Shown: in pieces, positions 1 to 64,000 of the stretch
How positions within the stretch are numbered: position 1 is the stretch's first letter
How the letters are laid out: each line of letters begins with the position of its first letter
NCBI GenBank assembly: GCA_022766785.1
Contig: JALEOL010000031.1
Span: 1 to 64,000, forward strand
Length of the DNA: 64,000 nt
Reading direction: 5' to 3'
DNA from: Oscillospiraceae bacterium
GTDB lineage: Bacteria > Bacillota > Clostridia > Oscillospirales > Ruminococcaceae
Translations under genes and position numbers: made by a program
The notes under the pieces: model-generated
What the model saw: only the letters and a program-made list of their open reading frames with translations
Told to the model about the DNA's origin: nothing
The model's database searches: none

Positions 1-120
1 GATGATAAGCCCGGCGATTATCTGCCCGACCACCTGCGGCGCTTTCAGCTTTTTAGCGATCAGCCCCATGGTTTTTGCCGAAATGAGGATTATCGCGAGA
101 TTTTTAAAACATTCGACCAT
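1..120 (-). CDS. N-terminal fragment of a cation:proton antiporter-like membrane protein (truncated by window edge)
   Basis: Reverse strand reads MVECFKNLAIILISAKTMGLIAKKLKAPQVVGQIIAGLII, typical of the first helices of KefB/NhaP-type antiporters. Confidence 0.55.
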   Translation of the reverse strand, partial: MVECFKNLAIILISAKTMGLIAKKLKAPQVVGQIIAGLII

Positions 121-137
121 TTCATTTCTCCCCTTTT

Positions 138-216
138 AGAAGCTGTTCACATAGCCCGAAAAGAGCGGATTTTTTCGTTGGAAATACGCCTTTGAGCGGC
201 TATGTGGACAGATTCT
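138..216. mobile_element. 79-bp palindromic/MITE-like repeat, copy 1
   Basis: Imperfect terminal inverted repeats AGAAGCTGTTCACATAG / CTATGTGGACAGATTCT; near-identical inverted copy at 6900-6977. Confidence 0.7.
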
Positions 217-356
217 TTTTACCAGATTATATTATAGCCCATTAATGCGGCTATTTCAAGGATAATTGTAAACAATAATTACGCCGCGCCCTTTGTTTTT
301 TTTGACGTTCGGCGGCAAATTGTTCACAAAGTGTGTAATATGTGGGAGAGACAATA

Positions 357-830
357 ATGGAAAAAGAAATACGCCGGCTGTACTCGCCGGCAAAAGGTGA
401 GGTATTCCCGTCAAGCGCGCTTAATTCCGGAGAGATGAGCGAGCGGTTCGCGGAGGGGTTCGCGGTGGGGGCAGGGAGGTTCATGCGGCTGTACTACAGG
501 CTGCTCCCGGCGGTGGAGATATGCTCCCCGGCGGACTGCGCAGTGATATCCGCGGACAGCAGCGGTTTCCGGCTTCGGATGGGGGACGGTCTGGAGCTTA
601 TGGTGCTGCTTTCCGGAGAGCCGGAGTATTTCCTCAGCCCCGGGGATATGGCGCCCGCCGGGGAGCCGGTCTGCCGTATATCACGGGAGGATTTCTGCCG
701 GGGCAGGGCAGGGGCGGTGGTGACGTTCTGCGACAGTGCACGGGTGACGGAGCTGCACGTTTTTCCCGGCGTGAAACGCGCTGGCGCTCTCGCTGCGGAG
801 TACTGCCCTCAGCAGCCGCCGGAATACTGA
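357..830 (+). CDS. PTS EIIA (glucose-type) domain-like protein, catalytic histidines apparently lost
   Basis: YSPAKGEVFPSS...SPADCAVISADSSGFRLRMGDGLELMVLLSG...PAGEPVCRI resembles the EIIA-Glc fold; ATG at 357 preceded by GGGAGAG. Confidence 0.6.
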   Translation: MEKEIRRLYSPAKGEVFPSSALNSGEMSERFAEGFAVGAGRFMRLYYRLLPAVEICSPADCAVISADSSGFRLRMGDGLELMVLLSGEPEYFLSPGDMAPAGEPVCRISREDFCRGRAGAVVTFCDSARVTELHVFPGVKRAGALAAEYCPQQPPEY

Positions 831-891
831 CCGCATACGAAAACACCGCACAAATACCGTTTTTCCGGTAGATGTGCGGCGCTGTATTTTG

Positions 892-1401
892 TCAAAGCTC
901 TTTTGCCATGACCACAAACCCGTCGGGGTCTGTTCTTTTATATGAATAATAATCCTGTAGACTGTCAAAGGTCTTTTCGATTTCAGGCGTGCTGTTTGTC
1001 CAGACCTTGTACTCCTTTGGCGTATAACCGCAGGCAATGTAGAATTTCTCCACATAGCCGCCTGCCGAACCCACCGATACCGCTGACCCGCCGTAATTCT
1101 TTGCGGCTTTTTCAAAGGCGGACAGCAGCTGCCTGCCGTATCCTTGCCGCTTATATTCGTGTTTTACTGCGATACCGTCCAGTACGAATGAGTCGTCGTC
1201 ATGATGCTCCAGCTTTCTGTGCCAGCCGAAAGCGGCTCCGATCACTTCCGAGCCTAGCATTAATGCGATAAACAGCTCCGGAAACACAGCGGCGTATTTC
1301 CGCATTTTTTCGGGGCTGCTTCCGGGAAGATATTCCCCGGCAAGATCATAGAACTGCTTCTCGTTATCGCTGTTCAGCAGTTCAAAACGCACAATGTCCA
1401 T
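892..1401 (-). CDS. GNAT family N-acetyltransferase
   Basis: FVLDGIAVKHEYKRQGYGRQLLSAFEKAAK...FYIACGYTPKEYKVW acetyl-CoA binding pattern. Confidence 0.8.
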   Translation of the reverse strand: MDIVRFELLNSDNEKQFYDLAGEYLPGSSPEKMRKYAAVFPELFIALMLGSEVIGAAFGWHRKLEHHDDDSFVLDGIAVKHEYKRQGYGRQLLSAFEKAAKNYGGSAVSVGSAGGYVEKFYIACGYTPKEYKVWTNSTPEIEKTFDSLQDYYSYKRTDPDGFVVMAKEL

Positions 1402-1422
1402 TCTTCCGTGCCCCCCCTTTTT

Positions 1423-2802
1423 TCAGATACCGAAATAATCCCGGTGCTCCAGCCGTGCCACCCTGTGGTCGCAGGAGAGGATAGTGTTGTCGATGTCAAA
1501 GTATTCCATGTCGTAGCTGCTTTTGAAATAATTGCCCCTGTCATAGGTATTGGAGGAGTTCCACACCGTGTCCACCCAGATCAGCCTGTCGCCTATCTTT
1601 ACAAGGTTCCAGGAGTGGGAGCGCTCGTCGGATATTTTCGTCTGGGGGAAGCACCGGCTGCCGGTGACTACGCTGCCCGACGCGTTGTAGCAGGTTATTC
1701 CCTGCGCCTGGCAGAGAGCGGCGTAAAGGTTCGACCAGCCGAAGCACACCGAACGGTGGTTTTTCAGCACGAATTCAAGCGTTATCTCCTCCTCGGTCAC
1801 TCCGCCGGCGGCAGCGTCCTTGTCGTAGTAGAGGTTCTGGGAGACCCATTCGCACAGCGCTCTCGCCTTCTGATAATCGTCGGTGATGCCTGCGCATATC
1901 TGGTCGGACAGGTCTTTTATCTCACTGAGGATATCTTTTGCGGTCTTCGGGTCGTCGCTGACGGTTATCTGGTGGAGAACTCCCTCGCCGGCAAGCTCCA
2001 TCGGCGCGTCGGCAAACGCCAGGTTGGAAGCCGTGGGGAGCGAGTCCTCGGGAACAGGGACAGCGCCCTGGTCGGTGATCAGGAATACATAGTACATCAC
2101 GGCACCGTTATCCAGCCGCACCATTATAATATAGTATCCCTGTTCCAGTCCGGAAATGTTCAGGCTGCCCCTGAAACTGCTGCCGCTGACGGTCAGGTCT
2201 CTGGAGTATATCGTCGGGCGGTACAGCCTGAGTTCCGTGACCGTGGCTCCGGAATATACCCCGGAGAATTCCACGATGTCGCTCCCGAATTCAAATACGA
2301 TCTGGTGCAGTGGATCGCCGGAGGTCACGAGTATGTTATCCGGGATCTCCTCCGGCTGAACGGAGCTTGTTCCGCTGCCTGACGTGGAGGTTTCGGCGGC
2401 GGTATGGTAAGAAACAGAGGTCACAGCAGATGATCCTGCGGTGGAAGTCCGGGCTGAGGTCGCGGCGGAGCTGGTCTCGCCCGGGGTAATACTGCCCGGC
2501 TGCCCGGAGGAAGTGCTCTGGGCTGCTGTGGTGTTCTCACAGACAGAGGTAGTGCTTTCAATAGCAGCAGACGAAGTAGTGGCTGCGGTAGAAGCCGGGA
2601 TCACAGCAGAGGTCTCCGCCGGGGTATCATCAGTGGTGGCTGTGGGCGGCTCTGCCGTGGAAAATGCGGAGCTTTCCTGCGGCATTACAAAATCCGGAAC
2701 GCTGCTCTGACCGCCTTTTCCGCCGAGCAGTACCGCGGCGGTTATCCCGACCGCGAGCACAGTAAGCGAAGCCGCGCCGAACGCTATATATGATCTTTTC
2801 AC
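1423..2802 (-). CDS. Membrane-anchored transglutaminase-like domain protein with Ser/Thr/Ala-rich linker
   Basis: TM near N-terminus, STTAATTSS-rich linker, C-terminal ...HRSVCFGWSNLYAALCQAQGITCYNASG...RSHSWNLVKIGDRLIWVDTVWNSS; probable GTG start at 2802. Confidence 0.8.
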   Translation of the reverse strand: MKRSYIAFGAASLTVLAVGITAAVLLGGKGGQSSVPDFVMPQESSAFSTAEPPTATTDDTPAETSAVIPASTAATTSSAAIESTTSVCENTTAAQSTSSGQPGSITPGETSSAATSARTSTAGSSAVTSVSYHTAAETSTSGSGTSSVQPEEIPDNILVTSGDPLHQIVFEFGSDIVEFSGVYSGATVTELRLYRPTIYSRDLTVSGSSFRGSLNISGLEQGYYIIMVRLDNGAVMYYVFLITDQGAVPVPEDSLPTASNLAFADAPMELAGEGVLHQITVSDDPKTAKDILSEIKDLSDQICAGITDDYQKARALCEWVSQNLYYDKDAAAGGVTEEEITLEFVLKNHRSVCFGWSNLYAALCQAQGITCYNASGSVVTGSRCFPQTKISDERSHSWNLVKIGDRLIWVDTVWNSSNTYDRGNYFKSSYDMEYFDIDNTILSCDHRVARLEHRDYFGI

Positions 2803-2880
2803 AATTACACCTGCTTTGTACAATAAGTCGGAGATTTCTCCTCAATTACATCAACATTGTACAACAAAACAGGTGGTTTG

Positions 2881-3324
2881 TCAATCTGCCGCCAGTGCCC
2901 CGGTGAAACCGCCTGCCTGGGCGGAGGTGATATCTGCGCCGATAATAACGCCGTTTTCAACCAGAAGGTGCGCGAGCATAGGAACGGGATCGTCGTCGGT
3001 GCGGCTTATCTCGTAGGTGTACTGCCGAACTGAATGCGCCCGGTACCGACGCAGATCGAAGCCCTGCTGCCTTTGTATGTCGTTGTATTCCTCGTAAACC
3101 TCGTCAAAATCCACCGGAATGCGTATTTCCTTTACATCGACCCGGGTGATCCCGGCGTCCCAGCCGAAGCTCTCTATGTAGCTTATGCGCTGCTGCTCGG
3201 TCTCCCCCGGGATACCGCTTTCGCCGCTCCGGATAAGCCGCCACCCCAGCCATATCACTGCCGCCGCCAGCAGGAGAAGTCCCAGCACCAGAGGCAGCCG
3301 GGAGCGTTTTGTATGTTCTTTCAT
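2881..3324 (-). CDS. Hypothetical single-TM protein
   Basis: MKEHTKRSRLPLVLGLLLLAAAVIWLGWRL...; RBS GGAGGG before ATG at 3324. Confidence 0.65.
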   Translation of the reverse strand: MKEHTKRSRLPLVLGLLLLAAAVIWLGWRLIRSGESGIPGETEQQRISYIESFGWDAGITRVDVKEIRIPVDFDEVYEEYNDIQRQQGFDLRRYRAHSVRQYTYEISRTDDDPVPMLAHLLVENGVIIGADITSAQAGGFTGALAAD

Positions 3325-3556
3325 ATGCCCTCCTTGACAGACCGCTGTCAGATAAGTATAATATAATTGTGCGGTGAACGGACAGCCCGTGTGATGGTAT
3401 TTATGCACAAAAATTCACCGGTTTTTCTGTACCCATTTATCATCGGCATGTCTCTCGAAACAATATATGTGTATTGTGTGAAAATTATCTCGCAGATTTT
3501 GTGGTGTTATGCACAAAATACAGACAGCTCTTTTAGTACAATCTCCAAAAATTGTG

Positions 3557-3629
3557 ACCGCGCCGGGGCTTGAAGCCGCAAATATGCCGGATTTTTGTGC
3601 AATACCACTAGCAGGAGCGCGGTTTTTTT
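3557..3629 (+). other. Long-range stem (ACCGCGC/GCGCGGT) followed by T7; possible structured RNA/terminator
   Basis: 7-bp perfect stem enclosing 53 nt with an inner GGCTT/AAGCC hairpin, followed by TTTTTTT. Confidence 0.3.
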
Positions 3630-3796
3630 GCTGTTGTTTTGTAGGTGTTGGTGAATATACATAAACCAGTCAAAAAATATTTGTTGACTTAGGCTCTTTT
3701 ATTTTCCGCCGTATTTTGGTATTATATTAGTAGCGAAAAATGCTAGGGATCCGTGTGGGTTCTGAATTATTTTGTAATATCAGGAGGTCATTTCAA

Positions 3797-4939
3797 ATGG
3801 CAAGCTTATCACTCAGAGGCATATACAAGCGTTATCCGGGCGGCGTTGTCGCTGTATCCGATTTCACCATGAATATCAAGGATAAGGAGTTCATCGTACT
3901 CGTTGGTCCTTCCGGCTGCGGTAAGTCCACTACACTCCGTATGATCGCTGGTCTGGAGGAGATCTCCGAGGGCGAGATGTTCATCGGCGACCGTCTTGTA
4001 AACGACGTTGCTCCTAAGGACAGAGATATTGCGATGGTATTCCAGAACTACGCTCTGTATCCTCACATGTCCGTGTTCGACAACATGGCATTCGGTCTGA
4101 AGCTCCGCAAGGTGCCCAAGGACGAGATCAAGAAGCTGGTTGAGGAAGCTGCAAAGATCCTCGATATCTCCCACCTGCTCGACAGAAAGCCGAAGGCTCT
4201 CTCCGGTGGTCAGAGACAGCGTGTAGCGCTCGGTCGTGCGATCGTTCGTGATCCTCAGGTCTTCCTGCTTGACGAGCCGCTTTCCAACCTCGACGCGAAG
4301 CTCCGTGCACAGATGAGAACCGAGCTTTCCAAGCTCCACAAGAAGCTGGGTACTACATTCATCTATGTAACACACGACCAGACAGAGGCTATGACCATGG
4401 GTGACCGTATCGTTGTAATGAAGGACGGTTACATCCAGCAGATCGACTCTCCTATCAACCTCTATGAGAACCCCGTAAACAAGTTTGTTGCAGGCTTCAT
4501 CGGCTCTCCGCAGATGAACTTTATCCCTGCAAAGCTCCTGCTGCTCAACGGCAAGTACACTGTTGAGTTCGGTTCTGAGGACACCAAGACCTCCAGAGGA
4601 CGCAAGTTCTATGTTGAGCTTCCCTCCGCCAAGGCTGACAACGAGGCTCTGAAGTACTATGTTGACAAGGAAGTTATCCTCGGTATCCGTCCTGAGAACA
4701 TTCACGACGAGGAGATGTTCCTCTCCAACGCAAAGACCGGTATCATCGAGGCTTCCGTTGACGTAACCGAAATGCTCGGTGCTGAGACCTTCCTGTACCT
4801 GACCTGCGAGGGCATTCCGCTTACTGCCAGAGTATCTCCGAGATGCACCGCTCGTCCTCAGGATGTTGTTAAGCTTGCTCTTGATCCGAACAAGATTCAC
4901 CTGTTCGACGCTGCTGACGAGCACTCCCTGCTCAACTGA
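3797..4939 (+). CDS. ABC transporter ATP-binding protein, MsmK/UgpC/MalK family
   Basis: Walker [42 protein letters not shown]-terminal regulatory domain; RBS AGGAGG before ATG 3797. Confidence 0.93.
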
Positions 4940-4962
4940 TAGCGCGGCATAATACGCTGACT

Positions 4963-4990
4963 GCGGCGCAGCTTTCGGGCTGCGCCGTTT
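4963..4990 (+). terminator. Rho-independent terminator
   Basis: GGCGCAGC-tttcg-GGCTGCGCC followed by gttt. Confidence 0.65.
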
Positions 4991-5027
4991 CTGTATTCAG
5001 ATCCTTGAAAGGAATCTCGGAGGTACA

Positions 5028-5447
5028 ATGGATAACAAAAAAACGAAATTTGTCTGGCTGACTATAGCAGGATTCCTGTCGGGTATCGGCTGTGGTGTGA
5101 TTCTGAGCGTAGTGGCGGCGGCAACGGAGCTGCAGAAAGCAAATCTTCTGGTTTTCATGATCATCGGCGTGGTGCTTTCCATCGGATTTGGCGTACTTTC
5201 GGCATTCGTGAACCGGGCGGCGCAGAGGTTGGACGTCAACACTCCGGTGAATCAGCTGATTGTGCAGATACTTCCGGTCATGCTGAGTATATGTACGCTG
5301 TTCGCTCTGCCGCTTTTTATTGGAATGAGCATTATCAAAACAAATCTGGGATTTACGGTGCTGCTGTCAGTGACTGTCGGCATAATACTGACGTCGGCGT
5401 TTGCTGCGATGTTCAGGGCGATCGCGTTTCGTAATAAGCGAAAGTGA
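5028..5447 (+). CDS. Hypothetical multi-TM membrane protein
   Basis: Four hydrophobic segments; RBS upstream of ATG. Confidence 0.65.
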   Translation: MDNKKTKFVWLTIAGFLSGIGCGVILSVVAAATELQKANLLVFMIIGVVLSIGFGVLSAFVNRAAQRLDVNTPVNQLIVQILPVMLSICTLFALPLFIGMSIIKTNLGFTVLLSVTVGIILTSAFAAMFRAIAFRNKRK

Positions 5448-5477
5448 CATACATTCTATGTGAACGAAGGGAGTCGT

Positions 5478-5897
5478 ATGAGGTATTGGAAATATGCCGG
5501 GCTGTGTGCTGGGGGATTCCTTCTTGAAGCGGCGATGAGTGCGGCGCTTGCATACCTGGTGTTCTACATGCTTATTTTCTGCCTGCTTATCACAGTTCCG
5601 GTTTGCATTCTATTAGGTAAGTCGCATATGTTTTTCTCTCGGAAGATACGCAGTGAATTCGGTGTCTGCCCGGTGGTTTACTATGTTGTCGGAATGGGAC
5701 TTCCAGTTCTGGTTTGGGTAGGGGCGGCGGTCATAGGTATCATATTTCCGGAACTTCTGACCGATGGTAAGGTGAATTCCCTGTCAGAGGGGTTTGCAGG
5801 TCTTATAAAGCTTTATGTCTTTCTTGGCGCCGCTCTGAACTCCATGATCACAACGGGAAGTGGAGCGTACTTTATTTATAAGGAGCATGCAACATGA
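5478..5897 (+). CDS. Hypothetical multi-TM membrane protein
   Basis: MRYWKYAGLCAGGFLLEAAMSAALAYLVFYMLIFCLL; RBS AAGGGAG; overlaps the next gene start. Confidence 0.6.
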   Translation: MRYWKYAGLCAGGFLLEAAMSAALAYLVFYMLIFCLLITVPVCILLGKSHMFFSRKIRSEFGVCPVVYYVVGMGLPVLVWVGAAVIGIIFPELLTDGKVNSLSEGFAGLIKLYVFLGAALNSMITTGSGAYFIYKEHAT

Positions 5898-6808
5898 ATA
5901 ACAAGGTCGAACAGCTTATAAATAACATCGAGCGCGTGATAATTGGCAAGCGCCCGGTAATTGAGCATGTGGTCTGCGCAATGCTCGCCGGGGGGCATGT
6001 GCTGATCGAGGACGTACCCGGGGTAGGTAAGACCCTGCTTGCGGAGACCCTGGCAAAGAGTGTTTCGGGCAGCTTCGGGCGGATCCAGTTCACGCCGGAT
6101 CTCATGCCGTCTGACGTCATGGGCTACACCGCTATTGACATCAATACCGGAAAGAGCGAATACCGCCCGGGTGCTGCGATGTGCAACTTTTTGCTGGCGG
6201 ACGAGATAAACCGTTCCTCACCAAAGGTGCAGTCTGCGCTGCTGGAGGCTATGGAGGAGCTGCAGATCAGCGTTGACGGCAGGACATACAAGCTCCCGTC
6301 GCCGTTCATGACGCTTGCGACCCAGAACCCCATTGAAACTTACGGCACCTATCATCTGCCGGAGGCTCAGCTTGACCGCTTTCTGATGCGCGTTACCGTG
6401 GGCTATCCCGACCGCGCGGCGGAGATGACCATGCTTGACATAATGCCGCAGCGCGTGGAGGTCTCCCCGGTGATGTCGCTGGAGGAGCTTATGCGGCTGC
6501 GTGGGGCGGCGGCTCAGGTGAATGTATCTGAGAAAGTGAAGGCTTATATCCTCTCGCTTGTCGGCTCCACAAGGGGACTTCCGCAGGTGAAGCTCGGCGT
6601 AAGCCCCAGAGGTTCCATTGCGCTGTTCAGGAGCGCTCAGGCAATGGCGCTGATGAACGACCGGGATTACGCAACTCCCGATGACGTGAAGTCGGTCGCG
6701 GCGGCGGTGCTTTCCCACAGGATCATCATGGCGTCCGGGCAGACGGATTTCGCTACGGCTTACGATCTGGTGATCCAGCTGCTCAGATCAGTGCCGGTGC
6801 CGGTCTGA
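5894..6808 (+). CDS. MoxR-family AAA+ ATPase
   Basis: GGHVLIEDVPGVGKTLLAETLAKS, DEINRSSPKVQSALLEAMEE, ATQNPIETYGTYHLPEAQLDRF. Confidence 0.93.
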   Translation: MNNKVEQLINNIERVIIGKRPVIEHVVCAMLAGGHVLIEDVPGVGKTLLAETLAKSVSGSFGRIQFTPDLMPSDVMGYTAIDINTGKSEYRPGAAMCNFLLADEINRSSPKVQSALLEAMEELQISVDGRTYKLPSPFMTLATQNPIETYGTYHLPEAQLDRFLMRVTVGYPDRAAEMTMLDIMPQRVEVSPVMSLEELMRLRGAAAQVNVSEKVKAYILSLVGSTRGLPQVKLGVSPRGSIALFRSAQAMALMNDRDYATPDDVKSVAAAVLSHRIIMASGQTDFATAYDLVIQLLRSVPVPV

Positions 6809-6820
6809 GGTAAATCAACA

Positions 6821-6851
6821 GGGTGCGTAGATACTACGCGCCCGTTTTGTT
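6821..6851 (+). terminator. Rho-independent terminator after the moxR-like gene
   Basis: GGGTGCGTAG-at-ACTACGCGCCC then gttttgtttt. Confidence 0.6.
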
Positions 6852-6899
6852 TTGCAGAGAAAATAAGGCTATTTGTGAGTGGTGCACAGTATTCGGTTA

Positions 6900-6977
6900 A
6901 GAAGCTGTCCACATAGCCGCTCAAAGGCGTATTTCCAGAAAAAAATCCGCTCTTTTCAGACTATGTGGACAGCTTCT
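6900..6977. mobile_element. 78-bp palindromic/MITE-like repeat, copy 2 (inverted relative to copy 1)
   Basis: Perfect 17-bp terminal inverted repeats AGAAGCTGTCCACATAG / CTATGTGGACAGCTTCT; reverse complement matches 138-216. Confidence 0.75.
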
Positions 6978-7000
6978 AAGAAATCCGGCTGAAATCACTA

Positions 7001-7029
7001 TTGACAAGTTGATTTATTAAGTGTATAAT
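7001..7029 (+). promoter_or_regulatory. Sigma-A type promoter
   Basis: TTGACA, 17-bp spacer, TATAAT. Confidence 0.8.
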
Positions 7030-7097
7030 ACCTAATGTAAAGAGTGCATTTAACTTAACCTTATAACCAAAATCACTTAAACCAAAGGAGAAACACA

Positions 7098-8537
7098 ATG
7101 AAGAAATTCCTGGCAATCATCCTTGCAGGCGCAATGGTGCTTGCAATGGCAGGCTGCTCCGGCAGCACAGAAAGCTCGTCAGCGGACAGCACCAGCCCGG
7201 CTGACACCAGTGCAGTTACCGAGAACACCGACGCTGCTGATAATAGTTCAGTTGCCGATACGTCTGCCGACAGCTCCGCAGCAGAGGAAAGCGCCGCTGC
7301 TGACACCGCCGAAGCAACCCCCGATGATACGACAGAGACCGCAGCGCTCCCTGTAGCAATGAAGCCCGACCTTCTCTCGGCGGCTATCCAGGATAGGCTC
7401 GGACTTGACGAAGCCACAGCGACCTCTGCTGCAGACCAGATGCTGACAAAGCTGATGTACACCCAGGGCAATCCTGCCCGCGTGGCAAAGGTGCTCCAGA
7501 AGCTCGAAAACGGCGAGGAAGTCACCGTTGCGTTCCTGGGCGGATCTATCACCCAGGGGACAGGTGCCGACAATGAGAACTGTTATGCGGCGCTCACCGC
7601 GAAGTGGCTCCAGGCGCAGTATCCGGACGCGACAGTGAATTATGTGAACGCAGGTATCGGCGCGACCGGCTCTTATATTGGCGTACACCGCTGCGACAGC
7701 CAGGTTCTCAGCAAAAATCCTGATCTCGTGTTCATCGACTTCTCTGTAAACGACGAGTCCCAGAACAACAATATCAACAAGCTCACCTATGAGGGGCTTA
7801 TCCGCAAGATCTGGCAGTACGACACTGCTCCCGGCATTATCTGCATCGCTATGACCCAGGATAACGGCACCAGCGTTCAGGACTGCCACGGCGAGGTAAC
7901 TGAAAAGTACTCCGTGCCTTTCGTATCCTACCATGACGCAATGCTGGATTTCCTCAAGACCCAGGGCATTGAGTGGAAGAATATATCCGATGATAATATC
8001 CACCCGAACATGAACGGCCACGCGATACTCAGCGCAATGGTAACTACATATCTCCAGTACATCGCCGATAATCTCGACAGCATCGACGCCACCGATCCGG
8101 CGCTCCCTGATCCGGGTGCCGACGGTGCGAAGTACGAGAAGGCGCAGCTGCTCACCACCGACGACGCTCAGCCGGTTTCCAGCGGCGCGTTCCAGCAGAA
8201 GCAGATGGATTTCGGCGGCTTCAAGAACCCGTGGATCGCAAAGTCCAGCGACGGAAGCTTCGGCGATGACAGCGCTCTGGTTATCGAGGTAGAAGCGCAG
8301 AACATCGGTATTCTGTACGGAATGCTCACCCACAATGCAGGTCTTGCGGATATATATGTTGACGATGAGTTCATCGAGACGATCAACGCTGATTTCACCG
8401 ACGGCTGGGGTAACTATGTACAGTTCAAGGAGCTGAAGAGCTTCGACGAAAGCGGAAAGCACACCCTGAAGATCGTTCCCAAGGGAACAGAGGGTCAGCC
8501 TTCTGCGTTCTACCTTTCCGGTATAACTATCAGCTGA
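7098..8537 (+). CDS. SGNH/GDSL-hydrolase lipoprotein
   Basis: Lipobox LAMAGC; VAFLGGSITQGTGADN (GDS-like block I), DDNIHPNMNGHAILS; RBS AAAGGAG. Confidence 0.85.
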   Translation: MKKFLAIILAGAMVLAMAGCSGSTESSSADSTSPADTSAVTENTDAADNSSVADTSADSSAAEESAAADTAEATPDDTTETAALPVAMKPDLLSAAIQDRLGLDEATATSAADQMLTKLMYTQGNPARVAKVLQKLENGEEVTVAFLGGSITQGTGADNENCYAALTAKWLQAQYPDATVNYVNAGIGATGSYIGVHRCDSQVLSKNPDLVFIDFSVNDESQNNNINKLTYEGLIRKIWQYDTAPGIICIAMTQDNGTSVQDCHGEVTEKYSVPFVSYHDAMLDFLKTQGIEWKNISDDNIHPNMNGHAILSAMVTTYLQYIADNLDSIDATDPALPDPGADGAKYEKAQLLTTDDAQPVSSGAFQQKQMDFGGFKNPWIAKSSDGSFGDDSALVIEVEAQNIGILYGMLTHNAGLADIYVDDEFIETINADFTDGWGNYVQFKELKSFDESGKHTLKIVPKGTEGQPSAFYLSGITIS

Positions 8538-8553
8538 TAAACCACATCAGAAA

Positions 8554-8586
8554 AATAAGCCGCTCTGCATGGGGCGGCTATATTTT
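8554..8586 (+). terminator. Rho-independent terminator
   Basis: AGCCGC...GCGGCT followed by atatttttg. Confidence 0.6.
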
Positions 8587-8631
8587 TGTTATTTATAAAA
8601 GTACAGCCCCCCGTATCCCGGGAGGCTTATT

Positions 8632-9324
8632 TTATTCGGAAGTTCTTTTTGCCGAAAAATCATATTTCCCCACGTCCGCCTGGAGCGTCCGGTAATTACC
8701 ACCGTCCTCGAACCCGATCACCATGATCGTGTCGGTTATCCAGCTGACGGTGTACCGCTCCTCGCCCTCGGCGGAATACTCTGTGATATCGGTGCTTGCG
8801 ATAAGCTCCACCCTGCCGCTGCCGTCCGAGTCAGTCAGGAAGAACGACGCTGTTCCATTGCCGGAGAATTGTTCTTCTTCCTCGATTATCAGCCGGAGAT
8901 TTTCGTCGGAATAGCTGATGTAGTTTCGGCTTTTGGGCGGAAACCCGAGCGCAGTAAGTGCGGATACGCCTATCATCACCAGAGATACCGCAAGCAGACC
9001 GGCGGCTCCCACAAAGCTGGCTGCACGGCGTTTTTTCAGGAATGCACCTGCGATGATGAATGCGACCATCACGCAGACGATACCGACAGCAACTGCCGCA
9101 ATTATCCCGAAAAAGGCGAAGGGCTGGCTGCGTTCAACCGTCGTTTCGGTCAGGGTGTATTCCACCTCCGGGCGCATTCCGGATAGTATCATTCCCACCG
9201 CCAGCATATCCGTGTCCAGCAGAAGCGCAGCGCCGGCAAATATCCACGGCTTTTTCAGCATTTCCCGGAATTTATTACCGCCGGTCTTGCTTTTCTTTTG
9301 CTTTTCGTTCCTGTAACCGCTCAT
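8632..9324 (-). CDS. Hypothetical membrane protein
   Basis: Three hydrophobic segments followed by an extracytoplasmic domain. Confidence 0.65.
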   Translation of the reverse strand: MSGYRNEKQKKSKTGGNKFREMLKKPWIFAGAALLLDTDMLAVGMILSGMRPEVEYTLTETTVERSQPFAFFGIIAAVAVGIVCVMVAFIIAGAFLKKRRAASFVGAAGLLAVSLVMIGVSALTALGFPPKSRNYISYSDENLRLIIEEEEQFSGNGTASFFLTDSDGSGRVELIASTDITEYSAEGEERYTVSWITDTIMVIGFEDGGNYRTLQADVGKYDFSAKRTSE

Positions 9325-9337
9325 GCGAATGCCTTTC

Positions 9338-10525
9338 TCACTGCTTTCTGTGGGCTGTTCTGCCGCGAATTACCGTCAGCACCGGCGTTGTCATCATGTC
9401 GATAGGGTCGTCGGCGTACAGCGTGAAGTCCGCGTCCTTTCCCGGTTCTACAGAGCCTATGCGGTCGGATACCCCCAGGGTCTCGGCGGCGTTGATCGTG
9501 ATACAGCGCAGCGCTTCCTCACGGTCAAGCCCTCCCCTTACCGCGAGCGCGGCTGTCAGGGGGAGATACTGTATCGGGGTCTCCGGGTGGTCGGTGCAAA
9601 TGGCAAACTTCAGTCCCTGCTTTGCCAGCACAGCCGGGGTGGTGATGTCGTGGTTCGCAAGCTCCGGCTTTCCTCGGTCGCCGAATATCGGCCCCAGAAC
9701 TATCCGGGGTTTGTCCTCGGCAAGCTCCTCGGCAATGAGCGCGCCGTCCGTGCAGTGTATCAGAACATAATTCAGCCCGAATTCTCCTGCAAGACGCTGC
9801 GCTGTGAAGATATCGTCCGCACGGTGGCAGTGGAAGTGGGCTTTCAGTGGTTTATCCTTATCAAACAGCGGCAGCAGCGCCTCGCACTTTATGTCGAAGT
9901 CCGGGCGTGAGATCTCGTCGTCGGTGCCCTTCAGCCGTTCGTATTCCGCAATGTCCTCGCTGTAGCGCTTCGCCTTTATCAGCTGTTCACGGATCACCGC
10001 GGCGGTCGCCATTCGGGTGACGGGAGTTTCGTCGCGGTCGTTGTAGGTGTTCTTGGGATTTTCACCCAGGGCGAATTTTATTGCCGCAGGGGACTTCACG
10101 ATAAGCTTATCCACGCGCTTGCTGCCCCAGGTCTTCATTATTATAAAAGAGCCACCGATGGGATTTGCGCTGCCCACGCCGGTGCACACCGAGGTCACAC
10201 CGGCAGCGACTGCGTCCGCAAAGCACCTGTCCATGGGGTTTACGCTGTCGATAGCGCGCAGGTGCGGCGTGGAAGGATCGGTGTCCTCGTTGCCGTCCTC
10301 GCCCTCAAAGCAGAGAGCGTCGTTCCACATACCGATGTGGCAGTGCGCGTCAATGAAGCCGGGGTAGAGGGTAAGCCCACTGCCGTCTATGACTTCCTCG
10401 CCGGGTATTGCGGCGTAGCCGGACATTTCGCCGATATCCGTGAACACCCCGTCCGCGCATCTCACAAAGCCGCAGTCATAGTCGCACTGTGCCATTGTCT
10501 TTATTCTAACGTTGATCACTACCAT
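9338..10525 (-). CDS. Amidohydrolase family protein (imidazolonepropionase/dihydroorotase-like)
   Basis: GLTLYPGFIDAHCHIGMWND, KAHFHCHRADDI, GRKADFTLYADDP-like C-terminus (PGKDADFTLYADDP). Confidence 0.85.
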   Translation of the reverse strand: MVVINVRIKTMAQCDYDCGFVRCADGVFTDIGEMSGYAAIPGEEVIDGSGLTLYPGFIDAHCHIGMWNDALCFEGEDGNEDTDPSTPHLRAIDSVNPMDRCFADAVAAGVTSVCTGVGSANPIGGSFIIMKTWGSKRVDKLIVKSPAAIKFALGENPKNTYNDRDETPVTRMATAAVIREQLIKAKRYSEDIAEYERLKGTDDEISRPDFDIKCEALLPLFDKDKPLKAHFHCHRADDIFTAQRLAGEFGLNYVLIHCTDGALIAEELAEDKPRIVLGPIFGDRGKPELANHDITTPAVLAKQGLKFAICTDHPETPIQYLPLTAALAVRGGLDREEALRCITINAAETLGVSDRIGSVEPGKDADFTLYADDPIDMMTTPVLTVIRGRTAHRKQ

Positions 10526-10540
10526 AAAAATCCTCTGTGA

Positions 10541-11059
10541 TTAAAGACTGCCGTTGCGTTCAAACACGTTCAGCAGCTTGATTATCTCGCCGCAGATAAT
10601 GCTGTCCCGGGCGTTGCCATTTACCATCACCATGCTGTTGCGGCGGTATATCACGGAACGTGTATCGTATATCTGCCGCAGCTGTTCCGGGGTATTGTTC
10701 ACCACAAGGGGGCGGTTGGCGTCGTTTTTTATTCTTTCATAGCACGTCTCGAACGATGCGTTGATGTACACTGAAAGACCGCTCTGCCGTGCGAATTCCG
10801 CGGTGCTGTCATTGATGAGCGCTCCGCCGCCGGTGGCAACGATGTAGCCGCCGGAAAGCTCCCGGATATATTTCGCCTCAAGCTGGCGGAAGTGCGGTTC
10901 GCCGAACTGCGCGAAAATATCCGGTATGGACATTCCCTCGCGCTCGACTATCACACGATCGAGATCGACAAGCTCTCTGCCTGTTTCAGCCGCCAGCATT
11001 CGCCCGATATGGCTCTTTCCGCAGCCCATGAAGCCGCAGAGATACACAGACGCGCTCAT
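10541..11059 (-). CDS. aroK: Shikimate kinase
   Basis: VYLCGFMGCGKSHIGRMLA, DLDRVIVEREGMSIPDIFAQFGEPHFRQLE; ATGA overlap with the aroE stop. Confidence 0.9.
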   Translation of the reverse strand: MSASVYLCGFMGCGKSHIGRMLAAETGRELVDLDRVIVEREGMSIPDIFAQFGEPHFRQLEAKYIRELSGGYIVATGGGALINDSTAEFARQSGLSVYINASFETCYERIKNDANRPLVVNNTPEQLRQIYDTRSVIYRRNSMVMVNGNARDSIICGEIIKLLNVFERNGSL

Positions 11060-11904
11060 ATCAGCTCCTCCATGTCGGAGATTATCCTGTTGATATCCTC
11101 GGTCTTGTAGGAAACGCCGTCCCATATCTCGTGCGCCGCAACTGCCTGGAGTACCAGCATTGCCATGCCGGTCATAGCCTTTGCGCCCTTCTCACGGGCG
11201 GTTTTCGCAAGAAGCGTCACCTTGGGGTTGTAAACCGCGTCGAACACGAACTTTACGCCGTCCAGTACCGCCGGGGTGCAGGGCATTCTGTCAACCTTGG
11301 GGAACATTCCCACCGGGCAGGCGTTCACAAGCAGGTCGTATTCAGCACCTGCCGGAAGGTCAGCCTTGTCAAGAGCCGCACCGCTTATCCAGGCGATCTG
11401 CACCTTTGCGTCGGACTTCAGCGCCTTTATCTCTTTGACTACTTCCTCAGCGAGCTCCGCGTCGGACTTCAGCGCAGCGATAGTAAGGTCGCCGCCCTGG
11501 AGAGCGGTTTCGATAGCCATCATTCTGCCCACTCCGCCGCAGCCTATGAGCAGCACACGGGAATCAAGCGAAGCACCAAGAGCCGCTATAGACTTTGTGA
11601 AGCCGATGACGTCGGTGTTATAGCCGATTTTTTCTGCGCCGACTTTGATACAGTTTACCGAGCGGTAGCGCTTTGCGCCCTCGTCCAGCCGGTCGCAGAA
11701 ATCTATAATGGAAACCTTGTGGGGAATAGTGATATTGAACCCGTCCAGAGTTGCCAGAAAATCAAACTTTGCATTAAGCTCCTCCGGCGGGATATCGTAC
11801 ATCTGATAGTCCACGGTCTCGCCGTCCAGCGCGAACAGGGCGGCGTGTATCTGCGGAGAGAGGGAGTGTCCCAGAGGGTGACCTAAAATTCCGAATTTAC
11901 GCAT
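11056..11904 (-). CDS. aroE: Shikimate dehydrogenase
   Basis: GHPLGHSLSPQIH, FNITIPHKV, GCGGVGRMMAIE, VFDAVYNPKVTLLAK. Confidence 0.93.
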   Translation of the reverse strand: MRKFGILGHPLGHSLSPQIHAALFALDGETVDYQMYDIPPEELNAKFDFLATLDGFNITIPHKVSIIDFCDRLDEGAKRYRSVNCIKVGAEKIGYNTDVIGFTKSIAALGASLDSRVLLIGCGGVGRMMAIETALQGGDLTIAALKSDAELAEEVVKEIKALKSDAKVQIAWISGAALDKADLPAGAEYDLLVNACPVGMFPKVDRMPCTPAVLDGVKFVFDAVYNPKVTLLAKTAREKGAKAMTGMAMLVLQAVAAHEIWDGVSYKTEDINRIISDMEELI

Positions 11905-11912
11905 AATTTCAC

Positions 11913-12836
11913 TCAGCCTTTCAGTGCAGCAAGCGCCTTTTCAAGCGTGTCTGCGTTCTCAATGTGCATTGCATTTGCGCTGCGGTCGGTCTTCTTGACA
12001 AGACCTGTGAGCACCTTTCCGGGGCCTAATTCAACATAAGCCTCGATACCGTCAGCCTGCATAGCCGCCATCTCCTCAACGAACCTTACCGGGGAGCAGA
12101 TGTGCGAAGCCAGGTAAGACGGCATGTCGGAGAAGTCGTCCAGCTTCTTTCCGTACAGATTGGAGTAGAAATCACAGGTGGGAGCCTTGAACGGGAATCC
12201 TGCTATCTCGCCCTTGAACTTCTCCGCAGCGCCTGCCATCAGCTTTGTGTGGAATGCCGCAGAAACTGCCAGCTTCACAGCGCGCTTGCCCATCTCGCCG
12301 AACTTTGCGACAGCCTCGTCCACAGCCGCAGCCTCGCCTGCGATAACGGTCTGCTGGGGGCTGTTGTAGTTCGCCGGGGCGCAGAATCCGCCGACCTCGG
12401 AGCACACCTTTTCGATAGTCTCGTTGTCGCTGCCGATTATTGCAGCCATTGCTCCATCGGAAGCCTCGGCAGCCTCTGCCATTGCGGCGCTGCGCAGCTT
12501 TATCGCCCTGAAAGCGTCCTCCATGCCGAGCATTCCGGAAGCGTACATCGCCGCATATTCGCCCAGGGAGTGACCTGCGACTGCGACATTTTCAATGCCG
12601 TTCTCTCTTGCAGCCGCCAGCGCCAGCATGGACGTGGTGAAGATAGCCGGCTGGGAAAGTCTGGTCTGTGCCAGTTCCTCGGGGGTGGACTCTGTGAGCT
12701 TCTTCATCAGGTCGAAGCCCATGATGTCAGAACCGCACTCCAGTATCTGCTTTGCGGCAGAGGACTTTTCGGCAAGCTCCGCACCCATTCCGGGGTACTG
12801 TGAGCCTTGACCGGAAAATAAGAAAACTGTTTTCAT
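11913..12836 (-). CDS. fabD: Malonyl-CoA:ACP transacylase
   Basis: FLFSGQGSQYPGMG, VAGHSLGEYAA, SAAFHTKLM. Confidence 0.95.
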   Translation of the reverse strand: MKTVFLFSGQGSQYPGMGAELAEKSSAAKQILECGSDIMGFDLMKKLTESTPEELAQTRLSQPAIFTTSMLALAAARENGIENVAVAGHSLGEYAAMYASGMLGMEDAFRAIKLRSAAMAEAAEASDGAMAAIIGSDNETIEKVCSEVGGFCAPANYNSPQQTVIAGEAAAVDEAVAKFGEMGKRAVKLAVSAAFHTKLMAGAAEKFKGEIAGFPFKAPTCDFYSNLYGKKLDDFSDMPSYLASHICSPVRFVEEMAAMQADGIEAYVELGPGKVLTGLVKKTDRSANAMHIENADTLEKALAALKG

Positions 12837-12890
12837 GTGAACCTCCAAATTAATTTGTTTATTGTTGATTTTGATAGGATACTTTGGTGA

Positions 12891-12921
12891 ATTCGGAATT
12901 CTTAATTCGGAATTCGGAATT
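12891..12921. repeat. AATTCGGAATT oligonucleotide repeat cluster
   Basis: gaattcggaattcttaattcggaattcggaattt; related cluster at 36414-36436. Confidence 0.5.
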
Positions 12922-12992
12922 TCGGTGTCGGCTTTGCCGACTGATTATAAATAATTGGTGAAATGTGTTTGTGTTTCGCCCGGAGTGTTGCC

Positions 12993-13835
12993 TTAAATAT
13001 CCGCCTCTGCGTGGCGTGTGACGTGGCAGCCGATGTTCACCGCAACGGGAAGCCCTGCGATGTGGGTCGCGGATTTTTCGATGTTGACGTACAGCGCGGT
13101 GACTGTGCCGCCGAAGCCCTGGGATCCTATACCAAGCCTGTTTATGCTGTCCAGCATCTGCTTTTCAAGCTCAGCGTAGACCGGGTCGGGATTGCGCTTT
13201 GCGAGGTCGCGGCAGAGCGCCTTTTTCGCGAGGAAGGCGCTGTACTCGAAGTCGCCGCCGATGCCTACTCCCACAACTATCGGGGGGCAGGGATTGCTCC
13301 CGGCAAGACTGACGCATTCGGTCACGAAGTCCACGATATCCTGCTTTGTCGCAGAGGGGGTGAACATTTTCAGCCGGCTCATGTTCTCGCTGCCGAAGCC
13401 CTTCGGCGCCGCCATGATGTGTATGCTTTCGCCGGGTACTATCCGGGTGTGTATCACCGCAGGGGTGTTGTCGTTGGTGTTTTTGCGCTCCAGTGGGTCG
13501 CCCACTATCGAAAGCCGCAGCTTTCCGTTGACGTAGCCCTGTGCCACGCCCCGGTTCACGGCGTCCTCAAAGGCTTCGCCGGTGATGTGGACGTCCTGCC
13601 CGATTTCGGCGAATATCACTGCCATTCCAGTGTCCTGGCAGATCGGCACGCCAAGCTCCGCCGCGCAGTCGATGTTGCTGACGATATCACCAAGCACGCT
13701 GCGGCACAGGGGGCTTTCTTCCCGGGAAGACGCGGCGGTGATGCACTCTTTCATTCCCTCGGGCAGACGCAGGTTTGCCTGCTCGCACAGCCGGGCGACA
13801 GTTTCGGTTATGGCTGAAGATGGAATTTCTCGCAT
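12993..13835 (-). CDS. Class I fumarate hydratase / tartrate dehydratase alpha-subunit
   Basis: PICQDTGMAVIFAEIGQDVHI, PPIVVGVGIGGDFEYSAFLAKKALCR, GIGSQGFGGTVTAL. Confidence 0.9.
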   Translation of the reverse strand: MREIPSSAITETVARLCEQANLRLPEGMKECITAASSREESPLCRSVLGDIVSNIDCAAELGVPICQDTGMAVIFAEIGQDVHITGEAFEDAVNRGVAQGYVNGKLRLSIVGDPLERKNTNDNTPAVIHTRIVPGESIHIMAAPKGFGSENMSRLKMFTPSATKQDIVDFVTECVSLAGSNPCPPIVVGVGIGGDFEYSAFLAKKALCRDLAKRNPDPVYAELEKQMLDSINRLGIGSQGFGGTVTALYVNIEKSATHIAGLPVAVNIGCHVTRHAEADI

Positions 13836-13970
13836 TATCTGTAATTCCTTTCTGCTTATATATGTGAGTGAGTTCGCGGTAATACTGCTTTTTCTTCCGC
13901 AAAATTCACCGAAAAACAAAATAATGTCCGGAGATAATCGGCGATTTGCATATATTTGTTGAAAAACCTG

Positions 13971-13999
13971 TTGACAAATTCGCTGTGATAGGGTAAAAT
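13971..13999 (+). promoter_or_regulatory. Promoter of the fatty-acid cluster
   Basis: TTGACA, 17-bp spacer, TAAAAT. Confidence 0.65.
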
Positions 14000-14119
14000 A
14001 AATATGGTATGTCATATTCTGCCCTGTCCGGGCGGAAATAATGGCACAGCCACCGGACAGATGATAAGCGCTATGTTTATTATACTATATATTGCAAAGA
14101 AAATCAAGGAGAATTTTTA

Positions 14120-15124
14120 ATGAGCGGAATCGAGATCTTGGGAACGGGAAAATATGTTCCGGAATTTATCGCGGACAACAACAAGTTTGCGGAGTTCCTT
14201 GATACTTCTGACGAGTGGATCACCCCTCGCACCGGTATCAAGAGCCGTCATATCCTGACGGATCACCCGGGGTATTATATGGGTGTGGAATCAGCGAAGA
14301 AAGCCATTGAGGACGCCGGGATAAAGCCGGAGGAGATAGACCTTGTGCTTGTCTCAACCTGTTCGCCGGATTTCTTTTACCCCTCCACCGCCTGCCTTAT
14401 CCAGAAGAAGATAGGCGCGGTGAACGCTGCGGCATTCGATGTCAACAGCGCCTGCACCGGCTTCATAACCGCTACGGATATCGCCCAGAAATACCTCGCA
14501 ACGGGTCATTACAAGACCATTCTTGTCGTAGCCACCGAGAGACTTTCCAGCCAGCTTGACTACACCGACCGTTCCATGTGCATACTGTTCGGTGACGCCG
14601 CCGGAGCGGTGGTTTACCGTAAGTCCGACAAGCCTTTCTATTCGATGCTGGGCGCGGACGGCGACGAGTTCGAGGCGCTCTACTGCAAGATAGATTACGA
14701 TCCCAACTGCCCGTTCTACTGTCAGGACAAGGAAAGCGAGCCGTGGGACGCGATTTTCGATACCGAGGCCAAGAGGAAGTACCTCCAGAGCGACGGCCAT
14801 GCGGTGTACAAGTTCGCAGTCAACGCCATGACGAACGCCGTCAGGAATGTTGTGGAGCAGGGCGGCTATGACATAAACGATATTGATATCGTTATCCCGC
14901 ATCAGGCAAATCTCCGTATTATCAAGAAAGCGACGGAGATGCTGGGTATCCCCGAGGAAAAGGTGTACACTAATATCGAGGTAATGGGCAACGTTTCCAG
15001 CGCCTGCATTCCGGTTTGCCTTGACGAGCTGAGGGAGCAGGGCAGGATAAAGCCCGGCATGAAGATATGCATGGTGGGCTTCGGTGCCGGTCTGACTTAC
15101 GGTGCGATTATATTTGAGGTATGA
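14120..15124 (+). CDS. fabH: Beta-ketoacyl-ACP synthase III
   Basis: DVNSACTGF active-site Cys, PHQANLRII, GNVSSACIP. Confidence 0.95.
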   Translation: MSGIEILGTGKYVPEFIADNNKFAEFLDTSDEWITPRTGIKSRHILTDHPGYYMGVESAKKAIEDAGIKPEEIDLVLVSTCSPDFFYPSTACLIQKKIGAVNAAAFDVNSACTGFITATDIAQKYLATGHYKTILVVATERLSSQLDYTDRSMCILFGDAAGAVVYRKSDKPFYSMLGADGDEFEALYCKIDYDPNCPFYCQDKESEPWDAIFDTEAKRKYLQSDGHAVYKFAVNAMTNAVRNVVEQGGYDINDIDIVIPHQANLRIIKKATEMLGIPEEKVYTNIEVMGNVSSACIPVCLDELREQGRIKPGMKICMVGFGAGLTYGAIIFEV

Positions 15125-15153
15125 TTATTCGTTAAAATAGAAAGGAAATGAAT

Positions 15154-15897
15154 ATGGCAGGAACAGCACTAATAACAGGATCCAGCCGGGGCATTGGCGC
15201 AGCGATCGCAAAGCGCCTTGCAAAGGACGGCTACAACATCATCATCAACGATGTGTCTCAGGAGATACTTGACGCCGCCGGAAACGAGGTCGCACAGGAG
15301 TGCCGTGGTTTCGGCGTAGAGGCGGAGTGCTACGCAGCGGATGTGTCCGATTACGCCCAGTGCGAGGCTATGGTGAAGTGGGCGAAGGAGAAGTTCGGCA
15401 CGATCGACGTGCTGATAAACAACGCCGGCATCACCCGGGACGGACTTATGGCTCAGATGAGCGAGGATATCTATGACCTTGTTATCCGCGTCAACCAGAA
15501 GTCTGTGTTCAACATGACAAAGCTGGTGGGCAAGGTGATGATACGCCAGCGCAGCGGCAGGATAGTGAACCTGGCTTCCGTGGCAGGACTTTACGGCAAC
15601 CCCGGTCAGATGAACTACTCCGCGTCAAAGGGCGCGATAATCGCCATGACAAAGACCACCGCCAAGGAGCTTGGCAGCCGTGGGATCACCTGCAACGCGG
15701 TAGCCCCCGGATTTATCCAGACCCCCATGACCGATAAGCTCACTGAGGAGCAGAGAAACGCAATGCTGGCGCAGATCGCAATGAAGCGCTACGGTCAGCC
15801 CGAGGAGATTGCAGGCGTGGTATCGTTCCTGTGCAGTCCGGACAGCTCATATGTCACCGGTCAGATAATAGAGATAAGCGGCGGACTGAGCATGTAA
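15154..15897 (+). CDS. fabG: 3-oxoacyl-ACP reductase
   Basis: ALITGSSRGIGAAIA, NNAGITRDGLMAQM, YSASKGAIIAMTK; start 15154 fits RBS AAAGGAA better than 15148. Confidence 0.93.
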   Translation: MAGTALITGSSRGIGAAIAKRLAKDGYNIIINDVSQEILDAAGNEVAQECRGFGVEAECYAADVSDYAQCEAMVKWAKEKFGTIDVLINNAGITRDGLMAQMSEDIYDLVIRVNQKSVFNMTKLVGKVMIRQRSGRIVNLASVAGLYGNPGQMNYSASKGAIIAMTKTTAKELGSRGITCNAVAPGFIQTPMTDKLTEEQRNAMLAQIAMKRYGQPEEIAGVVSFLCSPDSSYVTGQIIEISGGLSM

Positions 15898-15953
15898 TAA
15901 ATGCGCAGATGACCGCGAATAAATTAGTTGGAAGTTGGAGGAACAACACCTAT

Positions 15954-17192
15954 ATGGATAGACGAGTGGTAATCACCGGACTTGGCGCAGTTACCCCCTG
16001 TGGAAATTCACCTGAGGAGCTGTGGTGCAGCCTTATGGCGGGAAAGCACGGCTTTGAGCTTGCACCCTGGTTCCCGGATCAGGAGCCGGATAACCTTTCG
16101 GTTGTCGCAAGGGTAAAGAACTTCGACCCGTCTGAGTATTTTGACAAGAAGGACGTTCGCCGCAACGACGTTATCGTGCAGTACGCTGTTTACTGCGCAA
16201 TGCAGGCGCTGAAGGACGCAGGCACCGATCTTCGGGATATCGACCCCTACCGCGTCGGAGTTGTCATCGGCAGCGGTATCGGCGGCATTTACACCACCGA
16301 GGAGGAAATGTCGAACTACCACAACAAGGGCAGCAAGCGTGTGGGAGTGTTCACTATCACAAAGATGATCGGCAATATGGCTGCCGGCGAGGTGGCTATC
16401 CGCACAGGCTTCAAGGGCAGCAATTTCTGCGTTACCACCGCCTGTGCCAGCGGCACACAGTCGATAGGCGAGGCGTTCCGCGCGATAAAGCACGGCTATC
16501 TTGACGCAGCGATCGCCGGAGGTACTGAGCACAGCGATATCGGCTTCTGCTATGCGGCGTTCAACAACATGCACGCTGTCACCCGTTCCACCGACGTTGA
16601 CAGAGCTTCTATCCCGTTCGACGCGGAGAGGAGCGGCTTCGTGCTGGGCGACGGCTGCGGTCTGCTGGTGCTGGAGGAATACGAGCACGCAAAGGCACGC
16701 GGCGCAAAGATATACGCTGAGCTTTGTGGCTACGGCAGCACCTGCGACGCTTACCACGAGACCAGTCCCGATCCCGAGGGCAAGGGCGGCGCTATGGCTA
16801 TGAAGCTCGCATACCAGGAAGCCGGAATGAAGCCGGAGGACATCAACTATATCAACGCCCACGGAACCTCTACCGCGATCAATGACCGCACCGAGACCCT
16901 TGCGATAAAGGAGGCTTTCGGCGACCACGCGAAGAACATCGCCATAAACTCCACCAAGTCCATGACCGGACACCTGCTGGGCGCTGCCGGCGGCGTTGAG
17001 GCTGTTGTCACCGCTCTGTCGATAAAGAACAGCAAGGTACACACCACCCTGGGCTATAAAGTACCCGACCCGGAGTGCGACCTTGATTACGTTACCGAGG
17101 GCGCACGGGACATGAAGATAACCGGCGCGCTCAGCAATTCGCTGGGATTCGGCGGACATAACGGCTGTATCTGTATGCGTCCCGTTGACTGA
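15954..17192 (+). CDS. fabF: Beta-ketoacyl-ACP synthase II
   Basis: [63 protein letters not shown]. Confidence 0.95.
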
Positions 17193-17212
17193 CCCGGAAA
17201 GGAGAGCATATC

Positions 17213-17698
17213 ATGGCAAACAAGACGACCGAGCCAAGACCTATCGAGGACACCGTTGAGTGTATCGAGGCACTGGCTGAAATAGTAAAGAAGAACGACC
17301 TCGGCAAGATCAAGATCAGCACCGAGGATATCGAGATCGTTATCGAGGGCAAGCGCTGTCCTCCCCCTGCGCCGGTGGCTCCCATGCCGGTAATTCCCGG
17401 CGTTCCGGCTTCCGTACCCTCGGCACCTGCCGCTCAGCAGGAAGCAAAGTCGGAGGAGATCACGGGCAATATCATCACCTCCCCGATCGTGGGAACGTTC
17501 TATGCCGCTCCCTCTCCCGAAAAGCCGCCGTTTGTAAAGCCCGGCGATACAGTTAATGCAGGCGACGTGGTTTGCATTATCGAGAGCATGAAGCTCATGA
17601 ACGAGATAAACAGCGAGTTCAGCGGAAAAGTAGCGGAGATCTACGCAAAGGACGGTCAGCCCGTTGAGTATGGTCAGAAGCTGATGAGAATAGAATAA
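17213..17698 (+). CDS. accB: Acetyl-CoA carboxylase biotin carboxyl carrier protein
   Basis: Biotinyl motif ESMKLMNEI; Pro/Ala linker. Confidence 0.95.
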
Positions 17699-17708
17699 GG
17701 AGCAGGAC

Positions 17709-18155
17709 ATGACATTAAATCTCGAACAGATCAAGGAAATAATCCCCCACCGCGACCCTTTCCTGCTCATTGACGAAGTCACCGAGCTGGAGCCGGGCGT
17801 CAGCGTCACCGCAAAGAAGTACCTGAAGCCGGACGAGTACTGGTTCAAGGGTCACTTCCCCGGGCAGCCGGTACAGCCGGGCGTGCTCATGATCGAAATG
17901 CTGGCTCAGGCTGGGGCAGTATGCGCACTGTGCCTGCCGGAGAACAGGGGAAAGATCGCGTTTTTCGCAGGCATCGACAAGGCTCGCTTCCGTGGGACTG
18001 TTCTCCCGGGAGACACCCTGGACCTGCACGTCACCATGACGAAGAAAAAGGGGCCGATAGGCTTTGGAGACGCAGTTGCAACTGTCAACGGCAAGAAGGT
18101 AGTTACCGCCGAGATATCCTTTGCGGTTGCCGACCCTGCCCCCAAGTCTGAATAA
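17709..18155 (+). CDS. fabZ: 3-hydroxyacyl-ACP dehydratase
   Basis: [35 protein letters not shown]. Confidence 0.95.
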
Positions 18156-18171
18156 ATCTGGAGCTGACAGA

Positions 18172-19521
18172 ATGTTTAACAAGATACTTATTGCAAACCG
18201 CGGTGAGATCGCTATCAGGATAATGCGCGCCTGCCGGGAACTGGGAATAAAGACGGTGGCGGTCTATTCAGAGGCTGACCGCTCCGCTCTGCATGCCCAG
18301 ATCGCCGACGAAGCGGTGTGCATAGGGCCTGCTGCCTCCAAGGACAGCTACCTCAATACCAAGGCGATAATCGCTGCGTGTGAGATAACCCACGCCCAGG
18401 CTATTCACCCCGGCTTCGGCTTTCTCTCTGAGAATGCGGATTTCGCACGCCTGTGCCGCACCTGTGGAATTACATTCATCGGCCCTGCTCCGGAGGTAAT
18501 GGACGCTATGGGCGACAAGGCTTCCGCCAAAAAGACGATGATCTCCGCAGGAGTGCCTGTGGTGCCCGGTTCTGACGGCATTGTCCCCACAGTGGAGGAC
18601 GCGAAGAAGATCGCCGCAGAGATAGGCTATCCCGTGATGATAAAGGCGACCGCAGGTGGCGGCGGACGAGGAATTCGCCTTGCAGAGAGCGAGGAGCAGA
18701 TCGAGGCGCAGTATATCGCGGCACAGCAGGAGGCTCTGGCGTGCTTTGGCAACGGCGATGTATATATCGAGAAATTCATCGTGGATCCCCGTCATGTGGA
18801 GATACAGCTTCTTGCCGACAATCACGGCAACGTTGTGCACCTGGGCGAGCGCGAGTGCTCTCTCCAGCGGCATAATCAGAAAGTGCTGGAGGAAAGCCCC
18901 AGCCCGATAATGACCCCGGAGCTGCGTGAGAGAATGGGCGCGGCGGCGGTGGCTGCTGCAAAGGTCAGCGGCTATCAGAACGCTGGTACGATCGAGTTCC
19001 TGGTGGACAGGGACAGGAATTTCTACTTCATGGAAATGAACACCCGTATCCAGGTGGAGCACCCCGTGACCGAGCTTGTCACCGGTATCGACCTTGTAAA
19101 AGCGCAGATACGCATTGCGGCAGGCGAGGAGCTGGGCTTTTCACAGAAGGATATACAGCTTACCGGACACGCGATAGAGTGCAGGATAAACGCCGAGGAT
19201 CCCCGGCATAATTTCCGCCCCTGTCCGGGTACGATAAAGTCGCTGCATACTCCGGGAGGCTTCGGCGTAAGAATAGACAGCGCGGCATACGCAGGTTACA
19301 CGATACCGCCCTACTACGACAGCATGATCGCAAAGCTGCTGGTAAAGGCTCCCACCCGTGAGGAAGCGATAAAGAAGATGCGCGTCGCCCTGTCTGAGTT
19401 CATCATCGACGGCGTTGAGACTAACATTGATTTCCAGCTGCGCCTGCTTAAAGACGAGGATTTCGAGGCAGGCAATTTTGACATAGGTTTCCTTAACCGC
19501 AAGAACATTATGGGGGAGTGA
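18172..19521 (+). CDS. accC: Acetyl-CoA carboxylase biotin carboxylase subunit
   Basis: [52 protein letters not shown]. Confidence 0.96.
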
Positions 19522-19526
19522 GCTGA

Positions 19527-20411
19527 ATGGCAATAGAGGATCTTTTCAAAATCGTCAAGGAGCGTTTTGTTTCCGATCAGCCTGCGGCTCCCACCGGCGG
19601 CGGAGATGTGGAGATCCCGCAGGATCTTCTGTTCAAGTGCCCCAGGTGCGGCGCAGTGGTATATAACCGCGAGTTTACCGCCGCAATGAAGGTATGCCCT
19701 AAGTGCAATTACCACGCAAGGCTCACCTGGCAGGAGCGCCTGGAGCTTACCGCCGACAAGGACAGCTTCCAGGAGCTTGACGGCGGCATGAAGTCGCTCA
19801 ACCCCATCGGCTTCCCGAAGTACGAGGAAAAGGTCGCGAAGCTCCAGCAGCAGTGCGACATGAACGACGCGATAAAAACCGGCGTGTGCACTATCCGGGG
19901 CTACCGCACGGTGATCGGGATCATGGACTCACACTTCTTCATGGCGAGCATGGGCAGCGTTGTGGGCGAGAAGATCGCGAGGGCGTTCGAGTACGCCACC
20001 GAGCACGGTCTGCCTGTTGTTATGTTCACCGCTTCCGGAGGTGCGAGAATGCAGGAGGGTATAATCTCCCTCATGCAGATGGCGAAAACAAGCGGCGCGG
20101 TTAAGCGTCACAGCGACGCCGGAGGGCTTTATATCGCGGTGATGACCGACCCCACCACCGGCGGAGTTACGGCTTCATTCGCAAGCCTTGGCGATATTAT
20201 TCTCGCAGAGCCGAAGGTGCTTATCGGCTTTGCGGGCAGGCGTGTTATACAGGACACGATACGTCAGCGGCTGCCGGACGATTTCCAGTCAGCGGAGTTC
20301 CAGCAGGACTGCGGCTTTGTTGATATGATCGTCGAGCGCGGCATGATGAGAAAGCGCATTTCAAATATTCTGAAGCTGCACGGCTTCCCGAAGGAGGCTT
20401 ACAGAAGATGA
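19527..20411 (+). CDS. accD: Acetyl-CoA carboxylase carboxyltransferase beta subunit
   Basis: CPRCGAVVYNREFTAAMKVCPKC zinc ribbon; SGGARMQEGI; MTDPTTGGVTASFA. Confidence 0.95.
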   Translation: MAIEDLFKIVKERFVSDQPAAPTGGGDVEIPQDLLFKCPRCGAVVYNREFTAAMKVCPKCNYHARLTWQERLELTADKDSFQELDGGMKSLNPIGFPKYEEKVAKLQQQCDMNDAIKTGVCTIRGYRTVIGIMDSHFFMASMGSVVGEKIARAFEYATEHGLPVVMFTASGGARMQEGIISLMQMAKTSGAVKRHSDAGGLYIAVMTDPTTGGVTASFASLGDIILAEPKVLIGFAGRRVIQDTIRQRLPDDFQSAEFQQDCGFVDMIVERGMMRKRISNILKLHGFPKEAYRR

Positions 20412-21211
20412 GCAATCTGACAGCCTGTGAAAGGCTAGAGCTTATCCGCCACAAGGACAGACCCACGGTGAACGATTATATCCCGGCGATGTTCACGCGG
20501 TTCATGGAGTTCCACGGCGACCGCCTTTACGGCGATGACGCTGCGATAATCGGCGGCATAGGCTACCTGAGCGAGACCCCGGTGACGGTTATCGCACAGG
20601 TAAAGGGCAGAAATCTCGAGGAGAACAAGCGCTCCAATTTCGCAATGCCCCACCCGGAGGGCTACCGCAAGGCGCTGCGGCTTGCGAAGCAGGCGGAGAA
20701 GTTCCACAGACCGGTGATCTGCCTTGTGGACACCCCCGGTGCGTTCTGCGGAATAGAGGCGGAGGAGCGCGGACAGGGCGAGGCGATAGCGCGCAATCTG
20801 TACGAGTTCATGACGCTCAAAACCCCGGTGATCTCCGTTATCCTGGGTGAGGGCGGCTCCGGCGGCGCACTGGCGCTGGCGGTGTGCGATGAGCTTGCGA
20901 TGCTGGAGAACGCGCTGTATTCGGTGATCAGCCCCCGGGGCGCGGCTTCGATCCTCTGGAAAGACGGCACGAAGGAGAAGGAAGCCTGCGAGATCCTGAA
21001 GATAACAGCGGAGGATCTGGTGAGCTTCGGCGTATGCGACAAGATCATCGGGGAGCCCACCGGCGGCGCTCACATGAGCAAGGAACAGACCGCGGACAAC
21101 ATCTACGAGTACCTTGTGGACGCTGTTTACCGTCTGAAAAAAGTGGAAATGCCGCGGCTTCTGGATCAGCGTTATGCGAAATTTAGAAAAATCGGCATGT
21201 TTACCGAATAA
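20408..21211 (+). CDS. accA: Acetyl-CoA carboxylase carboxyltransferase alpha subunit
   Basis: VDTPGAFCGIEAEERGQGEAIARNL, GEGGSGGALALAV, SPRGAASILWKD. Confidence 0.95.
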   Translation: MSNLTACERLELIRHKDRPTVNDYIPAMFTRFMEFHGDRLYGDDAAIIGGIGYLSETPVTVIAQVKGRNLEENKRSNFAMPHPEGYRKALRLAKQAEKFHRPVICLVDTPGAFCGIEAEERGQGEAIARNLYEFMTLKTPVISVILGEGGSGGALALAVCDELAMLENALYSVISPRGAASILWKDGTKEKEACEILKITAEDLVSFGVCDKIIGEPTGGAHMSKEQTADNIYEYLVDAVYRLKKVEMPRLLDQRYAKFRKIGMFTE

Positions 21212-21250
21212 ATTTGTAGAAAATTCTCTGCAAAAAATTTCATTCGGGGC

Positions 21251-21279
21251 TTGATTATTTGCGTTGTATGATATATAAT
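21251..21279 (+). promoter_or_regulatory. Promoter upstream of acpP
   Basis: TTGATT, 17-bp spacer, TATAAT. Confidence 0.65.
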
Positions 21280-21333
21280 ATATCATGAAATGTTTCCTGA
21301 GGGGACTATAACAAAATTTGGAGGGTACACACA

Positions 21334-21561
21334 ATGGTTTTTGACAAGGTTAAGGAGCTTATCGCTGAGCAGCTGGACGTTAAGGCTGACGACATCACTG
21401 AGGCTTCCAACATTCAGGACGACCTGGGCGCAGATTCCCTGGACGTAGTTGATCTGGTAATGGCTCTTGAGGACGAGTTCGACGTTGAGATCCCTGAGGA
21501 TCAGGTGGAGAACATCAAGACCGTAGGCGATATCGTTAAGTTCATCGAGGACAAGCAGTAA
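21334..21561 (+). CDS. acpP: Acyl carrier protein
   Basis: [29 protein letters not shown] phosphopantetheine motif DSL. Confidence 0.97.
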
Positions 21562-21582
21562 TTTGCTTCTCACAAAAATCTT

Positions 21583-21610
21583 CCCACCGTGTTCTGCGGT
21601 GGGATTTTTG
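21583..21610 (+). terminator. Rho-independent terminator after acpP
   Basis: CCCACCG-tgttctg-CGGTGGG then atttttgtttt. Confidence 0.8.
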
Positions 21611-21623
21611 TTTTAAAAACCAC

Positions 21624-21652
21624 TTGATTTTCGGAAAATAATATGCTAAAAT
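21624..21652 (+). promoter_or_regulatory. Promoter of the leader RNA/DUF2798-like gene
   Basis: TTGATT, 17-bp spacer, extended -10 TGCTAAAAT. Confidence 0.65.
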
Positions 21653-21659
21653 ATAACAG

Positions 21660-21787
21660 GGGGAACCCCCGGAAATAAATCAAAAACGACGACACATGTT
21701 GCACTTCGGTGCGTAAATCTGATCACGGAACGTATCAGGGCGTGTGTCTTATTTTTTCACACGCTTCGGCGTGTGTTTTTGTTTTTT
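21660..21787 (+). ncRNA. Candidate cis-regulatory leader RNA with terminator (unassigned class)
   Basis: GACACATG(21691)/CGTGTGTC(21741) enclosing two hairpins; downstream terminator CACACGC-TTCG-GCGTGTG + T-tract; mutually exclusive pairing possible. Confidence 0.5.
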
Positions 21788-21808
21788 GAGAGAAAAAGGA
21801 GTATTTAT

Positions 21809-22372
21809 ATGCCAAAGAACCAATTTCAGAGAATGATGTTTGCCCTTATCACAGTGGTGATAACGGTGCACGCCTATGTGTTCTACAGCCTTTATGTGAT
21901 AAACGGCGGTATGTTCATGGAGCTTACAGGAGAGAAAAGCGTGCTCGCGGCGATCGGCAGGCTTGGGGGAGTGTTTGTTTTCGGCTCGCCGGTGCCGATC
22001 TGGGCTGTCGTTCTAATAGAATTCGCCTGTGCGTATATGCTGGAGGTGCTTGTGGGTTCGCCGCTGTCATTCAGGCTTGCGTCAAAGGTGTTCGATATGC
22101 GGACCACAAACCCGGTCATATTCGAGACCGCAATAATTTGTGCCACAGTTGGTATCATGTGCCCTGCGATGAGCTTTATTGCTGCGTTCCTGTATTACGA
22201 CTATCAGGCAGGGTTCAATATGTGGACGCTGCTTGCAAACTGGCTTAAGCTTGTGTGCTTTAATTTCCCGTTCGCGTTCTTCTCACAGCTTTTCTTTATC
22301 CAGCCGTTTGTCAGAACGGTGTTCCGGCTGATATTTGTCAGAAAGAAAGAATGCGAAAGCTGCGGTCAGTAA
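21809..22372 (+). CDS. DUF2798-like membrane protein
   Basis: MPKNQFQRMMFALITVVITVHAYVFYSLYVINGG...; RBS AAAAAGGAG. Confidence 0.65.
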   Translation: MPKNQFQRMMFALITVVITVHAYVFYSLYVINGGMFMELTGEKSVLAAIGRLGGVFVFGSPVPIWAVVLIEFACAYMLEVLVGSPLSFRLASKVFDMRTTNPVIFETAIICATVGIMCPAMSFIAAFLYYDYQAGFNMWTLLANWLKLVCFNFPFAFFSQLFFIQPFVRTVFRLIFVRKKECESCGQ

Positions 22373-22431
22373 GTCTTGCCCAGCCGTGGCACCGCCTGTG
22401 ATCATTGAGCGGAACTGCCGGCGTATATTGC

Positions 22432-22463
22432 CTGCCTGCTGAATGCGGCAGGTTTTTTCTTTT
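22432..22463 (+). terminator. Rho-independent terminator
   Basis: CCTGCCTG-ctgaat-GCGGCAGG followed by TTTTTTC. Confidence 0.75.
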
Positions 22464-22490
22464 TGTGGATAATAAATATTTGTGAATTTC

Positions 22491-22519
22491 TTGACATAAC
22501 GAGAAAAGTAGTATATAAT
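22491..22519 (+). promoter_or_regulatory. Consensus promoter of the aconitase operon
   Basis: TTGACA, 17-bp spacer, TATAAT. Confidence 0.85.
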
Positions 22520-22580
22520 AGAGGTGTAGAACCTAATCCGGGGCGCGGCTCCGGTAATACTTACACAAAGGAGCAAAGAA

Positions 22581-24512
22581 ATGGGACTGACACTGACTGA
22601 AAAGATCATCAAGGCGCATATCGTTGACGGCGAAATGGTAAAGGGTACCGAGATCGGTCTTAGGATCGACCAGACGCTTACCCAGGACGCCACCGGAACT
22701 ATGGCGTATCTCCAGTTTGAGGCAATGGGGGTTGACAGGGTAAAGACAGAGCGCTCTGTCGCATACATCGACCACAACACCCTCCAGAGCGGTTTTGAGA
22801 ACGCAGACGACCACCGCTTCATCGGTTCTGTCGCAAAGAAGCACGGGATCTGGTTTTCCCGTCCCGGCAACGGTATCTGCCACCAGGTACACCTTGAGCG
22901 CTTCGGCAAGCCCGGCAAGACCCTTATCGGCTCCGACAGCCACACTCCCACAGGCGGCGGCATAGGTATGCTGGCAATGGGCGCAGGCGGACTTGACGTT
23001 GCAGTGGCAATGGGCGGCGGCGCTTACTACATAACCATGCCTAAGGTAGTTAGGATAAACCTCACCGGCAAGCTCAACGACTGGGTCTCCGCAAAGGACG
23101 TTATCCTGGAGGTGCTCCGTCAGCTGTCCGTTAAGGGCGGCGTGGGCAAGGTAATGGAGTACACCGGCGAGGGCGTAAAGAGCCTGTCCGTTCCCGAGCG
23201 TGCGACTATTACCAACATGGGCGCAGAGCTGGGAGCTACCACCTCTATCTTCCCGTCGGACGAGACCACGCTCCAGTTCCTCAAGGCGCAGGGACGCGAG
23301 GAGGACTATGTTCCGCTGTCCGCTGACCCCGACGCAGTTTACGATGAGGAAGTGAACATCGACCTCGGAAAGCTGGTTCCGCTGGCGGCTTGTCCCCACA
23401 GCCCGGACAATGTAAAGTCCGTAGAGGAGATAGGAAAGATCAAGATCGACCAGGTGTGCATCGGCTCCTGCACGAACTCCTCTCTGCAGGATATGCGCAA
23501 GGTGGCTCACATCTTAAAGGGCAAGACCGTTCACCCGGACGTAAGCCTTGCGATCGCCCCCGGCTCCAAGCAGGTGTTCAACCAGATCGCCGAGGACGGC
23601 ACTCTGGCTATCCTTATCGCTGCCGGTGCGAGAATTCTCGAGAGCGCATGCGGCCCCTGCATAGGCATGGGACAGTCCCCGAACAGCAAGGGCGTTTCCC
23701 TGCGTACATTCAACCGTAACTTCCTCGGCAGAAGCGGCACCAAGGACGCCGAGATATACCTCGTATCCCCGGAGACCGCTGCGGCTTCCGCACTGACTGG
23801 TGTATTCACCGATCCGCGTACCTGCGGCGATATGCCTCCCTATGTAATGCCCGAGAAGTTCATCATCAACGACAACATGGTAGTTCCCCCGGCAACTCCC
23901 GAGGAGGCTCCCTCTGTTGAGATACTCCGCGGCCCGAACATCAAGCCGTTCCCGGTAAACAAGCCGCTGGCTGAGAGCATCGAGTCCGGCGTTACCCTGA
24001 AAGTCGGCGACAACATCACCACCGACCACATCATGCCGGCAGGCGCTAAGATACTGCCGCTGCGTTCCAACATTCCGGCTATTTCGGAGTATTGCTTCAC
24101 CGTATGCGATGAAACATTCCCGAAGCGCGCGAAGGAAGCCGGAACTTCAATCATCGTGGGCGGCGTGAACTACGGTCAGGGCTCGTCCAGAGAGCACGCG
24201 GCGCTTGCACCGCTGTACCTCGGCGTTAAGGCTATCATCTGCAAGAGCTTCGCGAGAATACACCGCCAGAACCTCATCAACAACGGTATCCTGCCGCTGG
24301 AGTTCGTGAACGAGGCTGACTATGACAAGGTAGAGCAGGGCGACCAGCTTGTTATCGCGAATATCCGCAATATCGTTGAGAACGGCGGGCAGATAATCGT
24401 TGAGGACAAGACAAAGGGCTTCAGCTTCGAGGTGAAGTGCGAGCTGTCCGAGCGCGGCAAGGGCATGATGCTCGCCGGCGGTCTGCTGAACTTTACAAAG
24501 GCTAACGGCTGA
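22581..24512 (+). CDS. Aconitate hydratase (short bacterial/mitochondrial-like type)
   Basis: IGSDSHTPTGGGIGMLAMGAGGLDVA, CIGSCTNSS, ESACGPCIGMGQ, GGVNYGQGSSREHAALAP. Confidence 0.94.
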   Translation: MGLTLTEKIIKAHIVDGEMVKGTEIGLRIDQTLTQDATGTMAYLQFEAMGVDRVKTERSVAYIDHNTLQSGFENADDHRFIGSVAKKHGIWFSRPGNGICHQVHLERFGKPGKTLIGSDSHTPTGGGIGMLAMGAGGLDVAVAMGGGAYYITMPKVVRINLTGKLNDWVSAKDVILEVLRQLSVKGGVGKVMEYTGEGVKSLSVPERATITNMGAELGATTSIFPSDETTLQFLKAQGREEDYVPLSADPDAVYDEEVNIDLGKLVPLAACPHSPDNVKSVEEIGKIKIDQVCIGSCTNSSLQDMRKVAHILKGKTVHPDVSLAIAPGSKQVFNQIAEDGTLAILIAAGARILESACGPCIGMGQSPNSKGVSLRTFNRNFLGRSGTKDAEIYLVSPETAAASALTGVFTDPRTCGDMPPYVMPEKFIINDNMVVPPATPEEAPSVEILRGPNIKPFPVNKPLAESIESGVTLKVGDNITTDHIMPAGAKILPLRSNIPAISEYCFTVCDETFPKRAKEAGTSIIVGGVNYGQGSSREHAALAPLYLGVKAIICKSFARIHRQNLINNGILPLEFVNEADYDKVEQGDQLVIANIRNIVENGGQIIVEDKTKGFSFEVKCELSERGKGMMLAGGLLNFTKANG

Positions 24513-24539
24513 TATCCGAAAGGGAAAAGGGTGCGGAAT

Positions 24540-24716
24540 ATGAGTAAGACTGCGGCATTTTTTATGGCGGTTTCTGCCTTCCTGCTGGGACTTGTCGTCG
24601 GCAGCAGGCTGAAGGGCGGCGGCAGTCTGTTCTGCGGAAACACCGTTGACTGCTCCGTTAAGGTAAGGGGCGGAACTGCCCATAACACATATGAAAGGAA
24701 CAACGAAAATGGCTGA
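24540..24716 (+). CDS. Short single-TM protein overlapping the icd start
   Basis: [34 protein letters not shown]...; purine-rich RBS; in operon position between acn and icd. Confidence 0.5.
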
Positions 24717-25926
24717 GAAAATACAGATGACCACCCCGCTTGTAGAAATGGACGGCGACGAGATGACCAGGATCATCTGGAAGATGATAAAGGACATTCT
24801 CATAAATCCGTATATCGATTTAAAGACAGATTACTACGATCTGGGTCTTGTTCACAGAAACGAGACTAACGATCAGGTAACTATCGACAGTGCGAACGCC
24901 ACCAAGAAGTACGGCGTTGCGGTAAAGTGCGCGACTATCACCCCGAACGCACAGCGCATGACTGAATATGACCTCAAGGAGATGTGGAAGTCCCCGAACG
25001 GCACTATCCGTGCTATCCTTGACGGAACTGTGTTCAGAAAGCCCATTCTGGTAAAGGGGATAGTTCCCTATATCCCCACCTGGACAAAGCCGATAACTAT
25101 CGCGCGTCACGCATACGGCGATATCTACAAGAACACCGAGCTGAAGGTAGCACAGGGCAGCAAGGCTGAGCTGGTAGTCACCGACAAGGACGGCAAAGAG
25201 ACCCGTGCGCTTATCCACGATTTCAAGAACAGCGACGGTATCATTCAGGGCGTTCACAATCTGGACAACTCCATTTCTTCTTTCGCAAGAGCCTGCTTCA
25301 ACTACGCGCTTGACGCAAAGGAAGACCTGTGGTTCGCGGCAAAGGACACGATCTCCAAGACCTACGACCACCGCTTCAAGGATATCTTTGCCGAGATATA
25401 TGAGAATGAGTACAAGGAGAAGTTTGCGGCGGCAGGCATCGAGTACTTCTACACCCTCATCGACGACGTTATCGCGAGAGTTGTGCGCTCCGAGGGCGGC
25501 TTCATCTGGGCTTGCAAGAACTATGACGGCGATGTGATGTCCGATATGCTGGCGACTGCGTTCGGTTCTCTGGGACTTATGACCAGCGTTCTGGTTTCTC
25601 CGGACGGCGTTTACGAGTACGAGGCGGCTCACGGCACTGTTACACGTCACTATTACAACTACTTAAAGGGCGAAAAGACTTCCACCAACCCGATAGCTAC
25701 TATCTTCGCGTGGAGCGGCGCACTGCGTAAGCGCGGCGAGCTGGACAATATCCCGGCGCTCTGCGACTACGCCGACAAGCTGGAAAAGGCGTCTATCCAG
25801 ACAATGGAGGAGGGCGTTATGGACAAGAACCTTGCTGCTATGTCAAAGCTTCCGAACAAGCGCCCTGTCGATACAGAGACCTTCCTTACAGAGATAAACG
25901 ACCGCCTTGCCGTTCTTATGGGCTGA
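24709..25926 (+). CDS. icd: NADP-dependent isocitrate dehydrogenase
   Basis: [57 protein letters not shown]. Confidence 0.94.
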
Positions 25927-25977
25927 TTTGAGCGGAAAGACGGGCATTACAGGGGAGTGGGAGAGGATAATTTCACA

Positions 25978-26658
25978 ATGCAGAAGAACAATATTTCCAA
26001 CTCAGTAATACGCAGACTTCCCAGATATTACCGCTTTCTCGGTGAGCTTCTGAATCAGGATATCCAGAAGATATCGTCAAGGGAGCTTTCCGAGAAGATG
26101 CGGCTTACCGCTTCGCAGATACGGCAGGATCTTAACTGCTTCGGCGGCTTCGGACAGCAGGGCTACGGCTACAATGTGGCGGAGCTTCGCCGGGAGATAG
26201 GGCATATCCTGGGGCTTGACAAGCAGGACAAGATGATACTTATCGGCGCAGGAAATCTCGGGCGTGCGATAACAGTTCACATCGATTTCGCAAAGTACGG
26301 CTATGAGCTTTCAGGGATATTCGACAGCAATATATCCCTGGAGGGCATCGAGATATCCGGCATAAAGATCATGCATACCAACCGCCTGGCAGAGTTCTGC
26401 GCGGAAAACACCCCGACTATGGCGGTGCTGTGCATTCCCAAAAGCGGAGCGAAGGAAATGGTGGAAACGCTTATCGGGCTTGGGATCAAGGCATTCTGGA
26501 ACTTCTCGCATTATGATATCCATTACGATCACCCCGAGGTCGCGGTGGAGAACGTCCACCTGACCGACAGCCTGATGACGCTTTCCTATGCGGCAAGAAA
26601 TCAGCATGAGCATTCTGCTGAGGACGCTGCGGCAGAGCCGGAAATCGCCGGGGAATAA
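25978..26658 (+). CDS. rex: Redox-sensing transcriptional repressor Rex
   Basis: SNSVIRRLPRYYRFLGELL, SQIRQDLNCFGGFGQQGYGYNV, GAGNLGRAI. Confidence 0.94.
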   Translation: MQKNNISNSVIRRLPRYYRFLGELLNQDIQKISSRELSEKMRLTASQIRQDLNCFGGFGQQGYGYNVAELRREIGHILGLDKQDKMILIGAGNLGRAITVHIDFAKYGYELSGIFDSNISLEGIEISGIKIMHTNRLAEFCAENTPTMAVLCIPKSGAKEMVETLIGLGIKAFWNFSHYDIHYDHPEVAVENVHLTDSLMTLSYAARNQHEHSAEDAAAEPEIAGE

Positions 26659-26669
26659 TAAAAACTGAA

Positions 26670-26697
26670 AAGGCACTGTATCCATTGCAGTGCCTTT
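26670..26697 (+). terminator. Terminator after rex
   Basis: AAGGCACTG-tatccattg-CAGTGCCTTTAT. Confidence 0.65.
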
Positions 26698-26716
26698 ATA
26701 TCTATCGGAGGACGTA

Positions 26717-27124
26717 ATGACGATAAAGGAAGTAAGCGAGCGTTACGGGATATCCCAGGATACGCTGCGGTATTACGAGAAAGCAGGGATGATACCCGAG
26801 GTGAACCGCACCGCCGGTGGTATCCGGGACTACAGCGAGAACGACCTTGGCTGGGTGGAGCTTGTGCTCTGCATGAGAAACGCAGGGCTGTCTACCGGCA
26901 GCATTGCGGAATACCGCAGGCTTTATCAGCAGGGGGACTGCACTATCCCAGACAGGCTGAAACTGCTGACCGACCAGCGCGAGGAGCTTCTTTGCGCTCA
27001 GGCGAGGATCGCTGAAACGCTGGAGCGGCTCAACTATAAGATAAGCGTGTATGAACGCGCGGTAAAGACCGGGATCCTTTCCTGGGACGAGCAGGGAAAA
27101 TGCAGTGGCGATGATGACAGATAA
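26717..27124 (+). CDS. MerR-family transcriptional regulator
   Basis: TIKEVSERYGISQDTLRYYEKAGMIPEVNR. Confidence 0.92.
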   Translation: MTIKEVSERYGISQDTLRYYEKAGMIPEVNRTAGGIRDYSENDLGWVELVLCMRNAGLSTGSIAEYRRLYQQGDCTIPDRLKLLTDQREELLCAQARIAETLERLNYKISVYERAVKTGILSWDEQGKCSGDDDR

Positions 27125-28721
27125 ATTCACGGCACGGCTGCGGCAGGGCAGCATTGACATCGGGTGTATACAGGATCAGGGCGCCCGGGAATATCAGGAG
27201 GACTCGGTGGGCTTCTCTACGCTTCCCGGTGAGGGAACGGCGGAGCGCTTCCTGGCGGTGGTCGCGGACGGAATGGGCGGAATGGCGTCCGGCGCGTTCG
27301 TGAGCGGCTATACCGTCAAAAACCTGCTGGCGGCGGACATCGGCTCTCCGGAGGAGCTAAAAGCTGCGGCGTGCAGGATAAGCGGCGAGATCGCAGCGGG
27401 AGGAAGCCGCGGAGGGACTACGCTTGCGGCGGTTTGCGTGCTCCCCGGAGGAGTGTATTTCTGCTCCGTGGGGGACAGCCGGATTTATCTTTTCCGGGAC
27501 GGCGTTCTCGCCCGGCTGACGGCGGATCAGGACTACATGTCGGTTCTGCTGGACAGGGTGATAGACGGAAAGATAAGCTGGCTCCAGGCGCAGGAGGATC
27601 CGGAGCGAAATGCGCTGGCGCAGTTCGTGGGGAGCGGCATGCTGCTTAGCCCCGATATGAACTGTGTTCCGCTGGCAGTACAGCCCGGGGACAGGCTGCT
27701 GATATGCAGCGACGGGGTGTATAACGCGCTTTCGGAAGCGGAGCTGAGCCAGTCGCTTACCCTTACGGCAGGTGGAGCGTCGGAGGATATCCTGGGGCGG
27801 ATACTGGCGCACGGCTATACCAATCAGGACAATTTCACCGCGGTGGTGATGCATTTCCTGCCGGGGTGGAATTCTGATGATCGTTCAGACGATGTCCCGG
27901 CGGAAAAAACCACGTTGCATATCGACAGCGCATTCCACACCGGTGCCGGAGGACGGGACGAGAACCAGGACGCGCTGTTCTGCGGCGGCGGAGTTTACGC
28001 GGTTGCAGACGGACTTGGCGGACACAAAAACGGCGGAAAGGCTGCCCGGGCGGCGGTGGATCATATTTCGGCGAGATCCTCCGGCGATCTCTCCCCGGAG
28101 GGGGTAAACGCTCTTTTTGAGGGCGCGAATACTGCGGTGGGACGCACCGGGGGGAAAGCTGCTGCCGCGGCGGCGTTCGCAAGGGACGGTGTGTTCACCT
28201 GGGGACATGTAGGAGACTGCCGGGTGTATTACTTCCGCGGCGGCAGGATCACATTCCAAACCCGGGATCATTCGGTGTGCCAGGCGGCGGTGGAGCTGGG
28301 GCAGATCACCCCGGAGGATATCCGGGGCAATGAGGATCGCTCGGGGCTTATGAAAGCGCTTGGCAGCGAGCCGGAGCTTGATATTCGGGAGCACTGCGAG
28401 CCGCTGGGAATGCTCCCGGGGGACGCGTTCCTGGTGTGCACGGACGGGTTCTGGGAGCATGTCCACGAGCGTGAAATGGAGACGGATCTGATAAAATCCC
28501 GGAGCGCTGCGGAGTGGCTCAATTCCATGCTGAAGCGGCACATGCTGAGCGCCCATGACAGCGGCGACAATTACACCGCGGTGTGCGGAATAGTCACCAA
28601 CACCCCGGAGCCGCAGGAGACCTCCCCGGTCAGGCAAAAGCGCAGATTTCCTGTGTTGATCCCGTTGGGGATAGCGGCTTTGGCGGCGGTAGTTATCGTG
28701 ATATTGCTTTTCTTTCGGTGA
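27105..28721 (+). CDS. Tandem PP2C (PPM) serine/threonine phosphatase domains with C-terminal TM
   Basis: Two full motif sets: VADGMGG..SVGDSRIYLF..CSDGVYNAL..NQDNFTAVV and VADGLGG..HVGDCRVYYF..CTDGFWEHV..GDNYTAVC; C-terminal hydrophobic helix; exact start uncertain. Confidence 0.9.
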   Translation: MAMMTDKFTARLRQGSIDIGCIQDQGAREYQEDSVGFSTLPGEGTAERFLAVVADGMGGMASGAFVSGYTVKNLLAADIGSPEELKAAACRISGEIAAGGSRGGTTLAAVCVLPGGVYFCSVGDSRIYLFRDGVLARLTADQDYMSVLLDRVIDGKISWLQAQEDPERNALAQFVGSGMLLSPDMNCVPLAVQPGDRLLICSDGVYNALSEAELSQSLTLTAGGASEDILGRILAHGYTNQDNFTAVVMHFLPGWNSDDRSDDVPAEKTTLHIDSAFHTGAGGRDENQDALFCGGGVYAVADGLGGHKNGGKAARAAVDHISARSSGDLSPEGVNALFEGANTAVGRTGGKAAAAAAFARDGVFTWGHVGDCRVYYFRGGRITFQTRDHSVCQAAVELGQITPEDIRGNEDRSGLMKALGSEPELDIREHCEPLGMLPGDAFLVCTDGFWEHVHEREMETDLIKSRSAAEWLNSMLKRHMLSAHDSGDNYTAVCGIVTNTPEPQETSPVRQKRRFPVLIPLGIAALAAVVIVILLFFR

Positions 28722-28730
28722 TATGAAATA

Positions 28731-28967
28731 AGGGGCTGCATTGTTGCAGTCCCTCAGTTTGTCGAAAAAGTTCATTTTGCCTGCGAAGCAGGCTTTTGAA
28801 ATTTGTTTTTTGCCACGGGTCTCCCGGGGCAAAAAACACTGCTATCCGCACAAGTGTGCGAATTGTCGGCATCGCCGACAATGAGCGCGCGTAGTGCGGA
28901 TGTTCGGCGGAAAAGTCCCAACGGGACTTTTTCGACGGTCTGTAAGGGGCTGCTTTTTGCAGTCCCT
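28731..28967 (+). mobile_element. Terminator-bracketed structured element, copy A (core 28755-28944)
   Basis: Core homologous to 59202-59389 and 63647-63814; flanked by AGGGGCTGCATTGTTGCAGTCCCT and AGGGGCTGCTTTTTGCAGTCCCT. Confidence 0.8.
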
Positions 28968-28972
28968 TTGTA

Positions 28973-30364
28973 TTATTGCTGACCCCGTGATAGCTCCGCC
29001 TTTTTCATCAGACGCAGTTCCACGATGATGAGAATTATCGCCGCCGCCGCAGAAAGCAGGTCTGCGAACGGGCCTGCCCACAATATCCCGTCTATGCCGA
29101 AGAATATCGGCAGCACTATCATCGGCGGAAGCAGGAAGATTATCTGCCGGGTGAGCGACAGGAACACGCCCTTGACCGACTTTCCTATTGAGGTGAAGAA
29201 CATCGAAGCGATCGGCTGAAGGCAGTTTAGCCAGGTGAAGAACAGGAACACCCGGAAAAACTTCACGCCGAACTCGAAGTATTCCTCCGAGCCGTCCCCG
29301 AACATCGCGATGATCTCCCGCGGAAACAGCTGGAACATCACGAACGCCGCTATCGCAACTCCTGCGCCGATAGTCACCGCCATTCGCAGCGCTTTGCGCA
29401 CCCGGGGGTATTTCTCTGCGCCGTAGTTGAAGCTGATTATCGGCTGAGCGCCCTGACCCATTCCGATAACTATCGAAAAGGTGATCTGGTTCACTTTCAT
29501 GACTATCCCGGAGACCGCGATAGGTATCGACTCGCCGAAAGCGGACAGCGCGCCGTAGTGCCGCAGCAGGTTGTTCATCGCGATCTGGACGATCATCATC
29601 GCTATCTGGTTGAAGAACGAAGCCATACCCACAGAGATTATCCGGGAGGTGTACCCCCACCGGACGCGCAGGTGCTTCAGGCGGAGACGGACTGTTTTGT
29701 AGCGCGCAATGCAGACTATCGCCACGATCCCGGAAATGACCTGCCCGATAACTGTCGCCCATGCCGCGCCGCTCATTTTCCAGTCGAAAACCAATACGAA
29801 CAGCGCGTCCAGAGCGGTGTTGATGCCTGCGCCCAGCAGATTGCACACCATGGTCATTCTGGGGTTGCCGTCCGCGCGGATAAGATGACCGCCGCCGGTG
29901 GTAATTATCATGAAAGGAAATCCCAGCGAGGTGATCCTGACATATTCCTCCGCCAGCGGAAGCACGTCCGCCGGCGAGCCGAACAGCTTCAGCAGCGGCG
30001 TAAGAAAAAGCTGAGTGATTGTGAGCAGCACCACGCCGCATATCATCATCATTACCGCGGCGTTGCCGACGAAATAGGGGGCTTTTTCACGCTCCCCCCT
30101 GCCCATGTTCAGGTTGAAGCAGCTTGCGCCGCCGATACCGAACAGCAGCGCCAGTGACAGGCAGGAGGTGGAGAACGGGAACGCGATATTTGTCGCGGCG
30201 TTTCCCAGCTGACCCACGGCGTGTCCTATGAAAAGCTGGTCAACGATATTGTACAAAGCACCAACCAGCATTGCGATAATGCTGGGCACGGCGAATTTTA
30301 TCATCAGAGAGGCTATCGGGGCGTTGCCCAGAAGCTCTGAACGGTCTGTTTTTTCTGTTTCCAT
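28973..30364 (-). CDS. MATE family efflux transporter
   Basis: 12-TM pattern; IASLMIKFAVPSIIAMLVGALYNIVDQLFIGHAVG. Confidence 0.92.
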   Translation of the reverse strand: METEKTDRSELLGNAPIASLMIKFAVPSIIAMLVGALYNIVDQLFIGHAVGQLGNAATNIAFPFSTSCLSLALLFGIGGASCFNLNMGRGEREKAPYFVGNAAVMMMICGVVLLTITQLFLTPLLKLFGSPADVLPLAEEYVRITSLGFPFMIITTGGGHLIRADGNPRMTMVCNLLGAGINTALDALFVLVFDWKMSGAAWATVIGQVISGIVAIVCIARYKTVRLRLKHLRVRWGYTSRIISVGMASFFNQIAMMIVQIAMNNLLRHYGALSAFGESIPIAVSGIVMKVNQITFSIVIGMGQGAQPIISFNYGAEKYPRVRKALRMAVTIGAGVAIAAFVMFQLFPREIIAMFGDGSEEYFEFGVKFFRVFLFFTWLNCLQPIASMFFTSIGKSVKGVFLSLTRQIIFLLPPMIVLPIFFGIDGILWAGPFADLLSAAAAIILIIVELRLMKKAELSRGQQ

Positions 30365-30497
30365 TTTATCACTCTTTCTTTTGAACTCCACGGTATTATT
30401 TTACCACACCGCCGGGAAAATGTCAATTGTGCTTGAAAAATCAGCCATAATAGTATATAATATATAATGAACGTAATTCAGGGAATGGGGTGAGCCT

Positions 30498-31457
30498 GTG
30501 GCTACCAAAAACGAGATAGCCGCCATGCTGGAAAAGAACCGCGGCAGAGCGGTCTCCGGGCAGGAGCTGGCGGATAAGCTGGGAGTTTCCCGGGCGGCGG
30601 TATGGAAAGCGGTAAAGCAGCTCCAGGACGAGGGCTACTGCATAAGCGCCGTCCGCAACCGGGGTTATATGCTGGAAAACGAGACAGATGTGCTCACTGC
30701 AGAGGGTATACGCCTTAATCTGCCGGAGAAGTACCGTGGTGTGCAGGTGGAGGTATTCCGCACTGTGGACTCCACAAACACCGCTGCAAAGGCGGCTGCG
30801 CTGCGCGGCTGTGCGCACGGAACGATAATCGCCGCCGACGGGCAGACCGCAGGCAGGGGGCGTTTCGGCAAGCAGTTCTATTCCCCGGCGGACACCGGAT
30901 TGTACATGAGCGTGGTGCTGAAACCCCACAAGCCGCTCTCCGACTGCTTTCCCATAACCGCAGCCGCCGCCTGCGCTATCACCGGGAGCATTGAGGAGCT
31001 GTGCGGAATTTCCGCCGGGATAAAGTGGGTCAACGATATTTTTTACGGCGGCAGGAAGATATGCGGTATCCTCACCGAGGCGATGAGCGATTTCGAGAGC
31101 GGCATGGCGGAGGTGGTGATAGTCGGTATCGGGGTGAATATCAGCACCGAGGATTTCCCCGGGGAGCTTAGCCGGGTGGCAGGCTCGCTGGGTGTATTCA
31201 CCGAGAGGAACAGACTGTGCGCGGACATCGCCGGACGTCTGCTGGAGCTTACCGCAAAACAGGATAATTCCGCGTTCATGGAGGAATACCGCCGGCGCTC
31301 GCTGGTGCTGGGGCGGGAGATAGAATATCAGCAGGACGGCAGGACGCTCACCGGAAAGGCTATTGAAATAGACGACAGCGGCAGGCTTATCATCGAGAAC
31401 GGTTCCGGGAGGACTGCGCTGCGCTCCGGGGAGATATCCATTACCGGAGGATTTTGA
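30498..31457 (+). CDS. birA: Biotin-[acetyl-CoA-carboxylase] ligase / biotin repressor
   Basis: HTH LGVSRAAVWKAVKQLQDEGY; DGQTAGRGRFGKQFYSP; KWVNDIFYGGRKICGILTE. Confidence 0.93.
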   Translation: MATKNEIAAMLEKNRGRAVSGQELADKLGVSRAAVWKAVKQLQDEGYCISAVRNRGYMLENETDVLTAEGIRLNLPEKYRGVQVEVFRTVDSTNTAAKAAALRGCAHGTIIAADGQTAGRGRFGKQFYSPADTGLYMSVVLKPHKPLSDCFPITAAAACAITGSIEELCGISAGIKWVNDIFYGGRKICGILTEAMSDFESGMAEVVIVGIGVNISTEDFPGELSRVAGSLGVFTERNRLCADIAGRLLELTAKQDNSAFMEEYRRRSLVLGREIEYQQDGRTLTGKAIEIDDSGRLIIENGSGRTALRSGEISITGGF

Positions 31458-31495
31458 ATAAGTATATCCCCTTAGAATACTGGGGGGATAATCGT

Positions 31496-32020
31496 TTATG
31501 TGGGGTCGTCTTCGTCGTTTTCGTTGGCAGGCTTTTTCTGGCGGTAAGCCCAGAACTTGTTTATCACGAAGTTCAGCGGAATGGTTATCACCATATTGAG
31601 CAGCGGCGCAAGGGACGCTGCAAGGTCTTCTGGCTGAAACTCTATCCCGTACCCGGAAAGCCAGCCGCACAGTCCGCCGAGGTGGTCGCCCAGCCTTATC
31701 ACGTCCAGCCACAGCCACAGCAGCAGCGCCGTCAGGAACAATCCCGTTACCGAGTAGGAGATGTAGGTCTTTATCAGGACTTTCCACCACACGCGCTTTT
31801 CGGCGTTCTCGTCCTGCCGGAACACGAATTTGCTTTGCAGCAGGAACGCGCTCAGCACGCTTATCGCAAATCCCACAAGGTTAGCTATCTGGGCGCCGGA
31901 ATTGAACACATAGTAGCAGAAATTATATATGATATAGTTCAGTATGGTGTTGAATGCGCCCACCATGCCGAATTTCACGAACTGCCACAGCGCGGCGAGC
32001 TTTTTGTTTTTTATCTCCAT
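31496..32020 (-). CDS. GtrA family membrane protein
   Basis: LWQFVKFGMVGAFNTILNYIIYNFCYYV...LNFVINKFWAYR. Confidence 0.88.
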   Translation of the reverse strand: MEIKNKKLAALWQFVKFGMVGAFNTILNYIIYNFCYYVFNSGAQIANLVGFAISVLSAFLLQSKFVFRQDENAEKRVWWKVLIKTYISYSVTGLFLTALLLWLWLDVIRLGDHLGGLCGWLSGYGIEFQPEDLAASLAPLLNMVITIPLNFVINKFWAYRQKKPANENDEDDPT

Positions 32021-32097
32021 GTTGTTTCCTTTCATCTGTCATCACAGTACATTCTACATCATTTTTCGGTTTTTGTCAAATATTTTTGAAAATGCTC

Positions 32098-32126
32098 TTG
32101 ACAATTGTGTTATTACCGTGTATACT
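32098..32126 (+). promoter_or_regulatory. Consensus promoter of the GntR/ABC operon
   Basis: TTGACA, 17-bp spacer, TATACT. Confidence 0.8.
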
Positions 32127-32145
32127 GTTTATATCAGATATAAAC
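32127..32145. promoter_or_regulatory. Probable GntR (YtrA-type) operator
   Basis: Perfect 19-bp palindrome GTTTATATC-A-GATATAAAC immediately downstream of the -10. Confidence 0.65.
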
Positions 32146-32164
32146 ACGCAGAAAGGAGAGTTGC

Positions 32165-32533
32165 ATGAAGATATTGCAGAACTCCGACGTCCCCATTTAC
32201 CGGCAGATAGCGTCCCAGTTCAAGGACGACATCATGAACGGCAGGATAGCCGAGGGCGATTATCTCCCCTCGATAAGGGGACTGGCTAAAGACCTGAAGA
32301 TCAGCGTTATCACCACCATGAAGGCGTATGAGCTGCTCACCGAGGAGGGCATGATATCGCCGGTTCAGGGGAAGGGCTACATCGTCAATCCCCAGGACAG
32401 GGAAATGGTAAAGGAGCAGCAGCTGAGACTTCTGGAGCAGCACCTCCAGAACGCCATGGAAGCGGCGAAGCTCGCCGGGGTCTCCCGGGAGGAGCTGGTG
32501 AAAATGCTCACGGTCTTATACGACACCGACTGA
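32165..32533 (+). CDS. GntR-family regulator, YtrA-like
   Basis: PIYRQIASQFKDDIMNGRIAEGDYLPSIRGLAKDLKISVITTMKAYELLTEEGMI. Confidence 0.93.
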   Translation: MKILQNSDVPIYRQIASQFKDDIMNGRIAEGDYLPSIRGLAKDLKISVITTMKAYELLTEEGMISPVQGKGYIVNPQDREMVKEQQLRLLEQHLQNAMEAAKLAGVSREELVKMLTVLYDTD

Positions 32534-32574
32534 TACGCGGCGCTCCGGGCGCAGAATGGAAAGGACAGAAAGAT

Positions 32575-32802
32575 ATGATTATTTTTTCACAGAACAGAAA
32601 GAAGATAGTGGATTGCTTTTCGGTTACGGTGACGAGGAATTTCGGCGGAGGAAAGGACGGAAAGTTTGCAATAGTCGGACACAGCCTCGGCACAGAGTTT
32701 GACGGCGTGCTGGGGACTTTCTCGGACGAAAAGACCGCCATGGACGAGCTGGAGAAGATTTTCGCAGCGTTCGAGGGCGGCGCAAAGTCCTACCGCATGT
32801 GA
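32575..32802 (+). CDS. Small hypothetical protein
   Basis: 75 aa in operon context between regulator and ABC genes. Confidence 0.6.
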   Translation: MIIFSQNRKKIVDCFSVTVTRNFGGGKDGKFAIVGHSLGTEFDGVLGTFSDEKTAMDELEKIFAAFEGGAKSYRM

Positions 32803-32811
32803 GGTGAGCAG

Positions 32812-33015
32812 ATGAACAGCAGGGCATGGCGGCTGATATGCTGGATATCTCTGACGGTAATGGGTATTCTGGCGGTGCTGTCGGCGGCGAATATGATAGC
32901 GCGCAACAACGGCGGAGCGTTTCTGCCGGATATCGTTGTGCGCGTGATAGGTATAGTTGATATGGTGTGCCTGTTTTTGTGCGTGTTTTCGAGGATAAAG
33001 GGGAACAGGCGTTAA
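32812..33015 (+). CDS. Small two-TM membrane protein
   Basis: 67 aa, two hydrophobic helices, tight spacing in operon. Confidence 0.6.
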   Translation: MNSRAWRLICWISLTVMGILAVLSAANMIARNNGGAFLPDIVVRVIGIVDMVCLFLCVFSRIKGNRR

Positions 33016-33026
33016 GGGAGTAGGAT

Positions 33027-33917
33027 ATGGATAACAACAGCTGCGTGAGCATAAAAGGGCTTACGAAGAAATACAGCAAATTCACACTGGGCGCCCTGGA
33101 TATAGATATCCCGGAGGGATTTTCCACTGCGCTCATCGGAGCGAACGGCGCAGGAAAGACAACGCTCATAGACATTCTCTGCGGCGTTACGCATAAGACG
33201 GGGGGCGAGGTGGTATATTTCAATGCCGAGACCGACATCGGCGACCCGGCGCTCCGGGAGAGGATAGGCTACTGCGCGAGTACGGCGTTTTTCCCGATAG
33301 GCTTTACGGCGAGGGACATCGCGGCGTCAATGGAGATAGCGTACAGCAGCTTTGACCGGGAGAAATTTGCAGAGCTGTGCGAGAAATTCGAGGTGGACAG
33401 CGAGCACACGAAAAAGCCGCGCCCCATGATGAAGCAGTCCGACGGAAACCGCATGCGCACCTGCCTTGCGGCGGTATTCGCACGGAAAAGCGACCTGCTG
33501 GTGCTGGACGAGCCGGGAAGCAGCCTTGATCCTCTCATGCGCGACAGGCTTTGCGACAGAATGAGGGAGTACCTTGACGACGGGGAGGGCAGGCGCTCCA
33601 TAATATTCTCCACCCACAACATAGCGGACATGGAGAACGCCGCCGACTATGCGGTATTCATGGACAGGGGGCGTATCATCGAGCAGGGGTTCATCGAGGA
33701 TCTCAAGGAGAAATACATCATCGTGAGCGGCGACGCCGGGGACTTTGAAAGAGCGAAATCACTTCTGCTGAGCGGCAGCCACAACCGAACCACCTTTGAC
33801 GGGCTGGCGCTTGCGGAGAACGCGGAAACGCTTGCGGCAATGGGCGTAGACAGCGAAACGCCGACATTGCAGCAGCTGAGCGTAGGGCTTCTGAAATACG
33901 CGGAGGAGCACAGATGA
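33027..33917 (+). CDS. ABC transporter ATP-binding protein (YtrB-like)
   Basis: IGANGAGKTTLIDILCG, DLLVLDEPGSSLDPLMR, IIFSTHNIADMENAAD. Confidence 0.9.
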   Translation: MDNNSCVSIKGLTKKYSKFTLGALDIDIPEGFSTALIGANGAGKTTLIDILCGVTHKTGGEVVYFNAETDIGDPALRERIGYCASTAFFPIGFTARDIAASMEIAYSSFDREKFAELCEKFEVDSEHTKKPRPMMKQSDGNRMRTCLAAVFARKSDLLVLDEPGSSLDPLMRDRLCDRMREYLDDGEGRRSIIFSTHNIADMENAADYAVFMDRGRIIEQGFIEDLKEKYIIVSGDAGDFERAKSLLLSGSHNRTTFDGLALAENAETLAAMGVDSETPTLQQLSVGLLKYAEEHR

Positions 33918-34606
33918 GGTACATAAAGTCGTTCAGGCTGTTTTTCGGGAGAATGCCGCTGAGACCGATCGCCGTTTTCGGTGCGGCAATGGCGGTGTTT
34001 TCAGTCCTGATAGCGATACCTGACCTTGCAGACGGAGAGGATTTTCTTGCCGGAATGGTGGAGGGAATGTCGGTGATGATCGGCACGGTGGCGTCCATGG
34101 TGGGCGTAATGTTGATGATAGGGCTGTACAACAGCTGTTCCCCGGAGACCCCCGGGTACAAATACTTCCGCTCCATTCCGGACAGCGTGGGACATCTGCG
34201 GCGCGGTATCCTGGCGGCTAGCGTGCTTTCGCTGGTGACCGGCGCGGTGCTGCTGGCGCTGGTGGGTGCGATATCCGGCGTCATGGGTCTGGATATGTCC
34301 GGGGTAGTCCTCGGTGCGCTGCTGCTTCCGCTTGCCACAGGCGCGTGTAATTTCACGGGATTTTTCCGGCGCTCCGCCGCACGGCTGGGAGTGCTGTTCG
34401 TTATCATGTGCGGCAGCGGATTTATCGCAGGTTTTACGGTGGGAAATGCGGAGGAAGAAGAAACATCGCTGGTGGAGATATTTTCGCAGAACAAGTGTCT
34501 GCTTATGGTGGTATTCGCCGTGTCTGTAGTGGTGTATATCGCAGGGCTTGTGTATGCGGTCTGCCAGGCGAAAAGAAAGTGGGGGAGTGAGCCATGCGCG
34601 CGATGA
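33914..34606 (+). CDS. ABC transporter membrane protein
   Basis: Multi-TM, overlapping starts/stops in operon. Confidence 0.7.
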   Translation: MRYIKSFRLFFGRMPLRPIAVFGAAMAVFSVLIAIPDLADGEDFLAGMVEGMSVMIGTVASMVGVMLMIGLYNSCSPETPGYKYFRSIPDSVGHLRRGILAASVLSLVTGAVLLALVGAISGVMGLDMSGVVLGALLLPLATGACNFTGFFRRSAARLGVLFVIMCGSGFIAGFTVGNAEEEETSLVEIFSQNKCLLMVVFAVSVVVYIAGLVYAVCQAKRKWGSEPCAR

Positions 34607-35271
34607 AGCTGCTGTTTAGCAGGTACATAAGGCACAGAGCGTCGCTGCTCTGCTCGGCGGTATTTTTTGTGGTAATGCTAACGGCGGTGATGCTGTTCCA
34701 TGCCGACCCCGGCTCTCCGGACAGCGAACAGGGGGACTATCTGATGTGCAAGATGTGTGGACTGTTCCCGGCGATGTTCGGGGTGGCTGTGCCGTCGGTA
34801 TTTCTGGCGCAGGAGACCCAGGGCAGCCGTTTCCTGAGGGCTGTCCCATTCGCGGAGCAGATATACCGCACCGGAATTCCGCTGCTGTGCGCCGGGGTGA
34901 CGTTCTTCTGGACGGCGGTGACGGATATCGTCTACTCTGCTTTTATCCTTATCTCCGGCAGGGATATCGCCAATATTACCGATATGCTGGCGCTTAGCGC
35001 TGTGGTGGGGTTCGTGTTCACGATAGCGTCCTGCTGCGGTCTGACCATTCGGCATGGGGGTTATGTGTTTATCCTGTACTATCTGCCGTTTGTTCTGATC
35101 ATGTCTATGGGCAGGCGGAATGATTTTCTGGGGCTTCCGCTGTGGGGCGCATTGCTGATATTTATCGGCGGATCTGCGGCTGGGCTTGCGGCGTGTCTTG
35201 CGATAGCCCGGCTGGCTTACGCAAAGGGGAATTTCCACGAGATCACCACCACCCAGGGCAAATTTGTGTGA
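34594..35271 (+). CDS. ABC transporter membrane protein
   Basis: Multi-TM, overlaps preceding gene. Confidence 0.7.
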   Translation: MRAMKLLFSRYIRHRASLLCSAVFFVVMLTAVMLFHADPGSPDSEQGDYLMCKMCGLFPAMFGVAVPSVFLAQETQGSRFLRAVPFAEQIYRTGIPLLCAGVTFFWTAVTDIVYSAFILISGRDIANITDMLALSAVVGFVFTIASCCGLTIRHGGYVFILYYLPFVLIMSMGRRNDFLGLPLWGALLIFIGGSAAGLAACLAIARLAYAKGNFHEITTTQGKFV

Positions 35272-35294
35272 TATACTTACTCACATGTCAAAGT

Positions 35295-35353
35295 TTCACA
35301 TATATTTCACATAAGGTTCACAAAATATTCACTCGCGTTGGATATACTATAAT
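35295..35353 (+). promoter_or_regulatory. Pho-box-like promoter: four TTCAC(A/T) repeats at exact 11-bp period plus -10
   Basis: TTCACA-5-TTCACA-5-TTCACA-5-TTCACT at 35295, 35306, 35317, 35328; TATACT/TATAAT at 35343-35353. Confidence 0.65.
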
Positions 35354-35436
35354 CACAGATTTGAGGGAGTTCGCCCGAAGTAATCTGTTTCAATTTCGAT
35401 ACCGTTCATTTTCATATAATTACCAACCAAACCAGC

Positions 35437-35470
35437 ATCAGACCCCTGTGAGAAATCACGGGGGTTTGAT
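35437..35470 (+). promoter_or_regulatory. RBS-sequestering hairpin
   Basis: ATCAGACCCCTGTGA-GAAA-TCACGGGGGTTTGAT: 15-bp stem with two G.U pairs; GGGGG and the AT of the ATG at 35469 lie in the 3' arm. Confidence 0.5.
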
Positions 35471-35531
35471 GTTTATTGCGGTATTTTTTTGGTCACGCGA
35501 ACCGGCTCTGATAGCGGTCGTGTTATACTAA
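35469..35531 (+). CDS. Putative 20-aa hydrophobic peptide MFIAVFFWSREPALIAVVLY
   Basis: ATG directly after GGGGGTTTG; stop TAA immediately followed by a terminator hairpin. Confidence 0.35.
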   Translation: MFIAVFFWSREPALIAVVLY

Positions 35532-35560
35532 ACCGGGGCTAGGTACAGTCCCGGTTTTGT
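35531..35560 (+). terminator. Terminator (possibly bidirectional)
   Basis: AACCGGG-gctaggtacagt-CCCGGTTTT. Confidence 0.6.
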
Positions 35561-35563
35561 GTG

Positions 35564-36205
35564 TTATTTCGTGACTTTTACGGTTATCTCAGCATATTCG
35601 CCGCTGTCAAGAGTGGCGCGGATAGTGGTCTTACCGGTCTTCTTTGCTGTCACAAGACCCTTTGAGGATACTGTGGCAACGGTCTTCTTTGTGGAGAGCC
35701 ATGTTGTCTTGCTCTTTGAGTTTTCAAGAATGGAGCCGAGCTGGAGCGTTTGACCCCTTTTGAGAGTAATGCTTAGCTTAACGGAGGGCTTATCGGTGGG
35801 GGTGAATGTGTAGTAGAAGTCCTCCAGTGTCTGTTTTGTTCCGGAGGTAATTTTGGCATAGTATGTACCTTTTTTTAAATCCTGACCATCCCCCCAGTTA
35901 TTTTCCACGCGCCAATTGTCACTTACAGTTTCTGCGTTAGAATTAAGAAGGCAGCAACGAGTCCATCCGGCGCCAACAGCTTTTGAACATCTTAAAATAA
36001 GTTTACCGTCACTTGGTAAAGTGATTTTGAAATAAGTTATCGATTCTTCTTCCAGATTCTTTGTGTAGTATTCGAGCTGTTCCATTTTAATGGCGTTATC
36101 GAATACGCCTGCTGCGCTTGCGGTGGTAGTGGGCATTACCAGCGCCGATACCGCGATTGCCGCCGTTGCGATGACTGCTGCGATTTTTTTAAGTAGCCTT
36201 TTCAT
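35564..36205 (-). CDS. Secreted protein with C-terminal Ig-like (BIG2-type) domain
   Basis: Signal peptide LKKIAAVIATAAIAVSALVMPTTTASA; TTWLSTKKTVATVSSKGLVTAKKTGKTTIRAT. Confidence 0.85.
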   Translation of the reverse strand: MKRLLKKIAAVIATAAIAVSALVMPTTTASAAGVFDNAIKMEQLEYYTKNLEEESITYFKITLPSDGKLILRCSKAVGAGWTRCCLLNSNAETVSDNWRVENNWGDGQDLKKGTYYAKITSGTKQTLEDFYYTFTPTDKPSVKLSITLKRGQTLQLGSILENSKSKTTWLSTKKTVATVSSKGLVTAKKTGKTTIRATLDSGEYAEITVKVTK

Positions 36206-36413
36206 GTTGATTTACCTCGCTTTGTTTTTTCCGCATACCTGCGGTAAGTCCATTATAGCATTTCGCGAGGAAAAAACAAGAGTTTATGCAAAATCTGCGC
36301 CTGAACAAGCATAATTTGCATATTGCACACTGCAACACAGGTCAACTAAACAAAAGGGCTGCCCGAAAGCAGCCCTATGATATTATGATACATCGGGAGA
36401 AGCCCGATACAAT

Positions 36414-36436
36414 AATTCCGAATTACGAATTCCGAA
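36414..36436. repeat. AATTCCGAATT repeat cluster covering the end of the PNP gene
   Basis: aattccgaattacgaattccgaatt; supplies the terminal codons and stop of the gene. Confidence 0.5.
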
Positions 36437-37256
36437 TTATATCCGTTATCGCCTGCGTCACCAGCTTCTTGAACAGCGGAGCGACACGGTCGGCGGTTTC
36501 CTGAACCTCCGCGTGGGTGAGGGGCTTTATCGAGATACCTGCTGCGAGGTTGCTTATGCAGGAGATACCGCAAACTTCCATTCCGGCGTGACGGGCGGCT
36601 ATCGCTTCAATGGCGGTGGACATTCCCACTGCGTCCGCGCCAAGGCGCTCGTATGCGCGTATCTCGGAGGGAGTTTCGTACTGCGGTCCGGTGGTCTGGA
36701 TATACACGCCCTTGCGCAGCGGCACTCCTGCGGTGACAGCGGCGTTCTCCACTATCTTCTGAAGTCTGCGGCTGTATACCTCGGACATATCCGGGAAGCG
36801 CACGCCAAGTTCCCCGATATTCTCACCGATTAGCGGCGAGGGGACGGACATCGAAATGTGGTCGGTTATAAGCATCAGGTCGCCGGCGTTAAAGCTGCGG
36901 TTTATTCCCCCGGCGGCGTTAGTCAGGAACAGAACCTTTGCGCCCATAAGCTTCATCAGCCTTACCGGGAGCACAACGTCCTGTGGCGCGTAGCCCTCGT
37001 AGAAATGCACCCTGCCCTGCATTGCCACAATGGGAACTCCCCCGGCGTACCCGAACACAAATCTGCCCTTATGCCCGGGAACAGTGGATACCGGGAAGCC
37101 CTCGATATCGTGGTAATCCAGCGTTTCCACTACCTCCATTGTATCGGCGTAATCGCCGAGACCGCTGCCGAGTATCAGCGCCAGCTCCGGCTTGAAGCTG
37201 ACCTTTTTCTGCACGCACTCAAAGCACTTTATAAGTTTCTCATAATGCTCGTTCAT
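36423..37256 (-). CDS. Purine-nucleoside phosphorylase
   Basis: LALILGSGLGDYADTM, VPGHKGRFVFGYAGG, GRVHFYEGY, TNAAGGINRSF. Confidence 0.94.
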   Translation of the reverse strand: MNEHYEKLIKCFECVQKKVSFKPELALILGSGLGDYADTMEVVETLDYHDIEGFPVSTVPGHKGRFVFGYAGGVPIVAMQGRVHFYEGYAPQDVVLPVRLMKLMGAKVLFLTNAAGGINRSFNAGDLMLITDHISMSVPSPLIGENIGELGVRFPDMSEVYSRRLQKIVENAAVTAGVPLRKGVYIQTTGPQYETPSEIRAYERLGADAVGMSTAIEAIAARHAGMEVCGISCISNLAAGISIKPLTHAEVQETADRVAPLFKKLVTQAITDIIRNS

Positions 37257-37861
37257 TCCTCTGCACCTCCGTCTGTATCTCCTGCCTGCTTTTTCATAAC
37301 GCCTATCTCCACGTCCTGCAATTGAGTGATGAGGACTGCGGCGGCGGAGCGCTTCTCCTCAGACTGCTCCCACAGAGGTGGGTAAAGGCTCACGCCCTTG
37401 TCCGCCGGGAGCTGGTCGAACAGCACACCCGGGCACTCCCGGACGTAATCACGGTAAAATCTCTCCATGTCCTCCGGGCTGCAAACGAACTCCAGCAGCT
37501 CGTCGTAATTCTCGCCGAACTCTTCCACCGCAAGCTCGTCCGGGGCGAGGTATAGCAGCGTGCCGTCCCTGCCCAGCCCGAAAATACCCCCGAAAACGTC
37601 CTCCGCGACAACCGTCATTCCGGTCTCGGAGAGCCGCTGGTTGCGCTCGAAGAAGTCGACCGTGCCGCTGCCCAGAAGCCGCAGCATTCCATTCACCGAA
37701 ACTCCCCCTGTTCCTGCAAGAACAGCGGCGAGAGGGGAGAAGTCCCCTTTCTGGGAGCGCACCTTTTTCGCCTTTTCCTCGTCCGGGGGGAGCAGGATGA
37801 TATCGCACCCCGAACCGCTGAACATCGCCTGAATACGGCTGAACTGCTCCTCAAAGGTCAT
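37253..37861 (-). CDS. DUF2625-like protein
   Basis: VVAEDVFGGIFGLGRDGTLLYLAPDELAVEEFGENYDELLEFV. Confidence 0.7.
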   Translation of the reverse strand: MTFEEQFSRIQAMFSGSGCDIILLPPDEEKAKKVRSQKGDFSPLAAVLAGTGGVSVNGMLRLLGSGTVDFFERNQRLSETGMTVVAEDVFGGIFGLGRDGTLLYLAPDELAVEEFGENYDELLEFVCSPEDMERFYRDYVRECPGVLFDQLPADKGVSLYPPLWEQSEEKRSAAAVLITQLQDVEIGVMKKQAGDTDGGAEE

Positions 37862-37864
37862 TGC

Positions 37865-39121
37865 TCAGACCTCCCAGCTGCCGAGGTATTTTTCCTGCTC
37901 CGGGGTGAGCTTATCGATCTCAATGCCCCAGTAGCTTATCTTGCGCAGCGCCACCTCGCGGTCTATATCTTTCGGTACATTCACCGTCATTGAGCCGCCG
38001 GATTTCACCTTATCGCTGTTCTGCGCGATGTACTTTGCGGAAAGCGCCTGAATAGCGAAGCTCATGTCCATTATCTCCGCAGGGTGTCCGTCTCCGGCGG
38101 CAAGGTTCACAAGTCTGCCCTCGGCAATAACGAACACGGTTCTTCCGTTTTTCAGCCTGTAGCCCATGATGTTGTTCCGGGCGAGGTAGCTGTCAGCGGC
38201 TATTTCGCGCAGCTTCGCCATGTTGACTTCCACGTCAAAGTGACCTGCGTTGCAGCAGATAGCGCCGTCTTTCATGTTGAGGAACGCTTCCTCGCCGATA
38301 ACGTCCGCGCAGCCGGTGACGGTCACGAAGAAATCGCCGACCTTTGCCGCCTCGCGCATGGGCATTACCTTGAAGCCGTCCATTACCGCCTCCATAGCCT
38401 TTATCGGGTCTATTTCAGTCACGATAACGTCTGCGCCAAGCCCCTTTGCGCGCATTGCAACGCCCTTTCCGCACCAGCCGTAGCCTGCAACGACAACGTT
38501 CTTACCGGCAACGATAAGGTTAGTTGTCCTGTTTATGCCGTCCCAGACGGACTGCCCGGTGCCGTAGCGGTTGTCGAACAGGTGCTTGCAGTCCGCGTCG
38601 TTCACCAGAACCATGGGGAATTTCAGCGCGCCGTCCTTGTCCATTGCTTTCAGGCGGATAATGCCGGTGGTGGTCTCCTCGCAGCCGCCCAGCACCTCCG
38701 GGATAAGCTCCGGGTACTCGTTGTGAATGAGGTTCACGAGGTCGCCGCCGTCGTCGATGATAACGTTCGGGCGCGCCTTTATTACCTGGGAGATGTGGCG
38801 GTGGTATTCCTCGTCGGTGGCGTTATACCAGGCGAATACGTTCAGCCCGTCATGCACCAGCGCCGCGGCAACGTCGTCCTGAGTTGACAGGGGATTGCTG
38901 CCGGTGACGTACATCTCTGCGCCGCCTGCGGCAAGCACCTTGCACAGATACGCGGTCTTGGCTTCGAGGTGCACCGACAGCGCCACTCTTAAACCTGCAA
39001 AGGGCTTTTCCTGTGCGAATTCCTTTTCAATGCCGTTCAGCAGCGGCATGTTGCGCTTTACCCAGGATATTTTGCGTGCGCCGCTTTCCCAGAGGTCGGG
39101 GTTTCTTATTTCGTGTGACAT
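37865..39121 (-). CDS. ahcY: Adenosylhomocysteinase
   Basis: GLRVALSVHLEAKTAYL, DDGGDLVNLIHNEYPE, VVAGYGWCGKGVAMRAKGLGADVIVTEIDPIKA. Confidence 0.94.
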   Translation of the reverse strand: MSHEIRNPDLWESGARKISWVKRNMPLLNGIEKEFAQEKPFAGLRVALSVHLEAKTAYLCKVLAAGGAEMYVTGSNPLSTQDDVAAALVHDGLNVFAWYNATDEEYHRHISQVIKARPNVIIDDGGDLVNLIHNEYPELIPEVLGGCEETTTGIIRLKAMDKDGALKFPMVLVNDADCKHLFDNRYGTGQSVWDGINRTTNLIVAGKNVVVAGYGWCGKGVAMRAKGLGADVIVTEIDPIKAMEAVMDGFKVMPMREAAKVGDFFVTVTGCADVIGEEAFLNMKDGAICCNAGHFDVEVNMAKLREIAADSYLARNNIMGYRLKNGRTVFVIAEGRLVNLAAGDGHPAEIMDMSFAIQALSAKYIAQNSDKVKSGGSMTVNVPKDIDREVALRKISYWGIEIDKLTPEQEKYLGSWEV

Positions 39122-39170
39122 TTTTTTGCTCCTTTATTTTTGGGCGATTACTGAAAGAAACGCCCTTTTG

Positions 39171-39671
39171 TTACAGTACTTCTGCGAAAATTCCGCAGGC
39201 TATTCTTTTTCCGGAATTGCCGGAGGGCTGTGTGTTCATGTCGTCAGGCATGGAGTGGAGGATAAGCGCCTTGCCGGAGTAATCCGACACCGCCGCCTTT
39301 CCGATATAGACTTCCATTGCCGCGAAGCCGCCACTGTCCGAGAATACCGGCGGCATATCCCCTGCGTGATAGGGGTGTCTGCCGCACCAGGTTTCAGCAG
39401 GGCAGAGGGAGAGATGTCCCCCGGCGTCGCTGAACGGTTCGTCGCCTTCGGCGCTGCCGCAGATTAACCCATCGTGCACATGAAACCCGAACACCCTGTC
39501 CGGGGGAAGTCCCCGGAACTCCGCGCGCAGATATATCCCACCGTCCAGCCAGTAGCCGAGTATCACTCCCCCGGTATCCGGGAACGCCGCGCTGCCGCGA
39601 AGCTCTCCCTGCAATGCCGGGTGTTCTGACGATATGTATGAAAATTTTCCTGAATGCTGCATATAGTGCAC
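39171..39671 (-). CDS. Cu/Zn superoxide dismutase-like protein
   Basis: GFHVHDG...HPYHAGDMPPV...ALILHSMPDDMNTQPSGNSGKRIACGIF. Confidence 0.75.
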   Translation of the reverse strand: MHYMQHSGKFSYISSEHPALQGELRGSAAFPDTGGVILGYWLDGGIYLRAEFRGLPPDRVFGFHVHDGLICGSAEGDEPFSDAGGHLSLCPAETWCGRHPYHAGDMPPVFSDSGGFAAMEVYIGKAAVSDYSGKALILHSMPDDMNTQPSGNSGKRIACGIFAEVL

Positions 39672-39700
39672 CTGCCTTTCAGGATAGTATATGCACTGCT

Positions 39701-40528
39701 TTACAGCGTGATGTCTTTCAGGGCGGAGAGGTCGTACCCGTCGGGGGTAGTGATCACATCGGAAGTCAGCGCCGGTATCTCTTTATCGGTAAGCCCGGCG
39801 AGCGACTTTTCCATAAGCCGGTCGTAGGTTTCCTTGCTGATTATCACCGTGCTCATGGAAAGGTCGGTGGCGATAGCTTCGTCAATAACAGTCTCGTCCA
39901 GATTCAGCGCGTCGAAAAGTTCAAAGGCGCAGAAGCTGTAGCCGTTTCCGCTTTTGTATTTTTCAAGTTCATCTTCGGCAATAAAATGGTATCCCTCTGC
40001 TCTCCACATCACCCGGTCAACGGCTGCAATAAACGCGTCCTTGTCATTTGAGGTCACTTCGGCGAAATCAAAATACGCAGCGGGGCTGTTCCCAAACCGC
40101 GTCAGGTAGCCGTATGATACCTCCGCGCCGTCTGTTTCCGGCGAGAAAACGTAGTGTTCATAGACCGTTCCGTCCTTGTCCACCAGCAGATTGCCGTCAA
40201 GTGCAGGGTACTGCCATGAAAATTCCCCGGTCACTTCGCCGTCCTTTATCGTGTAGAGATAGTCGGTGCTGTTACCCTTGTCGGTACACATGGTGATTAT
40301 CATTTCGGCGTGTTCATCTCCGGTAAGCTCGGCGAAGGTGATCCGATAGCCGGTGTGATATCCGGGATTGAGCGCCAGCAGCTTTTCCGCCTGCTGACTG
40401 ATGACCTCTCCGTAAAGCGCCTTGTCCTCTGCACTGAGGGTGTACTTTTCGCCGCCGCAGCCGCACAGCCCTGCTGTCATAAGCAGTACTGCCGCCGCTG
40501 AGAACAGCCTGAGCTTTTGTCCTGACAT
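39701..40528 (-). CDS. Hypothetical lipoprotein
   Basis: Lipobox TAGLCGCGG after hydrophobic signal. Confidence 0.75.
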   Translation of the reverse strand: MSGQKLRLFSAAAVLLMTAGLCGCGGEKYTLSAEDKALYGEVISQQAEKLLALNPGYHTGYRITFAELTGDEHAEMIITMCTDKGNSTDYLYTIKDGEVTGEFSWQYPALDGNLLVDKDGTVYEHYVFSPETDGAEVSYGYLTRFGNSPAAYFDFAEVTSNDKDAFIAAVDRVMWRAEGYHFIAEDELEKYKSGNGYSFCAFELFDALNLDETVIDEAIATDLSMSTVIISKETYDRLMEKSLAGLTDKEIPALTSDVITTPDGYDLSALKDITL

Positions 40529-40540
40529 ATCCCGCCCCCC

Positions 40541-41170
40541 TTACTGCTCCGCCGCAAGGGAATTAAGCTGGCGCACCAGCTCCTCCTCCAGGCAGGAATA
40601 GAACAGCGTGAACAGGATATCGGCGCTGCCCAGCAGGAAAACGTTTCGGTTGGTTATCGCCGCGAGGGAGGGGACGTAGGTGTAGATATACCCCTTGTAC
40701 CACTCGGCGTCGTATGCCGGGACTGCCTTTCCGGTCTTTACCATGCGGCGTATCTCCTCGAAATCGTCCTGGATAACGTTGTCGTAATTCCCGGCGCCCT
40801 TTGATATCACCATGTCGTAGATAGTCTTTATCTGCTTGTCGTTGAGGTAGCCCCCGGCGGTCTTTACGTTTTTGAGCGTGGGCAGCCTTACCGCAAAGGA
40901 ATATACCATAAGCGAGAGCACACGCTCGTATTCCGGGGTGTTCATCTCGGCGCAGCGCTCCTTGTCAAGCCGAATGCCGGTGTTGTAAAGACAGGTGGTG
41001 TCGGTGATATTGTTCAGCGATATCCGGAATATGTCCTTTATATTGATATTGTACAGGTCTTTGTCGGCTATCATGTAGATGTATTTCATGGCGTTGAACA
41101 GGGACACCCCTGCCTTTACCACCGTCTCGGAAATCATTGTGAACGCCGTTCTTTCGCTGATGAATTCCAT
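40541..41170 (-). CDS. Hypothetical protein
   Basis: Intact 209-aa ORF adjoining the histidine kinase gene. Confidence 0.6.
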   Translation of the reverse strand: MEFISERTAFTMISETVVKAGVSLFNAMKYIYMIADKDLYNINIKDIFRISLNNITDTTCLYNTGIRLDKERCAEMNTPEYERVLSLMVYSFAVRLPTLKNVKTAGGYLNDKQIKTIYDMVISKGAGNYDNVIQDDFEEIRRMVKTGKAVPAYDAEWYKGYIYTYVPSLAAITNRNVFLLGSADILFTLFYSCLEEELVRQLNSLAAEQ

Positions 41171-41185
41171 GATTTTTACCTCCGA

Positions 41186-42319
41186 TCATATTTTTCCGTC
41201 AGGGGAATGCTGTATGTTTTCGCTGTTCCGTCCCAGAAGACTTCCGTCCTCGGGGAGAATAACGGTGAACTCCGTGCCCCTGCCCGGCTCGCTCTGTACG
41301 CCTATCCTGCCGCCGCAGCGCTCCACTATCATCTTTGCCAGGGGAAGTCCCAGCCCGTTGCCCTTTGTGGCGTGGGAGCTGTCCGCCTGGTAGAATTTCT
41401 CGAATATGTGAGGAAGCGCGTGCTGCGGTATCCCACAGCCGGTGTCCCTCACCCTTATCGTGATAACGCCGGCGTTCCGGTGGCAGCTGACGGATATCTT
41501 ACCGCCTTTCGGGGTGAATTTCACGGCGTTGTCGAACAGGTTGTTCCACACATGGGAAAGCGTCTGCTCGTTCCAGGTGAATTTCACCTCGTCAAGCTCC
41601 ATGTCGATGTCGATGTCCTTTTCCGTCCACTGCGGCTCCAGACGGAGCATACAGGTGCGCAGCTGCTCGTCAAGCTGGAACTCCTTTTTGTCGGCGACGA
41701 TGTCGCTTGTTTCAAGGCTGGTCAGCAGCAGCGTGTTCGCGGAAAGCTCCGACAGATACTCCGTTTCCTCCAGGATTATCCTGGAGAACTCCTTCTGCTG
41801 CTCCGGGGTGAGGTCGCCGTTGTAAAGCTGCCGTGCAAATCCCCGGATAGACACCAGCGGCGTCTTGAACTCATGGGAGAAGCTGGCGATAAAGTCGCTG
41901 TTGAACATCGCCGTGCGGTCAAGCTCCCGGGTCATTTCGTTGAACACCTTGATGAGGTCGGAAAGCTCGCGCACGGTGTGCTTTTCCGCCCAGCCCACGT
42001 CCACCTGCACCGAGTAATCGCCCTCGGAGACCCGTTTCGTTGCGCGGATAAGCTCCACCAGCGGCTTCAGGAACAGGCTTCCTGCGATGAACGACAGCAG
42101 CGTGCCTATCACGATGCTGCTTGCTACCGAGGCAATGATGTTCTCTGTGCTGCTGTTGCCCTCGGATATCACCATGTCGATGACTATCCTTGCGGAGAAC
42201 GAGAGCACGTCTGCGGCAAGGGTTACGACAAGTATCAGCAGGCTGAGCTTTAAGCCGAGTCTGCTTATCAATGGGGAGCGTCCCCCGAGAAATGCGGAAC
42301 GTTTTCTTTCTTTGCTCAT
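41186..42319 (-). CDS. Sensor histidine kinase (TM-HAMP-HisKA-HATPase)
   Basis: FIASFSHEFKTPLVSIRGFARQL, NLFDNAVKFTPKGG, VRDTGCGIPQH, GNGLGLPLAK. Confidence 0.94.
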   Translation of the reverse strand: MSKERKRSAFLGGRSPLISRLGLKLSLLILVVTLAADVLSFSARIVIDMVISEGNSSTENIIASVASSIVIGTLLSFIAGSLFLKPLVELIRATKRVSEGDYSVQVDVGWAEKHTVRELSDLIKVFNEMTRELDRTAMFNSDFIASFSHEFKTPLVSIRGFARQLYNGDLTPEQQKEFSRIILEETEYLSELSANTLLLTSLETSDIVADKKEFQLDEQLRTCMLRLEPQWTEKDIDIDMELDEVKFTWNEQTLSHVWNNLFDNAVKFTPKGGKISVSCHRNAGVITIRVRDTGCGIPQHALPHIFEKFYQADSSHATKGNGLGLPLAKMIVERCGGRIGVQSEPGRGTEFTVILPEDGSLLGRNSENIQHSPDGKI

Positions 42320-43011
42320 GGCGTTCCCCGGGACTTCTGCGCGGTCTTTACCGCCTTGTAGCCCAGCCCCCTGACGGTGACTATCTGTATGTCCTTGTTG
42401 TCTTTCAGTCGGTCGCGCAGCCTGTTGATGTGAACGTCAACGGTGCGTGCCTCGCTTTCGCTGTCCATGTCCCAGAACTCCTCCATAAGGCTCGCCCGGG
42501 TGAACGTCTTGTTCGGAAAGGACAGCAGCTTGAACAGTATCTGGAACTCCTTTTTCGGCATCTGGACTTCCGCGCCGTTGTGTATCATCGTGAACGAGTC
42601 GTATATCAGCGTGGTATCGCCAACGGTTATGCGCTGCTCCTCGGATATCCTCGCGCGCCGCAGCAAAGCCCGGACGCGGAGTATCATCTCCACCTCGTCC
42701 ACTGGCTTCACCATGAAGTCGTCTGTGCCCAGAGTAAACGCTTTCCGCACGTCCTCGGCGCTGTCCCGGGCGGTGATTATCAGCACCGGGATATTGCAGC
42801 CACCCTCGCGCATGGTCCGCAGGAATGTGTAGCCGTCCATAGTCGGCATCATAAGGTCGAGTATGACGAGATCTATGTGGGTGTTCTCCATGAGCCTCAG
42901 CGCCTGCTCGCCGTCCGCGGCGGTGTAGGGCTGATAGCCGTTTTTCTCCAGTGTGTATTCATACAGCCGCCGGATATGCGCCTGGTCGTCCACTACCAGA
43001 ATGTTGAACAT
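42316..43011 (-). CDS. OmpR/PhoB-family response regulator
   Basis: ILVVDDQAHIRRL, DLVILDLMMPTMDG, winged-helix C-terminus SEARTVDVHINRLRDRLKD. Confidence 0.93.
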   Translation of the reverse strand: MFNILVVDDQAHIRRLYEYTLEKNGYQPYTAADGEQALRLMENTHIDLVILDLMMPTMDGYTFLRTMREGGCNIPVLIITARDSAEDVRKAFTLGTDDFMVKPVDEVEMILRVRALLRRARISEEQRITVGDTTLIYDSFTMIHNGAEVQMPKKEFQILFKLLSFPNKTFTRASLMEEFWDMDSESEARTVDVHINRLRDRLKDNKDIQIVTVRGLGYKAVKTAQKSRGTP

Positions 43012-43013
43012 AA

Positions 43014-43685
43014 TTACCTCCGTAATACTGCCGCAGCTATCGTAAGATCCTGCGGACGCGTCACCTTCATGTTGCAGGCGGTGACTGCGGTGATGTGCAC
43101 CTGTTCTCCGCACAGCTCCAGCAGGGCGCTGTCGTCGGTGAGTGTCTCGGCTCGTCTGCCAAGCCTGTCCGCGCAGGAAAGATAAAGTGTCTTGCGGAAA
43201 GCCTGCGGCGTCTGCGCGGCATAGAGCGTACTCCTGTCCGGGGTGGATTCTATCACGCCGCCGGAGCATTTTTTTATCGTGTCAGTGACCGGTGCGGCGG
43301 CTATCGCTGCGCCGTATTTCACCGCGTCCCCAAGCACACGGTCGATATCCTCGGTAAGGATCAGCGGACGTGCTCCGTCATGTATTGCGATATATTCGCA
43401 GCCACATTCGGACAGGGCGTTCTTCACGGAAAGGAACCGTGTAGCCCCCCCGGGGGTTACTGACTTTAATTTCGTGACGGAATATTCCCGGCACAATGCT
43501 AGGTAATTCTCCTCCTCGCCCTCCGGCACTGCAAGAATTATCTCGGACACAAGCGGACAGCGCTCAAAGGCGAGGGCGCTGTGAATTACCACCGGAACAC
43601 CGTTTAAAAGCGCAAGCTGCTTGTTTATCCCATTCATGCGGGAAGCACTGCCCCCGGCGAGGACTATCGCAGAAAACCCCGGCAC
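43014..43685 (-). CDS. ispD: 2-C-methyl-D-erythritol 4-phosphate cytidylyltransferase
   Basis: AIVLAGGSASRMNGINKQLALLNG, AIHDGARPLI, AAQTPQAFR, TDDSALLE. Confidence 0.88.
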   Translation of the reverse strand: MPGFSAIVLAGGSASRMNGINKQLALLNGVPVVIHSALAFERCPLVSEIILAVPEGEEENYLALCREYSVTKLKSVTPGGATRFLSVKNALSECGCEYIAIHDGARPLILTEDIDRVLGDAVKYGAAIAAAPVTDTIKKCSGGVIESTPDRSTLYAAQTPQAFRKTLYLSCADRLGRRAETLTDDSALLELCGEQVHITAVTACNMKVTRPQDLTIAAAVLRR

Positions 43686-43686
43686 C

Positions 43687-44826
43687 TCAGCGCACCTCCA
43701 GGAAGTTTCCGTGCAGGCGGAAGTAGGTGTATTCCGTCCCGAAGTTGTTCAGCAGCCGCAGAACCACCGGCTGGCTGATATTGCCGGAGAACTCCAGATA
43801 GAACATGAACTCGTTCTCCTCGGTGCGGTATTCCAGCGGCAGCGGCTTGCTCTGTATCTTGGTGAGGTCAAGCTCGTTCACTGCGAACTTTGTGAGCATA
43901 CGGTACAGCGAGCCGGAGATATGCGGCAGCGAAACGGATACCGCAACGGTGTCCGCGCCGTCGTATACCTCCATCTCCTTTGAGAAGCAGATGAACCGCG
44001 TTGCGTTGTTGGGGTCGGCGGCGATCGCGGGTTCCACAACGTCCAGACCGTGCATTTCGGCACACTCTCTCGAACAGATGCAGCCAAGCTCGCTGCTGCG
44101 GTTTTCCGCCACCATCTGCGCCGCCATGGCGTTGTTTGCGTAGGGTATAACGGTGAGGGACCGGCGGCTTGCGATGTACTCGCTGCACTGCCTTATCGCC
44201 TGCTCATGCCCGAAGATTATCCTGATATCCTCCGACTTCACCCCGTGCTTTGCGGCGAGAACGTGGGTGCAGGGGACGGTAACGGTGCGGTTGATATACA
44301 CATTGTGCTTTTCAAGAAGCTCCATGTTCGCGGTGACTTCTCCGGCGGTGCTGTTCTCCACCGGAACTACGCCGTAATCCGCCGAGCCGTTCTCCACCGC
44401 CTCGAACACCTCTGCGAAGCTGCCGTGGAAATCCATTTTCCCGTCCGGGAACAGCCGTACCGCCGCCGCATGGCCGTAAGCGCCGGAAATGCCCTGCACG
44501 GCAACTGTTGCCCCCTGTTTTATGGAATCCCTGTGGGGTATCTCCACCGCCGGGGTTATCGCGTTGTTCTGGCGGCATTTGGAGATGTCCATGATGTTGG
44601 TGAAAAGGAACTCAGCGGAGCTTTTCAGGTCGTCCGGGGAGCGGTCGCGCACGGAACGGATTATCGCCTTTTCGCGCTCGCTCTGGAACACCACCATATT
44701 GTGCGCCGCCTTGTACTGCGCCACCTGGCAGGTAAGCTCCATTCTCTGCCGGAAAAGCTCCAGCAGCCTGTCGTCTATGCTGTCGATATTCTTTCTGATC
44801 TCGCTTAAATCAAGCTCTGTTCCCAT
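43687..44826 (-). CDS. pheA: Bifunctional chorismate mutase / prephenate dehydratase
   Basis: N-terminal RKNIDSIDDRLLELFRQRMELTCQVAQYKA; VAVQGISGAYGHAAA; VPVENSTAGEV; ACT C-terminus. Confidence 0.92.
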   Translation of the reverse strand: MGTELDLSEIRKNIDSIDDRLLELFRQRMELTCQVAQYKAAHNMVVFQSEREKAIIRSVRDRSPDDLKSSAEFLFTNIMDISKCRQNNAITPAVEIPHRDSIKQGATVAVQGISGAYGHAAAVRLFPDGKMDFHGSFAEVFEAVENGSADYGVVPVENSTAGEVTANMELLEKHNVYINRTVTVPCTHVLAAKHGVKSEDIRIIFGHEQAIRQCSEYIASRRSLTVIPYANNAMAAQMVAENRSSELGCICSRECAEMHGLDVVEPAIAADPNNATRFICFSKEMEVYDGADTVAVSVSLPHISGSLYRMLTKFAVNELDLTKIQSKPLPLEYRTEENEFMFYLEFSGNISQPVVLRLLNNFGTEYTYFRLHGNFLEVR

Positions 44827-46583
44827 TATTCAGCAGTTCCTTCCCCTGTGATGAATTCCTCTGTGAGCGGTATGCCCTCGTATGAGCCGTAGTCAGGCTC
44901 TGAAATAGGTTCTTCGGTAGGCTCCGCTGTCGGCTCGTAGTTTTCGGCGATGTACACGATTATCTCCTGGTTGTTCTCCACGTCCACTTTTTTACCGACA
45001 TCAACGCTGCACCGCAGGACATGACCGGTCTCAACGTCGTTGGAGCGTTCGGTCTTTACCGAGTATTTGATGTTGTTTTTGCTCAGCTCTGCGGTGTATT
45101 TTTCTCCGGTCATTCCGGCGTAGTCCGGCAGTTCGACCTTGCTGGGGCCTTTGCTGACATTTATCTCCACGGTGGTGCCGATGCTTACCTCTGTGTCCGC
45201 CGCAATGCTCTGTCCGAACATCTGTCCGCTGGGGTATTCATCGGTGTAGACGTATGTAGGCACAAAGGTGAGCATGTCCTTATAGTCCTCCACTTTGACA
45301 TTATAGCTCTCGCCGTTGAAGTTTGGCAGTATCAGCGTGTCGCCGGTGACTACCGGTTCAGGCTCCGACTGCGGCTCTGTCTGAGTGGTCGTGGTGCTTT
45401 CCGTTACTGAGGAGCTTTCTTCGGTGGTGACTGCCTCCTCGGTCGTCTGCACGGAGGAACTGTTGTCCCCACGGAACGAGCCGTTCAGCGTCATCGCGAA
45501 CACCACCGCGAACGCTATGAGCACAATACCGGCGATTATCAGCACGGCGATAGTCTTTGCACGCTCACGGCGCTGCTTTTTCTCGCGGCGTGTGAGGTGC
45601 GCCTTGTCCACCGGGGGAGTTTCCACGGGTCTCGGCTGGCTGAAAAGCCTGTCAACGAACTCTGTTATGGTGCGGATACGGCTGTCCGGGGAGAGCTGAA
45701 GTCCCTCCATTATTACGGCGGAGATATTCGCCGGAACGTTGCGGTTTATCATCATCGGCTCCAGCATACTGCCGCCGCTGCGCGCGATAGCCTCGGTGGG
45801 GGTGCAGCCGGTAAGACAGCGGTACAGAACCGCGGATATCCCGTAAACGTCAGTCCAGGTGCCGTTTATCTCGTTGGTGTACTGCTCCGGCGCGGCAAAT
45901 CCGGCGAACACCTCGCAGGGTATCTCGGTGCCGGTGGTGCGCGCGGCGGATATCGCAAATCCCGTGAGCTTCAGCTCCAGCTTGTCGGTGACGAAAATCG
46001 TCTGGGGGGATATCCCACGGTGGAGTATCCCGGCGGAGTGGATAAGGCTCAGCGTCGTGAAGAACGGCGAAAACAGCTCCTTTGCCTGCTCCCATGCTAT
46101 TTCCCCGGAGGAATTCGCAAGGTAGGTCTTGAGAGAGATGCCGTTGATGTACTCGAATACCGCATAGGCGGTGTTGTTCTCGCAGAACACGTCAAGCACG
46201 GTCTGGACGTGGGACATTCCCCTGAGCTTCATCAGCGTGCGGTTGAGGTCGATGAATTCAGACATATAGGTCTTGTAGAGCGCTGCGGAGGAAGGCTCCA
46301 CGGTGATCTCGGTCTCGCCCTTTCTGCGCATGCACAGCGTGTCGGGCATGAATTCCTTTATCGTCACCTTTATTCCGGCGGCGGTGTCGTAGCCGATATA
46401 CACAGCTCCCTCGCCGTTGTAGCTTATCACCTTTCCGACGATGTATCTGTCTGCAAGGAAGGTCTTTGGGGTCATGTATGTCGGTATGCAGGGCGAGTCG
46501 TCGCTGTAGCCGCAGAGTTTGCACGGCCCGTCGTAGGTCTTGTCGTTCATGCAGCCCATGCAGAGGGAAGTTTCTTTTAGCAT
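44826..46583 (-). CDS. Zinc-ribbon / PASTA-domain protein pseudokinase
   Basis: Kinase fold with VTIKEFMP, GILHRGISPQTIF (HRG instead of HRD), LKLTGFAIS (TGF instead of DFG), TM, PASTA-like repeats; N-terminal CMGC...CKLCGY. Confidence 0.85.
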   Translation of the reverse strand: MLKETSLCMGCMNDKTYDGPCKLCGYSDDSPCIPTYMTPKTFLADRYIVGKVISYNGEGAVYIGYDTAAGIKVTIKEFMPDTLCMRRKGETEITVEPSSAALYKTYMSEFIDLNRTLMKLRGMSHVQTVLDVFCENNTAYAVFEYINGISLKTYLANSSGEIAWEQAKELFSPFFTTLSLIHSAGILHRGISPQTIFVTDKLELKLTGFAISAARTTGTEIPCEVFAGFAAPEQYTNEINGTWTDVYGISAVLYRCLTGCTPTEAIARSGGSMLEPMMINRNVPANISAVIMEGLQLSPDSRIRTITEFVDRLFSQPRPVETPPVDKAHLTRREKKQRRERAKTIAVLIIAGIVLIAFAVVFAMTLNGSFRGDNSSSVQTTEEAVTTEESSSVTESTTTTQTEPQSEPEPVVTGDTLILPNFNGESYNVKVEDYKDMLTFVPTYVYTDEYPSGQMFGQSIAADTEVSIGTTVEINVSKGPSKVELPDYAGMTGEKYTAELSKNNIKYSVKTERSNDVETGHVLRCSVDVGKKVDVENNQEIIVYIAENYEPTAEPTEEPISEPDYGSYEGIPLTEEFITGEGTAE

Positions 46584-46899
46584 TAGTGTTCTCCTGTAGT
46601 TGTTCTTGGGGGTTCTCTATTAACCAGGAAGTCCCCTTATGAATACGCAGGTCTGTCAAAATACAGACCGCCACTATAATAATATACTCCAAATAAGCCG
46701 GATTGTCAACCTTTTTGACCCTTTCGGCGCGATGTTTCTTGAATTTGTATCCAATTTGTAATAATTGCCCGTCAGAATAACGGCGTTGCGGCGGCGTCCG
46801 GAAGAAATTTTGTGCATACTGCGTGAAGCACGTTGCATTTTGTGCAGAAATGTGATATACTATTCATGTGACGATATTTTCCCGGAAAGGAACGATGAT

Positions 46900-47610
46900 A
46901 TGTTCAGAAGCAAAAGGCAGCAGGAAATAGTGCAGTCCTCAGAGGCGAAGCTCGCCAAAATGTTCGAGGAGATGAACTCCGAGAACCACCCGGAGGACGA
47001 CGGCAGGCTGGTGTGCGAAACGCGCTGCACTATGGCTAGGATACGCTCCTTTTCGGATTTCATGTACCTGCTGAAAGTGAGACCGCTCCAGACCGCGTGC
47101 TATTACGGCGCGGCGGTGTTCTTCCTGCTGACGCTGGCGGCGGCTTGGTGCAGCGAGTGGCTGCTCACGGCGATATTCGCGGCGGTGTTCCTGCTGCTGG
47201 CGACCGCCCCTCACAACATGCGGATAATGTACTTCAACAAGCGCGCGGATAAGCTGGAGGACAGCTTCGGAAAGCTCATCAGCGCGGACTTCACCGACGA
47301 TGAGAAGCTGGTGCTGACGATAAGCTCCCTGCCCGAGGAGGAAAAGGACGTTGAGGAAAGCTCCGCAGGCGCTTCCGCTGCGCTCCACGACGACAACGCA
47401 GAGGTGTTGGAGATACCCTACAAGAGCATAGCCCAGGCTTATGAGTGCAGCCACAGCTTCTATCTCTTCCCGGAACCGGTGAACGGCAAAAAGCTGGACG
47501 CCATCATCTGCGACAAGACGCTGTTCATCTGCGGCACGCCCATGCAGCTCCGCGACCGGCTCCTGCGCGCCTGCGGAAAGCGTTTCAGAATGAAGATAAA
47601 AAAGGCGTGA
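46900..47610 (+). CDS. Hypothetical membrane protein (YcxB-like topology)
   Basis: Two adjacent TM segments followed by a cytoplasmic domain; ATG 46900. Confidence 0.65.
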   Translation: MFRSKRQQEIVQSSEAKLAKMFEEMNSENHPEDDGRLVCETRCTMARIRSFSDFMYLLKVRPLQTACYYGAAVFFLLTLAAAWCSEWLLTAIFAAVFLLLATAPHNMRIMYFNKRADKLEDSFGKLISADFTDDEKLVLTISSLPEEEKDVEESSAGASAALHDDNAEVLEIPYKSIAQAYECSHSFYLFPEPVNGKKLDAIICDKTLFICGTPMQLRDRLLRACGKRFRMKIKKA

Positions 47611-47685
47611 GCCACGGGTCTGTTGTTATGTTACCCAAAAAAACAAAATATTTTTGTTTATTTTTTAGAAAATCAACATTTTGCC

Positions 47686-47715
47686 TTGATTTATCGTAGT
47701 GGTTTATTGTATAAT
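47686..47715 (+). promoter_or_regulatory. Promoter of the PilZ-GGDEF unit
   Basis: TTGATT, 18-bp spacer, TATAAT; ~190-nt leader to the start codon. Confidence 0.55.
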
Positions 47716-47911
47716 ATAAACAAGATTATTCTGACAAATGCTGTCCCTTTGGGCGCATATTTGTTTTTCGATAAGCATACGACATCTGCGCTGGGTCTGG
47801 TCGGGGCATTCTGACTGGTTCAGTGAGCGCCGGGGTGCTTTTCTGCCTGCGTAATTTTCCCGGAAACGGGGTATCAGGCGGCGGAACTACTATTTTTTTA
47901 CAAGAGGATTG

Positions 47912-48583
47912 ATGCTATTGCTTTTCGGATATAAGATCGTCAAGATCGAGGTGTTCGGGGAGAACGGCGCTCTGCTGATCTCTGTGGACAAGAATTTCGT
48001 GTTCCCGAAAAATCTCGACTCAGACGAAGAAAGCATTCTTATAATTAAAGGCAAGGAGCTTCCGGAGCTTGACCGGGGCGTCCGGGTCACGGTGATCGCC
48101 TACTCAAAGTCCGGCGACCGGATAAAATATCCCGGAATGATATCGGTGGCGCACAGCCGGCAGATGAACGTCTCGCTGCTGAAGAACAGGGACGCCAGGG
48201 TGCTGGAGGAGCGCAGGAGATATTTCAAGATAAAGGTGCAGCTTGACGGCAGGGCGCTTTTCCTGGTAAGGAACGATGAAACGATACGGTTCGAGGAGCC
48301 TGCCGATATAGAAGTCCAGGACATCAACGTCGGCGGTATTTTTATGTCGAGCGGGTTCGAATTCATGAAGGACGACTGCGTTTGCGTCGATATAGAGCTT
48401 AACGACGGCTACCGGCTGAACACAATGGCAAAGGTGCTGAGGGTGCAGACCGGCGGCGACGGTCAGGTGCTGGGCTACGGCTGCGCGTTTGAGAGCCTTA
48501 CCGCCGCGCAGGAGGACGCTATCGGCAAATACATAAACCGCCAGCAGCTTCTGCTCCGCGCAAGGCAGAACGGCGAGGAATGA
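47912..48583 (+). CDS. PilZ-domain protein
   Basis: YcgR-like N-domain; EERRRYFKIKV and DINVGGIFM PilZ signature (RxxxK, DxNxxG variant). Confidence 0.85.
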   Translation: MLLLFGYKIVKIEVFGENGALLISVDKNFVFPKNLDSDEESILIIKGKELPELDRGVRVTVIAYSKSGDRIKYPGMISVAHSRQMNVSLLKNRDARVLEERRRYFKIKVQLDGRALFLVRNDETIRFEEPADIEVQDINVGGIFMSSGFEFMKDDCVCVDIELNDGYRLNTMAKVLRVQTGGDGQVLGYGCAFESLTAAQEDAIGKYINRQQLLLRARQNGEE

Positions 48584-48648
48584 TACTTACAGCCCCGGCG
48601 CGACCGGAGCAGCGATAAAAATCTACATATTTCAGGGGGATAAGTGGT

Positions 48649-50685
48649 ATGGGCAATTTCAGACTGAAAATAGTTCTGACGGTTATCATGCTGGTATTTT
48701 CGATACTCCCGGCGGTCATCGTCGGCGCTGTCGGAACGTTTTCCGTAATGGGCTATGAAAGCTCCGTAAAGCAGAACACTCTCAGGCAGGTGGCAGAAGC
48801 AAAGTCCGCCGGTATTGCAGAGCTGTTCTCTCATTACATCACGGGGGTCACTGCCTCGTCAAAGGTGGAAGCGGTGATCGACGGCGTGAACGGCGACGGA
48901 AGCGCGGACGAGCTTCTTTCCGCCATCAAGAGTGCGGACAGCGATATCATCGACGTTCTCATACTCAGCGGCGACGGCACTGTAGTGGCTTCCGTCAGCG
49001 GCAACTCCGGCGGTTTGTTCGAAAACCTGCCCGAGAACGGTGTGGCTGACCTCAAGAATGCGTCCTCTGTCCTTTCCTGGACGGGATATTCCGAGCAGCA
49101 GCTTGACGCTGTGTACTTCTCCTCCAAGATCGAGGACGACAGCAAGAACGTCATCGGCGCTTTTGTCGAGATAGTCTCCGTCGCTCCCGAGAGCGGTATG
49201 CAGAAGGCTATCGCAGGTCAGTTCGGCGACCTCTCTAACAGCAGGTTCATGCTGGTGGACGCTTCCGGCGCGGCTCTCAATTCTTCTTCCGGCAACGTCA
49301 GCAGGGACTTCTCCACCGGAAGCCTGTGGACAAACGGAATAAGCAAGCTGTTCGACCCCAACAGCAAGGAGCTTGACGCCCTGAGGAATTCCTCTGATAC
49401 GAAATCTGTTATCGGCGACGCCGGCGGCAGCGTTTACTGTGCCGGTCTTATCGACAAGACCATCAGCGACTGGAGATGGGTCGCAGCGGCGGACAGCAGC
49501 AGCTTCCATTCCTTCTCGCTCACCACTAATCTGCTGGGCTGGGTAGTTGTCGCGGCATGTGCTGTGGTGTTCTCCGTGGGTTCGCTCATGGTGATAGGAA
49601 AGTTCCTCGGAAACATGAGCGGAATGCTCAAGACCATGACCGAGATATCCGAGGCGGAGGGCGCTACCGATATCCGCTTCAAGGTAACAAACAGAAAGAG
49701 CGAGCTGGGCGAGATCCAGACTTCCTTCAACGATCTGCTGGACGAGGTGTTCCTCAGCGAGGAGCGTCACCGCACCATTGCGGAGCTGTCCGATAACATG
49801 CTGTTCGAGTGGGATTTCCACAAGGAAAGAATGTACTGCTCCCCCAACATGCTGGCGAAGTTCGATATCAACACTGACGATTCCACCCTGTCAAACGGCA
49901 GGTTCATAGACTCGCTGATGAACCAGGAGGACGCTGAAAAGTACAAGCGCGACATCAATCAGCTGCTCAAGAACAAGAACGGCTACAACAGCGAATATCA
50001 GCTCAAGACCAAGAGCGGAGCGCTTATCTGGGTATCCCTGCGCGCAGTATGCATTACCGACCGCCTGAGTGAGCCGCTGAGAGTTATCGGCGTCATGACG
50101 GATATCGACAACGAGAAGAAGCTGGAGCTGCAGCTGTCCGAGCGCGCAAGCTACGACTTCCTGTCACAGCTTTACAACAGAAACACGTTCATCAGAAATC
50201 TCACCTCCGAGATCGAGCGCCGCGGCACAAAGAGAGTGGCTGCGATGTTCCTCGACGTGGACGACTTCAAGTTCATCAACGACCGCTTCGGTCATACAAT
50301 CGGCGACGAGGTCATCAGGTTCGTTGCTGACACTATCCGCAAGAAGGTAGACGACAGGGGCGGCTTCGCGGGACGCTTCGGCGGCGACGAGTTCGTGCTC
50401 TGCTTCACCAACCAGGAGGATATCGATAACATCGAGAACATCTCCATGGATATCATCGACGAGCTGTACCAGGGCTATGATACTGCGGACGGCGGAATGC
50501 ACATCGACGTCAAGATAAGTATAGGCGTTGCGTACTGCCCGGATCATACCGAGGACGTCAACGAGCTGCTGTCCTTTGCTGACACGGCGATGTACTTCGT
50601 AAAGAAGAACGGCAAGACCAACTACCACATCTACATACCCGAAGACAGCGCTACTGATGAGTATAAGGATCCTGAGGGCTTCTGA
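48649..50685 (+). CDS. Membrane diguanylate cyclase (Cache-HAMP-PAS-GGDEF)
   Basis: TM-extracellular-TM, PAS-like region, RFGGDEFVLCF. Confidence 0.93.
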   Translation: MGNFRLKIVLTVIMLVFSILPAVIVGAVGTFSVMGYESSVKQNTLRQVAEAKSAGIAELFSHYITGVTASSKVEAVIDGVNGDGSADELLSAIKSADSDIIDVLILSGDGTVVASVSGNSGGLFENLPENGVADLKNASSVLSWTGYSEQQLDAVYFSSKIEDDSKNVIGAFVEIVSVAPESGMQKAIAGQFGDLSNSRFMLVDASGAALNSSSGNVSRDFSTGSLWTNGISKLFDPNSKELDALRNSSDTKSVIGDAGGSVYCAGLIDKTISDWRWVAAADSSSFHSFSLTTNLLGWVVVAACAVVFSVGSLMVIGKFLGNMSGMLKTMTEISEAEGATDIRFKVTNRKSELGEIQTSFNDLLDEVFLSEERHRTIAELSDNMLFEWDFHKERMYCSPNMLAKFDINTDDSTLSNGRFIDSLMNQEDAEKYKRDINQLLKNKNGYNSEYQLKTKSGALIWVSLRAVCITDRLSEPLRVIGVMTDIDNEKKLELQLSERASYDFLSQLYNRNTFIRNLTSEIERRGTKRVAAMFLDVDDFKFINDRFGHTIGDEVIRFVADTIRKKVDDRGGFAGRFGGDEFVLCFTNQEDIDNIENISMDIIDELYQGYDTADGGMHIDVKISIGVAYCPDHTEDVNELLSFADTAMYFVKKNGKTNYHIYIPEDSATDEYKDPEGF

Positions 50686-50778
50686 TAACAAATTCCAAAA
50701 CACCGAGGGCGGACATTTTATGTGCGCCCTTGTGATGTCTGAAAAAACGCAGCAGGCGCTGCAACGGAGGTTTTTTGA

Positions 50779-51561
50779 TTGGCTAAGATAATCGCACTTA
50801 CAAACCAGAAGGGCGGCGTCGGCAAGACCACCACCTGCTGCTCCATCTGCGGAGGTCTTGCTGCCGTTGGGAAAAAGGTGCTGGCGGTAGACCTTGATCC
50901 GCAGGGGAACCTCAGCTTCTCCCTGGGCGTGGAGGCTGAGGACTGCTACACGATATATGATGTATTCAAGGGGAACTGCGACATCACCGACGCGATACAG
51001 CACGGAGAGATCTGCGACGTTATCGCTTCCAACATTCTGCTGTCCGGCGTGGAGCTGGAGCTTACGGGAGTGGGACGCGAGTATATCCTGAGGGAGCAGA
51101 TCGAGACTATCCGTGACGAGTACGATTTTATCATACTTGACACGCCCCCGGCGCTGTCGGTGCTCACCATAAACGCATACACTGCGGCGGACGAACTGGT
51201 TATCCCCATGCTGTGCGAGATACTGAGTCTACAGGGTATTGCACAGCTGAAGCAGACCATATTCGCAGTGCAGCGGTACTACAACAAGGAACTGACCGTG
51301 GGGGGGATACTTCTCAACAAGTACAACCCCCGACTCACCCTGACAAAAGACGTGGAGGATCTTGCAAACGTCATCGCACAGCAGCTCAACACGAAGATAT
51401 ACAAGACCCGGATAAGCGCCAGCGTAAGCATTGCGGAGGCTCCGGCGCACGGCGAGAGCGTGATCACCTATTCCCCGAGATCAAAGGCGGCGGCGGAGTA
51501 TCTTGCATTTGTTGAGGAGCTTACCGGAACGAAATGCGTCAGGAACGCGGCGAAGAAATGA
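50779..51561 (+). CDS. ParA/Soj-family ATPase
   Basis: KIIALTNQKGGVGKTTTC, AVDLDPQGNLSFSLG, FIILDTPPALSVLTINA; TTG start. Confidence 0.93.
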   Translation: MAKIIALTNQKGGVGKTTTCCSICGGLAAVGKKVLAVDLDPQGNLSFSLGVEAEDCYTIYDVFKGNCDITDAIQHGEICDVIASNILLSGVELELTGVGREYILREQIETIRDEYDFIILDTPPALSVLTINAYTAADELVIPMLCEILSLQGIAQLKQTIFAVQRYYNKELTVGGILLNKYNPRLTLTKDVEDLANVIAQQLNTKIYKTRISASVSIAEAPAHGESVITYSPRSKAAAEYLAFVEELTGTKCVRNAAKK

Positions 51562-52217
51562 GAGAGCATAACAACATCATTACCGACCGCTACGAGAACG
51601 ACCATGACGGCGCTGTTCTCGTGGCGAAAGAGGACGAACCGGTGCGAAAGCCGGCGGAGCGTCCCTCCGGGAGAAAAAAGCCTTCCGGCTCCGTAAAGAA
51701 AGCTCCCCCGAAAAAGCAGGGAAAGCAAGCCGCCCAGACCGGAGAGCAAACCCCCAGCGTAAAGACACCCAGTGTGATGAAGCTTATCCAGGACAGCGAG
51801 GAACTTGAAAATCAGGTCATCGCCGCCGGGAAGAGCCGTATCCCAAGACAGCTGCGAGGAATAGAGCCGCTTTCCAGGGTCATTCGCCGGGAAGCCGCGG
51901 CGGAGAAGCAGCTGGAGGAAAAGCAGACAACGCCGCTGGTGACGAGGGACCTGACCGGGCTTATCGCCGAGAAAGAAGCGCCGGAGATACTGGCAAGGTT
52001 CAACGCCTGCGATTGTGAGGTGTGCAAGGGGGAGCTTGCCCGGCTTGCCGCGGAGGAGCTTCCGGCGAGATACATCAGGCTGCCAGAGGGAGAGGGTCTG
52101 GACTGGGACGGCTTTTCGGATGACGAGAAGCTGCTGGCAGGCTCGGTGAAAAGATCCGTCACCACCGTGATGATACGGCTGATGATGGCTAACAAAAAGC
52201 GTAATTTCCACAGCTGA
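51558..52217 (+). CDS. Basic N-terminal region plus ComFB-like domain protein
   Basis: Lys/Pro-rich N-region; FNACDCEVCKGELARLAAEELPARYIRL resembles the ComFB CxCxxC...ALALNxLPPxY motif; ATGA overlap with parA-like gene (alternative start 51534). Confidence 0.65.
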   Translation: MREHNNIITDRYENDHDGAVLVAKEDEPVRKPAERPSGRKKPSGSVKKAPPKKQGKQAAQTGEQTPSVKTPSVMKLIQDSEELENQVIAAGKSRIPRQLRGIEPLSRVIRREAAAEKQLEEKQTTPLVTRDLTGLIAEKEAPEILARFNACDCEVCKGELARLAAEELPARYIRLPEGEGLDWDGFSDDEKLLAGSVKRSVTTVMIRLMMANKKRNFHS

Positions 52218-52278
52218 CCGGGGTTTGTGCGACAAAGAGAAAAATATAGTGCATATGCCACAAAAATCATAATTGTTG

Positions 52279-52307
52279 TTGCAAAATCTTGGTGTTTGTG
52301 GTATAAT
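52279..52307 (+). promoter_or_regulatory. Promoter
   Basis: TTGCAA, 17-bp spacer, TATAAT. Confidence 0.6.
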
Positions 52308-52348
52308 AAAAATGGTAATATACCGATACAGCAGAGGAGGTGGCTCCG

Positions 52349-53044
52349 TTGAATTGTTCTTTATGGTTCGGGCGGTGCAGGGTCAATAACGCATCGGAGA
52401 TCGCAGAGCATTTCGACCTGGCGTCTGTCCGCGGCTATTTCCTGGGAGGAAGTCTCGCAGAATGGCTGAGAGAACACGGCGGAGAACATCAGGCTGCTGA
52501 ACTTGACGCCCTCGACCCGAAAGACCCGGCGCTCGACCGGAGGCTTGCGGAAATATTCGGGCAGGCTCCCAGTGCTGAGAAGAAGGTATTCACCGGAACT
52601 GCGGCGGCTGGCTGCTCCGGGGGGGCTGGATATGGTTCCGGCTCGTCTTTCCGGGGCTCGTATTTTCCGGGGAGCTTCTCTCTCACCTCATTTTCGGGGA
52701 ATTTCGGTTACGGTTCCGGTTCGTTCTTTTCGGGGAGCTACTTTGTGGGAAGTTTCGGCGGTTTCCGTATGTGGGAGTGGGAATGGGAATGGCGCTACAG
52801 CAGCTTCCTCGGTTCGTTCGGGGGAGGTTCCCGGAGGGCTGGCTCTTTCTTCGCCGGAATGTTCATCGGGGGTTCTTTTTACGGGAGCTTCCGCACGGGT
52901 TCGTTTTTGGGAGGTTCTTTCCCCTGCTCGGGAATGGGATACGGCAGCCGCTTCATAACCCCGGACGAGTACGACAGGATAATGTACGAGACCCTGCGCA
53001 GATGTCCGCTGGACTGCTTTGGCTACGGGATACACATAGTCTGA
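52349..53044 (+). CDS. N-terminal helical domain plus Gly-Ser-Phe/Tyr-rich repeat protein
   Basis: ASEIAEHFDLASVRGYFLGGSLAEWLREHG...; GSSFRGSYFPGSFSLTSFSGNFGYGSGSFFSGSYFVGSFGGF; TTG start with AGGAGG. Confidence 0.7.
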   Translation: MNCSLWFGRCRVNNASEIAEHFDLASVRGYFLGGSLAEWLREHGGEHQAAELDALDPKDPALDRRLAEIFGQAPSAEKKVFTGTAAAGCSGGAGYGSGSSFRGSYFPGSFSLTSFSGNFGYGSGSFFSGSYFVGSFGGFRMWEWEWEWRYSSFLGSFGGGSRRAGSFFAGMFIGGSFYGSFRTGSFLGGSFPCSGMGYGSRFITPDEYDRIMYETLRRCPLDCFGYGIHIV

Positions 53045-53056
53045 CGAGGTAACGAT

Positions 53057-53881
53057 TTGGACGCATTTCATATAATTTCTACGGCTCCGTTTTTCGCGAA
53101 AAATAACGGGGCTTTTGCTTTAGAGGATTTCGACCTGTACTGCGCCGTGATATCCGCGCTGGAGTGGCGCAGGGACGGCAGCAGGATATTTCTGTACTGC
53201 GACAGACCGGCGGCGGAGTACATCGGGAACGCCGGGCTTTCTTCGGTGTGGGACGAGGTAAGGGCGGCTGTCCCGGACGACCTCGGCGGCATCGACCCGG
53301 AGATGTTCTGGGCGGCAGGGAAGCTGCTGGCGCTGCGTCAGATGCCCGCTCCCTGCGTGATGATCGACACCGACCTTATCGTGTGGAGAAAGCCGGAGTT
53401 CGGCGAGGAGCTTATCGCGGCGCACCGGGAGGATCTGAACCCGGACATCTATCCGCCGCTGGAGTTCTTCTCTGCGCCGGGGCACAGCATTCCGGAGTTC
53501 AGCCGGGAGGTTTTGCCGCTGAATACGGCGTTCCTTTATATGCCGGACAACTCGCTGAAGGAGCTGTACACTTCCCAGGCGATAGCGTTCATGAGATCGG
53601 CGGAGAAGTGCGGCGATAAGCTTAAATACATGGTGTTTGCGGAGCAGCGCATGGCGGCGATGTGCGCGGACTTCACCGGCACGCCGGTGAAAACGCTGCT
53701 GGACAAGGATCATCTGTTCTTTCCGCAGGACAGCTTCACCCACCTCTGGGGGGCAAAGCAGAAGATGAGGGACGTGCCGGCGCTCCGGGAGGAGTTCATC
53801 GGCAGATGCGTGACGAGGCTGCAGCGCGATTACCCCGGCTGGGAGTGGACTGTCGGCAGGATAAAGGAGGCGGCGAGGTGA
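53057..53881 (+). CDS. Glycosyltransferase-like protein
   Basis: APCVMIDTDLIVWRKPEF (DxD-like), EFFSAPGH; TTG start. Confidence 0.6.
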   Translation: MDAFHIISTAPFFAKNNGAFALEDFDLYCAVISALEWRRDGSRIFLYCDRPAAEYIGNAGLSSVWDEVRAAVPDDLGGIDPEMFWAAGKLLALRQMPAPCVMIDTDLIVWRKPEFGEELIAAHREDLNPDIYPPLEFFSAPGHSIPEFSREVLPLNTAFLYMPDNSLKELYTSQAIAFMRSAEKCGDKLKYMVFAEQRMAAMCADFTGTPVKTLLDKDHLFFPQDSFTHLWGAKQKMRDVPALREEFIGRCVTRLQRDYPGWEWTVGRIKEAAR

Positions 53882-55029
53882 TCTATCTTGACAATGCGGC
53901 GAGCGCCCCGGTGCTGGAATGCGCCCGGGCGGCAGCAGAGCCTTTTTTGTGGGAATGCTGCGGCAACCCCTCGTCAGTACATACCGAGGGCAGGCGCGCG
54001 GCACTGGCGTTGATCGAAGCACGGGAGAAGTGCGCCCGGGCAATAGGAGCTTCACCGGAGGAGATCGTGTTCACCTCCGGCGGAACGGAGTCGGACAACA
54101 TGGCGGTGAGGTCTGCGGCGCTGCTGGGCCTGCGCTCCGGGAAAAAGCGCATAGTCACCACGGAGATCGAGCACCCGGCGGTGCTGGAGTGCTGTAAATT
54201 CCTGGAGGACTGGGGCTTTGAGGTGAAGTACCTCGGGGTGAACGGCAGCGGCTATGTCTCCCCGGAGCAGGCGGCGGAGCTTATTACCCCGGACACCGCT
54301 CTGGTGAGCGTAATGACGGCGAACAACGAGGTCGGTACTGTTCAGCCGGTGAGGGAGATAGCTTCGCTGTGCCGGGAGCGTGGCGTGCTGTTCCACACGG
54401 ACGCGGTTCAGGCTGCCGGAATGCTGCCCCTTGACGTCGGGGAGCTTGGCTGCGACATGCTGTCGGTTTCGGCGCACAAGCTTGGGGGTATCCGTGGCGC
54501 TGGTCTGCTGTACTGCCGCAGGGGAACGCCGCTCCTGCCGCTTATCTACGGCGGCGGTCAGGAGAACGGGCTTCGCTCCGGGACGGAGAACACCGCTGCT
54601 ATAGCCGCAATGGGAGCTGCAATGGAGCACGCCTGCGCGGATATTCCCGTAAAATCGGCGAGAATGGCGGCGGTACGCGACCGGCTGATCTCACTGCTGC
54701 TGGAGATACCCCACAGCAGGCTTAACGGCGGAATGTCCCCCCGGCTTTGCGGCAACGTGAACGTTTCGTTCGCCGGGGTGGAGGGGGAGAGCCTGGTGCT
54801 GGGGCTTGACCTTCGGGGAGTGTGCGCGTCCTCCGGCTCGGCGTGCGCCAGCGGAGATGAGCGTCCGTCCCATGTGCTTTCGGCGATGAATACCCCCCGG
54901 GAGCTGCTGAAAGGCTCGCTAAGGCTCACATTGTCGGAATTCACCACCATTTCCGATGTTGAGCAGGCTGCTGTGGCAGTCCGCGATACGGTGGAGACAC
55001 TTCGGGAGCTTCGGGTGTGGACAGGATAA
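53878..55029 (+). CDS. Cysteine desulfurase (NifS/IscS-like)
   Basis: IYLDNAASAPV, FTSGGTESDNMAV, SVSAHKLGGIRGAG, CASSGSACASGDERPSHVL; GTG start overlapping the previous stop. Confidence 0.92.
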   Translation: MIYLDNAASAPVLECARAAAEPFLWECCGNPSSVHTEGRRAALALIEAREKCARAIGASPEEIVFTSGGTESDNMAVRSAALLGLRSGKKRIVTTEIEHPAVLECCKFLEDWGFEVKYLGVNGSGYVSPEQAAELITPDTALVSVMTANNEVGTVQPVREIASLCRERGVLFHTDAVQAAGMLPLDVGELGCDMLSVSAHKLGGIRGAGLLYCRRGTPLLPLIYGGGQENGLRSGTENTAAIAAMGAAMEHACADIPVKSARMAAVRDRLISLLLEIPHSRLNGGMSPRLCGNVNVSFAGVEGESLVLGLDLRGVCASSGSACASGDERPSHVLSAMNTPRELLKGSLRLTLSEFTTISDVEQAAVAVRDTVETLRELRVWTG

Positions 55030-55255
55030 CGTTACCTCTGACCCTGATTGCCGTATTATGGCTGAAGATACAAATACCAAACAGTAAAACTAAATTCCCC
55101 GACCAGCGAAAATGCAGTCGGGGAAAGCTGTTATTTATGCAATACAAAATAGATTTAGTGGAAAGCCACTTTACCGCTGTAATGGCGCACGAGATTTTTT
55201 GGTTTTTTGCGGTCGGCTTTTATATAACAAGACAAATTTGTTATACATAGAAAAA

Positions 55256-55281
55256 ACAGCCGTCCCACTCCGGGACGGCTG
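55256..55281 (-). terminator. Terminator of the tRNA transcript
   Basis: CAGCCGTCCC-actc-CGGGACGGCTG flanked by A/T tract (T6 on minus strand). Confidence 0.7.
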
Positions 55282-55294
55282 AGAAAAATCGGAT

Positions 55295-55324
55295 GTTTTG
55301 CCGCGCTTGTTCGCGCGGCAAAAC
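55295..55324. other. 12-bp-stem hairpin immediately 3' of the tRNA
   Basis: GTTTTGCCGCGC-ttgttc-GCGCGGCAAAAC. Confidence 0.6.
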
Positions 55325-55326
55325 GC

Positions 55327-55402
55327 TGGTTGGGGTGGAAGGATTTGAACCCTCGAAATGGCGGAGTCAGAGTCCGATGCCTTACCACTTGGCGACACCC
55401 CA
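55327..55402 (-). tRNA. tRNA-Gln (anticodon CTG), CCA encoded
   Basis: TGGGGTGTCGCCAAGTGGTAAGGCATCGGACTCTGACTCCGCCATTTCGAGGGTTCGAATCCTTCCACCCCAACCA; strong match to the tRNA-Gln pattern. Confidence 0.93.
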
Positions 55403-55525
55403 GTGACTTAACGTATAATATTATAGCACGCAGATTTGATTTTGTCAATAGGTTTTTCGAAAATTTCTCAAATTTTTTCTGATTTTTTTCCCGGCGTGAA
55501 CCATAGGAGCGGCGTTCAACGATAA

Positions 55526-55586
55526 TATTATACTAATAACCGTTTAAACAAAGATTTCCTGAGTTTAAATGGTTATTAGTATTATA
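55526..55586. repeat. Palindromic element
   Basis: ATACTAATAACCGTTTAAAC-aaagatttcctga-GTTTAAATGGTTATTAGTAT. Confidence 0.65.
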
Positions 55587-55633
55587 CCCGGAGAACAAGG
55601 AACTATGCATTACGCTTCAATAATACCGAAAAA

Positions 55634-55662
55634 ATACCCCCCGGTCTCCCGAGGGGCATTTG
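55634..55662 (-). terminator. Terminator of the solute-binding protein gene
   Basis: minus strand GCCCCTCGGGAGACCGGGGGG TATTTTTT. Confidence 0.6.
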
Positions 55663-55674
55663 TTTATCTGATAA

Positions 55675-57228
55675 TCAGAGCTTGCTGATCTTCTCGTTGA
55701 TCTCGTTGATTCGAGTATCGATCTGTGTGAAGTACTCAGCGTTGAGCTGTGCGTAGGTCTTTTCACCGCTCAGATATACGGTCTTGGTCAGTGCCTCAAC
55801 AGGGGACTCGGACTTGCTTGCGTCAGCGATGTCGTTGCCTATACCGTTCTTGAAGTCGAATACAGGAGTGATCTTGCTGGTGCCGTCAAGTGCGGTCTGG
55901 CTGTAGATGAAGTCGAGGTTGTAGTCTGACCAGCCGTACTTGTCCTTAGCCTGCTTTCTGGAAGCAGCTGTAACCTCAGGATCAAGAGCAGTGGTAACGC
56001 AGCAGTCGATCCATGCAGCAACGCCGTTTGCGTTGGTGGAACCCTTGCACCACATCAGAGCGTCCTGCTTCATGAAGTGGTAGTACTTGTCAGCCTGCGG
56101 ATCTCTCGGATAGGGAACTACGCAGATCTCGTCATCGCCCCAGCTGAATCTGTCAGCGAACTTCTTAAGACCGCCATCGCCCTCGAATTCCCATGTACCG
56201 CCGTTAGCATAGAACAGAATGTTGCCCTGTGCCCACAGCTTCGGGTTGAGAGACCAGCCGTTCTCCTGGATCGGCCATCTGAGGTTCTCGGACTGCATGG
56301 TGGTCAGCAGATCCATAGCTCTCTGAACGTTTGCGCTGTTCATGTTGTTTACGAGCTTGCCGTTCTCGATGCTTACGATAGGAGTACCGGTGGATACCAG
56401 CAGCTCTATCTCGGTGTTGTAGCCCATTGTTGCGAATCTGTCGTCGCCGGACTTCTGGAATGCTCTTATCATCTCAAGGAAGGTATCCCATGTCCAGTTG
56501 TCGTTCTCGAACAGCTCGCGCGGATCCTCGAGACCTGCGTCCTCGATAACGCTCTTGCGGTAGTACAGCAGAGAGTCGAAGGAGATCTCATAGATAGCGC
56601 AGTAGTACTTTCCGTTGAGCACGAACATGTCCATTACGTCCTTTGCGGAAGCCCACTTGTCGGTTGTCAGGTCGATGATGCCGTCGATAGGCTGATATCT
56701 GCCCTGGAGAGCTCCGTAGGGATAGTCGCGGATCTCGAACGGGAACAGGTCAGGGGAGTCGCCAGACTGGATAGCGGTAGCCAGCTTGTCGTAACGGGAG
56801 TTGTAGTCGGTGTAGATGTAGTCGAAAATTCTGCCGGTGTGGTCGTAGTTTTCGCTTACGGGCATACCGTTCTCGGGGATACCATAGACCTCCTTGAACA
56901 GCTCTGCGTTTGCAGCGGTCTCATCGATCTCCCACCATGCCATCCACTTGATACGGGTGTCAACGTCAAGGTCGGGGTTATCCAGCTTGTCAGCGGCGCT
57001 CTTTGCAGCGTCCTGAACGGCAGGGTCGGTGTCGAATGTAGCTGTCGTTACAGCGGAAACAGGTGCGTTGTTCGCAGTGGTGCCTGCGTTGGGTGCCCCG
57101 GCATTGGAAGCGGCAGAGGTGCCGTTGCCACCGTCGGTCAGACCCGGATCCTCATCGCATGCAGTCAGCGACAGTACCATTGCAGCAGCAAGCATGCTGG
57201 CAGCAACTGTCTTAAACTTGTTCATCAT
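55675..57228 (-). CDS. ABC transporter extracellular solute-binding lipoprotein (sugar-type)
   Basis: Lipobox LSLTACDED; SBP family 1-like sequence. Confidence 0.88.
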   Translation of the reverse strand: MMNKFKTVAASMLAAAMVLSLTACDEDPGLTDGGNGTSAASNAGAPNAGTTANNAPVSAVTTATFDTDPAVQDAAKSAADKLDNPDLDVDTRIKWMAWWEIDETAANAELFKEVYGIPENGMPVSENYDHTGRIFDYIYTDYNSRYDKLATAIQSGDSPDLFPFEIRDYPYGALQGRYQPIDGIIDLTTDKWASAKDVMDMFVLNGKYYCAIYEISFDSLLYYRKSVIEDAGLEDPRELFENDNWTWDTFLEMIRAFQKSGDDRFATMGYNTEIELLVSTGTPIVSIENGKLVNNMNSANVQRAMDLLTTMQSENLRWPIQENGWSLNPKLWAQGNILFYANGGTWEFEGDGGLKKFADRFSWGDDEICVVPYPRDPQADKYYHFMKQDALMWCKGSTNANGVAAWIDCCVTTALDPEVTAASRKQAKDKYGWSDYNLDFIYSQTALDGTSKITPVFDFKNGIGNDIADASKSESPVEALTKTVYLSGEKTYAQLNAEYFTQIDTRINEINEKISKL

Positions 57229-57282
57229 AAACCTCCATTAAGTAAAAATGTTTTAACAGTGACAAAAATTTTGCCTATCCAT

Positions 57283-57311
57283 ATTATACAGTAATTTGCA
57301 CAATATTGCAA
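57283..57311 (-). promoter_or_regulatory. Promoter of the solute-binding protein gene
   Basis: minus strand TTGCAA, 17-bp spacer, TATAAT. Confidence 0.65.
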
Positions 57312-57413
57312 TATCTATAATAGATAATTTACCTGTGTATTCTTTGTGCAAAATGGCTTAGCAAAGTTATGATTTTTACTTAATAAAGAGAAAAATTACC
57401 TTATTAGCGACAT

Positions 57414-58409
57414 TTATTTCTCGTCTTTCACCTGGGACGATACTGCGCCCACGGATACCTCCGCTGCGTCGCCCTCCGTGCCGGCGATCACCTGCGCGAT
57501 AACTTCGGGAAGCTCCGCGCCGCTTTTCACTGCCTGCTCCGCCTTATCGATCTGTTCATCGGTGAAGCCTGCCGCTTTCAGCCGGTCGGAATTCTGCGCC
57601 AGCACCTCACCGGCGTTTTCCGGCGTGATGACGGAGCTGCTCTGTACGGTGGGTATCTGCATTCCGTTGGGGTCGATTGTGTAGTCCCCGGAGTAGATAA
57701 GCTCGCTCACCGGAACGAACTCGTATCCCTCCCCGGATAGCTGCTCCAGCACCTGCGGAAGCGCCTGGGTGGTGTTCTCAAGGTCGTTGTGGAAAAGCAC
57801 GATCGACCCCGATTTCACGCCGCTTGTCACCTTTTGGGTTATCTCCTCGGGGGTCGGTTCTTTCCAGTCGAGGCTGTCAACGTCCCACTGGATAACCGTC
57901 ATGCCCATGCCCTGTATGGTGGTAATGAGGGAGTTGTCGTACTCGCCGTAGGGCGCGCGGTAGAGGGTCGGGGCTTTCCCGGTGATATCCTCTATTTTGA
58001 GGGACGCCGCCTTTGTGTCAGAAATGAGTTCGTTGACGTTCGCGCCCTGAACATGGGGGTGCTGGTCTGAGTGGTTCTGTATCTCGTGACCGGCGGCGGC
58101 GAACTCCTTCACGTCATCGGGGTAGCGGTCGCACCAGTCGCCAGTCACGAAAAAGGTCGCCCGGGCGTCGTATTCATCAAGAATTTCGATAAGCTCCGCG
58201 GTGTTGGAGTTTTCCCAGGCTACGTCAAAGGTAAGCGAGATCTTTTTGTCGCCGCGCTCTACGCAGTAGATCGGAAGCAGCCGTTCCGTCGCCTGGGTGC
58301 CTACCGAGGTGAGCACCGCGCCCACTCCCACCGCCACCGCCGCTGCGGTCAGCGTTCCTATCACGGTAAGCCGCTTTATTTTCTTTTTGGTAAATGTGAT
58401 CATTCGCAT
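57414..58409 (-). CDS. Polysaccharide deacetylase (NodB homology domain)
   Basis: KKISLTFDVAWENSNTAELIEILDEYDARATFFVTGDW, EIQNHSDQHPH, LYRAPYGEYDN, GSIVLFHND; AGGAGG before ATG 58409. Confidence 0.92.
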   Translation of the reverse strand: MRMITFTKKKIKRLTVIGTLTAAAVAVGVGAVLTSVGTQATERLLPIYCVERGDKKISLTFDVAWENSNTAELIEILDEYDARATFFVTGDWCDRYPDDVKEFAAAGHEIQNHSDQHPHVQGANVNELISDTKAASLKIEDITGKAPTLYRAPYGEYDNSLITTIQGMGMTVIQWDVDSLDWKEPTPEEITQKVTSGVKSGSIVLFHNDLENTTQALPQVLEQLSGEGYEFVPVSELIYSGDYTIDPNGMQIPTVQSSSVITPENAGEVLAQNSDRLKAAGFTDEQIDKAEQAVKSGAELPEVIAQVIAGTEGDAAEVSVGAVSSQVKDEK

Positions 58410-58491
58410 AAAATTACACCCTCCTGTTGATGCTTTTTTTATGAGATATATGCCGTTTCCGGGACAAATATGACATGCCGGGCGCGGAGTG

Positions 58492-58532
58492 TACTGCCAG
58501 TGTACCATTTTGCTTTCCGGACGTGGTACAAT
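58492..58532 (+). promoter_or_regulatory. Promoter-like module 1 (TACTGCCAG ... TACAAT)
   Basis: TACTGCCAGTGTACCA 35 bp upstream of TACAAT; same architecture as 58596-58636. Confidence 0.5.
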
Positions 58533-58595
58533 AATACCGCAGAAAGACTCTGCAAGGGTACGGCAGGAGCGCAGTTCCGGCATTCCCCTGGGGTC

Positions 58596-58636
58596 TACTG
58601 CCAGCAGACCAAAATCCGCAAGGAATATGCTACAAT
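58596..58636 (+). promoter_or_regulatory. Promoter-like module 2 (TACTGCCAG ... TACAAT)
   Basis: TACTGCCAGCAGACCA 35 bp upstream of TACAAT. Confidence 0.5.
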
Positions 58637-58698
58637 AGTTATAGCAGATAACGCTCCGGTGTGATACGGGGCTGCGGAATAATTTCAGACGGAAAGAA

Positions 58699-59145
58699 AT
58701 GTCAGATATGAGTAACGAGAAAAGCACCGGGGAGCTTTTAGAGATAATCAGGGAGCAGTCCTCATTCGGGAGCGCGCATGACATGATACGCTCCGAGCAG
58801 ATAACCGAAACTCTCTCAGAGCTGCTCAACAGGACTGCCGCCGAACGTGGAGCGAAGCTGTCCGATATAATGAAGCGCTCCGGGCTGAAAAAGGCTTATT
58901 TCTACTCGCTTTTCAACGGCACGCGCACAAATCCGGCACGGGATATCCTGATACAGCTGTGCTTCGGCTTTGAGATGAGCTTTGAGGAGGCGCAGAGCTT
59001 CCTTACGAGCACCGGCGCCGCTCCGCTCTATCCCAGGATACCCAGGGACAGCGTGCTCATCTACTGCTTTCAGCACTTGCTGACGCTGACGGAGAGCGAC
59101 ATTCTTCTGCTTGAAAACAACGAGTCGCCACTTTCCAAAGAGTAA
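58699..59145 (+). CDS. XRE-like helix-turn-helix protein
   Basis: ERGAKLSDIMKRSGLKKAYFYSLFNGTRTNPARDILIQLCFGFEMSFEEAQSFL. Confidence 0.8.
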   Translation: MSDMSNEKSTGELLEIIREQSSFGSAHDMIRSEQITETLSELLNRTAAERGAKLSDIMKRSGLKKAYFYSLFNGTRTNPARDILIQLCFGFEMSFEEAQSFLTSTGAAPLYPRIPRDSVLIYCFQHLLTLTESDILLLENNESPLSKE

Positions 59146-59176
59146 ACCACCATTTTATGGTTTGGATATATAATAC

Positions 59177-59414
59177 GACCGCCGTGCAATGCATGGCGGT
59201 TCAGCTTGTCGAAAAAGTCTATTTTGCCTGCGAAGCAGGCTTTTGAAATCCGTTTTTTGCCCCAGCTCTGCCGGGGCAAAAAACACTTCTATCCGCACAA
59301 GTGTGCGAATTGTCGGCTTTGCCGACAATGAGTGCGCGCAGTGCGGATGTACTCTGTCGGAAAAGTCGTAAGACTTTTTCGACAGACTTGACCGCCGTGC
59401 AATGCATGGCGGTT
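59177..59414 (+). mobile_element. Terminator-bracketed structured element, copy B (core 59202-59389)
   Basis: Exact 25-bp direct repeat GACCGCCGTGCAATGCATGGCGGTT (itself a hairpin) on both sides of the core. Confidence 0.85.
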
Positions 59415-59591
59415 TTCGCTGTTTTCTGAAAATATCTGCAAAATCCGCCGTGTGGCTGAAATTTCCTGAACAAAATCGCAAAAAACATTTGACAAATCGG
59501 AAAAAATATGTCACAATATAATAGAAGTATTTTCCCCGGGCGGAGGGCTTTTCGTTCCCGGGACAGGCACACGGCATTGGAGTTGGATAAC

Positions 59592-61214
59592 ATGACATTT
59601 TTAAAAAGAGCAGCGGCGGCGTTATGCGCTGTCATGGTGGCGGCGAGTACTCTGTCGGCGTTCGCGGAGGACGGCGGCGCAGGACTTGCGGTAGACCCCG
59701 GGACTGAGACCTCTGTGATAGAGACCGGCGACCCGGGTTCGGGGGAGACCTCGGTGATAGACACCGGCACCCCCGAGACCACGATAGTTGACCCCGACGA
59801 GGGAGACGACCGGAAAGACAACAGCAGAAGCTCCCTGGACGTCGCCGATGAGCAGTATTCCGAGATCGACCTCACCGGCTGGACGCAGTGGGACGGAAAA
59901 ACCAAAATGGTCTCCGGTACGAATTACTACATAGAGGGCAAGGTAGCGCCCCGGCAGAATTTCACTCTCCCCCAGGATAGCAGGCTGGTGCTGAAAGCCG
60001 GCTCTCAGCTGGTGGTGTATAAGACCAGGACGTTCAGCGTCCGGGGCATAATCACCGTGGAGCCGGGCGCGGAGCTTATCACCTCGGGAAAGCTCACGAT
60101 CTACAGCAAGGCAGGCATTGAGAACTACGGCTCGTTAAAGGGCACTGTTAATTCCACCCTGCGCATATCCGGCGACCTCATCAACCGCAGCAGCGGTAAG
60201 GTGATATTGTCCGGAACGGTCAGCGTTTACAAGAGCGGCGTCCTGCTGAACTACGGCGAGACGGCGTTCACCACAAGCTCACAGGTCAAGGTGACCGGCG
60301 ATTTCCAGACTCCGGAGACCGGGCGGTTCATATGCAGCGGCTATTTCGCGGTGACGATAAACGGCAGGACTACCCAGGCTGGCTATTTCTCGCTGACCGG
60401 CGAGGTGGTGAACAGCGGCGTGTTCATATTCGAGCGCACCGTGAGGTATTACAAATCGAAAGCGGCGAAATTCTCCGTTTCAAAGAGCAGCCGCCTGATA
60501 GACTACCGCCACAGAGACCCCTCCCAGCCGCTGCCTGACACCGGCAATGACGACGGGAGCGACCATGAGGAGGACACCGACGTCGGGATAAAGGGCATTG
60601 ATGTTTCCTACGCCCAGGGAGCCGTGGACTGGCAGAAGGTCAGGGAGTCGGGGGTTGAGTTCGCGATGCTGCGCGCCTCCAGAGGGCCGGTGAGCGACAC
60701 GCGCCCGGCAGCCGAGGATACCACGTTCCAGTACAACGTCACCGAGGCGGCAAAGGCAGGGCTGGAGGTCGGCGTGTATCATTACCTTTACGCACACACC
60801 GTGGAAGACGCCGTTGAGGAGGCGAAGTTCTTCATCAAGACCATCAGCCCGTATAAGATAACCTACCCCGTGGTGCTGGATATCGAGGAGCAGAGCCAGG
60901 CGAAGCTCGGAAAGAAGCAGGTGACGAAGATAGTCAAGGCGTTCCTGGACGAGGTGTCCGCCGCAGGCTATTATGCGATGCTGTATTCCAACAAGACGTG
61001 GCTCACCCAGTATCTCGACATGTCGCAGCTTTCCGGGTACGAGGTATGGCTGGCGCAGTGGAACACCGTGCCTACCTACAAGGGAGAATTCGGCATGTGG
61101 CAGTACAGCTGCAAGGGCATTGTTTCCGGAATTGACGGGTATGTTGACCTCAATCTCTCATACAAGAATTACGCAAAGATAATCAAAAAAGGCGGTTATA
61201 ACCACCTGTCATAA
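59592..61214 (+). CDS. Secreted GH25 (lysozyme M1-like) muramidase with N-terminal repeat region
   Basis: Signal peptide; GIDVSYAQGAVDWQKVRESGVEFAMLRASRG, YPVVLDIEE, WLAQWNTVPTYKGEFGMWQY. Confidence 0.9.
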   Translation: MTFLKRAAAALCAVMVAASTLSAFAEDGGAGLAVDPGTETSVIETGDPGSGETSVIDTGTPETTIVDPDEGDDRKDNSRSSLDVADEQYSEIDLTGWTQWDGKTKMVSGTNYYIEGKVAPRQNFTLPQDSRLVLKAGSQLVVYKTRTFSVRGIITVEPGAELITSGKLTIYSKAGIENYGSLKGTVNSTLRISGDLINRSSGKVILSGTVSVYKSGVLLNYGETAFTTSSQVKVTGDFQTPETGRFICSGYFAVTINGRTTQAGYFSLTGEVVNSGVFIFERTVRYYKSKAAKFSVSKSSRLIDYRHRDPSQPLPDTGNDDGSDHEEDTDVGIKGIDVSYAQGAVDWQKVRESGVEFAMLRASRGPVSDTRPAAEDTTFQYNVTEAAKAGLEVGVYHYLYAHTVEDAVEEAKFFIKTISPYKITYPVVLDIEEQSQAKLGKKQVTKIVKAFLDEVSAAGYYAMLYSNKTWLTQYLDMSQLSGYEVWLAQWNTVPTYKGEFGMWQYSCKGIVSGIDGYVDLNLSYKNYAKIIKKGGYNHLS

Positions 61215-61215
61215 G

Positions 61216-61255
61216 AATAACGGCTGTAAGCGGATTTGCGTTTACAGCCGTTTGT
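61216..61255 (+). terminator. Terminator after the GH25 gene
   Basis: AACGGCTGTAA...TTACAGCCGTT then tgtttt. Confidence 0.65.
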
Positions 61256-61264
61256 TTTATTTGT

Positions 61265-61436
61265 GGGCACCTCTAAAAACCACCGGCTATCGCCTTAGCA
61301 CCTCATCTGCTTGCATATTTTTCGCCATATTGCACAAATTTCGCTTGACGGGCGACAGCCCGCCTGCGCTCAATTTGTACAATCTGACGAAAAATCTGAC
61401 TGCGCATCTGAGGCACTATGGTTTTTAGAGATGCCC
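61265..61436. mobile_element. 172-bp MITE-like element
   Basis: 18-bp terminal inverted repeats GGGCACCTCTAAAAACCA / TGGTTTTTAGAGATGCCC (one mismatch); no ORF. Confidence 0.65.
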
Positions 61437-61543
61437 TTATCGTATTCTCCGGGGCTTTGCAGCTGCGTGAATACCGCCCTCGCTCGCCGACCATTGCAGC
61501 TTGTCATCATCAGCCGCCGCATTGTGCGAAATAATTCCTATGA

Positions 61544-62275
61544 TCAGCGATAATCGGTTATCTGATCCTTTGCGGCAAGAATAGCCTTGTGGAAGTTCGT
61601 GCATTCACCGCGCGAGAACTTTCTCATATTCAGTGCGATAAAGCCACCGGCGTAATCTATGCGGAGCACCGTGCGCGTGGTGATCAGCGCGATTGTGATC
61701 AACAGCACTCCAACTAAAAACGTAGGTAGCCAGATGTATCCGGAAGCGCCTATAATGGAAATTATTATCCCGTCCAGCGCAAAGAATATGCCCAGGATAA
61801 GCATAGCCAGGTTGAACATGCTGTAGATGCCTATGCCTGTGATGTCCTTCAGGTCAACGGACTGCACTGCCTTGCAGCGCTTCACTCCCATACCGAAGGA
61901 AGAAAAGGACTTGCCCTTGTAGTAAACGCGCTTGTTGGTGACTGCGGCGGAGTTGTTCATCAGTCCCATACCGCTGAGGAAGTTCTCCATATATCCGCTT
62001 CCTATGCTCATGATGAGCCTTTCGTCCGGTGTGCCGAAATCCCCCTTGTTGTCAGCGGCAGGCTGCGGATAGCCTCCCGGAGCCGCGTAGCCCTGGTTCA
62101 TACCGGGCGCGCCGTATCCCCCCTGACCGCCGAATGCCGCTCTGCCCTGTGCCTGTGCAGGCGCACCCACCGGAGCCGCATTAGCGGAATAGTTCACCCT
62201 CTGAGGTTCGCAGTTCGGGCATACTCCGTTGATGAGCCGGGTGCCGCAGGTTGGGCAGAACATGTCGTTTGCCAT
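61544..62275 (-). CDS. Zinc-ribbon membrane protein
   Basis: MFCPTCGTRLINGVCPNC, Gly/Pro/Gln-rich linker, two TM segments. Confidence 0.75.
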   Translation of the reverse strand: MANDMFCPTCGTRLINGVCPNCEPQRVNYSANAAPVGAPAQAQGRAAFGGQGGYGAPGMNQGYAAPGGYPQPAADNKGDFGTPDERLIMSIGSGYMENFLSGMGLMNNSAAVTNKRVYYKGKSFSSFGMGVKRCKAVQSVDLKDITGIGIYSMFNLAMLILGIFFALDGIIISIIGASGYIWLPTFLVGVLLITIALITTRTVLRIDYAGGFIALNMRKFSRGECTNFHKAILAAKDQITDYR

Positions 62276-62458
62276 AATAAATACCCCCCATAATGATTTG
62301 GATCGTAAATGACCTATATGTTAATTATACTGCATGAAACTGATGATGTCAAGCGGATTTGCGCCGTTTAAGGAGAAAACTTACCTCTGGCTTACTTAAA
62401 CTGGAACTGCTGTGAATAATCCCTTGCCGGCTGTGCAGAATAACCACAGAAAGGGGGA

Positions 62459-63133
62459 ATGCACATGCCGATAAAAACCGAGGAGCTTCGCAGGTATTAC
62501 CGGGTCGGGGGTACTACGGTCAGGGCGCTGGACGGAGTGAGCCTTGACATCGCTGACGGGGAGTACGTCACGATATGCGGCGCCAGCGGCAGCGGAAAAT
62601 CCACGCTGATGAACATACTCGGCTGCCTTGACGTACCGACCTCCGGCAGGTATCTGCTTGACGGCGAGGAGGTGCCGGGGCTGGACGACAGCAGGCTCAG
62701 CCGTATCCGGGGGAGCAGGATAGGGTTCGTGTTCCAGAACTTCAACCTGATACCCACGCTCACCGCCCGGGAGAACGTGGAGCTGCCGCTGATGTACCGC
62801 GGAGTACCGAGGAAACAGCGCTACGAAGCCGCAATGGAGGCTCTGGAGCAGGTGGGGCTGTCCTCCCGCGCAGATCACCGCCCCAGCGAGATGAGCGGCG
62901 GACAGCAGCAGCGCACCGCGATAGCAAGGGCGATAGCCGCGCGTCCGTCCATGATACTTGCGGACGAGCCATGCGGAAATCTGGACAGCCGCTCCGGCAG
63001 AGTGGTCTGCGAGATACTGGAAGCGCTGCACCTGTGCGGAAAGACGATAATCATGATAACCCACGATGAGAACGCCGCCAGGCGCGCGGAACGCCTTATC
63101 CGGATAGCCGACGGGAAAATAGCACACGCATGA
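62459..63133 (+). CDS. ABC transporter ATP-binding protein (LolD/MacB-type)
   Basis: GASGSGKSTLMNILGCLDVPTSG, MSGGQQQRTAIARAIAARPSMILADEPCGNLD. Confidence 0.92.
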   Translation: MHMPIKTEELRRYYRVGGTTVRALDGVSLDIADGEYVTICGASGSGKSTLMNILGCLDVPTSGRYLLDGEEVPGLDDSRLSRIRGSRIGFVFQNFNLIPTLTARENVELPLMYRGVPRKQRYEAAMEALEQVGLSSRADHRPSEMSGGQQQRTAIARAIAARPSMILADEPCGNLDSRSGRVVCEILEALHLCGKTIIMITHDENAARRAERLIRIADGKIAHA

Positions 63134-63137
63134 AATA

Positions 63138-63172
63138 ACCCCTGCGCAGAAAAACGCAGGGGGTTTCTTTAT
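63138..63172 (+). terminator. Terminator after the ABC ATPase gene
   Basis: CCCCTGCG-cagaaaaa-CGCAGGGG GTTTCTTT. Confidence 0.7.
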
Positions 63173-63603
63173 TCCAGGATTATCGTAAACGGACCGTCGT
63201 TCACAAGGCTGACTTTCATTTCCGCGCCGAATTCTCCGGTCTGGACATTCGGCACCGACCGCCGGCATACCTCCACGAAATACTCGTACAGGCGCTCTGC
63301 CTCCGCAGGCTCCTTTGCCTGGAGGAAATTCGGGCGGTGTCCCTTGTGTGTGTCGGCGTAAAGAGTGAACTGGGATATCACCAGCAGCGAGCCGCCCACG
63401 TCCTTCAGCGAGAGATTTATCTTGCCGTTATCGTCGGAAAAGATACGAAGCCCGATCATCTTAGCCGCCAGGCGTTCGCAGTCAGCTTTGGTATCCTCCT
63501 GACCTACTCCCAGAAGCACCATGAAGCCTTTGTCTATCTGCCCGACTGTTTTTCCGCCCACGCTTACCGAAGCGCTGTCGCACCGCTGAATTACCACTTT
63601 CAT
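63169..63603 (-). CDS. dtd: D-aminoacyl-tRNA deacylase
   Basis: MKVVIQRCDSASVSVGGKTVGQIDKGFMVLLGV, LLVISQFTLYADTHKGHRPNF, GEFGAEMKVSLVNDGPFTIIL. Confidence 0.94.
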   Translation of the reverse strand: MKVVIQRCDSASVSVGGKTVGQIDKGFMVLLGVGQEDTKADCERLAAKMIGLRIFSDDNGKINLSLKDVGGSLLVISQFTLYADTHKGHRPNFLQAKEPAEAERLYEYFVEVCRRSVPNVQTGEFGAEMKVSLVNDGPFTIILE

Positions 63604-63624
63604 TTCGTTATCCTCCAAAGAAAA

Positions 63625-63836
63625 AGTGCACCGCAGGGGGTGCACTCAGTCTGTCGAAAAAGTCTTACGACTTTTCCGACAGAGTACATCCGCACTGCGC
63701 GCACTCATTGTCGGCAAAGCCGACAATTCGCACACTTGTGCGGATAGAAGTGTTTTTTGCCACGGGAGACCCGTGGCAAAAAACGGATTTCAATTGGTCA
63801 TTTTCGACAAGCTTAGTGCACCGCACGGGTGTACTT
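63625..63836 (-). mobile_element. Terminator-bracketed structured element, copy C (core 63647-63814, internal deletion)
   Basis: Reverse complement of copy B core lacking ~20 bp; flanked by AGTGCACCGCAGGGGGTGCACT and AGTGCACCGCACGGGTGTACTT. Confidence 0.8.
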
Positions 63837-63863
63837 ACATTATAAGATAAACCGCCGGATTTG

Positions 63864-64000
63864 TCAACCTCCGATAACGGACATCGGATCTATCCACTTG
63901 CCGCCCTGCTTTACTCCCAGGTGGAGATGAGGCTCCTGCACTATCTCTATCTGGCAGGTGTCAGAGGTCTTGCCGATAGTGGCGCCCTCGCTGACCTGCT
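63864..64000 (-). CDS. C-terminus of an M23-type peptidase (partial)
   Basis: minus strand ...QVSEGATIGKTSDTCQIEIVQEPHLHLGVKQGGKWIDPMSVIGG*. Confidence 0.75.
   Translation of the reverse strand, partial: QVSEGATIGKTSDTCQIEIVQEPHLHLGVKQGGKWIDPMSVIGG

Follow-up and report, generated by a model that had tools for sequence, protein, structure and literature searches.

Most DDE transposons generate a short target duplication of fixed length, given by the spacing of the two cuts. The published stem-loop-targeting members of the IS1182 family, IS1272 and TnSha1 of Staphylococcus, are reported in the relevant parts of PMC4923244 and PMC5678879 to insert into stem-loops, including terminators, which are deleted with no duplication. 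Both papers refer to a 2015 review according to which some IS1182 members have palindromic targets, hence a palindromic target preference is not new, and Fig 13 of PMC5678879 includes a hypothetical 'pathway b', in which the whole stem-loop would be duplicated if joining occurred at the 5' feet. ISfinder may also list long duplications for some IS1182 members.

The window, i.e. the whole stretch of 64,000 nucleotides that was analyzed, is part of a draft assembly (G000; 2.48 Mb, 112 contigs, about 86% complete). It contains three repeats, A, B and C, which, as judged from sequence comparison, are very probably copies of a non-autonomous MITE cross-mobilised by IS1182, that targets stem-loop palindromes and leaves the whole palindrome on each side. 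A preliminary description had reported a core repeated three times in the window. Direct reading of the sequence and alignment of the copies recovered all of them at the positions noted, with a 26-bp core motif occurring 3 times in the window and 0 times in 100 shuffles, and sharpened the borders, which run from a CAG start to a CTG end (or its decayed form), the hairpin copies abutting the element. The features are the following:

27105-28721 (+) and 28973-30391 (-): PP2C phosphatase gene and MatE gene, convergent neighbours of copy A
28729..28754 (+): left hairpin copy of copy A, TAAGGGGCTGCATTGTTGCAGTCCCT, without T-tract
28755..28942 (+): copy A MITE, 188 bp, ends CAGTTTGTCGAAAAAGT...ACTTTTTCGACGGTCTG
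28943..28967 (+): right hairpin copy of copy A, TAAGGGGCTGCTTTTTGCAGTCCCT, then a T-rich tail
58699-59145 (+) and 59508-61214 (+): 148-aa ORF and GH25 protein gene, neighbours of copy B
59177..59201 (+): left hairpin copy of copy B, GACCGCCGTGCAATGCATGGCGGTT
59202..59389 (+): copy B MITE, 188 bp
59390..59414 (+): right hairpin copy of copy B, 25 bp, identical to the left copy, then TTCGCTGTTTTCTG
63169-63603 (-): dtd gene, downstream of copy C
63625..63646 (-): downstream hairpin copy of copy C, AGTGCACCCCCTGCGGTGCACT, then TTTTC and the dtd ribosome-binding site
63647..63814 (-): MITE of copy C, reduced to 168 bp, one arm of the left-end hairpin missing
63815..63835 (-): upstream hairpin copy of copy C, minus-strand sequence AGTACACCCGTGCGGTGCACT
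63839..63867 (-): sigma-70-type promoter, TTGACA-17-TATAAT, 12/12 consensus, immediately ahead of copy C

The 148-aa ORF beside copy B gave no Pfam match. The promoter follows the stop codon of the upstream gene and precedes copy C, which places this copy inside the dtd 5' leader. Ahead of dtd, a perfect promoter is succeeded by a hairpin, a short T-run and the ribosome-binding site, with the hairpin region now divided by copy C; hairpin and T-run form a possible leader attenuator.

With copy A as query, its own genome yielded 25 matches, which collapse to about 19 elements. The element also occurs in eight genomes of the same genus (G003, G008, G012, G015, G017, G028, G035 and, as one partial copy, G004) and is missing from most other genomes examined, while the exact core motif was absent from the viral contigs searched. 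A typical element measures 188-191 bp, has the ends CAGnnnGTCGAAAAAGT...ACTTTTTCGACnnnCTG and carries imperfect terminal inverted repeats of about 16 bp. It has the attributes of a MITE, being short, multi-copy and delimited by the terminal inverted repeat CAGnnnGTCGAAAAAGT and a target-site duplication, and it harbors no transposase: the listed ORFs of at least 100 aa touching an element run past its borders, and 188 bp are too short for a transposase of about 450-480 aa. If mobility is defined by the ends and the transposase, MITEs with other interiors and similar ends would be expected; these are found, with hairpins duplicated in the same way, in the same genome (L044) and as separate types in G004, G012 and G028.

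Several variants deserve mention. G004 holds many copies of another MITE family, roughly 125 bp long (L080, L085, L086), with related ends CAGCTTGTTGAAAAAGT / CAGGCTGTCGATAAACC and duplicated hairpins. One MITE copy (L016/L022, G000:C92:2603-2856) is split by about 65 bp with end-like repeats of its own, GTCGAAAC...GTTTCGAC, which may be another, very small element. At L017, L018 and L019 (G000:C37, C58 and C35) the MITE centre is replaced by GTAAGGCATAAGGCGTAAGCAGTTGCCAGT, and contig breaks fall inside the element. Two further end-like matches, L046 and L049, appear to be fortuitous matches within coding regions and were discarded, as was a 1.7-kb segment between two end-like sites (L098, G017:C12), with no transposase frame among its ORFs.

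Target duplication was evaluated in 78 copies, 75 of them scorable, by comparing the 45 bp that adjoin the element on the left with the 45 bp that adjoin it on the right. The median score was 23, whereas unrelated flank pairs gave 5, and 65 of the 75 copies exceeded the 99th percentile (9) of the latter. Hence, the locus-specific palindrome previously noted on both flanks in the window recurs throughout this genome and the genus, at most copies, as had been anticipated. The duplicated direct repeat spans 12-35 bp (median 25); it is exact in 42 of the 65 cases, abuts both element ends at 0 bp in 55, and in 61 is adjoined by a T- or A-tract, as at intrinsic terminators. The duplications are mostly palindromic, with a median score of 9 versus 3 in random stretches, a null that is inflated by hairpins in short loci. 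About 10 of the 75 copies show no clear duplication, due to decay, contig ends or another outcome, and the 14-bp duplication of L186 is hardly palindromic. The implied notion that every target is a terminator did not hold, given the position of copy C in the dtd leader behind a promoter and that of L020/L021 (G000:C20:31967-32102), where the palindrome targeted, TACAATATAATTGTA, is not a terminator and coincides in part with a promoter-like -10 region; insertion is therefore not restricted to terminators. The two hairpin copies at L156 (G028:C173:3163-3950) have identical stems, but their loops are nearly the reverse complement of each other (CAGACA versus TGTTTG), so the hairpin may have flipped when the element inserted or the site was repaired.

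Comparison with relatives reveals the sites without the element. At the L009 site, G004 (L248) retains the genes on either side, with one hairpin, ACGTCCGCAGTAC...TGCGGACGT, in place of the element and its two hairpins in the genome of the window, and at the L011 site the homologous sequence of three relatives (L232, L238, L239) contains one hairpin. Together with the flank duplications, these single matching hairpins, which the preliminary description had predicted, support its proposal that a non-autonomous element inserts into hairpins and duplicates them. In most members of the genus, the gene at the L003 site is followed by one hairpin of divergent sequence. The joined flanks of copies A and C revealed no empty site in synteny, since their left and right parts matched different contigs in relatives, and the copy B query gave short matches to the right flank. 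In L216 and L221 the gene of the L003 site is accompanied, where relatives carry a terminator, by an inverted repeat of ~45-50 bp which is little beyond IS1182-type ends, CAGACTGTATATAAACCCG...TTTATATACAGTCT.

These data also bear on an insertion of the IS1272 type, where the element would replace a hairpin and the two flanking hairpins would be pre-existing or coincidental. It has its precedent within the family, as IS1272 and TnSha1, according to the relevant parts of PMC4923244 and PMC5678879, insert at terminators and other hairpins, which are deleted and not duplicated, and in a few related copies the palindrome is indeed one-sided. We nevertheless regard it as extremely improbable, since the same sequence flanks both sides in 65 of 75 MITE copies and in most insertion sequences of the related branch described below, the empty sites of relatives have one hairpin, not two, and exact duplications of 20-35 bp contradict it.

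Concerning orientation, all three copies in the window share one direction relative to the upstream gene, which had been taken as a general feature; it is true of these three only. At tandem-gene sites of the same genome, based on simple ORF calls, the element is forward in L005, L008, L009 and L015 and reversed in L004, L006 and L012, while at many sites the neighbouring genes are convergent and direction is consequently undefined.

The interior of the element is highly structured. In an alignment of 64 copies, the 55 interior pairs, in six helices, are 95.6% paired and 27 of the 55 have changed on both sides, where the cells counted are sequences of related copies and not independent events; this level of covariation was reached in 0 of 500 shuffles, and no slid structure came close. 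The RNA fold of copy A with its flanks gives z = -11.4. Covariation and fold would both suit a conserved structured RNA, i.e. a 3'-UTR or terminator-associated regulator that co-evolved with two hairpins and is not mobile. Such an RNA is nonetheless very unlikely, as the flanks are locus-specific, presence is patchy, gene orientation is mixed, the ends are shared with IS1182 and empty sites exist. Moreover, departures from pairing are about equally G.T and A.C (42 and 51 cells), hence there is no sign of strand-specific RNA selection, and a constraint at the DNA level or arm-to-arm correction fits the interior pairing as well. In the window Rfam gave no match apart from one tRNA, and a class C group II intron, a riboswitch or another known RNA were rejected on this basis.

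As to the enzyme that moves the MITE, no IS1182 transposase gene was found in its own genome, at about 86% completeness in 112 contigs. An autonomous element in the same genome is not required for MITE status. In the MITE-bearing genomes, searches with Pfam PF13751 gave only weak or partial matches, so the transposase was traced through lone element ends. The right end of copy C, CAGTCTGTCGAAAAAGT, is identical over 17 bp to an end in G008 (L099) that adjoins a truncated gene, which encodes DUF772 and partially matches the NCBIfam IS1182 model (147 bits versus a full-length cut-off of 270 bits). A search of the genus with the L099 protein led to L116 and L114, whose ends were read by eye. L116 (G021) is flanked on both sides by the 21-bp palindrome AGCTCCCCGTTACGGGGAGCT, its transposase being apparently frame-shifted near the start. 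L114 (G033) encodes an intact 476-aa transposase with DUF772 and DDE domains, scoring 379 bits against the 270-bit cut-off (NF033551), and has a 34-bp palindrome on both sides, as does L190 (likewise 34 bp); the ends of L114, CAGCTTGTCCAAAAAC and CAGTCTGTATATAAAC, are further diverged from the MITE than those of L116. The expected autonomous relative with matching termini is thus present in genomes of the same genus, namely as IS1182 genes in G008, G021 and G033, and the MITE ends match autonomous IS1182 ends over about 16-17 bp (L116, L099, L269). This agreement suggests that the IS1182 transposase cross-mobilises the MITE.

A preference for terminators or palindromes is likewise seen in class C introns and REP systems, so that a group IIC intron, a RAYT/REP system or another DDE enzyme could be envisaged as the mobilising agent, with ends resembling those of IS1182 by chance, and the lack of an IS1182 gene in the own assembly would agree with it. 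The length of the end match and the unusual palindromic duplication common to IS1182 elements make this highly unlikely. Regarding the intron in particular, the earlier observation that its domains are not visible stands, as no Rfam match was obtained, and the precedent that it was meant to provide is not needed, a DDE transposase being the likely driver.

The palindromic duplication extends beyond the genus. IS1182 elements of Streptococcus varani FF10, with CAGnCTGT-like ends and about 49-55% protein identity, show palindromic duplications of 20-30 bp, and in a class-wide sample elements with CAGnCTGT-like ends (L264, L268, L269, L279) and L263 (CAAACTGT) show palindromic duplications of 22-35 bp, whereas IS1182 elements with GAGGCTGCTGAAAAAG-like ends have non-palindromic duplications of 7-9 bp (L281, L283, L289, L291). 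In the transposase tree, where 20 rows are without label, the labelled rows of the two types form distinct branches with full support (100/100). Further copies (L293, L294, L295, L297, L298, L303) have palindromic duplications of 20-30 bp, and L292 and the ISEfa7-like L300-L302 have the palindrome at the right side only. Two of them, L297 and L298, correspond to genes already present in the tree as rows L262 and L267. These rows are placed immediately outside the labelled branch, hence the trait may predate it. Overall, IS1182 elements with palindromic duplications of 20-35 bp occur in Streptococcus, Acetoanaerobium and the Clostridia at large, and the majority belong to a single, well-supported branch of transposases. 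On these comparisons, the putative driver is a distinct palindrome-duplicating IS1182 branch, present in Clostridia and Streptococcus, with the repeats as its MITE.

Regarding mechanism, an IS1182-family transposase of the DDE type would cross-mobilise the MITE into palindromes able to form a stem-loop, in most cases Rho-independent terminators. One entire palindrome would then remain on each side of the element, so that the palindrome would set the length of the duplication (12-35 bp). That this length equals the palindrome points to a DNA secondary structure being recognised in the cell. By analogy, and from the anatomy of the insertions, a cruciform may be what is recognised, with cutting presumably at both stem feet. 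We give an even chance to the stronger proposal that this IS1182 branch measures structure, and neither sequence nor a fixed stagger: an extruded cruciform would be recognised and both 5' stem feet would serve as joining points, the duplication being one stem-loop of any length. As the distal copy retains the T-tract, the terminator probably survives there, which would make such sites safe. Structure-based targeting would explain how about twenty copies were accommodated, mostly in terminators, without breaking them. If true, the extent of the target duplication would be measured by structure, and terminators would continue to function.

Compared with bacterial MITEs such as RUP, Chunjie and QMITE, as covered in the relevant passages of the review PMC10969869, the element is alike in being short, multi-copy and intergenic, with terminal inverted repeats and a structured interior, and differs in that the target is a palindrome which is itself the duplication. 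The term IS1182 is absent from that review, whose passages on palindromes and target sites describe nothing similar; the relevant parts of the IS1272 and TnSha1 papers (PMC5678879, PMC4923244) contain no MITE, and no publication describing one like this was found in the open-access literature. In a plasmid protein search with the L264 transposase, the nearest named relative was ISEfa7 of Enterococcus faecium (IS1182 family; ends CAGACTGTAGACAAAG), at about 49% identity; in the plasmid copies examined the right flank alone is palindromic, with no duplication seen. Members of the GAGGCTGCTGAAAAAG type share the transposase family and end architecture of the palindrome-duplicating branch, but differ in their 7-9 bp non-palindromic duplications and separate transposase branch. 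IS1272 and TnSha1, as portrayed in the portions considered of their descriptions, resemble the MITE and its putative driver branch in their IS1182-family transposase, in stem-loop targets chosen by structure and not by sequence, in terminal repeats of about 16 bp and in inserting in either orientation. They delete or replace the stem-loop, whereas the MITE and its IS1182 branch duplicate it whole, and a pathway only drawn as a possibility for IS1272 thereby gains many natural examples, and transposases with which to test it.
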